From: an uncultured Bacteroidia bacterium
GTDB lineage: Bacteria > Bacteroidota > Bacteroidia > Bacteroidales > UBA932
Length of the DNA: 52,388 bases
Reading direction: 5' to 3'
Assembly: GCA_902779765.1 (NCBI GenBank)
Contig: CACZCQ010000012.1
Coordinates: forward strand, 1 to 52,388
A model generated the notes under the pieces. The model made no database searches and had not been told where the DNA came from. It was given only the letters and a program-made list of their open reading frames with translations. Each line of letters begins with the position of its first letter. The stretch's first letter is position 1. The translations under genes and the position numbers were made by a program. This document shows positions 1 through 52,388 of the stretch, piece by piece.

Positions 1-84
1 TCTCTTTTCAGAGCTCATTTTCAGCTAGTTTTGTCACACAAATTTGAGTTTCAGTTGAGTTATAACTAATTGATTATCAGGCAC
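1..84. other. Left-edge non-coding stretch
   Basis: An AT-rich stretch after the mnmE stop. I see no gene, hairpin with T run, or convincing promoter in it. Confidence 0.4.
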
Positions 85-1500
85 TTACTTGCCGATGCAG
101 AACCTCTCGAATATCTGCCCCAAGACTTCATCGGGAGTTACTTCTCCGGTGATTGAGCCGAGGTGGGCGAGGGCATCCCTCAGGTCTTCGGCGAGGAGGT
201 CAGGAGTGAGGCCGTGGGCGACTGATGAGCGGACCTTTTCAAGGGCTGATGCCGCCTTCCGAAGCGCCTCATAATGTCTGAAATTTGTTACGATTGAATG
301 GTCAGAATCCAAAGTAATGTCTTTCTGGGACAAAACAAGCTGCTTTTTCAGCAAATCGAGCCCCGATCCGTCTTTTGCTGAAATATATAACTTAATTACC
401 TTTGAATTAGTAGAAGAAACATTATTGTTTAATAGTATAACATTTGTGTTAGGGGCGATTATATCCACTTTGTTGAACAAGACCATCAGGAACTGCTCGG
501 CGGGATCTATCTTTGAGACGATATCATTTATTATAGTCTCATTTGCCTCGGCCGAGTCGGTGGAATCAAGGACGGCGAGGACGATCTGAGCCTCTGACAG
601 TATCTTCAGCGAGCGGGAAATTCCTATTTTTTCAATCTCATCTTCAGACTCCCGGAGTCCGGCCGTGTCGATGAATCTGAACAATATCCCGTCAACCGTC
701 ATCGTTTCTTCGACAGTGTCCCGGGTGGTGCCGGGGATGTCGGACACGATAGCCCTGTCATCACCGAGCAAGGAATTCAGGAGGGTGCTCTTTCCAGCGT
801 TCACTGCTCCGACTATCGCAACAGGTACTCCGTTTCGGATCGCGTTTCCCTGGCTGAACGAAGAGGCCAGTGATGTGATATGGTTCAATACCTCATCGAG
901 AAGTGCTGACAACTTACCCCTGTCGGCAAACTCGACATCCTCTTCAGAGAAGTCAAGTTCCAGTTCGAGCAATGAGGTGATCTCAAGAAGACGCTTGCGG
1001 ATTTCCTTCAGTTCGGAGGAGAAACCACCTCGGAGCTGGTTCATCGCCACCTTAAGCGATGCTGAACTTGAAGATGAAATAACATCTGCAACAGCTTCTG
1101 CCTGAGCAAGGTCCATCTTCCCATTAACGAATGCCCTGCGTGTGAACTCGCCTGGTTCAGCCATCCTGGCACCGGCATCGCAGAGCAGGCGGAGGATCTC
1201 TGAAGCAACGAATGACGAAGCGTGGCATGAGATCTCCACCGAATCTTCACCGGTGTAGGAATGAGGGGCCTTGAACACACTGGCAAGTACCTCGTCCACA
1301 ATTGAATCGTCTTCTCCGTAAACTATTCCGTATCTGACTGAATTAGCATCGCTTGACTCAAGCGACTTGGATTTACACTTCACTACCTTTCCGGCAACCG
1401 CCAAGGCTTCTGGTCCGCTTATCCTTATAACGGTTATGGCGCCTGTTCCCGGGATGGTCGCAGGGGCGGCGATAGTGTCATCGAATGAGGTATAGCCCAT
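85..1500 (-). CDS. mnmE: tRNA modification GTPase MnmE (TrmE)
   Basis: MnmE works with MnmG to install the (carboxymethyl)aminomethyl group on wobble U34 of certain tRNAs. The 471-residue protein has the full family layout: an N-terminal tetrahydrofolate-binding domain (it begins MGYTSFDDTIAAPATIPGTG), a helical domain, and an inserted G domain at about residues 220-390. The G domain shows P-loop GAVNAGKS (V where most members have P), DIPGTTRD, DTAGLRE and NKVD. The protein ends in CIGK, whose Cys is the invariant MnmE C-terminal cysteine. It is transcribed away from carA, from a -7-like box TAATTTCG (minus strand, 1527-1520) with TTTTG 20 nt upstream. That gives a leader of about 14 nt. Length and termini are normal for the family. 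Confidence 0.97.
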   Translation of the reverse strand: MGYTSFDDTIAAPATIPGTGAITVIRISGPEALAVAGKVVKCKSKSLESSDANSVRYGIVYGEDDSIVDEVLASVFKAPHSYTGEDSVEISCHASSFVASEILRLLCDAGARMAEPGEFTRRAFVNGKMDLAQAEAVADVISSSSSASLKVAMNQLRGGFSSELKEIRKRLLEITSLLELELDFSEEDVEFADRGKLSALLDEVLNHITSLASSFSQGNAIRNGVPVAIVGAVNAGKSTLLNSLLGDDRAIVSDIPGTTRDTVEETMTVDGILFRFIDTAGLRESEDEIEKIGISRSLKILSEAQIVLAVLDSTDSAEANETIINDIVSKIDPAEQFLMVLFNKVDIIAPNTNVILLNNNVSSTNSKVIKLYISAKDGSGLDLLKKQLVLSQKDITLDSDHSIVTNFRHYEALRKAASALEKVRSSVAHGLTPDLLAEDLRDALAHLGSITGEVTPDEVLGQIFERFCIGK

Positions 1501-1519
1501 GGTTCAAATTAATCTGATG

Positions 1520-1552
1520 CGAAATTACAATTTACCCTGTACATTTGCAAAA
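1520..1552 (-). promoter_or_regulatory. Putative mnmE promoter
   Basis: On the minus strand TTTTG (1552-1548) is followed after 20 nt by TAATTTCG (1527-1520). The Bacteroidota sigma-ABfr consensus is TTTG-N19-21-TAnnTTTG, so there is one mismatch in the -7 box. Predicted transcription starts near 1514, about 14 nt before the mnmE ATG. Confidence 0.45.
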
Positions 1553-1615
1553 GGACAGATAATCCCAGGATGTAAGAATATTTCTAATGGAAAGGGATTA
1601 TTCGCCAAATTTGTG

Positions 1616-1623
1616 TAAATTTG
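1616..1623 (+). promoter_or_regulatory. -7 box of the carAB leader
   Basis: TAAATTTG matches the Bacteroidota -7 consensus TAnnTTTG exactly. I see no convincing -33 TTTG at the usual distance. The predicted start near 1629 leaves a leader of about 150 nt before carA, far longer than the 14-26 nt seen for most first genes in this window. Confidence 0.5.
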
Positions 1624-1643
1624 CCAAGATAAACGAACCTCCC

Positions 1644-1745
1644 ATGGCTTATGCGATCATCATACCGCTCGGCGTATGTGTACCGAAAGGTGCGCAAGGG
1701 GATGTTTCCCGTTTTATTAGTCCGACCATTTCAATCGCCTTTTGA
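1644..1745 (+). CDS. Candidate 33-aa leader peptide upstream of carA
   Basis: An ATG about 15 nt after the predicted start opens a 33-codon frame (MAYAIIIPLGVCVPKGAQ..., ending SIAF) that stops with TGA at 1743-1745. The stop lies in the 3' arm of the terminator hairpin at 1723-1753, so a ribosome finishing this frame would cover the hairpin. That geometry is the hallmark of translation-coupled attenuation such as E. coli pyrBI, where a leader peptide reads into the attenuator. The peptide is rich in Ile (6 of 33) but has no run of Arg codons. There is no Shine-Dalgarno, as is normal here. Translation is inferred, not shown. Confidence 0.4.
   Translation: MAYAIIIPLGVCVPKGAQGDVSRFISPTISIAF
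1677..1696 (+). promoter_or_regulatory. Possible transcriptional pause hairpin in the carA leader
   Basis: Eight pairs (two of them G-U) join TGTGTACC (1677-1684) to GGTGCGCA (1689-1696) around a GAAA tetraloop. It lies about 26 nt before the terminator and just before the U-rich stretch around 1704-1718. A second small stem, GGGA/TCCC at 1699-1710, follows. The position fits a pause site that would let a ribosome catch up with RNA polymerase; that role is inferred. Confidence 0.35.
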
Positions 1746-1761
1746 GATGGTCGTTTTTTTT
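1723..1761 (+). terminator. Intrinsic terminator / attenuator before carA
   Basis: A 12-pair stem joins CGACCATTTCAA (1723-1734) to TTGAGATGGTCG (1742-1753), with one A-C mismatch, around a 7-nt loop. Eight T residues follow directly (1754-1761). It lies 18 nt before the carA ATG and downstream of the predicted promoter, so it can only act as an attenuator of carAB. Confidence 0.75.
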
Positions 1762-1779
1762 ATCGACTGACGACGTGAC

Positions 1780-2856
1780 ATGAAAGAAAGAAAAGGAGCT
1801 ACACTGAAACTGGAGAACGGAATGGAGTTCCGTGGTTTCTCTTTCGGATATGATGGCCCGACCGATGGGGAAGTTGTCTTCTCGACGGCTATGGTAGGCT
1901 ATCCCGAGAGCCTGACCGACCCGTCATATTCCGGACAGATCCTGACTGTGACTTATCCTCTGATCGGCAACTACGGTGTCCCTCAGGAGGGGCCCGACGG
2001 TAATGGCATATCCCGCAATTTCGAGTCTGAAAGGATCTGGGTAAGAGGGGTTGTCATCAGTGACTATTCCTTCGACTACAGCCATTGGGATGCCGTGAAA
2101 AGCCTTGACGAGTGGCTGAAGGAGCAGAAGATTCCCGGAATATTCGGAATTGACACCCGTGCTGTCACGCAGATCCTCCGGGAAAGGGGATCGATGCTTG
2201 GCATGATCGTGCCCGACGGAGTCAGGAAGGATTTCCCTGTGGATGATCCCAATCTCGTGAATCAGATTGCGCTGGTCAGTTGCAAGGAACCCATAGTTTA
2301 CGGCGACGGACCGAAGACTGTGGTTATGGTTGACTGCGGTGTGAAGCACAACATCCTCAGGTGCTTCATGGACAGGGGAGTGAGAGTTATCCGCGTGCCC
2401 TGGGACTACGATTTCAATACCCTTGAATATGACGGACTGTTCATCTCCAACGGCCCCGGAAATCCCCAGTTCTGCAACATCACGGTGGCGAATCTCCGGA
2501 AGGCTATGGAAGGCGACAGGCCGATATTCGGAATATGTATGGGCAACCAGCTCCTCGCAAGGGCCGGAGGCGCCAACACGTACAAGCTGAAATACGGCCA
2601 CCGCAGCCATAACCAGCCGGTCAGGATGGTCGGTACAAACCGCTGCTTCATCACATCCCAGAATCACGGTTTCGCAGTTGACGACAAGACTCTCGGCACG
2701 GATTGGGAACCCTGGTTCGTCAACATGAATGACGGCACCAATGAAGGTATAAGGCATAAGAGCAAGCCTTTCTGCTCGGTCCAGTTCCATCCCGAGGCTT
2801 CCAGCGGTCCGACCGACACCAATTTCCTCTTTGACGAATTCATAGGAAAGTTATGA
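1780..2856 (+). CDS. carA: Carbamoyl-phosphate synthase small (glutaminase) subunit
   Basis: CarA hydrolyses glutamine and passes ammonia to CarB to make carbamoyl phosphate, the shared precursor of arginine and pyrimidines. The 358-residue protein has the CPSase small-chain N-terminal domain (residues 1-150, with TDGEVVFSTAMVGYPESLTD) and a class I glutamine amidotransferase domain (about 180-358). Catalytic residues are visible: nucleophile C253 in FGICMGNQ, and H337 and E339 in FHPEAS. The ATGA overlap with carB at 2853-2856 indicates translational coupling. Expression is probably controlled by the attenuator at 1723-1761. Length is normal for the family. Confidence 0.98.
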   Translation: MKERKGATLKLENGMEFRGFSFGYDGPTDGEVVFSTAMVGYPESLTDPSYSGQILTVTYPLIGNYGVPQEGPDGNGISRNFESERIWVRGVVISDYSFDYSHWDAVKSLDEWLKEQKIPGIFGIDTRAVTQILRERGSMLGMIVPDGVRKDFPVDDPNLVNQIALVSCKEPIVYGDGPKTVVMVDCGVKHNILRCFMDRGVRVIRVPWDYDFNTLEYDGLFISNGPGNPQFCNITVANLRKAMEGDRPIFGICMGNQLLARAGGANTYKLKYGHRSHNQPVRMVGTNRCFITSQNHGFAVDDKTLGTDWEPWFVNMNDGTNEGIRHKSKPFCSVQFHPEASSGPTDTNFLFDEFIGKL

Positions 2857-5800
2857 AGAATACAGATATAAAGAAAGTCCTGATTCTCGGCTCCGGAGCC
2901 CTCAAGATCGGTCAGGCAGGAGAATTCGACTATTCCGGTTCCCAGGCCCTGAAGGCTTTGCGTGAGGAAGGGATCGAAACCATACTCATAAATCCGAATA
3001 TCGCTACTGTCCAGACATCCGAAGGAGTGGCCGACAAGATTTATTTCCTGCCGGTGACCCCGTTCTTCGTGGAGAAGGTCATTGAGAAGGAAAGGCCCCA
3101 GGGTATCCTGCTTTCATTCGGCGGACAGACAGCCCTGAATTGCGGAGTCGAACTGTACGAGGCCGGAGTGCTGGAGAAATACGGTGTGAACGTCCTGGGA
3201 ACCCCGGTCCAGGCTATCATGGACACCGAGGACCGCGACCTATTCATCAAGAAGCTGGACGAGATTGGCGTGAAGACTATCAAGTCCCAGCCGGCGGCCA
3301 ACATACGGGAAGCCAAAAAGGCGGCGGCGGAATTAGGCTATCCACTGATCATACGTGCAGCATATGCACTCGGAGGTCTCGGTTCCGGATTCTGCGACAA
3401 TGAGGAGCAGCTCGAGGAAATCTGCGAGAAGGCATTTTCCTTCTCTCCCCAGGTCCTCGTGGAGAAATCCTTGAAAGGTTGGAAGGAAATTGAATATGAG
3501 GTCGTCCGTGACCGCTATGACAACTGCATCACGGTCTGCAACATGGAGAATTTCGACCCGCTCGGAATCCACACCGGTGAGAGCATAGTCGTAGCTCCTT
3601 CCCAGACCCTGTCGAACAACGACTATTATTTCCTGCGTGAGCTGTCGATCAAGATCGTCCGCCACATCGGGATAGTGGGCGAGTGCAATGTACAGTTCGC
3701 CTATGACCCTGACGCGATGGACTATCGTGTGATCGAGGTCAATGCCCGCCTCAGCCGTTCATCGGCGCTTGCATCAAAGGCTACCGGTTATCCGCTGGCA
3801 TTCGTGGCTGCAAAACTGGGACTTGGTTACGGTTTGTTCGACTTGAAGAATTCGGTGACCAAGACGACTCCTGCATTCTTCGAGCCGGCCCTCGACTACA
3901 TCGTGTGCAAGATTCCCCGCTGGGATCTGAGCAAGTTCCACGGAGTATCACGCAAGATCGGGTCCTCCATGAAATCCGTCGGAGAGGTGATGGCGATCGG
4001 ACGCAGCTTCGAAGAGGCCATCCAGAAGGGCTTGAGGATGATCGGCCAGGGAGCACATGGTTTCGTGGGTAACAAGGAACTTCAGGTCGCAGACATCGAG
4101 AACGCCCTCCGCGAACCGACGGACAACAGGATATTCGTAATTTCCAAGGCTATGCGTGCAGGCTATACTGTCGACCGGATCCATGAACTGACAAAGATCG
4201 ACAAGTGGTTCCTTAGCAAGTTGGAGAATATCGTCCGTACCTATGAGGAAATGCACGGATACGACTCGATCGAGGATATGCCCGCCGAACTCCTGCTTCT
4301 CGCGAAGAAGGAAGGCTTCTCCGACTTCCAGGTCCAGCGTGCCGTGTGGAAGGACAGCGGCAGCCCGGCCGCCAACATGGACAAGGTTCGCCAATACAGG
4401 AAATCCCACGGGATAATACCGGTTGTCAAGCAGATAGACACCCTGGCGGCCGAATTCCCCGCAATGACGAATTACCTGTACCTGACATACAACGGGACGA
4501 AGAGCGACATAGAGTACGAGCAGGACGGCAAGTCCGTGATAGTACTTGGCTCGGGAGCCTACCGGATCGGCTCGTCTGTCGAATTCGACTGGTGTTCCGT
4601 GACCTGTCTCAAGACCATCCAGGGCCAGGGCTACAGGGGAGTGCTGATCAACTACAATCCTGAAACCGTATCTACTGACTATGATGAATGTGACAGGCTG
4701 TATTTCGATGAACTGACTTTCGAAAGGGTGATGGACATCTTCGACCTGGAGACTCCGCACGGCGTGGTCGTGTCGGTAGGTGGACAGATCCCAAACAACC
4801 TGGCTCTCAGGCTCCATGAGCACGGCGTCCCCATACTTGGAACATCCGCTACCGATATCGACAAGGCGGAGGACCGCCACAAGTTCTCCAGCATCGTGGA
4901 TGCCCTTGGTGTGGACCAGCCTGAATGGAAGGAACTTACGACCATGGACGATGTCGAGGCATTTATCAAGTCGGTCGGCTTCCCCGTGCTGGTGCGTCCG
5001 TCATACGTCCTGTCTGGCGCAGCTATGAACGTCTGCCATGACGAGCAGAAACTCCGCCACTTCCTCTCCCTTGCATCCGAAGTCTCCCAGGAGCATCCCG
5101 TCGTGGTGAGCAAATTCTACCAGAGGGCCAAGGAGATAGAATTCGATGCCGTAGCTGATGGGGGAGAGATCATCGCCTATGCCATCTCCGAGCATATTGA
5201 ATATGCCGGTGTCCATTCTGGTGACGCCACCATCCAGTTCCCTCCGCAGAAGCTTTATGTCGAGACTGTCAGGAGGATCAAGAAGATCGCACGCGCCATT
5301 GCCGGAGCCCTCAGGATATCCGGTCCGTTCAATATTCAGTTCCTCGCGAAGGAGAATGCGATCAAGGTCATAGAATGCAACCTGCGCGCATCCAGGAGCT
5401 TCCCCTTCGTGTCCAAGGTCCTGAAGATAGATTTCATCGAACTGGCCACCAAGGTCATGCTTGGACTTCATCCGGCGGCTCCCCAGAAGAGTGCGTTCGA
5501 CCTCGATTATGTGGGGGTGAAATCCTCGCAGTTCAGTTTCGCCAGGCTCGAGGAAGCCGATCCGATGCTCGGAGTGGACATGAGCTCTACCGGAGAGGTT
5601 GGATGTCTTGGTGACGATCTCAATGAGGCGATCCTAAAGTCCCTCCTGTCCGTCGGCCAGAGGATTCCGGAGAAGAGGATCCTTCTATCTACCGGCGACC
5701 CGCTTCAGAAAGCCGACATGCTTGGTTCGTGCCGCCTCCTTGTCGACAAGGGGTACGAGTTGTTCGCGACCGGTGGCACATACAAGTATCTGGTGGAGAA

Positions 5801-6092
5801 CAGCGTACCCGCGACCAAGGTCCTGTGGCCCAGTGAATGTGATAACCCCAACTTCAAGGGAAGGTTCAAACCGGCCGTGGAAATGATCCAGAACAAGGAA
5901 GTTGACATGGTTATCAACATCCCCAAGGATTTCAGCGAACTGGAGCTCTCCAACGGATATAAAATAAGAAGAGCGGCCATCGACTTCAATGTTCCGCTCT
6001 TCACTAACGCCCGTCTTGCGACGGCATTCATCCGTTCCTTCTGCAATACTTCCCTGGAAGAGATCCAGGTCAAGTCCTGGGACCAGTACTAA
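2853..6092 (+). CDS. carB: Carbamoyl-phosphate synthase large subunit
   Basis: CarB makes carbamoyl phosphate from bicarbonate, two ATP and ammonia tunnelled from CarA. The 1079 residues show the expected internal duplication. Each half starts with a related segment ([18 protein letters not shown] near residue 12, [18 protein letters not shown] near 565) and carries an ATP-grasp domain. The last 120 or so residues form the MGS-like allosteric domain, which binds UMP or ornithine in characterised homologues. The start overlaps the carA stop by 4 nt. At the 3' end the stop codon is interleaved with that of rho on the other strand (CTAA, 6089-6092), and there is no terminator between them. Confidence 0.98.
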
Positions 6093-7948
6093 TAGGAATC
6101 GTAAAACTTTGCCTCACGGGGTGAAACCTTGTTCATGTTGTCGAGCAGGGACTCGTTGGTCTTGTACTCGTCCATGAGCTGGAGCATGAAATTCATCGCT
6201 TCGGTAGGATTCATGTCGGCAAGGAGTTTCCTGAGGATCCAGATCCTGTTGGCAACGTCGCGGCTGTAAAGCAGGTCGTCGCGCCTGGTGCTTGAAAGGA
6301 CCACGTTGACGGCAGGGAATATGCGCCTGTTGGCCAGGGTCCTGTCGAGCTGGAGCTCCATGTTGCCGGTGCCCTTGAATTCCTCGAATATGACATCGTC
6401 CATCTTGGAACCGGTCTCGGTGAGGGCGGTGGCAAGGATCGTCAGGGATCCGCCTCCTTCGATGTTACGTGCCGCGCCGAAGAACCTCTTGGGCTTCTGG
6501 AGGGCGTTTGCATCGACACCTCCGGTAAGTACCTTGCCTGATGCCGGCTGGACGGTGTTGTAGGCACGTGCGAGCCTTGTGATGGAATCGAGGAGGATCA
6601 CGACGTCGTGGCCGCATTCAACAAGCCTGCGGGCCTTTTCGAGGACCATGTTGGCGACCTTTACATGCCTTTCTGCCGGTTCGTCGAAAGTGGAGGCGAC
6701 AACCTCCGCCTTTACGCTGCGGCTCATGTCGGTGACTTCCTCGGGACGCTCGTCGATCAGAAGGACGATTTCGTAAACCTCGGGATGGTTGTCGGCGATC
6801 GCATTGGCTATCGACTTCAGGAGCATGGTCTTACCGGTCTTCGGCTGGGAGACGATCAAACCGCGCTGTCCCTTTCCGATGGGAGTGAACATATCCACGA
6901 TACGGCAGGATACGTCATTCTGATGGCCGTGTCCGAGAAGGTTGAATTTCTCGTCAGGGAAGAGGGGAGTCAGGAAGTCGAAAGGAACACGGTCGCGGAT
7001 ATAGTCGGGAGTGCGCCCGTTAATATACTTGATCCTTACCAGGGGGAAGTATTTGTCACCTTCCTTCGGGGGACGGATCTCACCGGTCACAGTATCGCCG
7101 GACTTGAGCGCATTCACCTTGATCTGTCCCTGGCTGACATAGATGTCGTCCGGAGAATTCAGGTAATTGTAGTCCGAAGAGCGCAGGAAACCGTAGCCGT
7201 CGGGCATTATCTCGAGAACTCCTGTGGCCTCGACAGTGCCTTCGAATTCGATTTCGGGAGCCTTGGGTTTCTGGTTGTTCTGGTTGTTCTGGAAGTTCTG
7301 CTGACCGAACTTGTTCTTCTGTTTCTTGCCGTTGAAGTTGTTCCGCTCTGCGTGTGCAGCGGGGTCATCCTTCAGGTCATTGAACAGCTGATGGATGAAT
7401 TCCTTGCCGTCGACAGCCTTCTCGACGGGCTTGCTGTCAGGTGTTTCCTTTGGAGTGTTCTCCTGGGGAGCGGCAGGTTCTGCGGCAGGGGCGGGAGCGG
7501 GCTCCTGAGCCTTAGCCTTAGGTTTGCGGCCGCGCTTGGATGACTGCTTGGGTGCAGCGGTCTCTGCCGGAGCAGGGGACTCAGAAACGACTGGCTCTTC
7601 AACTGCTTCCTGTTTCGGTTCAGCAGCCTTCTGCTGGTTATCCGCCTTGGGTTTGGGACCACGCTTTGCCTTAGGTTTATCCTGTACCGGCTCCTTAGGT
7701 TTTTCAGCCTCGGCAGGAGCTGCGGGAGTTTCTTTCTTGGGCTGGGCTTCCGTCTTCTTGGGGCGGCCTCTCTTTGCCTTGGGTCTTTCAATTGGTTTAA
7801 GCGAGGCCTCCTTGGCCTGTGCATCAAGGATCTCGTACGAAAGGTTCTCGTCCGTCATCCTCTTTGCATTCTTGATCTGATAATTCTGGGCAACGTTTTC
7901 AAGTTGCTCTCTGCTCATCTGAGTGAGTTCAAATAAACTGTATGGCAT
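6089..7948 (-). CDS. rho: Transcription termination factor Rho with long disordered insert
   Basis: Rho is the hexameric RNA helicase that ends transcription at Rho-dependent sites. Domains in order: Rho N-terminal helical domain (1-45); a low-complexity, Lys/Pro/Ala/Glu-rich insert (about 47-235) holding three KRG[RP] motifs near residues 59, 95 and 138 and an Asn/Gln-rich patch (215-227); the RNA-binding cold-shock-like domain (about 237-310); and the RecA-type ATPase with Walker A QPKTGKTM (368-375), [13 protein letters not shown], and the R-loop region [11 protein letters not shown]. Long inserts are typical of Bacteroidota Rho and make this 619 residues against 419 in E. coli. The gene has its own strong promoter (7980-8012), 64 nt after lptD. 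Confidence 0.97.
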
Positions 7949-7979
7949 AAAAAGGGGATTTCGTAAATGGAATACGATG

Positions 7980-8012
7980 CAAATATACCATTTAATATGT
8001 AAAAAAACAAAA
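7980..8012 (-). promoter_or_regulatory. rho promoter
   Basis: On the minus strand TTTTG (8012-8008) is followed after 20 nt by TATATTTG (7987-7980), a full match to the Bacteroidota consensus in both boxes and spacing. The predicted start near 7974 gives a 26-nt leader. This is one of the best promoter matches in the window. Confidence 0.7.
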
Positions 8013-10763
8013 CTATCTGTCCCAGTAGCTGGTGCTCTTCTTGAATCTCAGCAGGTCGGCGAGGGCTGCTGCATTTGCAGAGATCAGGAAGGAATAGGAC
8101 TGGTACATTCCGGTAGGAACCCAGGACACCGCAATGTTGAAGCAGTGCAGGTCATAACGGAAGGATAGTTGTGAAGTCGTCATCTTCATGGCCACGAAGT
8201 CCCAACCCGTCTGTGCCTGCACGGACATCTTGGGAGTGATCTGAAGGTTCCCGGATACACCCAGGGTCTGGGTATACCGGTCGTTCTGTATAAGCTGGTT
8301 GTTTGTATAACTATATGACCTGCTCATCGACAGGGAATAGTTGAAGTTCACGCTCCAGGGAACGTTAGGATTGGTGTAGTACAGCCATCCGCCCGGGATA
8401 TACTCTCCGGTGATGGGATGGTAGTAGATCCTCCTGTAGTAGTCGGCGGAACGTCCGCCGCCACCGCCTCCTCCGGACGCGGTTCCGTCGTTGCCCTTGA
8501 ACTCTCCCTTGCCGGAGATCGAATAGGACATCGAAGCGCTGAAATTGGTCAGCCTCAGGGGAATACCGGTCTTCACGAAGTGGAACTTGTTGATCCTGGT
8601 ACCCCTCTCGCTGATGGTATAAGGGTCGAAATTGAGGTTGCCGTTTATGCCCAGCTTGCCGAATATCGACGTGGACATCGTGATACCCACGTTGTTCATA
8701 TTGAGCGAGTCGGCAAGGAAGTTATACCCGGTGTTGATATTGAACTGGTCGAGCAGCTTGATCTTCTTCGATCCGGTGCCGGTCGTGTCCTTGGCGTCGC
8801 GGACCTTTGCTTCAAGGTTGTTGCCGATGGAAAGGCTCATCGTGGCCGACCTTCCCTTTCCCGGAACGGAACCGAGCTGGCCCTGGTAGATATTATAGTC
8901 GTATTTCTTCTGGTTGCCCAGGGTGTCGACATATTCAAGCGTCCTCCATCCGTTGAACGCCTTGCCCTTCTCTGGGCTGAAACTCATGCTGAGGCTGGGC
9001 GAGATAACATGGCGGACAGCCTGGAGCTTCCTGTATTTGCCGAAATTGTACATACCGTACAGACGGGTACTCATCGACACCGATCCGGAATAGTTGTGGG
9101 TGGCTCCAAAAGTGGAGAGGGGAGAGCTCAGGTTGGTCTTTACGCTGTTCGTCTCAGGGTCGAAGTAGGCGTTCGTCTCCCTGAAGAACCAGTTCATTCC
9201 GTAAGTTACGGAAGGTGTGAAGTTCAGATAGTTCAGCAAAGTGAAAGAAGGCAGGCCGATGGTGAAGTTGTGGGCCATTCCGTTGTTGAACTTGTCCATG
9301 AAACCGGGTTCTCCGAATTCGGACGCCTTGAAATTGATCTTGTTCTGCAGCGAGGTATTGTACGCCAGAGAGAACTTCTCGTAGAAGCGCTCCTTCCCGA
9401 CACGGTTCTTGATCTTGAACGGATAGAACCTGGACACGGAGAATGTGATGTTAGGAAGGGTGAATGCGTATGAACTGTCCCTGGAGTTCTGGCTGTGCAA
9501 CGCGTTGACCGACAGGTTGAACTTGCCGTTCCAGTTCTTGGAGAACGAAACGGATGAAGATATCTGGTTCTGGAGGGCTTCCGACACGGACCGCGAATTG
9601 TATCGGCTGTTGGACGGGCTGGAGAAGTTGACCGAAGCGGAGAAGGACTGTCCGGGATGGGCCTTTGAATCCTGTGAATGCGACCACCTTACTCCGAAGT
9701 TCTTGCTCTGGAAGAAATCGGAACTTCCTTTCTCACCGGTCTGGTCGACAGAATAGTTCAGGGCGAGGTTGCCGGAGAACTTGTATTTCACCATATACCT
9801 GGAGTTGAGATCGGCGGCCCAAGAACCCAGGGTATAATAGTCTCCGGTAAGGGACAGGTCGAAGTAGTCTCCTATGACGAAATACATTCCCGCATCCCTC
9901 ATGTAGAAACCACGGGCATTCTCTTCGCCGAACGACGGCATCAGCATTCCGGTAGCCCTCTCGGGACGTTTGGGAATGAATCCGAACGGAATTGCGACGA
10001 AGGGCAGGTCGACATCTTCGACAACCAGGTGGGCCGGTCCGAACACGGTCTTCTGGGAAGGCCTGGTGATGACCTTCGCGGAGGACAGTTTCAAGTAATA
10101 GTGGGGGTGCTCAAGGTCGCATACGGTATACTTTCCGTGCGTGATATTGATCGAACGGTCGGGGAGCATCTTTATGTTCCTGCCATGCAGTATACCGTCG
10201 TCCTCCTTTGTGATCATATTGGTGATCAGGGACTTCCGGGTGTTGAAGTTGTACCGGATCTCCTCCATGTTGAAAGTCTGGTCGCCCTGGGTCATGACCG
10301 GCTGTCCCTTCCACTCGTGGGAGAGCGTATCGTAGGTTCCCCTGGCGTAGACTATGCCGGTATTCATGTCATATTCCATGTAATCGGCATTGAGTTTCAT
10401 GTTCTCGTAGGAAACCTCCACGTCACCCCAGTAGAACATCTTGCGCTGCCCGTCGAAGAATACCTGCTTGGACGAGTCCTTGGCCGCGGAAAAGGCCGGC
10501 TTTCCGATAGAACTCTTGTGCAGGAGGTCAAGGGAATCAGCCCTGGAGGTGGAGTCCGCAGTATGGATGGAATCCCTCCGGTGTTTCAATGAATCCCTGA
10601 AAGCGGTATCGATGGGGGCTTTGGTCGTGTCGATTACAGCCTCGACGGGAGCCCTTCTCTGCCGCCTGTCCCTCCTGGGGTTCTGACCGGACACGGAAAG
10701 GGCCGTAAAGGCCACGAGCAATATGGCTAATACAATAGTATATGTATGCTTTTTGAAATGCAA
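8013..10763 (-). CDS. lptD: Putative LPS-assembly outer membrane protein LptD
   Basis: LptD is the outer-membrane barrel that delivers lipopolysaccharide to the cell surface. I chose the TTG at 10763. The frame is open to 10790, but the upstream TTG overlaps the predicted -7 box. From 10763 the protein (916 aa) begins [16 protein letters not shown] and has a clean signal peptide ending near SVSGQ. Then come an Arg-rich stretch, a polar linker, an OstA-like N-terminal region (about 90-230, with [20 protein letters not shown]) and a long barrel region of alternating polar and aromatic strands. One late loop has seven Gly in a row. The E. coli barrel aligns poorly with this group, so the assignment rests on the OstA-like region, layout and size. 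It is divergent from the amidase gene over a shared promoter region. Confidence 0.85.
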
Positions 10764-10795
10764 TTTTATATTTAAATTTGCAATCAACAAATATA
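10750..10795. promoter_or_regulatory. Overlapping divergent promoters for lptD and the amidase gene
   Basis: Plus strand: TTTTTG (10750-10755), 17 nt, TAAATTTG (10773-10780), start near 10786. Minus strand: TATATTTG (10795-10788), start near 10782. The two -7 boxes lie within 23 bp, so polymerases at the two sites should exclude each other. Both genes then begin at TTG codons about 19 nt from their predicted starts. Confidence 0.5.
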
Positions 10796-10804
10796 CGACA
10801 TATT

Positions 10805-11929
10805 TTGGATATCCTTCGCAATTTTCTTGCCGTACTGTCGGCGACAGTCCTGTGCACGGTGGCTTTTACGGCCTTCGGGCAGGGAGCGTCTCCCATCAGG
10901 CTGTCGACCGTGGTCATCGACCCCGGGCACGGCGGGAAGGATGCCGGTTGTATAAGTCCTGACAGGAAGACCATGGAGAAGACCGTCGTCCTGGACATAG
11001 CGACGAGGCTGGCCGAAAAGATACGCACCGGATATCCGGACGTGAAGGTCATCATGACGAGGAGCGACGACCATTTCGTCGAGCTTCAGGGGAGGGCGGA
11101 CATAGCCAACCGCAACAAGGCCAACCTGTTCATCTCCATCCACGTGAATTCCGTCGAAGGGAAGCGCAGCGGTCCGAACGGCTATTCGGTCCACATCCTC
11201 GGCCAGTATACGAGCAAGAACCGTGACCTGTATGCGGGAAACATGGATGTCGTACGTCGTGAGAATGCCGTTATCACGATGGAGGACGACTATTCCACGA
11301 AGTATGAGGGCTTCAATCCAAACGACCCGGAGTCTTACATATTCATGAACCTGATGCAGAACGCCTTCCTGGAGCAGAGTTTCAAGTTTGCCCAGCATGT
11401 CGACCGTGAGATGAAAGGCGGGGCCATCCATAACAGCCGCGGCATTTCCCAGGATCCGTTCTATGTCCTTTGGAGGACTGCGATGCCGGCCGTCCTGGTG
11501 GAATGCGGATTCATGTCCAATCCCACGGACCGCGAGGCCCTGGTCTCGAACAAGGGTAAGGAAAGGATAGCGTCCGACCTGTACGACGCCTTCCGTAATT
11601 ATAAGAAGGAATATGACGGGGTCGAAAGCCCCGCAAACCCTCCGGCAAAACAGGAGCCAGCCCCGGTTGTCAGCGCTGAGACCGTTGACAGCACGGCAAC
11701 CTTCTACGCCACCCAGATCCTGGTCAGTTCGAAGGAAATGCCTTCGGGCGATCCGTTCTTCAAAGGCAACGAATTCAAGGTCTACCAAGCTGGCAAATTG
11801 TTCAAGTATATTGTCGGTTGGTCGACCGACCTGGAGGAGGCAAAAAAGAACCACGGACTGTTGAAAAAATCCTTCCCGGATTCGTTCCTCGTGAAAGTTG
11901 AAAACGGGGTCTTTTCCAGGGTCAATTGA
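10805..11929 (+). CDS. N-acetylmuramoyl-L-alanine amidase (Amidase_3) with SPOR-like C-terminus
   Basis: The enzyme cleaves the amide bond between N-acetylmuramic acid and the peptide stem of peptidoglycan, typically during daughter-cell separation. The frame is open from a TTG at 10778, but that codon lies in the -7 box, so the TTG at 10805 (MDILRNFLAVLSATVL) is preferred, giving 374 aa with a signal peptide ending near FGQG. The zinc amidase motifs are visible: VVIDPGHGGKDAG, ISIHVN and VECGFMSN. A Pro-rich linker leads to a C-terminal region of about 75 residues (FYATQILVSS...) that resembles a SPOR domain, which in known proteins binds denuded septal glycan. A terminator follows at 12014-12037. 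Confidence 0.9.
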   Translation: MDILRNFLAVLSATVLCTVAFTAFGQGASPIRLSTVVIDPGHGGKDAGCISPDRKTMEKTVVLDIATRLAEKIRTGYPDVKVIMTRSDDHFVELQGRADIANRNKANLFISIHVNSVEGKRSGPNGYSVHILGQYTSKNRDLYAGNMDVVRRENAVITMEDDYSTKYEGFNPNDPESYIFMNLMQNAFLEQSFKFAQHVDREMKGGAIHNSRGISQDPFYVLWRTAMPAVLVECGFMSNPTDREALVSNKGKERIASDLYDAFRNYKKEYDGVESPANPPAKQEPAPVVSAETVDSTATFYATQILVSSKEMPSGDPFFKGNEFKVYQAGKLFKYIVGWSTDLEEAKKNHGLLKKSFPDSFLVKVENGVFSRVN

Positions 11930-12013
11930 AGGCACTTTTAGAAGTAGTTCATTATCCGAAACTTACAAAAGGGGCTATTGGGGAAATAATTGATATTCAG
12001 ATAATTGAGGAAA

Positions 12014-12037
12014 CGGGGGAGATTCCCCCGCTTTTTT
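12014..12037 (+). terminator. Intrinsic terminator after the amidase gene
   Basis: CGGGGGA (12014-12020), a 3-nt loop, TCCCCCG (12024-12030), then C and six T residues (12032-12037). The stem is perfect and GC-rich. It lies about 85 nt after the amidase stop and separates that gene from dnaA. Confidence 0.8.
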
Positions 12038-12082
12038 ATTATAGCGAAAATAAAATTCAAAAACAATAATAAAAAAAGTTTT

Positions 12083-12108
12083 TTGTAATTTATTTTTCCC
12101 CAATTTTG
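12083..12108 (+). promoter_or_regulatory. Possible dnaA promoter
   Basis: CAATTTTG (12101-12108) differs from TAnnTTTG in one base, and TTG at 12083-12085 lies 15 nt upstream, shorter than usual. The leader would be about 50 nt. I saw no cluster of DnaA boxes (TTATCCACA type) in this gap. Confidence 0.3.
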
Positions 12109-12164
12109 CAACAACAAAGCAAGAGGAAAACCACTCCCTCGAACTTCCTTGTAAATAACGATTG

Positions 12165-13589
12165 ATGGCTGAACAGGAAAGACATATTTCCGTATGGAAC
12201 GAGTGTCTCCGGATCTTCGAACAGAACGTGGATCCGAAGCAGTTCGCCGTTTGGTTCAAGACCATCGTTCCGGTCTCCCTTGAGGGGTCGACCCTTACCC
12301 TGGAAGTTCCTACCGATTTCTTCAGGAGCTACCTTGAGGATGCGTATCTTTCGATCATCAAGAAGACACTCCGAAGGGTTATCGGGCCGGATGCCAAACT
12401 TCTATACCGGATCCATCCCGTACAGAGTGAGAATCCCATGGTTTTCACGGCTTCCCACGGTAATGTTCCTGAGAACAAGCCTGTGATGATAAACACCTTC
12501 CAGGCTTCCAGCAATCCGGGACCGTTCGTCTTCCCTGGTCTGACCAAGGTGAAGATCAACCCAAGGCTCAATCCTGCATACTGCTTCGACAACCTGGTCA
12601 AGGGTGAGTGCAACAAGATGGGCATCAATGCAGGAATGAGCATTTCCGGGAAGCCGGGCAAGACTCCTTTCAACCCTCTGTTCGTATTCGGAGGCCCCGG
12701 ACTGGGCAAGACCCACTTGGCACAGGCCATCGGTATCGAGATCCACGACATTTACCCCGACCTCATAGTACTGTACGTTACGGGCAATGAGTTCAAGACC
12801 CAGTACATGAATGCGATCCATCAGAACAAACTGGCGGATTTCATGGCCTATTACATGAGGATAGACGTACTGGTGGTGGATGACATCCAGGAATTGATAG
12901 GACCTGCTTCGCAGAACGCCTTCTTCAACATATTCAATTATCTGCACCAGTCCGGAAAACAGTTGGTGTTCACATCCGACCGTGCTCCCGTAGACCTCAT
13001 GAACTTCGAAGAGAGACTGCTTTCCAGGTTCAAGTGGGGGTTGTCCGTCGAGCTTTCCAAGCCGGATCACGATACCAGACTGGCCATGCTCAAGGCAAGG
13101 TGCGTACGCGAAGGCGTGACCGTACCTGATGATGTCCTGGAGCTTCTTGCGACCAAGATCAGGTCCAATTTCCGCGAACTTGAGGGTGCCCTTATCTCCC
13201 TGCTCGCCAGCGCGACCCTGTGCCATGAGGAAATCACCCGCGAACTTGCCGAGAGGGTGACCTGCAACATCGTCTCCGAAGAACAGAACGAAGTCACAAT
13301 CGACAAGGTCCAGGAAGTCGTCTGTGAGTATTTCAACATCACCCGGGAGACGCTCCTTTCGAAGTCCAGGAAGAGGCAGATCGTCCAGGCCAGGCAGATA
13401 GCGATGTACATGAGCCGCAACCTGATAGGCGGTTGCTCGCTGTCTACGATTGGTATGGAACTTGGAGGAAAAGACCACGCTACGGTGCTTCACGCTTGCA
13501 ATACTGTGTCGGACCTCATGTCCACTGACAAGTTGTTCAGGCAGTACGTCTCTGACATAGAAAAGATGCTTGTACCTGTAGCACGCTAA
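12165..13589 (+). CDS. dnaA: Chromosomal replication initiator protein DnaA
   Basis: DnaA binds origin DnaA boxes and opens the duplex to start replication. The 474-residue protein has domain I (1-85, MAEQERHISVWNECLRIF), a short linker, the AAA+ domain with Walker A GGPGLGKT (176-183) and Walker B VLVVDDIQ, and the C-terminal box-binding domain with the DnaA signature (GGKDHATVLHAC). A TTG codon at 12162 precedes the ATG; the ATG at 12165 is taken as the start. The gene is followed after 14 nt by pepD in the same direction. It has none of the dnaN, recF or gyrB neighbours found beside dnaA in many bacteria. Confidence 0.98.
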   Translation: MAEQERHISVWNECLRIFEQNVDPKQFAVWFKTIVPVSLEGSTLTLEVPTDFFRSYLEDAYLSIIKKTLRRVIGPDAKLLYRIHPVQSENPMVFTASHGNVPENKPVMINTFQASSNPGPFVFPGLTKVKINPRLNPAYCFDNLVKGECNKMGINAGMSISGKPGKTPFNPLFVFGGPGLGKTHLAQAIGIEIHDIYPDLIVLYVTGNEFKTQYMNAIHQNKLADFMAYYMRIDVLVVDDIQELIGPASQNAFFNIFNYLHQSGKQLVFTSDRAPVDLMNFEERLLSRFKWGLSVELSKPDHDTRLAMLKARCVREGVTVPDDVLELLATKIRSNFRELEGALISLLASATLCHEEITRELAERVTCNIVSEEQNEVTIDKVQEVVCEYFNITRETLLSKSRKRQIVQARQIAMYMSRNLIGGCSLSTIGMELGGKDHATVLHACNTVSDLMSTDKLFRQYVSDIEKMLVPVAR

Positions 13590-13603
13590 ATACAGGTTTC
13601 ACA

Positions 13604-15028
13604 ATGAATTCATCCACAGTACTTGAAATCTTCAAGGACATTACCCGTATCCCGAGGGAGTCGGGCCACGAAGAGCCTATGACCGCTTTCCTGCAGCAGT
13701 TCGCAAATGAAAGGAATCTGGAATGCAAGACAGACTCAACAGGAAATGTATGCATCATAAAGCCGGCCACACCCGGCAGGGAAGACGTGCCCACCCTGGT
13801 GCTCCAGGGCCATCAGGACATGGTCTGCGAGAAGAGGGGAGGAGTGGTCCATGATTTCCTCAAGGATCCTATCGAATATGTGATAGAGGACGGCTGGATG
13901 ATCGCAAAGGATACCACCCTCGGTGCTGACGACGGAATAGGCGTCGCTGCAATGCTCGCCCTGCTCGAGAGCGACCTGCCGATGGGAAGGATCGAATGTG
14001 TATTCACGATTTCCGAGGAGACCGGCATGGACGGTGCCTTCGGGATGGAACCGGGCTTCTTCACGGGACGCACCCTCATCAATCTTGACTCCGAAGACGA
14101 AGGCCAGATGTTCATCGGCTGTGCTGGAGGCCTCGAGACCTTTGCCACATTCCATTATGAGCACGAGACCCTTAGGGAGGGTTATGCACCGGTACGCCTT
14201 GATATCGGAGGGGCTATCGGAGGCCATAGCGGAGACGACATCAACAAAGGCCGTGTCAATACCATCCAGCAGATGGCCAGGTTCCTGAACTCCGAACTCC
14301 GGTACGGAATGCAGCTGGTAATGATCAAGGGCGGCAACAAACACAATGCGATCGCGAGGGAGTGCGAGGCGATAATCACGGTCCCCGACAGGGAGGCGAC
14401 GATCGCTCGTTTCAAGGCTCTCGGCGATGAGGTCAGGGACGAGTATTTCAAAACCGATCCTGACGTATCTTTCTCCGCTTGCAATTTCCGCTGCACTGAA
14501 AAGCCTGTCGACAGTGATGTGGCTTGCAGGCTTATCCGCGCCTTGTTCGCCTGCCCCCATGGAGTGGAGACGATGAGCCAGGATATCCCTGACCTGGTGG
14601 AGACATCGACCAACCTGGCCGCCGTCAAGATGAGCAGGAAAGGCGAGATCGATATCGTGACCAGCCAGAGAAGTTCGACTGCCTCCGCAAGGAAGATGAT
14701 TGCCGCCAAGGTTGGCGCCTGCTTCCTCCTTGCCGGTGCAACCGTCGAGCACACCTCCGAATATCCCGGATGGAAGCCCAATCTCGACTCGAAGATACTC
14801 AAAGTATGCGTCGAGTCATACAGGAAACTGTTCGGATGCGATCCCGAGGTCAAGGCTATCCACGCCGGGCTGGAATGCGGCCTATTCGGCGAGAAATTCG
14901 GCGACCTCGACATGATTTCCTTCGGACCGACCCTCCGCGGGGTGCACGCTCCGGGAGAGAAACTTGACCTTGCGTCGTTGGACAAGTTTACCGATCATCT
15001 TATCGATGTTGTAACCTCATTCAGATAG
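13604..15028 (+). CDS. pepD: Aminoacyl-histidine dipeptidase PepD (M20C)
   Basis: PepD is a cytoplasmic metallo-dipeptidase that cleaves Xaa-His and a range of other dipeptides. The 474-residue protein shows the M20 metal ligands in order: LQGHQDMV (His and Asp), LGADDGIGVA (bridging Asp) and ISEETGMDGAFG (catalytic Glu and ligand Glu), then GGHSGDDI in the lid-domain region and a C-terminal HAGLECG. Length matches PepD (about 485 aa) rather than shorter M20A enzymes. No signal peptide. It lies 14 nt after dnaA and 3 nt before rpe, so the three are probably co-transcribed. Confidence 0.94.
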   Translation: MNSSTVLEIFKDITRIPRESGHEEPMTAFLQQFANERNLECKTDSTGNVCIIKPATPGREDVPTLVLQGHQDMVCEKRGGVVHDFLKDPIEYVIEDGWMIAKDTTLGADDGIGVAAMLALLESDLPMGRIECVFTISEETGMDGAFGMEPGFFTGRTLINLDSEDEGQMFIGCAGGLETFATFHYEHETLREGYAPVRLDIGGAIGGHSGDDINKGRVNTIQQMARFLNSELRYGMQLVMIKGGNKHNAIARECEAIITVPDREATIARFKALGDEVRDEYFKTDPDVSFSACNFRCTEKPVDSDVACRLIRALFACPHGVETMSQDIPDLVETSTNLAAVKMSRKGEIDIVTSQRSSTASARKMIAAKVGACFLLAGATVEHTSEYPGWKPNLDSKILKVCVESYRKLFGCDPEVKAIHAGLECGLFGEKFGDLDMISFGPTLRGVHAPGEKLDLASLDKFTDHLIDVVTSFR

Positions 15029-15031
15029 AAA

Positions 15032-15685
15032 ATGGTCAAGGTAGCTCCATCGATACTGGCCGCCGATTTCCTTCATCTCGAAGATGATATCCTGATGCTG
15101 AACGGCTCAGCCGACCTCCTTCACTTCGATGTGATGGACGGCAGCCTTGTGCCTAATCTTTCCTTCGGGTTCCCGATCCTTGATGCCGTGGCTCCCATCG
15201 CTACGATTCCTCTTGATGTCCACCTGATGATAATCAACCCCGACAAATACATAGAGAGGTTTGCCCAGGCGGGTGCGTCCTATATCAGTTTCCACCTGGA
15301 AGCCGCTGATGAGGCGGGGAAGGATGTCAAGGAATATGTCGACCTGGCCAAAAGCTGCGGGGTCGAGGCCGGTATCGCTATCGATCCTGACGTACCTGTC
15401 GAGAGGCTTTTCCCCTATATCGAAGACGCCGACTTCTTCCTTGTGATGTCTGTTTTCGCCGGTTTCGGCGGGCAGAAATTCATCGAGGAATCTGTGGACA
15501 GGATAGCAGCATTGCGCGCCGAAATGGACCGGAGGTCGATCGTCAAGGAGATCGAGGTGGACGGGGGAGTCTCGGGAGCGAACGCCGGGAGGCTCATAAA
15601 AGCCGGAGCGACCATGCTGGTAGCCGGAAGTTCGGTTTTCAAAGCGGAAGACCCGGCCCGCGCAATAGCTGAATTAAGAGGTTAG
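15032..15685 (+). CDS. rpe: Ribulose-phosphate 3-epimerase
   Basis: Rpe interconverts ribulose 5-phosphate and xylulose 5-phosphate in the pentose phosphate pathway. The 217-residue TIM barrel begins MVKVAPSILAADF. It carries the metal-ligand and catalytic motifs HFDVMDG, LDVHLMI, MSVFAGFGGQKF and EVDGGVSG, and ends in a phosphate-binding loop (AGSSVFKAED). It starts 3 nt after pepD stops. Its TAG stop is interleaved with the biotin ligase stop on the other strand (TTAG, 15682-15685). Confidence 0.97.
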   Translation: MVKVAPSILAADFLHLEDDILMLNGSADLLHFDVMDGSLVPNLSFGFPILDAVAPIATIPLDVHLMIINPDKYIERFAQAGASYISFHLEAADEAGKDVKEYVDLAKSCGVEAGIAIDPDVPVERLFPYIEDADFFLVMSVFAGFGGQKFIEESVDRIAALRAEMDRRSIVKEIEVDGGVSGANAGRLIKAGATMLVAGSSVFKAEDPARAIAELRG

Positions 15686-16431
15686 ATAATATAACTTATT
15701 TCCTTGAAGGCGAATTCTTTGAGTTCGCCTTTACTGTTTTCAAGACGGAGCAATCCTGACTTGGTTGTGCCCTTGATCCTGCCCTTGAATTCCGAGCCGT
15801 CGGAACACAGCACATAATCGTGGAATACTCCGAGCCGGAAGAGTCTGTTTTCATATGCATTGGCAAGTCCGACGGTCCCCATCTCCTTGCAGAAAGCATC
15901 GGACAGACAATGGCACAGATCCTCGAGTTCGGGTCTGAGTCCATATTCCTTCCCGGAGAGGAGAGTCATCGACGTGGGATTCGCAAGCTGGACCGGGAAA
16001 TCCCTTTGGTTGACGTTGAGACCTATCCCGACGATGCTGTGAGCGATACGGTCACCGTCAAGTACGTTTTCGATCAGCATCCCGCAGATTTTCTTGTTGC
16101 GGACGTATATGTCGTTGGGCCATTTGACTTTCCCTTCTATCCCGCGGGAATCCAGGTACCGGATGACTCCCATTGTGGCAGCCCTTGTGATATCGAACTG
16201 GTCCGCAGCCTTCATCTCAGGAAGTCCTCCAGCGCCGAACTTCAGCAGCATTGAGAAAGTGAGGTTCATCCCCCTGTCGGCCAGCCAGGTATTGCCACGC
16301 TGACCACGTCCTGCCGTCTGGGAGAGGGCAGCCACCACTGACAGATTGTCATAGGACGGAATATGCCCCTGAAAGGCGTTCTGCGTGGAATCTATCTCAT
16401 CTACCCAACGAATATCCAGCTCTTCTGCCAT
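15682..16431 (-). CDS. birA: Biotin--[acetyl-CoA-carboxylase] ligase, monofunctional
   Basis: The enzyme attaches biotin to carboxylase carrier domains through biotinyl-AMP. The 249-residue protein contains the catalytic-domain motifs EIDSTQNAF, GRGQRGNTW (the GRGRRGR-like biotinyl-AMP loop) and VKWPNDIYV with the conserved Lys, plus the C-terminal SH3-like domain (about 195-249). It has no N-terminal winged helix, so it should not act as the DNA-binding repressor that E. coli BirA is. It is divergent from rsfS and overlaps the rpe stop by 4 nt. Confidence 0.94.
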   Translation of the reverse strand: MAEELDIRWVDEIDSTQNAFQGHIPSYDNLSVVAALSQTAGRGQRGNTWLADRGMNLTFSMLLKFGAGGLPEMKAADQFDITRAATMGVIRYLDSRGIEGKVKWPNDIYVRNKKICGMLIENVLDGDRIAHSIVGIGLNVNQRDFPVQLANPTSMTLLSGKEYGLRPELEDLCHCLSDAFCKEMGTVGLANAYENRLFRLGVFHDYVLCSDGSEFKGRIKGTTKSGLLRLENSKGELKEFAFKEISYII

Positions 16432-16457
16432 TGGCTCGGAAATTGACTATTTTTAAC

Positions 16458-16465
16458 TATATTTG
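16458..16465 (+). promoter_or_regulatory. -7 box of the rsfS-ftsH-cdsA-psd operon
   Basis: TATATTTG is a full match to TAnnTTTG. The nearest upstream TTG (16431-16433) is 24 nt away, longer than ideal. The predicted start near 16471 gives a leader of about 32 nt. Confidence 0.45.
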
Positions 16466-16502
16466 TAAATTCTGAGTGCAAAAATAACAAAGAATATCAA
16501 AT

Positions 16503-16883
16503 ATGATTACACACGATCTGAGAGTCATGGCGGACGCTATGTTGGACAAGAAAGCGCAGAATGTCGTCGGGATAGACCTGAGGACCCTCGGCACGGCCAT
16601 CACGGACTTCTTCATGGTCTGCAATGCTGATTCTACGACCAATGTCAATGCCATAGCCGACAATGTCATCGATAAGATGCGTGAACTCGGACGGAAGCCT
16701 CTCCGTACCCAGGGCATGGAAAACAATTTCTGGATCATCCTGGACTACGGTGACATCGTGGCGCATATATTCCTCACCGAGTACAGGCAGTTCTACAGGC
16801 TGGAGGATCTGTGGGCCGATGCTCCGCAGAAGGAGTACAAGGACAGGCCGAAATCTAAAAAGACTAAGAAAGATGCCGAATAA
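16503..16883 (+). CDS. rsfS: Ribosomal silencing factor RsfS
   Basis: RsfS binds ribosomal protein L14 and blocks subunit joining when nutrients are scarce. The 126-residue protein covers the whole RsfS/DUF143 fold: KKAQNVVGIDLRTLGTAITDFFMVCNADS, then the motif ENNFWIILDYGDIVAHIFLTEYRQFYRLEDLWAD (read here in two overlapping halves, each shorter than 20 in the key part: WIILDYGDIVAHIF and YRLEDLWADA). A Lys-rich tail follows. Its last 11 nt overlap the start of ftsH in another frame, which suggests translational coupling. Confidence 0.95.
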   Translation: MITHDLRVMADAMLDKKAQNVVGIDLRTLGTAITDFFMVCNADSTTNVNAIADNVIDKMRELGRKPLRTQGMENNFWIILDYGDIVAHIFLTEYRQFYRLEDLWADAPQKEYKDRPKSKKTKKDAE

Positions 16884-18813
16884 CCAGAACGATCCGAAAA
16901 GAAAGGTATACCGGGTCAAATTCAATTTTTCATGGCTCTACCTTATCCTCGTAATGGGGATAGGCTGGCTGCTTCTGAACAACTCCGGGGCAAACCCGCA
17001 GAAGATCGAGTGGGCGGAAGTCAAGGAGATGTTCCAGGAAGGCGATATCAAGGAAATCACCTTCGTCAGGAACAATTTCAAGGGCGACATAACCGTACGT
17101 CCCGACCGGCTTGCGAAGTATGCCGACAAATTCGGAGGAAAGGTTCCGACCAGTTCCCCTCACTTCATCTTCCTGGTTTCCGACAAGTTCGATGCCGAGA
17201 AGGAGTTCGGCGAGCTGAACCAGGCCCTTCCCGTGGGTGAGCAGGTCAAGATCATCGTCGAGAATGAAAGCCGCGCTTGGGCTGATATCCTGGAATGGCT
17301 GATATTCCCCATACTGCTCATACTCATGTGGGTATGGATGTTCAGGGGATTCAACAAGAACATGGGAGCCGGCCCCGGCGGTGCAGGCGGAGGCATATTC
17401 AATGTCGGCAAATCCACAGGCAAGCTTGCCGACAAGGAGAAGGTCAATGTCACTTTCAAGGATGTCGCAGGCCTTTATGGGGCGAAGGATGAAGTCATGG
17501 AAATCGTCGATTTCCTGAAGAATCCCCAAAAGTATACCTCCCTCGGCGGTAAGATTCCCAAGGGCGCCCTTCTGGTAGGCCCTCCCGGAACCGGAAAGAC
17601 TCTCCTCGCCAAGGCGGTTGCCGGTGAGGCCAACGTTCCGTTCTTCTCGATATCAGGTTCTGACTTCGTGGAGATGTTCGTCGGTGTCGGTGCTTCCAGG
17701 GTCCGTGACCTCTTCCGTCAGGCCAAGGAGAAGGCTCCGTGCATCGTATTCATCGACGAGATCGATGCCGTAGGCCGTGCCAGGGGCAAGAACGTCGGTT
17801 TCTCTTCCAACGACGAACGCGAGAATACCCTGAACCAGCTGCTTACCGAGATGGATGGTTTCGACACCAATTCCGGTGTTATCATCCTGGCGGCGACAAA
17901 CCGCGCCGACATACTCGACAAGGCCCTGATGCGTGCAGGACGCTTCGACCGTCAGATCCATGTCGAACTTCCTGAGCTGAAGGAGAGGGAGGAGATATTC
18001 CTCGTCCATATGCGAGGCCTGAAGATCTCGAAGGATTTCGACGTGAGTTTCATGGCCCAGCATACTCCCGGATTCTCCGGGGCAGATATTGCGAACGTCT
18101 GCAACGAGGCGGCCCTTACCGCAGCCCGCAAGGGTAAGGAAGAGATCGACCGTCAGGACTTCCTCGATGCCGTAGACAGGATTATTGGCGGATTGGAGCG
18201 CAAGAGTTCCATCCTCACTCCCGAGGAGAAGAGGACGACCGCATATCACGAGGCCGGACATGCCACTGTCGGTTGGCTCCTGCCATATTCCGACCCGGTC
18301 TTCAAGGTCAGCCTTATTCCGAGGGGAGACGCCCTTGGCCTGACATGGTACCTGCCTGATGAGAGGAAGATCCTCTCCAAGTCATACCTGATGGACCAGA
18401 TGTGTGCCCTGATCGGAGGAAGGGTTGCCGAGGAGATAATCAACGGCGAGCCGGCTACCGGAGCATTGAACGATCTAGAGAGACTGACCAGGATCGCATA
18501 CAACATGGTCCAGTTCTATGGCATGAGCGACAAGGTAGGAGAGCTTTCGTTCTATGACTCTACGGGAGCCAGGGGATATGACCTCACCAAGCCATACAGT
18601 GAGAAGACAGCCGAACTGATGGACCAGGAAGTTAAGGATCTCGTGGCTGAAGTCCATGAGAGGACCAAGAAGATACTCATTGACAACCAGGAAGGTTTCG
18701 TGACGATGGCCAAGCTTCTCCTTGAGAAGGAAGTCATCTTCGCCGAAGACATCGAAAAGATTCTCGGCCCTAAGGTGAAGCCTGCCGCAACCATCCAGAC
18801 TGCTGATGAATAA
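16873..18813 (+). CDS. ftsH: ATP-dependent zinc metalloprotease FtsH
   Basis: FtsH is the membrane-anchored AAA+ protease that degrades misfolded membrane proteins and regulators. The frame is open from 16663, but the ATG at 16873 ([19 protein letters not shown]) gives the family N-terminus, 646 aa; the extra upstream sequence is rsfS read in another frame. Membrane segments lie at about 20-36 and 140-157 around a periplasmic domain. A Gly-rich linker follows (164-174). Then come Walker A GPPGTGKT (236-243), Walker B FIDEID (293-298), the second-region-of-homology Arg residues (RAGRFDRQ) and zinc motif HEAGH (459-463). It overlaps rsfS by 11 nt and cdsA by 8 nt. Confidence 0.98.
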
Positions 18814-19636
18814 CGTTGCCACAAGGACCGTTTCAGGGATAGCCTTCATCATCGTGATGCTGGCTTGCCTGATGTTCAACAAATACCTGTTCGCCGGGCT
18901 GATGGTGTTCATCATGTCCGTGATGCTTCTGGAGTTCTACAACATCACGATGGGCCACAGCTACACTTTCTCCAAAGTGCTGGCCATAATCGCAGGGGTT
19001 TTCCTCTTCGGAATCATGTTCGCCGCATCGTCATACCATATCCCGATGCGCCTGATTGCCCTGGCGATGATCCCGGTCTTCATCGTGATGATCAACTCCC
19101 TGTATGTCAAGGATAAGGAAGAATACGGCAAGTTCTCGAATATCTATACCGGCCTGCTGTATATCGCCATCCCCATAGCCCTGGGCAACGTGATCGCATT
19201 CGACAAGGCGGGCAATTTCAGCGGCAATCTCCTGCTTTGCTTCTTCATCATTATCTGGTGCTCGGATGTAGGCGCATTCGCTTTCGGCATCTCGATGGGC
19301 AAGAAGTTCCCAAAGAAGCTTTTCCCCACGGTCTCGCCCAAGAAAACGTGGATCGGATTCATCGGCGGCCTCGTAGCCTCCGTCCTTGCCGCCTTCATCC
19401 TGTATGAAGTCGGCCTTCTCCGTTTCCCTCTGATTCACTCGCTTATCCTGGCAGTCATAATGTCGGTTGCCGGCGTATATGGGGATCTCTTCGAATCCCA
19501 GTGGAAGAGGGTTTACGGGGTCAAGGACTCCGGCAACATAATCCCCGGCCATGGCGGACTTCTCGACAGGTTTGACAGCACCCTCATGGCAATGCCCTTC
19601 GGTGCCATCTATCTTGCTATCTTCGACCTCTTGTAA
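18806..19636 (+). CDS. cdsA: Phosphatidate cytidylyltransferase
   Basis: CdsA makes CDP-diacylglycerol from phosphatidic acid and CTP, the branch point for phosphatidylserine/ethanolamine and phosphatidylglycerol. The 276-residue protein has about seven to eight hydrophobic segments. It carries the complete C-terminal signature: SQWKRVYGVKDSG followed by IIPGHGGLLDRFDS, containing the metal-binding Asp residues. The start overlaps the end of ftsH by 8 nt. With psd 12 nt downstream it forms a phospholipid-synthesis pair; no phosphatidylserine synthase gene is visible in the window. Confidence 0.96.
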   Translation: MNNVATRTVSGIAFIIVMLACLMFNKYLFAGLMVFIMSVMLLEFYNITMGHSYTFSKVLAIIAGVFLFGIMFAASSYHIPMRLIALAMIPVFIVMINSLYVKDKEEYGKFSNIYTGLLYIAIPIALGNVIAFDKAGNFSGNLLLCFFIIIWCSDVGAFAFGISMGKKFPKKLFPTVSPKKTWIGFIGGLVASVLAAFILYEVGLLRFPLIHSLILAVIMSVAGVYGDLFESQWKRVYGVKDSGNIIPGHGGLLDRFDSTLMAMPFGAIYLAIFDLL

Positions 19637-19648
19637 AATGCCTCTTTC

Positions 19649-20314
19649 ATGAAAATGATAAAGATCGACAAAGACTCGCACGGAACCATAGCCAAGGCTT
19701 GGGGTATCATAGCCGTTTTGGCTGCATTGACGATCTTGCTGATACATAACGCCTGGGTATATGTTCCAATCCTGTTGTTCCTGGCGGCGTTCGCCTTTTT
19801 CGTTTTCTGGTTCCACCGTATCCCGGACAGGGAGATCGGACCAGGCGATGACCGCACAGTGACATCCGTGGCGGACGGCAAGGTGGTCATAGTCGAAGAA
19901 GCCTATGAACCCGAGTACTTCAAGGGTGACTGCATTCAGATTTCCATCTATATGGATTTCTTCGACGTACACGCCAATTTCTGGCCGGTGGATGGCCAGA
20001 TATCATATTACAGGTACCATCCCGGAAAATACCTGCTCGCCTTCCTTCCTAAGGCTTCTGAAAAGAATGAACATTCCTCCACGGCTATCCGCAATCCCCA
20101 TGGAGAGATTTTCTTCAAGCAGATTGCCGGAACGTTCGCAAGGCGTATAGTCTGTTATTCCGAAGAAGGGATGGATGTCAAGAGGGGAGAGCAGTGCGGA
20201 ATCATCAAGTTCGGTTCCAGGATCGATATTTACCTGCCTCTTGACGCTGAAATCCTGGTCAAGGAGGGAGATTATACCAAGGGACGCCAGACACCGTTGG
20301 CAAGGCTCAGATAG
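19649..20314 (+). CDS. psd: Phosphatidylserine decarboxylase, short form
   Basis: Psd converts phosphatidylserine to phosphatidylethanolamine using a pyruvoyl group formed by self-cleavage. The 221-residue protein is of the short Psd type. It has two N-terminal hydrophobic segments (about 19-54), the RIPDREI region, and MDFFDVHANFWPVDG with its conserved His. Near the C-terminus the self-cleavage motif is present as FGSR (G189-S190), so cleavage would leave a pyruvoyl chain of about 30 residues. It lies 12 nt after cdsA. The last 8 nt overlap the 3' end of ispG on the other strand, with no terminator between. Confidence 0.93.
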   Translation: MKMIKIDKDSHGTIAKAWGIIAVLAALTILLIHNAWVYVPILLFLAAFAFFVFWFHRIPDREIGPGDDRTVTSVADGKVVIVEEAYEPEYFKGDCIQISIYMDFFDVHANFWPVDGQISYYRYHPGKYLLAFLPKASEKNEHSSTAIRNPHGEIFFKQIAGTFARRIVCYSEEGMDVKRGEQCGIIKFGSRIDIYLPLDAEILVKEGDYTKGRQTPLARLR

Positions 20315-21650
20315 CCTTGTCTCCTTCGATCAATTCCAGCAGCCGGTCAACCGCCTCGTTCTCGGGTATGTGCCTCAGCATCGGAGTCCTGCCTTTGTAG
20401 ATCGAAACCTTCCCGTTACCTTCACCAACATATCCCCAGTCTGCGTCGGCCATTTCACCAGGGCCGTTGACGATGCATCCCATTACGGCAATGACGGTAT
20501 CCTTGAGATGCGAGGTCCTGGATTTGACCTCTTCAAGGGCGGCCTGGATATTGTACATCGTCCTGCCGCAGCCTGGGCAGGCTATATATTCCGGCCTGTA
20601 GAACCTCCGGCGCGTCGCCTGCATCAGTTCGTCCACAAGGTATGCTCCTTTGCCGGATTCTTCCAGGGAGACCGTCCTGCCGCCGTCGTCGACATAGTCC
20701 CCGGTCAGGACCAGGTTGTCCAGGTCCTTGTCCATCAGCCTCTTCCCGAAATCGCACGACACATCGAAAAGCAGTGTCTCATAGGATGGGGAATGGTAGT
20801 TCGCAACCGCATCCCTGCCGGTAATCGACAAAGATGTCAACGAGGATACGATTTCCCTCCCATAGCGGGCCGCCAGGTATCTTGCGGCCGGGAGCTCGGC
20901 TTCCGGATCTTCGGTCAGGGAAACCCTGACAGTGTCTCCAATCCCTTCTGAAAGGAGGGTCGATATGCCCACGCAAGACTTCATCCTTCCGCTGTCACCA
21001 TTGCCGGCCTCCGTCACCCCAAGATGCATGGGGAACACATGGCCTTCTTCCTGCATGGCTTTCGCAAGCCGGCGGTATGCATCCACCATTACGATGGTGT
21101 TGCTGGATTTCAGCGAAACGACCACATTGAAGAATCCCTGGTCTACACACATTCCAAGCCATTCCATTGCAGCCTTGGCCATCGCCTCCGGTGTATTGCC
21201 GTAAAGGTTTGTGATATAGTCTCCAAGGGAACCGTGGTTGACTCCTACACGGATCGCGGTATCATGTTCCTTGCAGACGGACAGAAGCCTGGCAAACTGT
21301 CTCCTGGCCTCATCGTGGTCCTTGTGGAAATTGCCCGGATTGATACGCACCTTCTCGACGAAAGGAGCTACCGATATGGCGGTCTGTGAGGAAAAGTGTA
21401 TATCGGCCACAATCGGAGTAGTGACACCGGCTGCACGCAGTTTTTCCTTGATCAGCCGTACGGACCCGACATCGTTCTGTCCCGGGACAGTTATCCTTAT
21501 CATCTGCGCCCCGGCATCCCTGAGGCGTATACATTGTGCAACCGTTGCCTCCACGTCAGACGTATGGGTGTTGCACATCGTCTGTACCACTATCGGATTG
21601 CCTCCTCCGATGAGGACGTCACCGGCCCTGGCTGTCAGTGTCTGCATCAT
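20307..21650 (-). CDS. ispG: 4-hydroxy-3-methylbut-2-enyl diphosphate synthase with a shortened insert
   Basis: IspG catalyses the penultimate step of the MEP isoprenoid pathway, turning MEcPP into HMBPP with a [4Fe-4S] cluster. The TIM barrel (about 1-255) has IGGGNPIVVQTMCNT, VADIHF, VRINPGN, VGVNHGSLG and a GVTEAG segment. The cluster domain (353-447) has CPGCGRT (C358, C361) and GCIVNGPGE (C392, E399). Between them are about 110 residues where E. coli IspG has about 34 and the Bacteroides/plant type has a whole extra domain. The total of 447 aa is intermediate between 372 and the usual 600 or more. The start overlaps the end of the upstream barrel-protein gene by 32 nt; the barrel motif near residue 12 requires this start. 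Confidence 0.95.
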   Translation of the reverse strand: MMQTLTARAGDVLIGGGNPIVVQTMCNTHTSDVEATVAQCIRLRDAGAQMIRITVPGQNDVGSVRLIKEKLRAAGVTTPIVADIHFSSQTAISVAPFVEKVRINPGNFHKDHDEARRQFARLLSVCKEHDTAIRVGVNHGSLGDYITNLYGNTPEAMAKAAMEWLGMCVDQGFFNVVVSLKSSNTIVMVDAYRRLAKAMQEEGHVFPMHLGVTEAGNGDSGRMKSCVGISTLLSEGIGDTVRVSLTEDPEAELPAARYLAARYGREIVSSLTSLSITGRDAVANYHSPSYETLLFDVSCDFGKRLMDKDLDNLVLTGDYVDDGGRTVSLEESGKGAYLVDELMQATRRRFYRPEYIACPGCGRTMYNIQAALEEVKSRTSHLKDTVIAVMGCIVNGPGEMADADWGYVGEGNGKVSIYKGRTPMLRHIPENEAVDRLLELIEGDKAI

Positions 21651-22434
21651 TTTTCGGATGATAGATTTGTTCGTAAGCCTCCCTCCTGATCTGCCCCCTT
21701 GTCTTGCCGCTGCGCTTGGTCAACTGGAAATAAAGCCCGGCAGTGGCCATGAAATCAAGCGGATATGCGAAACGGTAGAAATCCTTGCTGACATAGTCCG
21801 GATCGTACAAGGTTCCCCACGCATACCGTACACCGGCGTTGACGTGGAATTCAACCGGATCGAATACGATTCCGAATCCGAGGCCTCCGGTGATACCATA
21901 GTCATAACGGCGGTCCCATTCCATGAAGGAATAACGGTCCTCCTCCCTGACACGGTCTCCGATCCTCTCGATGCCAAGGCGGTAGGCACCGTATATTCCA
22001 AGGTCGGCCATGACCTTGAAATGGAGGCCGTCAGAATGGAAATGAGCCATCATGGGGACTTCTACGATATCGATGATCGCTCTCTCAGCCCCTTCGATAT
22101 TTGGAGTGACGCCCGTTTCCTTGTTCGCCTTGAACTTATAACCTTCGTGGCCGTATCTGGCACCTAACTTAAGTCCGAAGTTCGGGCTGCCGTCGAAGAG
22201 TTTACCGTATTTCAGAATGAATACCCCGAAGGTGTTCGGGATGAAGAAATTCGTCTGGGTCCTGGAGGGATTGAACTGCATCCTGCTCACCGAGGCGCCG
22301 TATTCGATTCCAACCAAGGTGTAGTCGTTGATCGAGAAGGCCTTCTTGAGGGAATCCTTGATACTGTCCTGGGCGGACAGGCTGGTCGCCGCGGCCAGGA
22401 ACAGGCAGACTGCCAGTGATATGATCTTTCTCAT
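21619..22434 (-). CDS. Outer-membrane beta-barrel protein (PorT/OMP_b-brl-like)
   Basis: A 271-residue protein. The frame is open to 22512, but the ATG at 22434 (MRKIISLAVCLFLAAATSLS) gives a clean signal peptide cleaved after SAQ, and the upstream part would overlap the preceding gene. The rest alternates short aromatic/hydrophobic strands and turns (VGIEYGASVSR, FGLKLGARYG, FKVMADLGIYGAYRLG, FHVNAGVRYAWG, ATAGLYFQL), as in eight- to ten-stranded barrels. After the last strand comes a charged tail of about 30 residues, so it does not end in the usual terminal aromatic. Family assignment is general; the specific function is unknown. It lies 13 nt downstream of the Ig-fold lipoprotein gene. 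Confidence 0.75.
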   Translation of the reverse strand: MRKIISLAVCLFLAAATSLSAQDSIKDSLKKAFSINDYTLVGIEYGASVSRMQFNPSRTQTNFFIPNTFGVFILKYGKLFDGSPNFGLKLGARYGHEGYKFKANKETGVTPNIEGAERAIIDIVEVPMMAHFHSDGLHFKVMADLGIYGAYRLGIERIGDRVREEDRYSFMEWDRRYDYGITGGLGFGIVFDPVEFHVNAGVRYAWGTLYDPDYVSKDFYRFAYPLDFMATAGLYFQLTKRSGKTRGQIRREAYEQIYHPKNDADTDSQGR

Positions 22435-22447
22435 TCTTCTTCCTCCG

Positions 22448-24241
22448 TCATTGCTTGATGAACGTCCCGATGTCAAGGTCCTGTATAATCTCGCTCCTTT
22501 CGGGGATGTCAAAGGTCTCGGAATCGTTGGTCCTCAGGAATTTGACCTGTTCGGGCTGCTTGTGCTTGAGCAGGTTCCCGGAATCCACGATTCCGTTCCG
22601 GTTGGCGTCCTCGGTTATCCTGATGCAGTATTTCCCTTTCTTGAGATAGGGGAACAGCAGCGACCTGTCGGAATCTATGACATAACTCCTGAGGGTCTTT
22701 TTCTTGGTCTCGTCCAGCATCTCGATGATGTACTTCTGGGAAACCCCGGTGACGTTCAGGGTGAAGCTGCTCAGATCCTCTCCCTTCGGAAGCGACAGCT
22801 TGATCTGCGTACTGTCGTTCCAATGGCCGTTGATGTCGCGGAAAGACCTCTGGGGAACCTTGAAGACATATTCAAAGCCCTCCATGATCTTGCATCCCGG
22901 GGTGATTATGTATTTACGGAGATTGAGGGTGTCCCTTTCGATGGAGAACTTCTCGACCTGTTCCTGCTGCCTTGGATTGATCGACTTGAACAGGAGTGTG
23001 TCGAAATCGCCGAGGAAAGGAGGATCGTTGAACAGCAACGCTATTCCATCCTGCTCGAATGTCTCAGGCTGGGCCTGAAGGGTAAGGGCACAGACGGTGT
23101 CCTTGTGCTCCACCTTCCTGCGCTCCCTGCCTTTGGGCCTGTTCTCATCGACCAGGTGAAGGACCTCCGACGTCGGATAGAGAACCCCGACCGAATCTGT
23201 CTTCCAGTAATGGACATGGAGGTGTAAGGTATCGGGCATCCTGCGGGAATCGTTGATCCAAAGCAGAAGGCTGTCCTGCTGGATGTTGAATTCGGTTATG
23301 ACCTTATCCATCGGGAATCCCCTGAACCAAAGAGAGTCGATCCTGGCCTCCGGGGCCATGAAGGTTATGTATGCAGAGCGGTCGCCTGTCCTCTTCTTGT
23401 TCATCAGCATCTGCTTCGAAGGCTTCTCCCTGAATACTTTCAGGTTGATGTCCGACTTCCTGGCAAGGCAGTGGACCGTATCCTTCATATCGTATTTCTG
23501 AAGTTCGGGATCATCCTCGGAAACTACGCGGAACGGCTTCACAAGGGTGTCGATGAATGCGATCCTGTCCTCGTCTGGATCATACATGTTGTTATTGTTC
23601 GCATCGACAAGGGCATATGCACGATACAGGGTATCCCTGATGTTACGGAGAGAGAAATACCCCCATTCATCCGTCTTGACGGAAGCGACCGGGCGCTGGA
23701 GGAACACAGCCGAATCCCTGTGGTCCTTGTACAGCAGAACAGTGGCGCCCTTGATGGGTTTCAGGTCGTTGCAGTCATAAACCGTTCCTGTGATGTACAT
23801 GGAATCGACAGTCTCTCCGGTGGAGAACCATGTCGTGAAACCCGGGAACATATTGCCCTCGTTGTTGTCGGCGACTGCTCCGGTCAGGTCCAGCGTATAT
23901 GTCATGTCCGGGAGAAGCTCCTCCTCGAAATAAACGACGATGCTCTTGCCCTTTATCTTGTATTTTGGGGACTTCTTCTGGGGAGGTGACAGGTATATGC
24001 CCTTCGGGTCTTTCACGACCACGTATTCGTTGAATGTGAAGGTGACCTGCGTCCCTTTGACGGACACATTGGTGGAACCGGGAGTGGGGGAGACCTTGAC
24101 TATCCTGGGAGGTATCGTATCCTTCAGGCCACCGGTAGGAGCCTGGGTAGTATTCGCGCAGGAATGCGAGAATATGGTGATCCCCATCACGATAACCACC
24201 GGGATCAGGGGGAAGTATCTTTTCAAAAAACTTTTGAGCAT
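22448..24241 (-). CDS. Ig-like (Big_5/SbsA-type) domain lipoprotein
   Basis: A 597-residue predicted lipoprotein. A hydrophobic N-terminus ends in a lipobox-like SHSC at about residue 29. It is followed by an Ig-like domain (about 40-145) with the Big_5 features PPRIVKVSPTPGSTNV, VTFTFNEYV and LPDMTYTLDL. Next is a carboxypeptidase-regulatory-like segment (about 150-215, ITGTVYDCNDLKPIKGATV and WGYFSLRNI) and a long beta-rich region. The ending YCIRITEDANRNGIVDSGNL resembles other members of this Bacteroidota family. Such proteins are common and uncharacterised; I do not assign a function. It sits between the RelA/SpoT gene (26 nt) and the barrel-protein gene (13 nt), suggesting one transcript and possibly a shared envelope role. 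Confidence 0.8.
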   Translation of the reverse strand: MLKSFLKRYFPLIPVVIVMGITIFSHSCANTTQAPTGGLKDTIPPRIVKVSPTPGSTNVSVKGTQVTFTFNEYVVVKDPKGIYLSPPQKKSPKYKIKGKSIVVYFEEELLPDMTYTLDLTGAVADNNEGNMFPGFTTWFSTGETVDSMYITGTVYDCNDLKPIKGATVLLYKDHRDSAVFLQRPVASVKTDEWGYFSLRNIRDTLYRAYALVDANNNNMYDPDEDRIAFIDTLVKPFRVVSEDDPELQKYDMKDTVHCLARKSDINLKVFREKPSKQMLMNKKRTGDRSAYITFMAPEARIDSLWFRGFPMDKVITEFNIQQDSLLLWINDSRRMPDTLHLHVHYWKTDSVGVLYPTSEVLHLVDENRPKGRERRKVEHKDTVCALTLQAQPETFEQDGIALLFNDPPFLGDFDTLLFKSINPRQQEQVEKFSIERDTLNLRKYIITPGCKIMEGFEYVFKVPQRSFRDINGHWNDSTQIKLSLPKGEDLSSFTLNVTGVSQKYIIEMLDETKKKTLRSYVIDSDRSLLFPYLKKGKYCIRITEDANRNGIVDSGNLLKHKQPEQVKFLRTNDSETFDIPERSEIIQDLDIGTFIKQ

Positions 24242-24267
24242 ATCCGGCTTTCTATCAAAAATCAGGC

Positions 24268-26505
24268 TCAGAGTTCGGATCTCACGACATTCTGGATGCC
24301 GTCGATCGAGTTGAGCTTGCGTATCATCCTGTCCAGGGCGCTCCTGTCATGGACGTAAAGGTCGATGTATCCTTCGAATATTCCTTCTTCAGTGCTGAGG
24401 TAAACCTTCCTCATATTGACTCCCATGACAAGGGAAATATACCTGGAAATTTCATTCAGGAGGCCTACACGGTCGATACCCTTGATCGATATCCTGGCCA
24501 GGGAAGCCTTCCTTTCGGTATCCGTCTCCCACTGGGGGACCACCACCCAGTCTCCATGCTTGGAAGCGATGCTGTCCGCCACCGGACATGACTTCTTGTG
24601 CACAGTGACCTTGCCGTCAGGGGTCTTGATCCCGATTACCGCGTCACCGGGAATGGGCCGGCAGCAGGAGGCGATGACATATTCGGCCTTGTCCTTGGCC
24701 TGCTGGTTCTGATCCTTCCTCCTGGTGAATATGGAGAACGGCCAGGAAAGACCCTTTGCGGAGGTGACGGGTACAGTCGAAGAGAGATGCTCGCCGACTG
24801 TGTCCGGTTTCACCAATCCGAGACCGATCCTGAAATACAGTTCCTCGACGTTCCGACCGGGTATTCCATAACGGTTGGCAAGAAGGCCTACCGCATCATT
24901 GTCCATCCTGTAGCCCAGCGCATCGAACTGGGCGGCCAGGGCTTTCCTGCCGACTTCCACATATTCCTTCTTGTAGCCCTTGAAGAAATCTATCACCACG
25001 TTCCTGGCGTGCCTGGTCTGAAGGAACTGCAGCCATTCGCGCTTGGGCTGCTCGTTCTCGGCAGTTATTATCTCGACCTGGTCGCCGGTCTTGAGTACAT
25101 GTGACAGGGGGACAAGCCTCATGTTCACCTTCGCGGCTATCGCCTTGTTGCCGATCTCTGTATGGATGCCATAAGCGAAATCAAGGGCTGTCGCTCCCTT
25201 CTGGATAGATTTCTGTTCGCCCTTTGGGGTGAAGACAGTAATCTCGCTACTGGTCAGGTCGTTATGGATAATGTCGAGCAGTTCGAGGGCATTGACATCA
25301 GGACTTACGAGGATTTCCTTGACCTTGGCAAGCCATTTGTCCATCTCGCTGTCGTTCTCGCTGATGTAGCCTTCCTGCTTGTATGCCCAGTGAGCGGCGA
25401 TTCCCTTTTCGGCGATATCGTCCATCCTCTTGGAGCGGATCTGGACTTCTATCCATATTCCCTTGTCGCTCATCAAGGTGCAGTGCAGCGCCTCGTAACC
25501 GTTGCTCTTGGGGTGCTTCACCCAGTCGCGGACCCTGTCTGGCTTGTATCGGTATATTCCGGTGATAATCGAGAATATATGATAGCACTGGTCCCTCTCG
25601 CTTTCCTTCACGGATGAATCAGGCGTGAAGACGATCCTCAGGGCATAGAGGTCATATACCTGCTCGAACGGGATGTTCTTCGTCTGCATCTTGTGCCAGA
25701 TCGAGTAAGGGGTCTTGACCCGCTTCTTGACGATAAAGTCGAAACCGGCCTCCGTCAGAGCCTTGTTGATAGGGTCGATGAACTCGTCGATCTGTTTCTC
25801 CTGTCCGGCTATGTTCTTGTCCACAAGTCCGGAAATCTCCTTGAATGCATCCGGTTCCTTGTAACGCAGCCAGATATTCTCCATCTCGGACTTGATCTCA
25901 TACAATCCGAGCCGGTGGGCGAGGGGAATGAATATGAACATCGTCTCGCTGAGGATCTTGTCCCTCTTGAACTCCGGCATGGAATCGATCGTCCTGCAGT
26001 TGTGCAGACGGTCCGCGAGCTTGATGAGGACAACACGTACGTCATCGTTGAGCGTGAGGAGGATTCTCTTGAAATTCTCCGCCTGAAGGCTCTCTGAATA
26101 TACGTCCACAGACCTCTTGGCCCTGTCCTCGTTGTCGAGTACGATCTTGATCTTGGTAAGACCGTCCACGAGGCGTGCGATCTTGTCACCGAAGAGATTG
26201 CGGATATCGTCCACAGTGTAGTCGGTATCCTCCACGACGTCGTGTAGAAGTGCGGCCGCTATCGACTTGTATCCAAGGCCGATGTCACTGACGACGATCT
26301 TGGCCACTTCGATGGGGTGCATGATATATGGATCGCCCGAACGCCTGCGGACGTTCTTATGGGCTTCGTTTGCGAAGTCGAATGCTTTCTGGACGACATC
26401 GAGTTCCTCCTGGTTGGCACAGCGTTTCACAGCCGCTTCCTTCAGCTGGGAATAGCTCTCGCTGATCATTTGGTAATCCTTGTCGTTGAATTTGGAGATA
26501 CTCAT
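24268..26505 (-). CDS. rsh: Bifunctional (p)ppGpp synthetase/hydrolase, RelA/SpoT family
   Basis: Long RSH proteins make and degrade the alarmone (p)ppGpp. The frame is open to 27039, but the ATG at 26505 (MSISKFNDKDYQMISESY) gives the family start, 745 aa; upstream sequence belongs to the yihY-like gene in another frame. Domains: HD hydrolase (about 40-200) with H63 and an intact HD pair in LLHDVVEDT, so hydrolase activity is expected; synthetase (about 245-380) with KRVKTPYSIWHKM and YDLYALRIVF; TGS (about 405-465, ITVFTPKGE); and a C-terminal ACT domain (about 670-745). The start overlaps the yihY-like stop (ATGA type). Confidence 0.96.
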   Translation of the reverse strand: MSISKFNDKDYQMISESYSQLKEAAVKRCANQEELDVVQKAFDFANEAHKNVRRRSGDPYIMHPIEVAKIVVSDIGLGYKSIAAALLHDVVEDTDYTVDDIRNLFGDKIARLVDGLTKIKIVLDNEDRAKRSVDVYSESLQAENFKRILLTLNDDVRVVLIKLADRLHNCRTIDSMPEFKRDKILSETMFIFIPLAHRLGLYEIKSEMENIWLRYKEPDAFKEISGLVDKNIAGQEKQIDEFIDPINKALTEAGFDFIVKKRVKTPYSIWHKMQTKNIPFEQVYDLYALRIVFTPDSSVKESERDQCYHIFSIITGIYRYKPDRVRDWVKHPKSNGYEALHCTLMSDKGIWIEVQIRSKRMDDIAEKGIAAHWAYKQEGYISENDSEMDKWLAKVKEILVSPDVNALELLDIIHNDLTSSEITVFTPKGEQKSIQKGATALDFAYGIHTEIGNKAIAAKVNMRLVPLSHVLKTGDQVEIITAENEQPKREWLQFLQTRHARNVVIDFFKGYKKEYVEVGRKALAAQFDALGYRMDNDAVGLLANRYGIPGRNVEELYFRIGLGLVKPDTVGEHLSSTVPVTSAKGLSWPFSIFTRRKDQNQQAKDKAEYVIASCCRPIPGDAVIGIKTPDGKVTVHKKSCPVADSIASKHGDWVVVPQWETDTERKASLARISIKGIDRVGLLNEISRYISLVMGVNMRKVYLSTEEGIFEGYIDLYVHDRSALDRMIRKLNSIDGIQNVVRSEL

Positions 26506-27461
26506 GATTCTGCTGCTCTTTCGCGATCCTTCTGTTCGACAGTCTGGAATGAATATGAGAACTGCGCTCCGTAGAGGATTATCAGCCACCCGAACCTCAG
26601 CCACATCATGAACAGGGGCAGGGCGGCGACGGCTCCATAGACCGCGTTGATATTTGTAACCAGGACCTGGGTCTCGAGGTAAAGGTATTGGAGAATGGTG
26701 AATGCAATGCCGGCCCAGAGAGCCGCTTTCAATGCATGACGGTATTCCACATGTATTGCCGGGATGAACTTGTACATCGCGGACAGGGTCATGACCGCGA
26801 CACCGCCGAAGATCACCCAGCCCAGCAGGGAAGTGACCTTGTCGGTGATACCGATACTGTTTGGAATAAGGTCGAGGACATGGGTATAGACCACGGTCCC
26901 GGCAAAGAATATAAGTACGATGAACGGGATCAGAATCATGATTATGATGTCGATCCCGTAGCTCTTCAGTGCCTTCCTCCTGGGCTTCCTGACATGCCAG
27001 ACGTTGTTGAATACCTTCTCGACGCGGTTCATCATCCAAATAACCAGCCAGACGAAGGACAGGGCGGTGATCAAACCGAACACTCCGGATTTCGATGCGC
27101 TGATTATGTTGGATGCGCTGGCCATCAAGGTATCTATGACAGTCTGGTTGATATCGGCCGAATACAGGGCGTCGCGTAGGACGTTCTCCAGTCCGAATCC
27201 GCTGGTGATAGCGAAGGATACGGCGACCAGCGGCACAGCAGCCATCGTGCAGAAATAGCTGAGGGCGACGGATTGGAAACCGATCTTCTCGCTGGCGAAA
27301 TTATGCATCGCGTCGATTATGACCTTGATGTCCCTTATAAGCCTCGCCTTGGCCTTGGAGAACTCGTCCAGGTTGAACTGCCAGATGTCATGTCCGAAGA
27401 ACTTCTTGGCCCATCGGACATAACTCTTGATCTTGAACGATATGTTGTCAAACCAGTCCAT
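26502..27461 (-). CDS. YihY/virulence factor BrkB family membrane protein
   Basis: A 319-residue integral membrane protein. The frame is open to 27509, but the ATG at 27461 (MDWFDNISFKIKSYVRWAKK) lies 4 nt after the ligA stop and is the likely start. About six hydrophobic segments are visible (for example ALSYFCTMAAVPLVAVSFAI, GLITALSFVWLVIWMM, IIIMILIPFIVLIFFAGTVV, LLGWVIFGGVAVMTL, ALWAGIAFTILQYLYL, LPLFMMWLRFGWLIILYGAQ). The family was once called ribonuclease BN by mistake. Its true function is unsettled; a transport or lipid-related role has been suggested. It overlaps the RelA/SpoT start by 4 nt and appears co-transcribed with ligA. Confidence 0.9.
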   Translation of the reverse strand: MDWFDNISFKIKSYVRWAKKFFGHDIWQFNLDEFSKAKARLIRDIKVIIDAMHNFASEKIGFQSVALSYFCTMAAVPLVAVSFAITSGFGLENVLRDALYSADINQTVIDTLMASASNIISASKSGVFGLITALSFVWLVIWMMNRVEKVFNNVWHVRKPRRKALKSYGIDIIIMILIPFIVLIFFAGTVVYTHVLDLIPNSIGITDKVTSLLGWVIFGGVAVMTLSAMYKFIPAIHVEYRHALKAALWAGIAFTILQYLYLETQVLVTNINAVYGAVAALPLFMMWLRFGWLIILYGAQFSYSFQTVEQKDRERAAES

Positions 27462-27465
27462 TTCC

Positions 27466-29529
<2,064 letters not shown>

Positions 29530-29533
29530 TTAA

Positions 29534-29590
29534 CTTACAAATTTAACGAAAAATAGCGATATTTTGCCGGAAATGGATTAAATTTGTAAG
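29534..29590. promoter_or_regulatory. Divergent ligA/pfp promoters in a perfect inverted repeat
   Basis: CTTACAAATTTA (29534-29545) and TAAATTTGTAAG (29579-29590) are perfect inverted 12-mers 33 nt apart. Each contains a full -7 box TAAATTTG facing away from the other. Predicted starts are near 29532 (ligA, 18-nt leader) and 29592 (phosphofructokinase, about 41-nt leader). No clear -33 box is seen for either. Confidence 0.55.
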
Positions 29591-29632
29591 CATCCAAACA
29601 GAACGAACATATTATCAATAAACCAATCAGAA

Positions 29633-30862
29633 ATGAAAGATTCAATCATCATCCTCTGCGGCGGCGGCCCCGCTCCCGGAATGAACACGGTCGTGTTCTC
29701 AGTAGCAAAGACTTTCCTCTCCAATGGTTTCAGGGTCATAGGACTCCATGGAGGTTATTCCGGACTCTTCAACAAGAACCCCCGCATCGAGGATATCGAC
29801 TTCTTCAAGGCTGACTCATATTTCAACAGGGGAGGTTCCTATCTCCAGATGAGCCGTTTCAAGCCGACTGACGATGATTTCAAGGACAACTTCAACCTCA
29901 GCCTTTTCCAGGACAACAACATCAAGCTCCTGGTTACCGTAGGCGGCGACGACACGGCTTCAACTGCCAACAGGATCGCCAAGTTCCTCGAGGCCAAGAG
30001 TTATCCCATCCGCAATATCCACGTCCCCAAGACGATCGATGACGACCTCCCTCTGCCGGACAACGCTCCTACTTTCGGATTCAACTCCGCAAAGGACGAG
30101 GGTGCACATATCGCCCGTACCGTCTATGAGGATGCCCGTACATCCGGAAACTGGCTGCTCATCTCTGCCATGGGCCGCTCGGCAGGCCACCTTGCCCTTG
30201 GAATCGGTGAGGCCACCCACTGCCCGATGACCATCATCCCCGAGATGTTCAACAAGACCACCATCTCCGTGGACAAGATCATCAAGCTCACCCTTTCCGC
30301 CATCCTCAAGAGGAAACTCATGGGTATCCCTTATGGTACTGTCGTCGTAGCGGAAGGTGTATTCCACGACCTGGATGCTGAAGACATCAAGGCTACCGGA
30401 GTCCACATGACCTATGACGAGCACGGTCATCCCGAGCTCGGCAAGATCAGCAAGGCCGTCCTCTTCAACGACATCCTCGAGAAGGAATTCAAGAAGGTCG
30501 GAATGAAGGTCAAGACCCGTCCTGTCGAGATAGGATATGATGTCCGTTGCCAGGATCCCGTCGCTTACGACCTTTCCTACTGCACGGAGCTTGCGATGGG
30601 CGTATATGAACTCTATTCCAAGGGAGAGACCGGTTGCATGGTATATGTCGACGTCAACGGCAATCCTGCTCCTCTCTACCTCAAGGATCTCCAGAATGCC
30701 GAGGGCAAGATCCCTCCGCGCCGCGTGGATATCAATGGTGGAATCGCCCGCAACTATTACGAGCACATCTGCCATTACATCACTCCCGCCGACTACGAGG
30801 CCGCCAAGGCAGTCGTACCGAACCCCGAGGAGTATGATTTCAAGAAGATCCTAAACTGGTAA
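29633..30862 (+). CDS. pfp: Phosphofructokinase, PPi-dependent type by signature
   Basis: The enzyme phosphorylates fructose 6-phosphate. The 409-residue protein has the PFK fold with GGGPAPGMN (10-18), GGDDT (104-108) and PKTIDDD (132-138). In this superfamily Asp after GGD (D107, where ATP enzymes have Gly) and Lys before TID (K133, where ATP enzymes have Gly) mark pyrophosphate users, so PPi is the likely donor and the reaction would be reversible. The usual TIDND reads TIDDD here. It is longer than E. coli PfkA (320 aa) and lacks the plant-type extension. It converges with the GH13 gene, overlapping by 12 nt. Confidence 0.9.
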   Translation: MKDSIIILCGGGPAPGMNTVVFSVAKTFLSNGFRVIGLHGGYSGLFNKNPRIEDIDFFKADSYFNRGGSYLQMSRFKPTDDDFKDNFNLSLFQDNNIKLLVTVGGDDTASTANRIAKFLEAKSYPIRNIHVPKTIDDDLPLPDNAPTFGFNSAKDEGAHIARTVYEDARTSGNWLLISAMGRSAGHLALGIGEATHCPMTIIPEMFNKTTISVDKIIKLTLSAILKRKLMGIPYGTVVVAEGVFHDLDAEDIKATGVHMTYDEHGHPELGKISKAVLFNDILEKEFKKVGMKVKTRPVEIGYDVRCQDPVAYDLSYCTELAMGVYELYSKGETGCMVYVDVNGNPAPLYLKDLQNAEGKIPPRRVDINGGIARNYYEHICHYITPADYEAAKAVVPNPEEYDFKKILNW

Positions 30863-32410
30863 TACGGTATAGCCGTTTGGTCTTACGGAGACGTTCAGGG
30901 CGAACGCCTCCGTTTTTTTGATACCCATGAACAGCACGGCTTCTTCCGGGATGACGATCCGCAAGTCGGCGTCATCCTGGGAGAAATTGGCCACCAGGAT
31001 GAATACCTTCCCGTGGCCGCCCCTCAGGAAAGCGAAATGCCTGTCCGGATCGAAACCCTGTGACCCATGGTTACAGTAACCCAGGTCGAATGTCTTTCCT
31101 CCGATGGTATCGGCAGCTATCCCGAGCGCTTTTTTGAACAATTCCAAAGTAGCAGTCTCCTTTTCCAGAAGGCCGGTTCCTGTATGTATATGACTGTACA
31201 GGCGTGTAAGTGACCCGACACTCCACCAGTCGAAGATGGTGGTACGTCCGTCCATTCCGCTGAATCCTTCGGAATCCATCCCCGGTTCACCAACTTCTTC
31301 ACCGAAATAAATCATGAAAGGAGCCGTATTGAACAGGAGGCTGGTGCAAAGGTAGGAGCCGCTCCTTGCCGGATCGTGGCCGAAGTAAGGGGATGCGAAC
31401 CGCTGCTCGTCATGATTCTCCAGGAAATTGAGCATCCTCGGCTGAAGGTTCCCCTGGACCTGCCAGTTCCAGGTTATTCCCCTCGCGCTGCCGTGGCCGG
31501 CGGCAATTCCCCTCAAGGTGTCGTACAAACCTGATTTGTCATACAGATAATCGAATCCGACAGTCTCCACATAATGGCGGTACAGGTCTTTCTGATATAC
31601 TTCGGCAATGAATATGACATCAGGGAACTTCTCCTTCACCCTTGCTATAAGCCATTCCATGAATTGCCAGGGAACCATTTCCACCATGTCGCACCGGAAG
31701 CCGTCCACGCCTTTCCTGCACCAGTACAGTACGATATCCAGCATCCTGTCCCAGGTCGAAGTATGGAAATCGCAGTAATTCAGCCTGATCGTTTCGTACC
31801 AGTCATTGATACCGGGGGCAGGGGAGAAGCAGTTCCCGGAGGCCTTGGCGGGATTCTCATAATAATTGTCCGTCATCACTCCCGCCACCGGAAGGTCAAG
31901 GTTCTGGCCAGGATAGTAATAGAAGTCGTTCTCCGGTTTCCAGTGCATCGTGCAATCGTCGGCGAAGCCCAGGGGGCGCTTGTTGCCATCCGTGTCGACA
32001 AGGCCCACCTTACCGTACTCCCTTGAAACGTGGTTCGGTACGAAGTCGACCAAAACCTTGAGTCCGGCATCGTGCGTTCTCTTTAACAGGGACTCGAATT
32101 CAGCCATCCTTTCTCTCGGATTGTCAGCGAGATACGGATTGACATCATAGTAGTCTGTAATGGCGTAGGGAGAGCCTGCGGCTCCTTTGACTACAAGGGG
32201 ATTTGAAGCAGGGCAGCCATCGAATGAGACAGTGGTGGCGTGACGGATTATTCCGGTGTACCAGAGGTGGGTTACCTTGAGTTCATCGCGAAGGTAGGTG
32301 AGTGTCCGTTCATCTATGCAGGAAAACTTGCCGCAGTCTGCAGCACTGCGGCATCCTTCCTTAGCCCCCCATAACCGGGGCAGCATCTGGTACACGATCA
32401 TCTTGCCCAT
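30851..32410 (-). CDS. Cytoplasmic GH13 alpha-amylase family glycosidase
   Basis: A 519-residue glycoside hydrolase with the four conserved GH13 regions: VDFVPNHVS (about 121-129), GFRCDMVE with the nucleophile D241, FIAEVY with acid/base E270, and LENHDEQR with transition-state Asp D334. It has no signal peptide or lipobox, so it should act inside the cell on glycogen, maltodextrins or related glucans rather than on external starch. A second Met at residue 4 is an alternative start. It is 1 nt downstream of the receiver/ATP-grasp gene and converges on the phosphofructokinase gene, a context of internal carbohydrate use. The exact specificity cannot be read from sequence. Confidence 0.9.
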   Translation of the reverse strand: MGKMIVYQMLPRLWGAKEGCRSAADCGKFSCIDERTLTYLRDELKVTHLWYTGIIRHATTVSFDGCPASNPLVVKGAAGSPYAITDYYDVNPYLADNPRERMAEFESLLKRTHDAGLKVLVDFVPNHVSREYGKVGLVDTDGNKRPLGFADDCTMHWKPENDFYYYPGQNLDLPVAGVMTDNYYENPAKASGNCFSPAPGINDWYETIRLNYCDFHTSTWDRMLDIVLYWCRKGVDGFRCDMVEMVPWQFMEWLIARVKEKFPDVIFIAEVYQKDLYRHYVETVGFDYLYDKSGLYDTLRGIAAGHGSARGITWNWQVQGNLQPRMLNFLENHDEQRFASPYFGHDPARSGSYLCTSLLFNTAPFMIYFGEEVGEPGMDSEGFSGMDGRTTIFDWWSVGSLTRLYSHIHTGTGLLEKETATLELFKKALGIAADTIGGKTFDLGYCNHGSQGFDPDRHFAFLRGGHGKVFILVANFSQDDADLRIVIPEEAVLFMGIKKTEAFALNVSVRPNGYTVLPV

Positions 32411-32411
32411 A

Positions 32412-35339
32412 TCAGAAACCGATTATGGCTTTGCCCTTGTTCCTATCTATGAATCCGAGAAGGCCATCGATCCGGTAGACCTTGACGAAGTCACCGGAAT
32501 AAACGCATTCCCTGGCCTTGAGGGCATCAAAATCGATCATCCCGGAACCGGCATACTGATCGACCGAAAGATAACCCACACCAAGGGAAGTGATATTCTG
32601 GAAGAAATGCGTTCCCTGGCTGGGTTCTATCCTGAACCCGTCCATTCCATATTCGACGACCAGCCTGGCCGCGGATATGTCTGTCCAGTCCACCGGTACG
32701 CCGAGTGTCGGGATCGAAGACCCCCATCTACCGGGACCGGCCAGGAAATAGCTCTTTCCTTCCGTATTCATCCTGGTATTGATTCCGGATATCTCCTTTG
32801 CCATCTCTGCGGTCTTCATCTTGTCGAAGGCCTCGGGAAGGATGACCACGAAATACCCGGATTCGTTGAACCATCCGTTGCCTAGTGCACTGTCACTTTT
32901 CACCAGCGGCGTATCGATCATCTCCGAGGCTTCCTCGATCGATGAGACCTGGAACTCAGGACCGTTGGATACAGGACGGACCTGTAGCAACTCAAGGACG
33001 GCTTCCTTGCCGGCGGAACCCGGGACGGGATCGAGTGCGAACTCGATCTCCACTTCTCCCATCAACTCCTCCCGGCATATATCCATGATTTCCGAAATCG
33101 CCTTTGCCAGCGGGAAACGGTCATATTGGAATATCCCGTCGAAGGATATCACACGTGGACCGCGTACATTCACGCCAGGCTGCATCCGGTCGTCCTGGGC
33201 AACATATGTCGAAGCCACCAGTTCAGGGTGGTCATAGTTTCCAAGGGCATCGGAAACAGGGATGCTGAGCAGGTTTATACCATCGTTCCTGGATATCTTG
33301 AACGAAGCGGGCCGCGAATCCAGCACGAACATCTCGGTCTGGGTGTCGCGCATCGCCAGCTTCGGGGAGGACAGCTGAAGTATCTTCCGCGGCTGCCTGG
33401 GGTCCACACGCAGGGTCCTGCCTCCTTCCACGACTGTCTTGCCGAGACCGAAGGCGACATTGAGCACTCCGTCCTCGGCCTTTTCCGAGCCGATGGGATA
33501 TGCGTTCATGGACCTGGCGACTCCTGAAAGCATCGGATAATAGACATCGCCGTGCAAGGAACCGCAGATGCTCTGGATGATCACGGCCATCTTCTCCTCG
33601 CCGAGGAGATTACCGCTGGCCTGGATGTATGCCCTGCTGCCGGCGAAATAGGTCGAGGCGTAGACACTCTTGATAGCCTTGGTCAGTTCCCTCAGCATCC
33701 TGTCCTTGTTGTCGACGAAGGGGCACATGTATGTGGAATACACACCCGCGAACGGCTGGTAGTTGCTGTCTTCCAGTTTTGAGCTCGAGCGTACGGCAAC
33801 CGGGCAGTCCACCGTGGCCACGAAGGCCTTGAGATGGCTCAGAAGTTCACCCGGCAGGGTAGAGGCGACGAATTCTGATAGGATATCGTCATCAGAGAGC
33901 TCCGAATCGATCACGGACTGGAGTCCGTTGTCCATGATGAACCTGTCGAACCATTCCGTGGAAATCACTACGGTGCGAGGGATCGTGATCCTCATCTCCG
34001 GATACTTGTCCGAAAGGGAATGCTTCTGCACCAGATGGTTCAGGAATGCAAGTCCCCTTGCCTTGCCGCCGAGGGATCCTTCTCCGATCCTGGAGAACCA
34101 GAAATAGTCCTGGTAGGACTCCTCGTGGAATTCGGCTATCACACCCTGTCCTATCATCTGGTGATATTTGTTTATCTGCTCCCCAAGGAAGCTGCGGAAC
34201 TCGGTTGCAACCGTATGATGGGCTTGTTTGAAGGTATCGGCAAGATTGAAAAGGCCGCGGGCATACAGCCACTTCGAGAACATGTTCCTGGATGTGTTGC
34301 TGACCAGGATCCCGTCGGGGATATCCCCGATTATCTTCTCCAGCTGAGTAAGACTGGCAGCGCGTCCATATTCCGTACCTGCGGCATCCTTGAATACGAA
34401 ATCCCCGAAGCCGAACTCCTGCTTCATATAGTCTCCAAGCTGCATGAAAAGGGTCCTTGAGAATTTCTTCAGGAATCCTACCCCAAGTTCTTCAGCCACC
34501 TTGGCCATGCTCCCTTGTGAAGATTGAAGCAGAACCGGCATAAGTGGATCGTACTCCCTGATCCTCCTGACCAGGTCGATGCCGGCATCAAGCTTCTCGC
34601 TCTTGGTACTGTCACCCTTGTGTATGACCATCCCGACGTCGGAAATGACCCCCATGAGGTTGTCCTTGTACTTTTCGAAATATGCCAGGGCGTCATCATA
34701 GCACGTGGCCAGGAGGATCTTCGGCCTGGAACGCTTGCGGTACTTCCTCTGGCCTTCATTCAGGAATTCCGTGAGGAACTCGCGGCTCTGCGTGATGAGG
34801 AGCTTGTACAGTTCGGGCAGATATGTGGAATAGTAACGGACAGAGTCCTCCACAAGCAGGATAACCCTTACTCCGACTTCGAAGACATCGTTCTCGGCGT
34901 TGGCTGAATCCTCGATCAGCTTGACTATGGCAAGGATCAGGTCGGCATTGCCGTGCCAGCTGAACACGAAATCTATCCCGGACCGGTCATGCTCGAACAG
35001 ACGCTGCCTGACGGCCTTGGAATAGTGGATCAGCATGATGAACGGAATGTTGCTGCCGTTTTTCTTCAGTTCTGCTGCAAAGTCGAAGATTCCCTTGTCC
35101 CGGTCATTGTACATGCACATGATCATGTCGATCTCCGAGTCAGTATCGATGACCCTGCGAGCCTCCTCGGAGGAATTCGCCCAGATAAAGGTAGGGGGAT
35201 TGCTGAGGTTCAGCTCACGGTATTCACCAGTGACCTGACTCTCGATGCGTCCGTCTTCCTCAAGGGTGAAGGCATCGTAGTTACTGCAAATCATGAGGAT
35301 CCTCCTGATCCTGGAACGCATCAAAGATTCTTCGTTCAT
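32412..35339 (-). CDS. Receiver-domain / PEP-synthase-type ATP-grasp fusion protein
   Basis: A 975-residue fusion that I recognise only in parts. Residues 14-145 look like a degenerate receiver. Residues 157-310 look like an intact receiver with an insert after its first strand: acidic pair E164-D165, phosphoacceptor D234 in VISDVGM, S273/S274 and K291/K292. Residues 420-790 match the PEP-synthase/PPDK N-terminal nucleotide-binding domain: LGGKARGLAFL (423-433), AVRSSSKLEDS (515-525), FAGVYSTYM and a closing LLQVRPV. Residues 790-975 are a further domain (GPGRWGSSIPTLGVPVDW, SQGTHFFQN). The phosphohistidine domain and the PEP-binding barrel of true PEP synthases are absent, so PEP synthesis by this chain alone is unlikely. 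It overlaps the SpoU gene by 4 nt. Confidence 0.8.
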   Translation of the reverse strand: MNEESLMRSRIRRILMICSNYDAFTLEEDGRIESQVTGEYRELNLSNPPTFIWANSSEEARRVIDTDSEIDMIMCMYNDRDKGIFDFAAELKKNGSNIPFIMLIHYSKAVRQRLFEHDRSGIDFVFSWHGNADLILAIVKLIEDSANAENDVFEVGVRVILLVEDSVRYYSTYLPELYKLLITQSREFLTEFLNEGQRKYRKRSRPKILLATCYDDALAYFEKYKDNLMGVISDVGMVIHKGDSTKSEKLDAGIDLVRRIREYDPLMPVLLQSSQGSMAKVAEELGVGFLKKFSRTLFMQLGDYMKQEFGFGDFVFKDAAGTEYGRAASLTQLEKIIGDIPDGILVSNTSRNMFSKWLYARGLFNLADTFKQAHHTVATEFRSFLGEQINKYHQMIGQGVIAEFHEESYQDYFWFSRIGEGSLGGKARGLAFLNHLVQKHSLSDKYPEMRITIPRTVVISTEWFDRFIMDNGLQSVIDSELSDDDILSEFVASTLPGELLSHLKAFVATVDCPVAVRSSSKLEDSNYQPFAGVYSTYMCPFVDNKDRMLRELTKAIKSVYASTYFAGSRAYIQASGNLLGEEKMAVIIQSICGSLHGDVYYPMLSGVARSMNAYPIGSEKAEDGVLNVAFGLGKTVVEGGRTLRVDPRQPRKILQLSSPKLAMRDTQTEMFVLDSRPASFKISRNDGINLLSIPVSDALGNYDHPELVASTYVAQDDRMQPGVNVRGPRVISFDGIFQYDRFPLAKAISEIMDICREELMGEVEIEFALDPVPGSAGKEAVLELLQVRPVSNGPEFQVSSIEEASEMIDTPLVKSDSALGNGWFNESGYFVVILPEAFDKMKTAEMAKEISGINTRMNTEGKSYFLAGPGRWGSSIPTLGVPVDWTDISAARLVVEYGMDGFRIEPSQGTHFFQNITSLGVGYLSVDQYAGSGMIDFDALKARECVYSGDFVKVYRIDGLLGFIDRNKGKAIIGF

Positions 35340-36106
35340 CTGTCTGTGGGGTGTGTTAAGGCTCGTCTTCGGAATTCTGCGACCGTTATCGCGGTGGCCA
35401 CCGCAGCGTTCAGGGATTCGCTGCCGCGTTCGTCTTCGGGGAATGGCGGTATGAACAGTCGGTCCGTCACATTGGCGGCGACTTCCTTGGAAATGCCGTT
35501 CGCCTCGTTTCCGATAACGATCAGCGAGCAGTTGTCCTTACCGAGATTCAATTCCTTTGAATAGATGGATTCTCCATCCAGGAAAGTACCATAGGCATTC
35601 CCTCCGGAGAGGGAGAAGAAACGGCAGAGGCGTACGATGTCGCAATAGTGGAAATCCACCCTGAATATCGCCCCCATCGTGGCCTGTACGACTTTGGGAT
35701 TGAATACATCAACCGTGTCCGGAGAAGCGAAGACACTGTCTATCCCGTACCAGTCAGCTATCCTCAGGATCGTTCCAAGGTTGCCGGGATCCCTGATTCC
35801 GTCCAAGGCCAGGAACAGACCGTTACGTGGAATGGAAAAGAAGGCCAGATCCTTGATTTCCAAGCCTTCCGGCTTGCGTAAGACTGCGAGGGCAGGGGAG
35901 GGAGAGGCAAGCAGGCTCATCCGTTCCATGGTATCGGTACCTATGTCTTCCGACCTGTAATGCCTGACGACTTCGAACCTGGAATGCAGAGCCTCATCCA
36001 CCAGCTTGGCACCCTCCACGACGAACATGCCGTGTTCATCCCTGGATTTCTTGCGCTCGAGCGACTTTATGAATCTTATTTCATTGTTGGAAACCGGTAG
36101 GCTCAT
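35336..36106 (-). CDS. TrmH/SpoU-family RNA 2'-O-methyltransferase
   Basis: A 256-residue SPOUT methyltransferase. The N-terminal substrate-binding domain (about 1-100, FIKSLERKKSRDEHGMFVVE) resembles the L30e-like domain of rRNA methyltransferases. The C-terminal knot has the three SpoU motifs: ALDGIRDPGNLGTILRIADW (motif 1), VIGNEANGIS (motif 2, usually GSEGxGxS) and SESLNAAVATAI (motif 3). The target (23S rRNA or tRNA) cannot be told from sequence. It heads the unit with the receiver/ATP-grasp gene, overlapping by 4 nt, and has a predicted 17-nt leader from TATATTTG at 36136-36129. Confidence 0.92.
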   Translation of the reverse strand: MSLPVSNNEIRFIKSLERKKSRDEHGMFVVEGAKLVDEALHSRFEVVRHYRSEDIGTDTMERMSLLASPSPALAVLRKPEGLEIKDLAFFSIPRNGLFLALDGIRDPGNLGTILRIADWYGIDSVFASPDTVDVFNPKVVQATMGAIFRVDFHYCDIVRLCRFFSLSGGNAYGTFLDGESIYSKELNLGKDNCSLIVIGNEANGISKEVAANVTDRLFIPPFPEDERGSESLNAAVATAITVAEFRRRALTHPTDR

Positions 36107-36128
36107 AAAACTGTCTTCCTATGATGAA

Positions 36129-36157
36129 CAAATATATCAATAATCTTTTTATTTTTG
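36129..36157. promoter_or_regulatory. Divergent -7 boxes for the SpoU gene and tamL
   Basis: Minus strand TATATTTG (36136-36129), start near 36123. Plus strand TATTTTTG (36150-36157), start near 36163, only about 2 nt before the tamL ATG. Both match TAnnTTTG. No clear -33 boxes are seen. Confidence 0.45.
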
Positions 36158-36164
36158 TAGAATC

Positions 36165-38369
36165 ATGGCTCCAAAAACGTCTGTCGCCATACTTGCCGCC
36201 ATAGTGCTCGCTGCTGCGCTGAGTTTCTCGTGCAGCACGACCCGTGTCCTGGAAGACGGGCAGTACCGGTTGGCCAAGAACAAAGTCGAGATCACCAACG
36301 ACCGGAAATTCAATCCGAAAGAGGTAGAAAAATACATCCAGCAGAAATCCAATTCATACATATTCCTCGGTTGGAACCCTTTCCTTAACTTCTACAACAT
36401 ATCCGGAAAGGACACCAGCAAGTTTGCCAACAAGCTAATACGCAAGATCGGAGTCGCCCCTGTTGTCTACCAGCCGTCGCAGGTCGATGCGTCGATCGAG
36501 AACATACAGCGGCATCTCGAATACCTGGGATATTATCATTCTGATGTACAGAGCGATGTCAAGGTGGACGGAAGGACCGTCGATGTGACGTATTCCGTCA
36601 CGCTGGGCGACAGGTACAGGATCGACAAGATAGATTTCTCAGTGCCGGAAGGGGAGTTCAGCAGGGATTTCTATGCGGACACGGCCAACATCTCCGTCAA
36701 GCCCGGCGACTATCTCTCCGAATATGCCCTAGAACAGGAAACCGAGCGTTCTGCGGCGTGGTTCCGCCGCAACGGCTGGTTCGGTTTTACCAAGAACTAC
36801 TACGCCTTCGAGGCAGACACCCTGCAGAAACGGGATACGGCCGACCTGCTCATGATGATCCGGGAGTATACGAGGAACCAGTCACCGGAGAATGCACGTC
36901 CTTTCCGGAAATACCATTTCGGGGACGTGAACATATCCTGGGACAAGGACCTGCATTTCAACCGCAGGGTACTCCGCAACATGAATACCATAAAGCCGGG
37001 CGACCTGTATGACGAGGTTGTCGTCAACAACACGTATTCCCGGCTCTCGGCCCTGAAGCTCTTCAACGGAGTCAACATCGCCATGAATCCCCGTGACAGC
37101 GTCGACATCGTGGATTGTGAGATCTCCCTGACCCGCTCCAGGATGCAGGGATTCAAGGTCAACCTGGAGGGTTCCACTAACTCCTCTGGACTTATCGGGA
37201 TCTCTCCTCAGCTCAGCTATTTCCATAAGAACATATTCCACGGAGGGCAATGGCTGAACCTTGGGTTCATGGGCAATTTCCAGTTCAAGTCCAGCGACCA
37301 CAGCATACGCTCGAATGAGTTCGGTGTATCCGGCAGCGTGAGTTTCCCCGAATTCCTTGGACTTCCGAACACCCTTTTCACCGGTCCCAGCATCCCCAGG
37401 ACTGAAATCAATGCTTCCTACACTTACCAGGACCGTCCTGAGTATACCAGGAACATGATTTCGACCTCGTTCGGCTACACTGGTTCCCTCTCCAGGGGAC
37501 GCTTCTACTATCAGGTATATCCCATCCAGGCCAAGATAGTCAGGCTTACCCATCTCGATCCTGCATTCTTCAACACGCTGTCCGGCAATCCCTTCCTCAG
37601 GGATGCATATCAGAACCACTTCGACGTAGGTTCGAGCGGTATGGTGTACTATACTACTTGCGCCGACATAAATCCTAAAGTGTCCTACCAGTATATCAGG
37701 TTCCTCCTGGACGCTTCCGGCAATGTCCTGAGCCTGTTCAACGGTATGATGAAGACCGACCAGTACGGATCACGCATGATCTGGGGTACTCCGTATTCAC
37801 AGTACCTGCGTTACGAACTTACCCTTGGCAAGACCATAGTCTTCGGAAGGAATGACACGCAGGCCCTCGCAATCCGCATCCTGGGTGGAGCGGGAAATGC
37901 ATACGGCAATTCCGTGACGATGCCGTTTGAAAAGCAATTCTACAGCGGAGGAGCCAACAGCATGCGCGGATGGCAGGCCAGGGCTCTGGGTCCCGGACGT
38001 TCTCCTGCAGACACCTCGTTCGTCATCCCCAGCCAGACCGGAGACATGAAGTTCGAGGCCAATCTGGAATACCGTTTCCCTATGTTCTGGAAACTCTACG
38101 GAGCGCTGTTTACCGACATAGGCAATGTCTGGACATTGAAGTCTACGGACGAAGATTCACTGAGCCGCTTCAACCTGAAGGATTTCAGCGAAAGCGTGGC
38201 TGCCAACTGGGGCTTCGGAGTCAGGGTCGACCTTACATTCCTGATCCTGCGCCTGGACATGGGTATGAAGCTTCTGGATCCTTCCCGTGAAGACAGGTAT
38301 CTGGGCCCCTCCGAATGGTTCAAGAGAGACGGATTCGCAGTACATTTCGGTGTGGGATACCCCTTCTAG
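36165..38369 (+). CDS. tamL: BamA/TamA-family outer membrane lipoprotein (TamL-like)
   Basis: A 734-residue Omp85-family protein. The N-terminus is a lipoprotein signal with lipobox FSC (C23), unlike E. coli TamA and BamA, which are not lipidated. Residues about 30-320 contain POTRA-like repeats (YRLAKNKVEIT, VDVTYSVTLGDRYRIDKIDF, RYHFGDVNISWD is replaced here by KYHFGDVNISWD). Residues about 330-734 form the barrel, with the late motif GGANSMRGWQARALGPG resembling the conserved loop-6 VRGF/Y region and a terminal GVGYPF ending in Phe. Lipoprotein TamA homologues (TamL) are known in Bacteroidota, where they pair with TamB. No tamB gene lies next to it here, so the partner must be elsewhere. 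Confidence 0.85.
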   Translation: MAPKTSVAILAAIVLAAALSFSCSTTRVLEDGQYRLAKNKVEITNDRKFNPKEVEKYIQQKSNSYIFLGWNPFLNFYNISGKDTSKFANKLIRKIGVAPVVYQPSQVDASIENIQRHLEYLGYYHSDVQSDVKVDGRTVDVTYSVTLGDRYRIDKIDFSVPEGEFSRDFYADTANISVKPGDYLSEYALEQETERSAAWFRRNGWFGFTKNYYAFEADTLQKRDTADLLMMIREYTRNQSPENARPFRKYHFGDVNISWDKDLHFNRRVLRNMNTIKPGDLYDEVVVNNTYSRLSALKLFNGVNIAMNPRDSVDIVDCEISLTRSRMQGFKVNLEGSTNSSGLIGISPQLSYFHKNIFHGGQWLNLGFMGNFQFKSSDHSIRSNEFGVSGSVSFPEFLGLPNTLFTGPSIPRTEINASYTYQDRPEYTRNMISTSFGYTGSLSRGRFYYQVYPIQAKIVRLTHLDPAFFNTLSGNPFLRDAYQNHFDVGSSGMVYYTTCADINPKVSYQYIRFLLDASGNVLSLFNGMMKTDQYGSRMIWGTPYSQYLRYELTLGKTIVFGRNDTQALAIRILGGAGNAYGNSVTMPFEKQFYSGGANSMRGWQARALGPGRSPADTSFVIPSQTGDMKFEANLEYRFPMFWKLYGALFTDIGNVWTLKSTDEDSLSRFNLKDFSESVAANWGFGVRVDLTFLILRLDMGMKLLDPSREDRYLGPSEWFKRDGFAVHFGVGYPF

Positions 38370-39106
38370 TCCTGCCTTTCCGGAATCTGTACAGTCAATA
38401 CGATCGGATAGTGGTCGCTCATGCGGGGGACGCCGTATCCATCCGTTATCATAGCGTATGAGAGGGGAGTGAGGCCATTCACGAAGAAATGGTCGATGGC
38501 CCCGTGACTTTCTTCAGGACGTGAGAAATTGATGAAGGTATCATCTTCCGGAATTCCGAGCATGCTCCTGGCGGATTCCATTTTCAATCCCGCCTCCTGG
38601 ATATTCCTGAGGAAGGTATTCCAGTCTCCGCAGGCAATATCGCAACCAGTCAGCTGCCTGTTCACTTGATTAACAGTCCTTGCGACGATTTTCTTCTCCC
38701 ATCTGGAATGGACGTTGACCACCCTTGTCCCGTTCACGGTGCAGGCATCCCAGAATATGGAAAAACGGTGCCTGGAAGCCTTGAGAGGCTTCTTTACATA
38801 GATCGGATGGCTGACAGAAAGACCGACACGCCTGTAATTGTCCGGAATATACCTCCCGGCAGGCGGCAGGACCTCCTGGAGGCAGATGACGTCGGGATCC
38901 AGGTCCTTGACCATCATTTCCATAGCTCCCATGCGTTTCTTCCAGTATGCGGGGGAGTCGCTGTCGGTATCCCGGGTCCACTCCCGGACATTGAACGAGA
39001 GGACCTTCATCGTACGGGTATCCTGGACATTGTTTTCCATGGCACGGAAGGGGAGTGCAATGAGAAGGGCCGCCAAGAACAGCAGGCGAAGTGGAGCGGA
39101 TGACAT
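38366..39106 (-). CDS. Endonuclease/exonuclease/phosphatase family protein, probably exported
   Basis: A 246-residue member of the DNase I-like superfamily. The catalytic set is complete: N39 (SFNVRE), E78 (CLQEV), H133 (VNVHSRW), D161 and N163 (GDWNTF), D205 (IDHFF) and the closing D231-H232 (SDHYP). A hydrophobic N-terminus (about 5-21) suggests a signal peptide or anchor, so it probably acts outside the cytoplasm. The substrate could be nucleic acid, a phospholipid or an inositol phosphate. It lies 7 nt after rlmD, and its TAG stop is interleaved with that of tamL (CTAG, 38366-38369). Confidence 0.87.
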   Translation of the reverse strand: MSSAPLRLLFLAALLIALPFRAMENNVQDTRTMKVLSFNVREWTRDTDSDSPAYWKKRMGAMEMMVKDLDPDVICLQEVLPPAGRYIPDNYRRVGLSVSHPIYVKKPLKASRHRFSIFWDACTVNGTRVVNVHSRWEKKIVARTVNQVNRQLTGCDIACGDWNTFLRNIQEAGLKMESARSMLGIPEDDTFINFSRPEESHGAIDHFFVNGLTPLSYAMITDGYGVPRMSDHYPIVLTVQIPERQD

Positions 39107-39113
39107 TGCGGTA

Positions 39114-40520
39114 CTATTTAAGCCTCAGTGCGCAGACATTCTCTACATGCTGGGTGTGCGGGAACATGTCGACAGGCTGGACGGCAGTGATCTCGTATTT
39201 CCCGCAGAGGATTGCCAGGTCGCGGGCCTGTGACGCAGGATTGCAGCTGACGTATACGATGCGGGAAGGGAAGGCCTCGAGGATGACCTTGGCGACATCA
39301 GGATGGATACCCGCCCTGGGGGGATCGAGGATGATGACATCCGGCCGCCCGTGCTTCCTGATGAATGAATCGACCAGGACATCCTTCATGTCACCTGCGT
39401 AGAACTCGCAGTTGGTTATTCCGTTGGCTGCGGCGTTAACCTTCGCATCTTCGATAGCCTCCGGGACGTACTCGATGCCGATTACCTTCGATGCTTTCCG
39501 GGACACGAACTGGGCGATTGTTCCAGTGCCTGTATACAAGTCGTAGACGATCTCGTTTCCAGTGAGGTCCGCAAAGTCCCTAGCCACTGAATAGAGCTTC
39601 AGCGCCTGGCCGGAATTGGTTTGGTAGAACGACTTCGCTCCGATTCGGAAGGTCAGTCCCTCCATGGTCTCGCGGATTGTCGGCTCACCCTTGTAAAGGA
39701 TGCATTCCTGATCTCCGATTGAATCGTTTAACTTACTGTTAATTACGTAATAAAGCGATGTTATCTGTGGGAATTCTTGAGATATTGCATCAAGCATCGC
39801 CTCACGGACTTCGCGGTCCTCATAGAAGAAGCACATGATCACCATCAGGTCACCGGTCTCGGTGGTCCGTACGAACATGTTCCTGATGAAGCCCACATTC
39901 TCCCTGATGTCGAAGAACTGCAGTCCGTGGGTCACTGCATATTCCTTGCAGAAAAGACGGATTGCGTTGGAAGGATCCTTCTGAAGGAAACATTCCTTGA
40001 TATCCAGTACCTTGTCGAAAAACTTGCCGACGTGGAAGCCGAGGCCGATCCTATCCTCAGGTGGCAGCTCGTCCGGATTCTCGTCCTTGAGGAACCAGCG
40101 CTTGGAGGAATATGTGAATTCCAGCTTGTTGCGATAGTATATCGTTTTGTCTGAAGGGATTGTCGGCCTGATCTCGGGAACACTCAGGTGTCCGATACGA
40201 ACCAATTGATCTTCAACCTGTTGGCGTTTTGCTTCCAATTGGAGATGATAGGGAAGTGGCTGCCATTTGCAGCCTCCGCAGACACCGAAATGCCGGCAGA
40301 ACGGCTCGATCCTGTCCTTTGAAGGCTCCACGATACGATCTATGAAACCTTCATAATAATTGTGATGCTTCCTGGTTATCCTGATATTGACGACATCTCC
40401 CGGAACTGCGAACGGAACGAAAACGACAGCCCCGTTCCAATGTGTCAAAGCCTTGCCTTCGGCAGCGCAAGCTTCGATGGTCATGTTTTCAAGCAGGAGA
40501 TCGACTCGTTTTCTCGACAT
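39114..40520 (-). CDS. rlmD: 23S rRNA (uracil-C5)-methyltransferase, RlmD/RumA family
   Basis: A 468-residue RNA m5U methyltransferase. Residues 1-65 form a TRAM RNA-binding domain. A Cys cluster follows (C75, C81, C84 in FCRHFGVCGGC, with a fourth Cys near 175), as in the [4Fe-4S]-containing RumA group. The C-terminal Rossmann domain has YDLYTGTGTIAQF for SAM binding, LDPPRAG and the catalytic Cys in YVSCNP. These features favour RlmD over the cluster-free TrmA. The exact uracil target is inferred from family. It is 75 nt downstream of the flavodiiron gene; I found no TAnnTTTG promoter in that gap. Confidence 0.93.
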   Translation of the reverse strand: MSRKRVDLLLENMTIEACAAEGKALTHWNGAVVFVPFAVPGDVVNIRITRKHHNYYEGFIDRIVEPSKDRIEPFCRHFGVCGGCKWQPLPYHLQLEAKRQQVEDQLVRIGHLSVPEIRPTIPSDKTIYYRNKLEFTYSSKRWFLKDENPDELPPEDRIGLGFHVGKFFDKVLDIKECFLQKDPSNAIRLFCKEYAVTHGLQFFDIRENVGFIRNMFVRTTETGDLMVIMCFFYEDREVREAMLDAISQEFPQITSLYYVINSKLNDSIGDQECILYKGEPTIRETMEGLTFRIGAKSFYQTNSGQALKLYSVARDFADLTGNEIVYDLYTGTGTIAQFVSRKASKVIGIEYVPEAIEDAKVNAAANGITNCEFYAGDMKDVLVDSFIRKHGRPDVIILDPPRAGIHPDVAKVILEAFPSRIVYVSCNPASQARDLAILCGKYEITAVQPVDMFPHTQHVENVCALRLK

Positions 40521-40595
40521 ATCTTTGTCAGGGTAGGGTTTATGGTATATCTATATTAACATAATATAAATTGTGTAACAAAACGGCCTACGCGG

Positions 40596-41753
40596 CTAGA
40601 CAAGGGCCGCCAGCGCCTCGGCATCGAATTTTTCAGCAGAAAAACCTTGCTTGAATGTCACACCTTCACCGAGAAGCACGAATCCACCTTCTTCTGCCAT
40701 CGAGTTCAGCAATTTGACGCTGGCTGCGGCCCATGTGAATGAACCGAACGCCAGGAATCGGCGTCCCTTGACCTGACGGTCGCAGATCGCCTGCATGAAC
40801 TGCCTGACAGGCGGAAATATTCCGTTGTTATACGTCGGAGATCCGAGAATCACAGTATCGTAATTGAATACGTCCCTTAGGGCGAAAGAATAATCCTCCT
40901 CGGTCAGATTGTGCAGGACACAAGGAATACCTCTGGATTCCAGGGCTTTTGCCAGTGCCTGGGCGGCTTTTTCAGTATTGCCGTACATCGAACCGTATGC
41001 CAGGCAGACTCCGTGGGAAACCTCATATTTGCTGAGCCTGTCGTACAAACCCACGACCTGGCTGACCGAATTCTCCCATACTGGGCCATGGGTGCTGCAT
41101 ATCCGCTTGATTTCCAGGCCCTCGAGTTTCTTGAGGGCGTTCTGGACGGGTGTACCGTACTTGCCGACTATACTGGCATAGTATCTGGTCATTTCGTCTT
41201 TATACTCCTCAAAAGTGCCTGATTCTGAATCAATTACGCAATCCTTGACAGCCCTGAACGAACCAAAGGCGTCTCCGCTGAAGAGCGTATTCTCCTCGAG
41301 GCACCATGTGACCATGGTCTCCGGCCAGTGGACCATCGGGACCATAAAGAATTGGAGGGTAATGCCTCCCAGGTCCAGGGTCTCCCCTTCCTTGACCGTC
41401 AGTATGTTTTCAGTCAGTCCCTGATAACCTTCAATCATGGGGACAGCCTTGGCATTCGTGACGATCGTACATTCAGGATATTCCGCCCTCACAGCCGCCT
41501 GCAGCGCACTGTGGTCGGGTTCCATATGGTTGACGACCAGGTAATCCACCTTCCTGTCTCCTATCTCATCCTTGATATTGTTCAGGAATTCATCCTTGAA
41601 CGAAGCTGCGGCCGTATCAATCAGCGCGACCTTCTCACCTATTACCAGATATGAGTTGTAACTGACCCCGAAAGGCAGCGGCCATTGATGTTCGAAAAGC
41701 CGGGTCCGGAAGTCGTTCACCCCTACGAAACGGATTCTGTCAGATAGTATCAT
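40596..41753 (-). CDS. Flavodiiron protein (FprA-type A flavoprotein)
   Basis: Flavodiiron proteins reduce O2 to water or NO to N2O, protecting anaerobes. The frame is open to a GTG at 41777, but that codon overlaps the predicted -7 box, so the ATG at 41753 (MILSDRIRFVGVNDF) is taken, giving 385 aa. The beta-lactamase-like domain has the diiron ligands in NHMEPDHSA (H-x-E-x-D-H) and further His in PMVHWPETM and STHGPVW. The C-terminal flavodoxin domain has the FMN loop YGSMYGNTEKAAQ. There is no rubredoxin domain, so electrons must come from a separate protein. It fits a strict or near-strict anaerobe. Confidence 0.94.
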   Translation of the reverse strand: MILSDRIRFVGVNDFRTRLFEHQWPLPFGVSYNSYLVIGEKVALIDTAAASFKDEFLNNIKDEIGDRKVDYLVVNHMEPDHSALQAAVRAEYPECTIVTNAKAVPMIEGYQGLTENILTVKEGETLDLGGITLQFFMVPMVHWPETMVTWCLEENTLFSGDAFGSFRAVKDCVIDSESGTFEEYKDEMTRYYASIVGKYGTPVQNALKKLEGLEIKRICSTHGPVWENSVSQVVGLYDRLSKYEVSHGVCLAYGSMYGNTEKAAQALAKALESRGIPCVLHNLTEEDYSFALRDVFNYDTVILGSPTYNNGIFPPVRQFMQAICDRQVKGRRFLAFGSFTWAAASVKLLNSMAEEGGFVLLGEGVTFKQGFSAEKFDAEALAALV

Positions 41754-41776
41754 TGCCCATTGTTTTATAAGGTTCA

Positions 41777-41814
41777 CAAATTTACGAAACTTATTCCGCT
41801 TTTTGCTAAATTTG
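41777..41814. promoter_or_regulatory. Divergent -7 boxes for the flavodiiron gene and rarA
   Basis: Minus strand TAAATTTG (41784-41777), start near 41771, leader about 18 nt. Plus strand TAAATTTG (41807-41814), start near 41820, leader about 98 nt to rarA. Neither has a clear -33 box. Confidence 0.45.
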
Positions 41815-41868
41815 TATTCAGGCGAAGAGTTTTATACCCCGGAAAAGGCCTTAACAAAAAAGTTACAC

Positions 41869-41890
41869 TATTTAACACAATTGTTAAATA
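41869..41890. promoter_or_regulatory. Operator-like inverted repeat upstream of rarA
   Basis: TATTTAACA (41869-41877), CAAT, TGTTAAATA (41882-41890): perfect 9-bp arms with a 4-bp spacer. It ends 27 nt before the rarA ATG and lies inside the predicted leader. It could be a repressor site. It is too AT-rich and lacks a following T run, so it is not an intrinsic terminator. Confidence 0.35.
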
Positions 41891-41917
41891 CATTGATATT
41901 AATATAGTTAGCATCCT

Positions 41918-43234
41918 ATGTCCCTGAACGACCCCAAAACTGCTACAAGTGCCATGCTCCCCCCTCTGCCGGAGAGGATGAGGCCCCGTGACCTGTCCGG
42001 ATATGTAGGTCAGAAGCACCTTGTCGGCGAGGGTTGCATACTCCGGAACATGATCAACAGCGGGAACCTCAGTTCCTTCATCCTCTGGGGTCCTCCCGGG
42101 GTCGGAAAGACTACTCTCGCCGGTATAATAGCATCCACACTTAACCGGGATTTCTATACTTTGTCCGCAGTCAGCGCCGGGGTCAAGGATGTCCGCGAAG
42201 TCATAGACCGTGCAAAGGGTCGATCGGTGTTCTCGCAGGGCAGTTCTCCCATCCTTTTCATCGATGAGATCCACCGGTTCAGCAAGTCACAGCAGGATGC
42301 GCTTCTAGGGGCCGTGGAAAACGGGACTATAGTACTCATAGGCGCTACCACGGAGAACCCTTCTTTCGAAGTTATCACTCCCCTTCTGTCACGGTGCCAG
42401 GTTTTCGTTCTGAAATCCCTGGAGGTCGAGGATTTGCAGATCCTGCTGGACAAGGCCCTCACGACCGATGTACTCCTCAAGGAAAAGGACATACGGATCA
42501 AGGAGAATGAAGCCCTGTTCAGATACAGCGGAGGAGATGCTAGGAAGCTGCTCAACGTCCTGGAGATCGTGGTTGATTCCTTCGCAGGGACGGACGAACC
42601 AATAGTCATAGACAACAAGAGGGTGACCGACTGCATACAGGAAAACCTCGCGATCTACGACAAGGACGGAGAGATGCACTACGACATCATATCCGCCTTC
42701 ATAAAGTCCATCAGGGGGTCTGATCCCAATGCGGCCGTCTACTATCTGGCCCGTATGCTCGATGGAGGTGAAGACCCCTTGTTCATAGCAAGGCGCCTGT
42801 GCCTGTCGGCCTCGGAAGATGTCGGGCTTGCGAATCCGAACGCCCTCCTGCTGGCCAATGCCTGCTTCCAGGTAGTGCATCAGATAGGTATGCCGGAGGC
42901 CAGGATTCCGCTTGCAGAAGTAACCGTCTATCTTGCAAGCTCTCCTAAAAGTAACGCTTCCTATTTAGCTGTAGAAAAGGCACTTGCAAAAGTAAAGGAA
43001 GATCGCACCAAGGCAGTCCCCCTATATCTCAGGAATGCACCGACAAAGCTGATGGAAGACCTTGGGTATTCTGACGGATACAAGTATGCCCACGATTATC
43101 CCGGCCACTTCGTCGACTTGGAATTCATGCCGAAGGGGCTCGAAGGCACGGTTTTCTATGAACCGGCTCCGAACCCCCACGAAGATAGGCTCAAGGCTTA
43201 TCTGAAGGCCTGTTGGCCTAAATATTACGTCTAA
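41918..43234 (+). CDS. rarA: Replication-associated recombination protein RarA (MgsA)
   Basis: RarA is an AAA+ ATPase of the clamp-loader clade that acts at stalled replication forks. The 438-residue protein has the N-terminal MRPRDLSGYVGQKHLVG motif, Walker A GPPGVGKTT, Walker B ILFIDEIHRFSKSQQD, sensor 1 IGATTENPSFE, a sensor 2 region (GGDARKLLNVLE) and the C-terminal tetramerisation domain (YHYAHDYPGHF region, here YKYAHDYPGHFV). Length is normal. It is divergent from the flavodiiron gene and its stop is interleaved with that of the cysteate synthase gene (CTAA, 43231-43234). Confidence 0.96.
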   Translation: MSLNDPKTATSAMLPPLPERMRPRDLSGYVGQKHLVGEGCILRNMINSGNLSSFILWGPPGVGKTTLAGIIASTLNRDFYTLSAVSAGVKDVREVIDRAKGRSVFSQGSSPILFIDEIHRFSKSQQDALLGAVENGTIVLIGATTENPSFEVITPLLSRCQVFVLKSLEVEDLQILLDKALTTDVLLKEKDIRIKENEALFRYSGGDARKLLNVLEIVVDSFAGTDEPIVIDNKRVTDCIQENLAIYDKDGEMHYDIISAFIKSIRGSDPNAAVYYLARMLDGGEDPLFIARRLCLSASEDVGLANPNALLLANACFQVVHQIGMPEARIPLAEVTVYLASSPKSNASYLAVEKALAKVKEDRTKAVPLYLRNAPTKLMEDLGYSDGYKYAHDYPGHFVDLEFMPKGLEGTVFYEPAPNPHEDRLKAYLKACWPKYYV

Positions 43235-44514
43235 AAGAGTTTTTCGACCGAGGAGATGACTTCCTCGGCTGAGAGCTCGGTGCTCAGCACCAGGTCAGGC
43301 TTCTTGAGCTCGAATCCCCTGCTGGTGGCATTGAGCATTCCGGCCCCGGTAATATTCAGCATCACCGTCTCGTCATTCTTGACAGTACCCTCGTCAAGGG
43401 CCTTCTTGAGTGCTGCCACAGCCGATGCCGCGGCAGGGAAAATGTCATAACCCTCCTTGTTGTAGAACTGGAGCATCCAGTAGACGATCTCGTCGTTAGT
43501 AACCTTGTAGAAGTCGCCTCCGGAAGCCGTAAGGACATCGTGGAGACCTCCGGCCAGGTTGTATGGCGGTTTCCTGTTGGAAAGCACCTTTGCCAGTATA
43601 ATCTCCGCGTTCTTTCTGGACACCTCAGCATCGATGGGAACAAGGTCTCCCTTGCCTGACTTCCAGGAATCATACATAAGGGTATACGGGGCGTTCTGTA
43701 CGCAGTAAACCCTCATTTCATTCCTCCCGAAACGGCCGTCTTTCTCAAGCCTGCAGGCATTCTCCCAAGCAGCGATCGCACCGGTACCGCTTCCAACTGC
43801 CTGGAAATAAGCATCGGGAATCCTTCCGATGACTTCAACTGCGCTCAGGATGGTAGTACCCATACCGTCCCTGCGCGCGACATTCTTGGCTCCTCCTTCC
43901 GCGAGGTAACGAGGGTCCTTGCAGAGTTTCTCTCCCAATGCTATGGCATCGTAGTAGTCGGTTCCGTGAGGAGTGGCTATGACCTTTACGCAAGGTTTGA
44001 GTTTCCTTGTGAACCAAAGGTCGGAGACATTGTCATTGGGTATGCAGATCACTATCGGGATGTCATTGTCCGAACAGACTCTGGCGAATGCCCTCGCAGT
44101 ATTGCCTGCGGACTGGACGACCAGGATCTTCTTGCTGTTCTTGGGAAGCCTTGCGCAGACCGAGAATGCCTCGGTCTCCTTGAAGGAGCAAGTCTCCATC
44201 TTCGCTCCCCTCTTGGGAACATATCCGGACAGGGTGATATACAGGTTGTCCATTCCGAGAAGGTCGGAGAGTCCCTTGCTCTTATAGGTCACAGGGGCAT
44301 GTGATTTTCGGAGTGTCCTCTTGATAGGAAGCCACTCGGCATATCTGTACAGGCCTTTCAGGTCATCCCTGGGAGTGAACCTTTCATTGGAATACACGGC
44401 CCTGACCAAAGAAGGAGCCGGTGCCTGGGGGTCTACAAGGGTCCATCCGGCATCTTCGAAGATACGTCCGGTACCCACATCCATTAGTTGATAATCTGTT
44501 GGTTGGAATTTCAT
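43231..44514 (-). CDS. Cysteate synthase (threonine synthase-like PLP enzyme)
   Basis: Cysteate synthase makes L-cysteate from O-phospho-L-serine and sulfite. The 427-residue fold-type II PLP enzyme resembles threonine synthase but carries the segments I recall from cysteate synthases: EWLPIKR..., PVTYKSKGLSDLLGMDNLYI, LSGYVPKRGAKMETCSFKE with the PLP Lys K112, QSAGNTARAFA, EGGAKNVARRDGMGT, YFQAVGSGTGAIAAWE and NRKPPYNLAGGLHD. Threonine synthases have a GPTxAFKD-type Lys motif, absent here. The archaeal coenzyme M enzyme has an N-terminal CxxC pair that is missing here. In Bacteroidota cysteate feeds capnine and sulfonolipids. It is last in a unit with an acyltransferase and a Ca/Na antiporter. 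Many pipelines would label it thrC; that remains the main alternative. Confidence 0.82.
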   Translation of the reverse strand: MKFQPTDYQLMDVGTGRIFEDAGWTLVDPQAPAPSLVRAVYSNERFTPRDDLKGLYRYAEWLPIKRTLRKSHAPVTYKSKGLSDLLGMDNLYITLSGYVPKRGAKMETCSFKETEAFSVCARLPKNSKKILVVQSAGNTARAFARVCSDNDIPIVICIPNDNVSDLWFTRKLKPCVKVIATPHGTDYYDAIALGEKLCKDPRYLAEGGAKNVARRDGMGTTILSAVEVIGRIPDAYFQAVGSGTGAIAAWENACRLEKDGRFGRNEMRVYCVQNAPYTLMYDSWKSGKGDLVPIDAEVSRKNAEIILAKVLSNRKPPYNLAGGLHDVLTASGGDFYKVTNDEIVYWMLQFYNKEGYDIFPAAASAVAALKKALDEGTVKNDETVMLNITGAGMLNATSRGFELKKPDLVLSTELSAEEVISSVEKLF

Positions 44515-44526
44515 ATGGATAGATGT

Positions 44527-45486
44527 TTAAATACTCAGGATCAGGTATGCCATGTAGGCGATGAATACAATAAGGAAGGATGTCGCATCCACTCTGCCGA
44601 TTTTGTTGTTCCTGCCCGTCCAGGAACTGAACAGGAGCGCCAGAGAACTCAGTACCAGTACACCGAGGTCCACCGGTTTGATATTGGCGAATGACAGCGG
44701 GCAGGCAAGGGCTGAGGATCCCAGGATCAGGAGGATGTTGGATATGTTGGAGCCGATGATGTTGCCGAGGGCAAGGGCTCCCTTCTTCTTTGCGGCAGCC
44801 ACGACGCAGGTCACCAGTTCAGGGAAAGATGTCCCGCCAGCAAGGATCGTGATGGCAATGAACTTCTCCGACAGACCGGAATTCCGTGCTATCCGGCAAG
44901 CCGAATCCACCAGGATGTCGCCTCCGAATATCAAGGCAGCCATTCCGACCACTACCATAAGGATCGAAATCCAAAGCTTCCTGGCCGTTTCGGACTGCCC
45001 GTCCCCGTCATCGGTTTTCCCTCCCTTGATGGAGAAGATCAGGTAGGTTATGAACAGGAGCAGGAATACTCCGCCTTCCCACGCATTTATGGTGTCGCTT
45101 CCACCCAGGCCGAACAACGTGTGCTGCATACCGAAACAGATCAGCAGCAGGCAGGCTGCGATGTTGAGGGGGATGTCCCTTCTCTTGTTGCCGTCAGAGA
45201 TCGCCACCGGCCTAATCAAGGCGGTGACTCCCAGGATCAGGAATACATTGAATATGTTGGAACCGACCACATTGCCGATGGCGATGTCCGCGCTTCCCAT
45301 CAAGGCGCCGGTCAGGCTTACGACGAGTTCCGGCAGGGACGTACCGATTCCGACGATGGTCATTCCTATCAGGAACTCACTGAGCCCGGCTCTCCTGGCA
45401 ATGGACGATGAGCCGTCCACAAGCCACTCCGCCCCGAAGATCAGCAGGGCAAGACCGGCCAGGAGGATCAGGATATCAACGATCAT
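44527..45486 (-). CDS. Calcium/sodium antiporter (CaCA family, YrbG-like)
   Basis: A 319-residue inner-membrane cation exchanger expected to move Ca2+ against Na+ (or K+/H+). It has about ten hydrophobic segments in two inverted halves, each with the alpha-repeat signature: GIGTSLPELVVSLTGA in the first half and AGGTSFPELVTCVVAA in the second, with ion-binding Glu in each PEL. GNVVGSNIFNVFLILG and GNIIGSNISNILLILG complete the repeats. It lies 1 nt after the acyltransferase gene and 12 nt before the cysteate synthase gene, so the three are surely co-transcribed. Why an antiporter sits there is unclear. Confidence 0.93.
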   Translation of the reverse strand: MIVDILILLAGLALLIFGAEWLVDGSSSIARRAGLSEFLIGMTIVGIGTSLPELVVSLTGALMGSADIAIGNVVGSNIFNVFLILGVTALIRPVAISDGNKRRDIPLNIAACLLLICFGMQHTLFGLGGSDTINAWEGGVFLLLFITYLIFSIKGGKTDDGDGQSETARKLWISILMVVVGMAALIFGGDILVDSACRIARNSGLSEKFIAITILAGGTSFPELVTCVVAAAKKKGALALGNIIGSNISNILLILGSSALACPLSFANIKPVDLGVLVLSSLALLFSSWTGRNNKIGRVDATSFLIVFIAYMAYLILSI

Positions 45487-45487
45487 T

Positions 45488-46660
45488 TCAGTCCTGTCTT
45501 AGAGGTTCTCCTGAGGCAAGGCGCTCCTTGGAAAGTACAGGATTTGAATATATGCGGAAGAAAATGTCCCGGAGTTCATCACGGTCCAGTCTCTTCTCTA
45601 CCTTGTCGAGCCTGTGCTCGGTATAATCCAAGAATTTCTGTACGTCTTCCTTGTCGTAGAGGTCTCCGTACTTGCTGCACTTCTCCACCAGGTCATAGGC
45701 GATGTAGTTGGTTTTCCAGAGATGGTAACCGGCGATGACCCTCTTGTCAACCGCATGACGGATGGACTGGTACCGGTCGTTCTTGTCGCACTTACTGGCC
45801 ATCTCGATCTCATCGAAGGTAAGGGGAAGACCGAAATTAAGATGGACGTTGCCTTTCTGCTGGCGTATACCCATCACGATGCTGTGCATGTCCTCGTAAT
45901 GGGTCTTGACGTACTTCTTGGTACGGGAGATCAGGATTTCGCGGGCCTTGCGGATATCGCAGGGCTCATATTCATATGAAATGCTGAGAGGGACGATGTT
46001 CAGTTCCATGAAATTCTCCTGGAAAGACTTCTCTCCGCTCATGTCCAGCATCTTGAGGAGTCCCTGCTCCGTCGTGTCGATGCCGTCCTTGGTCCTTCCC
46101 TGCCTCTGGGCGAGCCAGATGGAAGCCTTGCCGGAGGTGATTGTCTGGCGGATATATCTGGAAAGAAGCTGCGATGACAGGTAAAGATCCCTGGCGGAAA
46201 TACCGCGGATCACCTTGATCATCCTGTTGGAGCGGAGGAGGTACTCTACGGTCTTGCTCTGCTTGATGAGATTGTCCCCGACACAGATTTCCGTCATCGG
46301 GACATCGTTCCTGAAGAAAACCATCTGGGTGATGGCAGGGTCCAGGATTATATCCCTGTGATTGGACATCGCCAGGAACTTGCCTTTGATTCCCTTGATA
46401 TAGCTGATGCCGTCGTAAGAGAAATTATGGACGGTGTGGTCGATACACCAGGAGACGGCGTCATTCATGACCACTTCCTGGAATTCATCGATGCTCTTCA
46501 CGGATTTGAGGGCAGAGCGCAGATACGTGGCTGGCTTGTCCGGAAAAAGATATTCCGAGATAGCCAGGACAGCCGGATGATTGGCCACCTTGTTAAGGGC
46601 CTTTACAGCTTCTTCGTCGCTGTATGGGGATATGCTTTCAAATTCGGATGAATCCAACAT
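45488..46660 (-). CDS. PlsC-like acyltransferase with H-x5-D motif
   Basis: A 390-residue protein of the glycerolipid-acyltransferase (LPLAT) superfamily. The frame is open to a TTG at 46687, but that codon falls in the -7 box; the ATG at 46660 gives a 19-nt leader. The catalytic block reads SNHRDIILDP (H101, D107), which spaces His and Asp by five residues, whereas PlsC enzymes have H-x4-D. Later blocks include KASIWLAQRQGRTKDG, matching the FPEGTRSR-like block III, and NIVPLSISYEYEPCD like block IV. The N-terminal 75 residues and the C-terminal 120 extend beyond PlsC. Similar long acyltransferases occur widely in Bacteroidota; the acceptor is unknown. A lysophospholipid, or an amino-lipid made from cysteate, are both possible. 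Confidence 0.82.
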   Translation of the reverse strand: MLDSSEFESISPYSDEEAVKALNKVANHPAVLAISEYLFPDKPATYLRSALKSVKSIDEFQEVVMNDAVSWCIDHTVHNFSYDGISYIKGIKGKFLAMSNHRDIILDPAITQMVFFRNDVPMTEICVGDNLIKQSKTVEYLLRSNRMIKVIRGISARDLYLSSQLLSRYIRQTITSGKASIWLAQRQGRTKDGIDTTEQGLLKMLDMSGEKSFQENFMELNIVPLSISYEYEPCDIRKAREILISRTKKYVKTHYEDMHSIVMGIRQQKGNVHLNFGLPLTFDEIEMASKCDKNDRYQSIRHAVDKRVIAGYHLWKTNYIAYDLVEKCSKYGDLYDKEDVQKFLDYTEHRLDKVEKRLDRDELRDIFFRIYSNPVLSKERLASGEPLRQD

Positions 46661-46684
46661 AATGTTCGCATTTTGTCTGAAAGA

Positions 46685-46716
46685 CAAATGTAATCAAATT
46701 AACCGCCAATAGCAAA
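46685..46716 (-). promoter_or_regulatory. Promoter of the acyltransferase-antiporter-cysteate synthase unit
   Basis: Minus strand TTTTG (46716-46713), 20 nt, TACATTTG (46692-46685): full consensus boxes and spacing. It overlaps the last codons of queA (stop at 46699). Start predicted near 46679, leader 19 nt. Confidence 0.65.
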
Positions 46717-47925
46717 ATCGTGACGGAAAAGTAGAGAACTGTCGCCATAGCTCAGGAACCTGAAATCATGGCCGAGGGCATAGTCGTAGATCGTCCGCCA
46801 GTCACCTCCAACGAATGCGGAGATAAGCAGGATGAGGGTACTCTCAGGCTGGTGGAAGTTAGTTACGAGTATGTCCACGAGACGGAACCTGAAGCCGGGG
46901 ACGATGATTATCCGAGTTCCCGCCTTGAGTTCATCAAGACGGTTGGCATCGAGGTAATCGAGGATGGCGCCAAGTGATTCTTCAACCGAATATGGATATT
47001 CCCTTTCATAAGGAGCCCATTGGGAGACGTCCTCGGGATGTCCGTTTTCAATGCAGCTGACACCGATGTAGTAGAGAGATTCAAGGGTCCTGACCGATGT
47101 GGTTCCCACGGCGATCAGCTTGCCCGTCCTGTTCCTGAGCTTCTCGATAAGGGCTCGTGAAACCACGAACGGCTCCCTGTGCATCGGATGCTCGGAGACA
47201 TCGGGACTCTTGACGGGAAGGAAGGTGCCCGCTCCAACGTGGAGGCAGACTTCAGCTGTTTCTATCCCTTTGTTACGGATTCCCTCCAGGACCCTTTCGG
47301 TGAAATGAAGCCCGGCGGTCGGTGCAGCAACAGAGCCCCGTATCTTGGCATATAGGGTCTGGTAACGCTCGGAATCGATCGCTTCGGTATCCCTGTTCAG
47401 ATATGGAGGTATCGGAATCGTACCGCAGATCTCAAGCACCTGCGAAAAGGGAAAGCCTCCTTTCCAGGATAATTCGACAGTACCAGTCTGTCCATCCCTC
47501 TCGACCAAGCTGGCTGACAGGTCCATGGACGCTACGGTCCGGTCATTTTCCGGATTGGAGAGATGAAGGATATCCCCTTTCCATCGCTTTGCATTGCCGA
47601 TCACGCATTTCCATGTACAATGGCCGGTCTGGGCGAACGACAGGTTGTATTCACAGGGCTGCACGGGCTCAAGACAGAATATCTCGATATGCGCACCTGA
47701 TTCGCGTTCGAAATGCAGCCTCGCCGGGACTACCTTTGTATCGTTGAAGACCATGAGGGATCCGGCCGGGAGCAGCTCAGGGAGATTCCTGAATATGAAC
47801 TCGTCTACATTTCCGTCAAGGTATCTCAACAACTTCGACGAGTCTCGCTCCGGGAGAGGGTATTTCGCAATCCTGTCCTCGTCGAGTTCGTATTTGTAAT
47901 CGTCTATTCTTATCGAAGGTATCAT
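46699..47925 (-). CDS. queA: S-adenosylmethionine:tRNA ribosyltransferase-isomerase QueA
   Basis: QueA transfers and isomerises the ribosyl moiety of SAM to make epoxyqueuosine in tRNA. The 408-residue protein has the family signatures YELDEDRIAKYPLPERDSSKLL (start region), MVFNDTKVVPARL, VAAPTAGLHFTERVL and HVGAGTFLPVKSPDVSEHPMH, and ends with the FHQPESTLILLISAFVGG block and YRFLSYGDSSLL-like tail (DFRFLSYGDSSLLF). It is slightly longer than E. coli QueA (356 aa), as is usual in Bacteroidota. It has a strong promoter at 47947-47977 with a 16-nt leader. Confidence 0.97.
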   Translation of the reverse strand: MIPSIRIDDYKYELDEDRIAKYPLPERDSSKLLRYLDGNVDEFIFRNLPELLPAGSLMVFNDTKVVPARLHFERESGAHIEIFCLEPVQPCEYNLSFAQTGHCTWKCVIGNAKRWKGDILHLSNPENDRTVASMDLSASLVERDGQTGTVELSWKGGFPFSQVLEICGTIPIPPYLNRDTEAIDSERYQTLYAKIRGSVAAPTAGLHFTERVLEGIRNKGIETAEVCLHVGAGTFLPVKSPDVSEHPMHREPFVVSRALIEKLRNRTGKLIAVGTTSVRTLESLYYIGVSCIENGHPEDVSQWAPYEREYPYSVEESLGAILDYLDANRLDELKAGTRIIIVPGFRFRLVDILVTNFHQPESTLILLISAFVGGDWRTIYDYALGHDFRFLSYGDSSLLFRHDFAIGG

Positions 47926-47946
47926 CGTGAGAATTCAAAAACTTCA

Positions 47947-47977
47947 CAAAGTTAAGCTATCGGGAGGGAATTTCAAA
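47947..47977 (-). promoter_or_regulatory. queA promoter
   Basis: Minus strand TTTG (47977-47974), 19 nt, TAACTTTG (47954-47947): full match to the Bacteroidota consensus. Start predicted near 47941, leader 16 nt. Confidence 0.65.
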
Positions 47978-48094
47978 TTCTCCTCATGCCCCGCAAATGC
48001 CGTTCAGGATGTTGAACCGACACATTAATCTTGAATACAATGTTGAATTTCGGAGACAGGTTTACAATTATGAAATAAGCGATTGTTATTCCAA

Positions 48095-48209
48095 TATATT
48101 TGCTTAATTATAATACTTAATATCAGATAGTTATAGAAGTTAATTAAACTTTGGCTTCGCTGAAATATGTAATATTTGAAAAAGCCGGTGCACGAAGTGG
48201 GCCGTTTTT
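48095..48209 (+). ncRNA. Candidate small RNA of about 100 nt
   Basis: A -7 box TATATTTG (48095-48102) predicts a start near 48108. A hairpin CGGT-G-CAC/GTG-G-GCCG with GAA loop (48186-48204, one G-G mismatch and one T-G pair) followed by TTTTT (48205-48209) could end the transcript. No -33 box was found and the hairpin is modest, so this is only a candidate. The hairpin could instead just insulate the HTH gene. Confidence 0.2.
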
Positions 48210-48355
48210 AAATATTTCCACATATTTATACATTGTTAATCAGATATTTACTCATTTTTATCTATATTAATTTTGAACCAAATTATTCGGGATTATCTAC
48301 AGTAAATCGAGCATCTTTCGTGTTGGGTACAGTTTAATTATTCGAATTGTTTTAT

Positions 48356-48370
48356 TATATTTGTTAACAA
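48356..48370 (+). promoter_or_regulatory. HTH-gene promoter with overlapping palindrome
   Basis: TATATTTG (48356-48363) is followed at once by the 10-bp palindrome TTGTTAACAA (48361-48370), which spans the predicted start near 48369. A repressor bound there would block its own transcription. The gene codes for an XRE-type regulator, so autoregulation is plausible but inferred. Confidence 0.4.
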
Positions 48371-48381
48371 CTTTTTTCACC

Positions 48382-48735
48382 ATGAACAAACGCCTTGAGC
48401 AGTTCCTCGGAGCTGAAAACATAACGCAGACACAATTCGCCGAAACCCTTGGCGTGGCCAAGGCCAGCGTCTCCCATATCCTTGCCGGACGCAACAAGCC
48501 GGGATTCGAATTCATTGAGAGCCTTGCGCGGAAATACCCGAATCTCAATCTTGAATGGCTCATCAGCGGACGTGGCAGGATGTACAAGGACTCCCCTGAT
48601 GCTTCCCTGATATCCCTGCTTCCTGACGGATCCGACGACATTCCAGACGGAAACGGCTCTGCAGTGCAGCAGGACGTGCATATTACCAAGGTTGTGGTCT
48701 TCTTCTCCGACGGAACATTCCGGGAAATAGTATGA
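48382..48735 (+). CDS. Small XRE-family helix-turn-helix regulator
   Basis: A 117-residue protein. The frame is open from a TTG at 48361 inside the promoter; the ATG at 48382 (MNKRLEQFLGAENITQTQFA) is the start. Residues 1-65 are a Cro/C1-type HTH: QTQFAETLGVAKASVSHILA, then NKPGFEFIESLARKYPNLNL and EWLISGRGRMYK, a pattern seen in phage-repressor-like regulators. A polar linker (70-95) leads to a short C-terminal strand pair, KVVVFFSDGTFREIV. There is no peptidase domain. Small regulators of this layout recur in Bacteroidota; targets are unknown. It lies 27 nt before pyrD. Confidence 0.85.
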   Translation: MNKRLEQFLGAENITQTQFAETLGVAKASVSHILAGRNKPGFEFIESLARKYPNLNLEWLISGRGRMYKDSPDASLISLLPDGSDDIPDGNGSAVQQDVHITKVVVFFSDGTFREIV

Positions 48736-48750
48736 TCCGCTGATTATTGC

Positions 48751-48758
48751 TATATTTG
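48751..48758 (+). promoter_or_regulatory. -7 box immediately before pyrD
   Basis: TATATTTG matches TAnnTTTG and ends only 4 nt before the pyrD ATG (48763). If active it would give a leaderless or nearly leaderless mRNA. No -33 box is visible. Confidence 0.35.
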
Positions 48759-48762
48759 TATT

Positions 48763-49791
48763 ATGTACAAGCAATTGATCAGGCCCATCTTATTCAGGTT
48801 GTCACCCGAGAACGCGCACAACCTCACTATGCGTGTACTTGGAGCTGCCCGTAAGGTGCCACTATGTAACAAGCTGTTCAAAAGGATATTCAGCTATAAG
48901 GGACAAGACATGAGGAGGTCCTTGTTCGGGCTGGATTTCCAGAATCCCGTCGGTCTGGCCGCGGGTATAGACAAGAATGGAGATTACTACAACGAGCTGG
49001 CCTGCTTCGGTTTCTCCTTCATAGAGATCGGATCACTCACCCCCGAGCCTCAGGATGGCAATCCCAAGCCCCGCGTGTTCCGTCTCCCCCAGGACAATGC
49101 CTTGATTAACAGGATGGGAATCAACAACAAGGGGATCCATCATGCCATCGACCATATCAAGACGGATCCTCCGAAGGTGATCCTGTGCGCGAGCATAGCC
49201 AAGAACAGCTCTTCCGCTGCCGATTCGGACATTGCAGAGGATTACAGGAAGGCATTTTCCTATTTGTACGACTTTGTCGACATGTTCACCATCAATGTCT
49301 CCTGCCCGAACGTGGAAGGATTGCAGCATCTCCAGGATGTATCCTACCTTTCCGACATCATAGACCCCCTTCTGGCCCTCAGGATATGTTACGACACATA
49401 CAAGCCGCTGCTGGTCAAGGTCTCCCCTGACATCCCGCGAGAAGAGCTTGATGAGATCATCGACTACTGCATGCTGTCCGGCATAGACGGAATCGTAGCC
49501 GGAAACACCACCACTTCGCGTGAAGGACTGACAACCCCTGCCCAGAAAGTGGAATCCATCGGTAAAGGAGGGCTGTCAGGTGCCCCTCTGTTCGAGCGCA
49601 GCCTTTCCCTGGTCAAGTACATACATCGTTATACCTCGGGAAGACTGCCGATCATCGGCGTTGGAGGCATAATGAACGGTGCCCAGGCACGCCAGATGCT
49701 TGATGCGGGCGCATCGCTTATAGAGATTTGCACAGGCTTCATATACGAGGGTCCTTCTGCAGTCAAGAGAATACTCAAGAATATCAAATGA
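48763..49791 (+). CDS. pyrD: Dihydroorotate dehydrogenase, class 2 (quinone) layout
   Basis: PyrD oxidises dihydroorotate to orotate in pyrimidine synthesis. The 342-residue protein has the class 2 N-terminal helical extension (MYKQLIRPILFRLSPENAHN) that binds quinone at the membrane, then the FMN barrel: NPVGLAAGIDKNGD, IEIGSLTPEPQDGNPKPR, INRMGINNKG, FTINVSCPNVEGLQ, LVKVSPDI, GGLSGAPLF and IGVGGIMNG. The catalytic-base position reads SCPN with Cys, as in class 1 enzymes; well-studied class 2 enzymes have Ser (SSPN). Everything else fits class 2. It overlaps cinA by 4 nt (ATGA). Confidence 0.95.
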   Translation: MYKQLIRPILFRLSPENAHNLTMRVLGAARKVPLCNKLFKRIFSYKGQDMRRSLFGLDFQNPVGLAAGIDKNGDYYNELACFGFSFIEIGSLTPEPQDGNPKPRVFRLPQDNALINRMGINNKGIHHAIDHIKTDPPKVILCASIAKNSSSAADSDIAEDYRKAFSYLYDFVDMFTINVSCPNVEGLQHLQDVSYLSDIIDPLLALRICYDTYKPLLVKVSPDIPREELDEIIDYCMLSGIDGIVAGNTTTSREGLTTPAQKVESIGKGGLSGAPLFERSLSLVKYIHRYTSGRLPIIGVGGIMNGAQARQMLDAGASLIEICTGFIYEGPSAVKRILKNIK

Positions 49792-51059
49792 CACAGGCTT
49801 CCATCTGTACTATAGGAGACGAGATCCTGATCGGACAGATCGTCGATACCAATTCGTCCATGATCTCACGTGCCCTGGAAGGGATCGGGGTCAAGGTTAC
49901 CAGGATGCTGTCCATCGGAGATGACCATCGGGAAATAATCGACAACCTCAGGAATGAACTGGAACACAATGAGATAGTTATATGTACCGGAGGACTTGGG
50001 CCGACCAAGGATGACATCACCAAGGCGGCCCTTGCCGAACTCTCGGGAAGCTCCCGTTTCGTCGAGAACTCCGAGCAGCTGGAAATAGTCTATGCTATCC
50101 TGCACTCCCGCGGACTGGATGTTCTCGACATAAACAAGGCTCAGGCCATGGTCCCCGACACGTGCGAGGTCATCCCGAACCGCAAGGGAACGGCTCCTAT
50201 AATGGTATTCAGGTTCCCCGAGAGCCGTTTCGGCCATCCTGCCACCCTCTATTCCCTGCCCGGTGTGCCGTTCGAGGCTGCCGGCGCCGTTCCGGACATA
50301 ATCTCCGACATCAAATCCCACAATCCCCTCACTGATATCCACCACAAGTGCATAATGGTCGCCGGAATAGCGGAATCCGCTCTTTCCAAGATGATTGAAA
50401 CGTGGGAAGACAGTCTCCCCCCTGATATCCACCTGGCCTATCTTCCCAATCAACTGACCGGGATCCGCCTCCGTCTTTCCATCTATGGGGGTGACAAGGA
50501 AGAGGAGGAAAGACGCATAGATGAAGAGTTCGCCAAACTCAAGCCCATACTGGGGAATCTGATATATTCCTATGAAGACGACAACCTGCAGAATGCTGTC
50601 GGAACGCTTCTCAGAGGCACGGGGAAGACGCTCAGTACGGCCGAATCCTGCACAGGAGGCCTGATTTCATCACTGGTAACATCCGTCCCCGGTGCGTCCG
50701 AGTATTACCTCGGTTCAGTCATTTCCTATGCAGTGGCAATAAAGGAAAAAGTCCTTGACGTCAGTCCCGATGATATCATTGAATATGGTGTCGTGAGTTC
50801 CGAGGTCGCCGCCGCAATGGCGGAAGGTGTCAGGAAACTGACCGGGAGCACCTACTCCGTATCCACCACGGGCCTCGCAGGTCCCGGCGGAGACGAGCGG
50901 AATGAGGTCGGTACGGTTTGGATCGGAGTCTCCGGACCGCACGGAACACAGACGGCGAAACGGATCTACAAGAATGACAGAAAGAGGAATATCGAGCGTT
51001 TTGCATCTGCCGCTCTCGATCAGCTGCGTCTATATATCCTTGAAGATTTAAAATATTGA
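49788..51059 (+). CDS. cinA: CinA-family protein (competence/damage-inducible protein A, NMN deamidase)
   Basis: The frame is open from 49728, but the ATG at 49788 (MTQASICTIGDEILIGQIVD), overlapping the pyrD stop, gives the family start, 423 aa. The N-terminal MoaB/MogA-like domain (about 1-170) has IGDEILIGQIVDTNS and CTGGLGPTKDDITK, associated with ADP-ribose pyrophosphatase activity in homologues. A middle region follows. The C-terminal CinA/PncC domain (about 260-423) has STAESCTGGLISSLVTSVPG and VSTTGLAGPGGDE, the NMN amidohydrolase motifs. Its role is probably pyridine nucleotide salvage. It ends at a strong bidirectional terminator. Confidence 0.95.
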   Translation: MTQASICTIGDEILIGQIVDTNSSMISRALEGIGVKVTRMLSIGDDHREIIDNLRNELEHNEIVICTGGLGPTKDDITKAALAELSGSSRFVENSEQLEIVYAILHSRGLDVLDINKAQAMVPDTCEVIPNRKGTAPIMVFRFPESRFGHPATLYSLPGVPFEAAGAVPDIISDIKSHNPLTDIHHKCIMVAGIAESALSKMIETWEDSLPPDIHLAYLPNQLTGIRLRLSIYGGDKEEEERRIDEEFAKLKPILGNLIYSYEDDNLQNAVGTLLRGTGKTLSTAESCTGGLISSLVTSVPGASEYYLGSVISYAVAIKEKVLDVSPDDIIEYGVVSSEVAAAMAEGVRKLTGSTYSVSTTGLAGPGGDERNEVGTVWIGVSGPHGTQTAKRIYKNDRKRNIERFASAALDQLRLYILEDLKY

Positions 51060-51072
51060 TACTTTATAAAGA

Positions 51073-51107
51073 AAACAAAAGTGTTAATAGTATTAACACT
51101 TTTGTTT
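51073..51107. terminator. Bidirectional intrinsic terminator between cinA and the M19 dipeptidase gene
   Basis: A perfect 35-nt palindrome with arms of 17 nt (51073-51089 and 51091-51107) around a single G. The left arm begins AAACAAAAG and the right arm ends CTTTTGTTT, so U-rich tails are provided on both strands. It serves the only convergent pair in the window whose ends do not overlap. Confidence 0.8.
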
Positions 51108-51129
51108 CACATAAGCATCTGCTTCGGTA

Positions 51130-52125
51130 CTATGCTCTTAATGAGCTGGAAATCACATCGTTGAACGCCCTGAGGAAATTCTTGCCGGCTATCAACTCGA
51201 TTTGGTCCTCAGAATAGCCCTTTCGTTTCAATTGGTCGAATACTTTCGGGAGCTTGGAGATATCTTCAAGCCCCTTCGGAGTAACTTCTATCCCGTCGAA
51301 ATCGGTTCCGATTCCCACGTGTTCGATTCCACCGACCTTTACTGCGTGGTCGATGTGGTTCACGACATCCGACACACCCGGCCGGGGCGAGGCCTTCTCC
51401 CCTTTCACTTCATAGAAGGAAGCATAGAGGTCGGAAAGGAAGACAGGGTAGAAATTGATCTGTATTACTCCGCCGTGGTCGGCAAGGGTTCGGATCATAT
51501 CGTCGGTCATGTTCCTCCTGTGGCTTGCCAGGGCGCGGCAGCATGAATGCGTGGATACTATCGGAGCCTTTGAACACTTTATGACATCATAGAACGTCTC
51601 ATCCGAAACATGAGCCACGTCAACGATCATCCCCAGCCGGTTCATTTCGTCCACGACTTCCCTGCCGAACGGGCTCAGTCCGTGCCACCTTGTCCCCTGG
51701 GCAGCCGAATCAGCGATCTCGTTGTCCCCGTTGTGTGTCAGGGTCATGTAACGTACGCCCATCCTGTAGAACTGTCTAAGGAGAGGAAGTGATTTATGGA
51801 TGGGAGAGCCGTTCTCCATGCCGAGGAATATGGAGATAAGTCCCTTTTCCTTGTTCCTCAATGCGTCCTCGGGAGTCAGGGCCAGTGCAGCCTGCTCCCT
51901 GTACATATCAAGGGCATCATATACCCTTGCGAGCATCTCCAGTACCTTTGTGGCTGCTTCATCCTCGGACAGGTCCGCTGAAGTGTACAGGGCGAAGAAC
52001 GATGCATCGACTCCACCTGCCTTCAGCTTGGGAAGGTCGACCTGGGACCGGTCTCCAGCGATGCCGATATCGAGTCCCCGCATCATCTGGGACGGGGTAT
52101 CGCAATGTGAATCAAGTACAAACAT
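51130..52125 (-). CDS. Membrane dipeptidase family (M19) zinc peptidase
   Basis: A 331-residue amidohydrolase-fold dipeptidase. The M19 zinc ligands are all present: H7 and D9 in LDSHCDTP, bridging E104 in LGMENG, H172 in DVAHVSD and H193 in STHSCC. A late GIGTDFDG motif carries the catalytic-site Asp. No signal peptide or GPI-like tail is visible, so it should act in the cytoplasm on dipeptides, including D-amino-acid-containing ones in some homologues. It starts 2 nt after the upstream GIN-domain gene stops, so the two are co-transcribed. The name comes from the mammalian renal enzyme. Confidence 0.93.
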   Translation of the reverse strand: MFVLDSHCDTPSQMMRGLDIGIAGDRSQVDLPKLKAGGVDASFFALYTSADLSEDEAATKVLEMLARVYDALDMYREQAALALTPEDALRNKEKGLISIFLGMENGSPIHKSLPLLRQFYRMGVRYMTLTHNGDNEIADSAAQGTRWHGLSPFGREVVDEMNRLGMIVDVAHVSDETFYDVIKCSKAPIVSTHSCCRALASHRRNMTDDMIRTLADHGGVIQINFYPVFLSDLYASFYEVKGEKASPRPGVSDVVNHIDHAVKVGGIEHVGIGTDFDGIEVTPKGLEDISKLPKVFDQLKRKGYSEDQIELIAGKNFLRAFNDVISSSLRA

Positions 52126-52127
52126 CG

Positions 52128-52388
52128 CTACTTGCGAAGCACGGATGAATTCTGGATCTTGACTATCTTGACGGCAGGGTCACCTGAATAGCTTACCTCG
52201 GAGGCCTTGCCAAGGTCCAGTTCAAGGGTCTTGGCGGGAGCGATATCCACAAATGTGCCCGTTACCGCGACCAGAGCGTTATCAACCTTGAGCAGAGACG
52301 CATCGACCTTGCAGGAAGTACTCTTGCCGTTTATTTCCAGCTCCTCGGCACTCCCGGACATCGTCGCCTTGGCGGATCCGGCAGTGGC
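52128..52388 (-). CDS. 3' end of a GIN-domain (DUF2807) protein, cut by the window edge
   Basis: The last 86 codons of a gene that runs off the right edge; no start codon is in the window, and the Met at 52361 is internal. The visible part (SGSAEELEINGKSTSCKVDA, then repeated VxxxxL strand units and VSYSGDPAVKIVKIQNSSVL) resembles the right-handed beta-helix end of DUF2807/GIN proteins, which are usually secreted or lipoprotein surface proteins of unknown role in Bacteroidota. Signal sequence and full length cannot be judged here. Confidence 0.65.
   Translation of the reverse strand, partial: ATAGSAKATMSGSAEELEINGKSTSCKVDASLLKVDNALVAVTGTFVDIAPAKTLELDLGKASEVSYSGDPAVKIVKIQNSSVLRK

Follow-up and report, generated by a model that had tools for sequence, protein, structure and literature searches.

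Sulfonolipids, a class of membrane lipids, are built from cysteate, which supplies their sulfur. Enzymes of the cysteate synthase family form cysteate from O-phosphoserine and sulfite. In Methanosarcina cysteate is used in coenzyme M synthesis. According to PMC10191378, Alistipes and Odoribacter carry a cysteate synthase of this archaeal type (TIGR03844) in place of CapA. For SulA/CapB, the cysteate acyl-ACP transferase of Alistipes finegoldii, PMC9304779 gives the residue numbers Lys251 and Lys281.

We analyzed a window of 52,388 nucleotides (the whole stretch of DNA under study) from an uncultured Bacteroidia bacterium of the ruminant gut. The window encodes an archaeal-type cysteate synthase like that of gut Bacteroidota; the host here is probably Candidatus Cryptobacteroides, and the gene neighbors are different. 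The preliminary description of this DNA had suggested a Rikenellaceae-like host. This suggestion finds no support here: among 64 related loci the only one named to genus is Candidatus Cryptobacteroides, which NCBI lists under Bacteroidales incertae sedis. In our reading, which we hold to be very probable, the gene encodes the cysteate synthase of a capnine pathway and was brought by a rearrangement behind an acyltransferase that is a mere bystander, as is the antiporter lying between them.

Locus organization and transcription

The following features were assigned in the window:

39114..40520, minus strand, rlmD, 23S rRNA methyltransferase (TIGR00479 338.5 bits, over 183.55)
41918..43234, plus strand, AAA ATPase open reading frame, convergent to the synthase
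43231..44514, minus strand, cysteate synthase, 427 aa, PLP fold type II (TIGR03844; CSFKE lysine motif)
44527..45486, minus strand, calcium/sodium antiporter, 319 aa (TIGR00367 227.8 bits, over 179.65)
45488..46660, minus strand, acyltransferase of predicted GPAT fold, 390 aa, ATG at 46660 (predicted fold and motif)
46685..46716, minus strand, promoter TTTG-N20-TAnnTTTG (exact match; -33 box in the end of queA, -7 box intergenic)
46699..47925, minus strand, queA (NF001140 334 bits, over 324)

All three genes of the unit lie on the minus strand, with 1 nt between acyltransferase and antiporter and 12 nt between antiporter and synthase; the coordinates of the ORFs thus bear out the arrangement described before. 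The stop codon of the synthase shares 4 nt with the ORF on the plus strand, which we take to be an MgsA-type AAA ATPase and which is convergent behind the synthase in many, though not all, loci of the window's order.

The preliminary description also gave the unit a promoter of its own. The exact TTTG-N20-TAnnTTTG match upstream of the acyltransferase is one of 4 such sites within the window (0.20 expected), a number reached in 1 of 100 shuffles. In 38 of 46 relatives, against 2.6 expected from base shuffling, a TAnnTTTG -7 box occurs in the 60 nt before the start of the acyltransferase (picked in relatives by a script near the match). The box precedes the antiporter in 11 of 56 relatives and the synthase in 1 of 59; for loci sharing the window's gene order both numbers are 0 of 16. 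Being common before the acyltransferase and absent before the other two genes in these loci, the box supports a single transcript of acyltransferase, antiporter and synthase, which in the window's clade is probably formed. Both the promoter and the likely co-transcription proposed earlier are in keeping with these data.

Identity of the synthase

The 427-aa protein scores 423.6 bits against TIGR03844 (cut-off 324.9) and 49.4 bits against the thrC model (cut-off 167.1). All thrC models stay far below their cut-off, and the top threonine synthase score, 67 bits for PRK08197, compares with a cut-off of 303. The solved cysteate synthase 9k3c is matched over the full length (485.5 bits), and the catalytic-lysine, glycine-loop and substrate-loop motifs are 9k3c-like: CSFKE, SAGNTA, ARRDGM and GSGTGAIAAWE are common to both proteins, the PLP lysine and active-site stretches reading TCSFKETEAFSVCAR, SAGNTARAFA and GSGTGAIAAWE. 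By model scores the last gene looks like a genuine cysteate synthase gene, as had been proposed.

The protein might nevertheless be a threonine synthase, or a bifunctional stand-in for a missing one, since the host genome contains a homoserine dehydrogenase yet no threonine synthase above the model cut-off. The distribution of thrC in the genus speaks against this. Of the 15 good genomes in the genus that have no cysteate synthase gene, 14 lack thrC as well, whereas 23 of the 48 good genomes carrying the synthase have a separate thrC. In some relatives, moreover, the synthase gene is clustered with the gene of a cysteate acyltransferase. The presence of the latter enzyme in the host and the 14 synthase-less genomes that also lack thrC make substitution unlikely, and together with the model scores they led us to reject the threonine synthase reading, which we regard as extremely improbable. 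The preliminary description had named, as evidence against a cysteate synthase, a genome without cysteate acyltransferase and without another threonine synthase. Only the second half of this applies, as the cysteate acyltransferase is present.

A predicted capnine pathway in the host genome

Three alpha-oxoamine synthase matches were found in the host genome, one of which keeps both Lys251 and Lys281 of SulA. This protein scores 580.6 bits to 7u7h and 536.3 bits to 28eh, which carries the name cysteate-C-fatty acyltransferase, versus 214.7 bits to serine palmitoyltransferase. A separate serine palmitoyltransferase of the same genome has alanine where the SulA signature lysine, Lys281, stands. 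The search for a cysteate acyltransferase recommended earlier was hence successful. Its gene is located on another contig than the synthase, between gyrB and a short-chain reductase gene that begins 1 nt after it (PRK06181 292.8 bits, over 215). A. finegoldii, too, has its reductase genes apart from cfat and cys (PMC11211663). The SDR-type enzyme encoded next to the cysteate acyltransferase is a putative 3-ketocapnine reductase, the enzyme that had been sought. With the SulA/CapB-type enzyme and the adjacent reductase in one genome, the capnine-base pathway appears complete in outline, judged by sequence.

For co-occurrence in the genus, the synthase counts omit G015, whose hit is a fragment of 24 residues, and G147, with 25% identity. 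Cysteate acyltransferase counts leave out matches poorer than about 1e-100 (serine palmitoyltransferase, Kbl); G304 was counted as present (two fragments, best E 5e-100). Among 63 good genomes 47 contain both synthase and cysteate acyltransferase, 1 the synthase alone, 3 the cysteate acyltransferase alone and 12 neither (p 2e-9, phylogeny being ignored in this and the other co-occurrence tests). Across all 151 genomes of the genus the corresponding numbers are 94, 6, 11 and 40. In some relatives the synthase gene is adjacent to or clustered with that of the cysteate acyltransferase, in part also with the reductase. At the level of the order we considered 198 Bacteroidales and dropped synthase hits weaker than E 1e-60. 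Here 4 of 52 synthase-bearing genomes miss a strong cysteate acyltransferase match, and 93 of 141 genomes with cysteate acyltransferase show no match to a TIGR03844-type synthase.

A second, distant PLP enzyme was seen in 14 of 14 loci that had been picked because a weak match lay close to the cysteate acyltransferase.

Cysteate could also serve something other than sulfonolipid, as it does in coenzyme M synthesis. Of 14 control genomes, a set that includes Methanosarcina, 1 gives a TIGR03844 match above the cut-off. However, the host genome possesses both cysteate acyltransferase and reductase, and 94 of 100 synthase-bearing genomes of the genus have the former, so that we give this use of cysteate hardly any credence and retain the capnine pathway.

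Gene order among relatives

We compared synteny by tblastn. The loci come from overlapping sets, since 6 of 27 further stretches share synthase DNA with one of the 64 loci, and the 82 rows of the tree represent 81 different sequences. The three-gene order is confined to one clade within one genus (17 rows, plus 1 row whose contig stops before the acyltransferase), and this clade is nested in a convergent order (SH-aLRT 85 in a quick tree). In most other relatives the acyltransferase is convergent with the synthase. In 62 of 82 rows the gene immediately preceding the synthase is the antiporter, and in 31 of 64 loci rlmD and antiporter are both upstream of the synthase; rlmD precedes the antiporter-synthase pair in many relatives and stands apart from both genes in the window's order. 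The conservation of the three-gene order among sulfonolipid producers that was to be looked for was not seen, and a dedicated three-gene sulfonolipid operon was rejected as a conserved unit.

The frequent pairing of antiporter and synthase would fit a functional envelope module of all three genes, for example one that balances the cations of an anionic sulfonolipid membrane. Yet antiporter and acyltransferase stay together where the synthase is missing, and the clusters of synthase and cysteate acyltransferase in L042, L050, L056 and L062 contain no antiporter match; we think such a module very unlikely. Informative in this respect are the 9 good genomes in which the acyltransferase is present while synthase and cysteate acyltransferase are both missing. 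All 9 keep queA, the usual upstream partner of the acyltransferase in this genus, immediately before it; the antiporter is no more than 1.1 kb away in 8 of them and at a distance of 4.2 kb in the ninth. Gene order is thus not lost with the pathway, and acyltransferase and antiporter look like ordinary neighbors of the synthase, not parts of a sulfonolipid operon.

The acyltransferase

A longer reading frame of the acyltransferase begins at TTG 46687. Because conservation begins at ATG 46660 and the TTG falls inside the -7 box, the start is probably the ATG, giving 390 aa. No Pfam acyltransferase model was reported at a limit of E = 1 (of matches above about 0.1, most are removed by the HMMER filters), and Pfam and PDB sequence searches returned nothing informative. 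Foldseek aligned the AlphaFold model (pLDDT 83.8) with human GPAT1 at E 1.3e-7 and with squash GPAT at E 1.8e-5. The match to 8e4y has E 1.3e-7, probability 1.00 and a TM-score of 0.55 (query length) or 0.36 (target length), with an rmsd of 14.6 over the entire alignment. The predicted fold and a recognizable NH..D block resemble human GPAT1 and the squash plastid GPAT, in agreement with a GPAT/LPLAT fold, although identity is 13–14%, the TM-score at most 0.55 and the motif spacing different. HX4D is the catalytic motif of PlsC/LPLAT-type acyltransferases; in 32 aligned sequences the invariant residues are H110, D112 and D116, an HX5D spacing. Since no Pfam acyltransferase model was reported, the earlier term "PlsC-like" is carried by motif and predicted fold.

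The acyltransferase might be the missing capnine N-acyltransferase that makes sulfonolipid, perhaps acting on sphinganine too, as a serine palmitoyltransferase is also encoded in the host genome. In its favor are the predicted fold, the probable co-transcription with the synthase in the window's clade and a distance of no more than 8 kb to the synthase in 62 of the 92 genomes having both. Acyltransferase counts omit paralogues of about 37–41% identity (G063, G085, G116, G125, G132, G135), weak best hits (G084, G165, G170) and, at the order level, G336 (E 6e-4). Inside the genus it tracks the synthase, occurring in 47 of 48 good genomes with and 10 of 15 without it (p 0.002), which probably reflects synteny shared by ancestry. 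Across the 198 Bacteroidales no such link is seen (21 of 52 with synthase, 77 of 146 without), and the association with cysteate acyltransferase is negative: 58 of 141 genomes with this enzyme have an acyltransferase match and 83 do not, versus 40 of 57 that have one without it. In addition, the closest folds are those of O-acylating glycerol-3-phosphate acyltransferases, and outside the genus the gene follows a PaaK-like ligase gene in 7 of 18 loci. These order-wide profiles and the synteny kept in pathway-less genomes make a role as capnine N-acyltransferase very unlikely. We are equally doubtful of the narrower version, in which the HX5D enzyme N-acylates capnine (perhaps sphinganine as well), at least in the genus, and the rearrangement was retained for coupling the first step of sulfonolipid synthesis to the last. 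The preliminary proposal that acyltransferase and antiporter are sulfonolipid genes is not upheld.

Discussion

In the pathway that we favor, the archaeal/gut-Bacteroidota-type synthase would use O-phosphoserine and sulfite to form cysteate, the SulA/CapB-type enzyme, whose gene adjoins gyrB, would condense it with an acyl thioester, and the neighboring short-chain reductase would convert the condensation product to capnine, activities that we infer from gene identity. In a sub-clade of the genus the antiporter-synthase pair would have moved from rlmD to directly behind queA and the acyltransferase. Because of this new position the synthase would be read from the acyltransferase promoter, while acyltransferase and antiporter would belong to the locus independently of the synthase, outside the pathway.

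The locus illustrates a hazard, as co-transcription in a single genome can be an accident of rearrangement, and an attractive candidate for the capnine N-acyltransferase is now unlikely. The cysteate source of Bacteroidales without the synthase becomes directly testable, given how many have cysteate acyltransferase and show no such synthase. In the literature searched no paper joined the genus name Candidatus Cryptobacteroides with "sulfonolipid". With the present analysis this probable host, a species-rich genus of Bacteroidales from herbivore guts, joins the predicted sulfonolipid makers.

Gene organization and promoter

The preliminary description had proposed a likely sulfonolipid unit of three genes, separated by 1 and 12 nt and read from a consensus promoter of their own. 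The spacing is borne out by the coordinates, and the promoter match is exact:

46716–46685, minus strand: promoter TTTG-N20-TAnnTTTG, exact consensus match
46660 (ATG) to 45488, minus strand: acyltransferase next to queA, from ORF and conservation
45486–44527, minus strand: calcium/sodium antiporter, 1 nt after the acyltransferase
44514–43231, minus strand: cysteate synthase (427 aa), 12 nt after the antiporter

The acyltransferase should start at the ATG at 46660, not at the TTG at 46687. In 38 of 46 relatives a -7 box is present no more than 60 nt 5' of the acyltransferase (2.6 expected), and among the 16 loci having the window's gene order none was found 5' of the antiporter or of the synthase. 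Its absence before these two genes favours reading all three as one transcript. Further exact matches to the Bacteroidota-type promoter consensus occur in the window at 374–404 (plus strand), 7980–8011 (minus strand) and 47947–47977 (minus strand), the last immediately upstream of queA.

Identity of the synthase

The synthase scores 423.6 bits on TIGR03844 (cut-off 324.9; in a control set of 14 genomes 12 gave some signal and one exceeded the cut-off), and every threonine synthase model scored far under its own cut-off. The solved cysteate synthase 9k3c matches over the full length (485.5 bits) and shares its motifs. By model scores the gene was rightly called a cysteate synthase rather than a threonine synthase. 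According to the accessible text of PMC10191378, the archaeal-type synthase is used by gut Alistipes and Odoribacter.

In the window's genome homoserine dehydrogenase is over the cut-off and no threonine synthase (thrC) is. Across 151 genomes of the genus searched, many of them incomplete, threonine synthase exceeded the cut-off in 50 and in 101, the window's own included, it did not. Of 63 good genomes of the genus (completeness of 90% or more, contamination of 5% or less), thrC is present in 23 of 48 with cysteate synthase and is also missing in 14 of 15 without it. Given this distribution, cysteate synthase does not appear to replace threonine synthase. Three relatives' genomes (G012, G119, G141) each carry two synthase copies; in G012 one lies in the antiporter context and the other in an Hdr context.

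The remaining predicted capnine pathway

The accessible text of PMC11211663 outlines a four-step path whose synthase, acyltransferase and reductases have been identified, calls the enzymes still largely unknown, and reports that the A. finegoldii reductases do not cluster with cfat and cys. Three alpha-oxoamine synthase matches were found in the window's genome, which is 97.75% complete at 2.48 Mb in 31 contigs. The first is presumably Kbl-like, judging in part by its neighbourhood, and adjoins a presumably Tdh-like gene; the second, a serine palmitoyltransferase, scores 512.5 bits against 8guh. The third, with 580.6 bits to 7u7h and 536.3 bits to 28eh, named cysteate-C-fatty acyltransferase, is the cysteate acyltransferase for which a genome search had been proposed. 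It has lysines at 251 and 281, the same numbers as Lys251 and Lys281 of SulA, the latter marking the difference from serine palmitoyltransferase in the accessible text of PMC9304779. A 273-aa short-chain reductase starts 1 nt past it (PRK06181, 292.8 bits, cut-off 215) and is a natural candidate for the 3-ketocapnine reductase.

Elsewhere in the genus these genes stand together: G003 has the order VOC, cysteate acyltransferase, reductase, synthase and PF03601 (YeiH-like) membrane protein, and G033 has cysteate acyltransferase, reductase, four Hdr-like genes and synthase. The PF03601 gene lies 3' of the synthase cluster in one relative's locus (L042:9499–10866, plus strand), likewise in L056 and L062; such proteins are annotated as putative sulfate exporters. 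A gene for a glyoxalase/VOC-domain protein recurs in the surroundings of the cysteate acyltransferase (L042:5065–6147; also L056, L062, L204, L211, L212, L217 and L220–L222). Hdr-like genes are found 5' of the synthase (L050, L053, L055, L061, L164, L165, L167–L170, L173) or 3' of a second PLP enzyme (L211–L214). Three subunits, all from L061, were scanned; two have a CCG domain and one a flavoprotein domain. The Hdr-like genes, which thus recur around sulfonolipid genes, perhaps have a role in sulfite or sulfur redox.

Co-occurrence and the role of the acyltransferase

Synthase and cysteate acyltransferase occur together in 47 of the 63 good genomes of the genus; one has the synthase alone, three have the cysteate acyltransferase alone and 12 lack both. 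For synthase and neighbouring acyltransferase, 47 genomes likewise hold the two, one holds the synthase alone, ten hold the acyltransferase alone and five lack both. Like all co-occurrence tests here, genus or order, these counts take no account of phylogeny. Among 198 genomes of the order, the neighbouring acyltransferase is present in 21 of 52 with the synthase versus 77 of 146 without (p 0.15), and in 58 of 141 with the cysteate acyltransferase versus 40 of 57 without (p 0.0003). In the same genomes synthase and cysteate acyltransferase are both present in 48, synthase only in 4, cysteate acyltransferase only in 93 and neither in 53.

Nine of the 63 good genomes hold the acyltransferase with neither pathway gene. 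All nine keep the queA-acyltransferase pair with the antiporter nearby, at a distance of no more than 1.1 kb in eight of them and of 4.2 kb in the ninth. In a quick acyltransferase tree eight of the nine cluster inside synthase-bearing lineages, in a cluster that also holds one long-branch synthase-bearing row, and one stands apart. This nesting is easier to reconcile with the synthase having been lost than with its never having been present, although the direction is tentative.

No Pfam acyltransferase match was reported up to E 1. A structure model built from 32 sequences (pLDDT 83.8), GPAT-like in its fold, matched human GPAT1 at E 1.3e-7, with TM 0.55 by query and 0.36 by target and an rmsd of 14.6 across the entire alignment, and squash GPAT at E 1.8e-5 and 1.7e-4; no other structure matched under 0.001. 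His110, Asp112 and Asp116 are invariant (motif HX5D), and NHRDI..D is found in 18 of 19 order-sample loci, L092 being the one where none was found. In 7 of 18 loci from other genera (L075–L092) a ligase, presumably PaaK-like, lies upstream of the gene, and outside the genus this ligase and presumably Crt-like FAD oxidoreductases often accompany it (L074–L091).

The suggestion that this gene N-acylates capnine is not upheld, since it stays with queA in all nine pathway-less genomes and has no order-level link to the synthase; it is unlikely to be a sulfonolipid gene. No capnine N-acyltransferase gene is named in the accessible text of PMC10191378, nor did one turn up in that of PMC11211663, PMC9304779 and PMC12927429 or in a search of mainly open-access literature.

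Synteny in relatives

The synteny sample comprised 27 stretches and 64 loci, six pairs being identical DNA. The antiporter lies immediately 5' of the synthase in 51 of the 64 loci, and rlmD and antiporter both lie 5' in 31. In 32 loci the acyltransferase lies 3' of the synthase in convergent orientation, and in 21 it is tandem upstream, in 18 of these immediately before the antiporter; in 11 it was not found, frequently because the contig ends. A typical order is rlmD, antiporter, synthase and sometimes an MscS-type channel, with acyltransferase and queA following in convergent orientation. Of 92 genomes with synthase and acyltransferase, 68 have them on the same contig. In 62 they are no more than 8 kb apart, 34 of these pairs being convergent, 23 tandem with the acyltransferase first and 5 tandem with it second. 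Seventeen of 82 tree rows share the window's order (queA, acyltransferase, antiporter, synthase); they form one group (SH-aLRT 85, including one further row whose contig stops short of the acyltransferase) nested within the convergent type.

A second PLP enzyme

In 14 of 14 Bacteroidales stretches with a cysteate acyltransferase and no TIGR03844-type hit (L209–L222), picked for a weak match nearby on the contig, a second, distantly related PLP fold-type II enzyme lies 0.04–9 kb from the cysteate acyltransferase, in 11 on its strand; it was found near that gene in none of six stretches picked without such a match. These enzymes are 37–59% identical to that of G147, a genome of the window's genus with the order cysteate acyltransferase, second PLP enzyme, reductase, VOC. 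TIGR03844 and PRK08197 give the G147 enzyme 127.1 and 154.5 bits, both below cut-off, and in a tree of the two types alone this lineage groups apart from the window's synthase type. It is a candidate alternative cysteate synthase, possibly of the published CapA type or else of a third type.

L204:1938–3158, plus strand: second PLP enzyme
L215:4895–5635, minus strand: PAPS reductase domain (PF01507) gene, between cysteate acyltransferase and second PLP enzyme
L219:4552–5259, plus strand: PAPS reductase domain (PF01507) gene, between the same two genes

In two of six loci with ORFs listed, a PF01507 gene (163.7 and 164 bits) lies directly 3' of the cysteate acyltransferase and 5' of the second PLP enzyme. 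The product of PAPS reductase is sulfite, and the arrangement suggests a dedicated sulfite supply for cysteate.

Host lineage

Many of the 64 related loci are labelled with ruminant or other herbivore gut sites. Only one was assigned to a genus, Candidatus Cryptobacteroides faecihippi (82% identity), placed by NCBI in Bacteroidales incertae sedis. This lone match makes Candidatus Cryptobacteroides the probable host genus, in place of the Rikenellaceae-like host first supposed. Judged from its genes, the window's genome probably has a complete capnine-base pathway, and on sequence grounds the synthase is a real cysteate synthase, an ordinary one of a kind already known, in a little-described host lineage.
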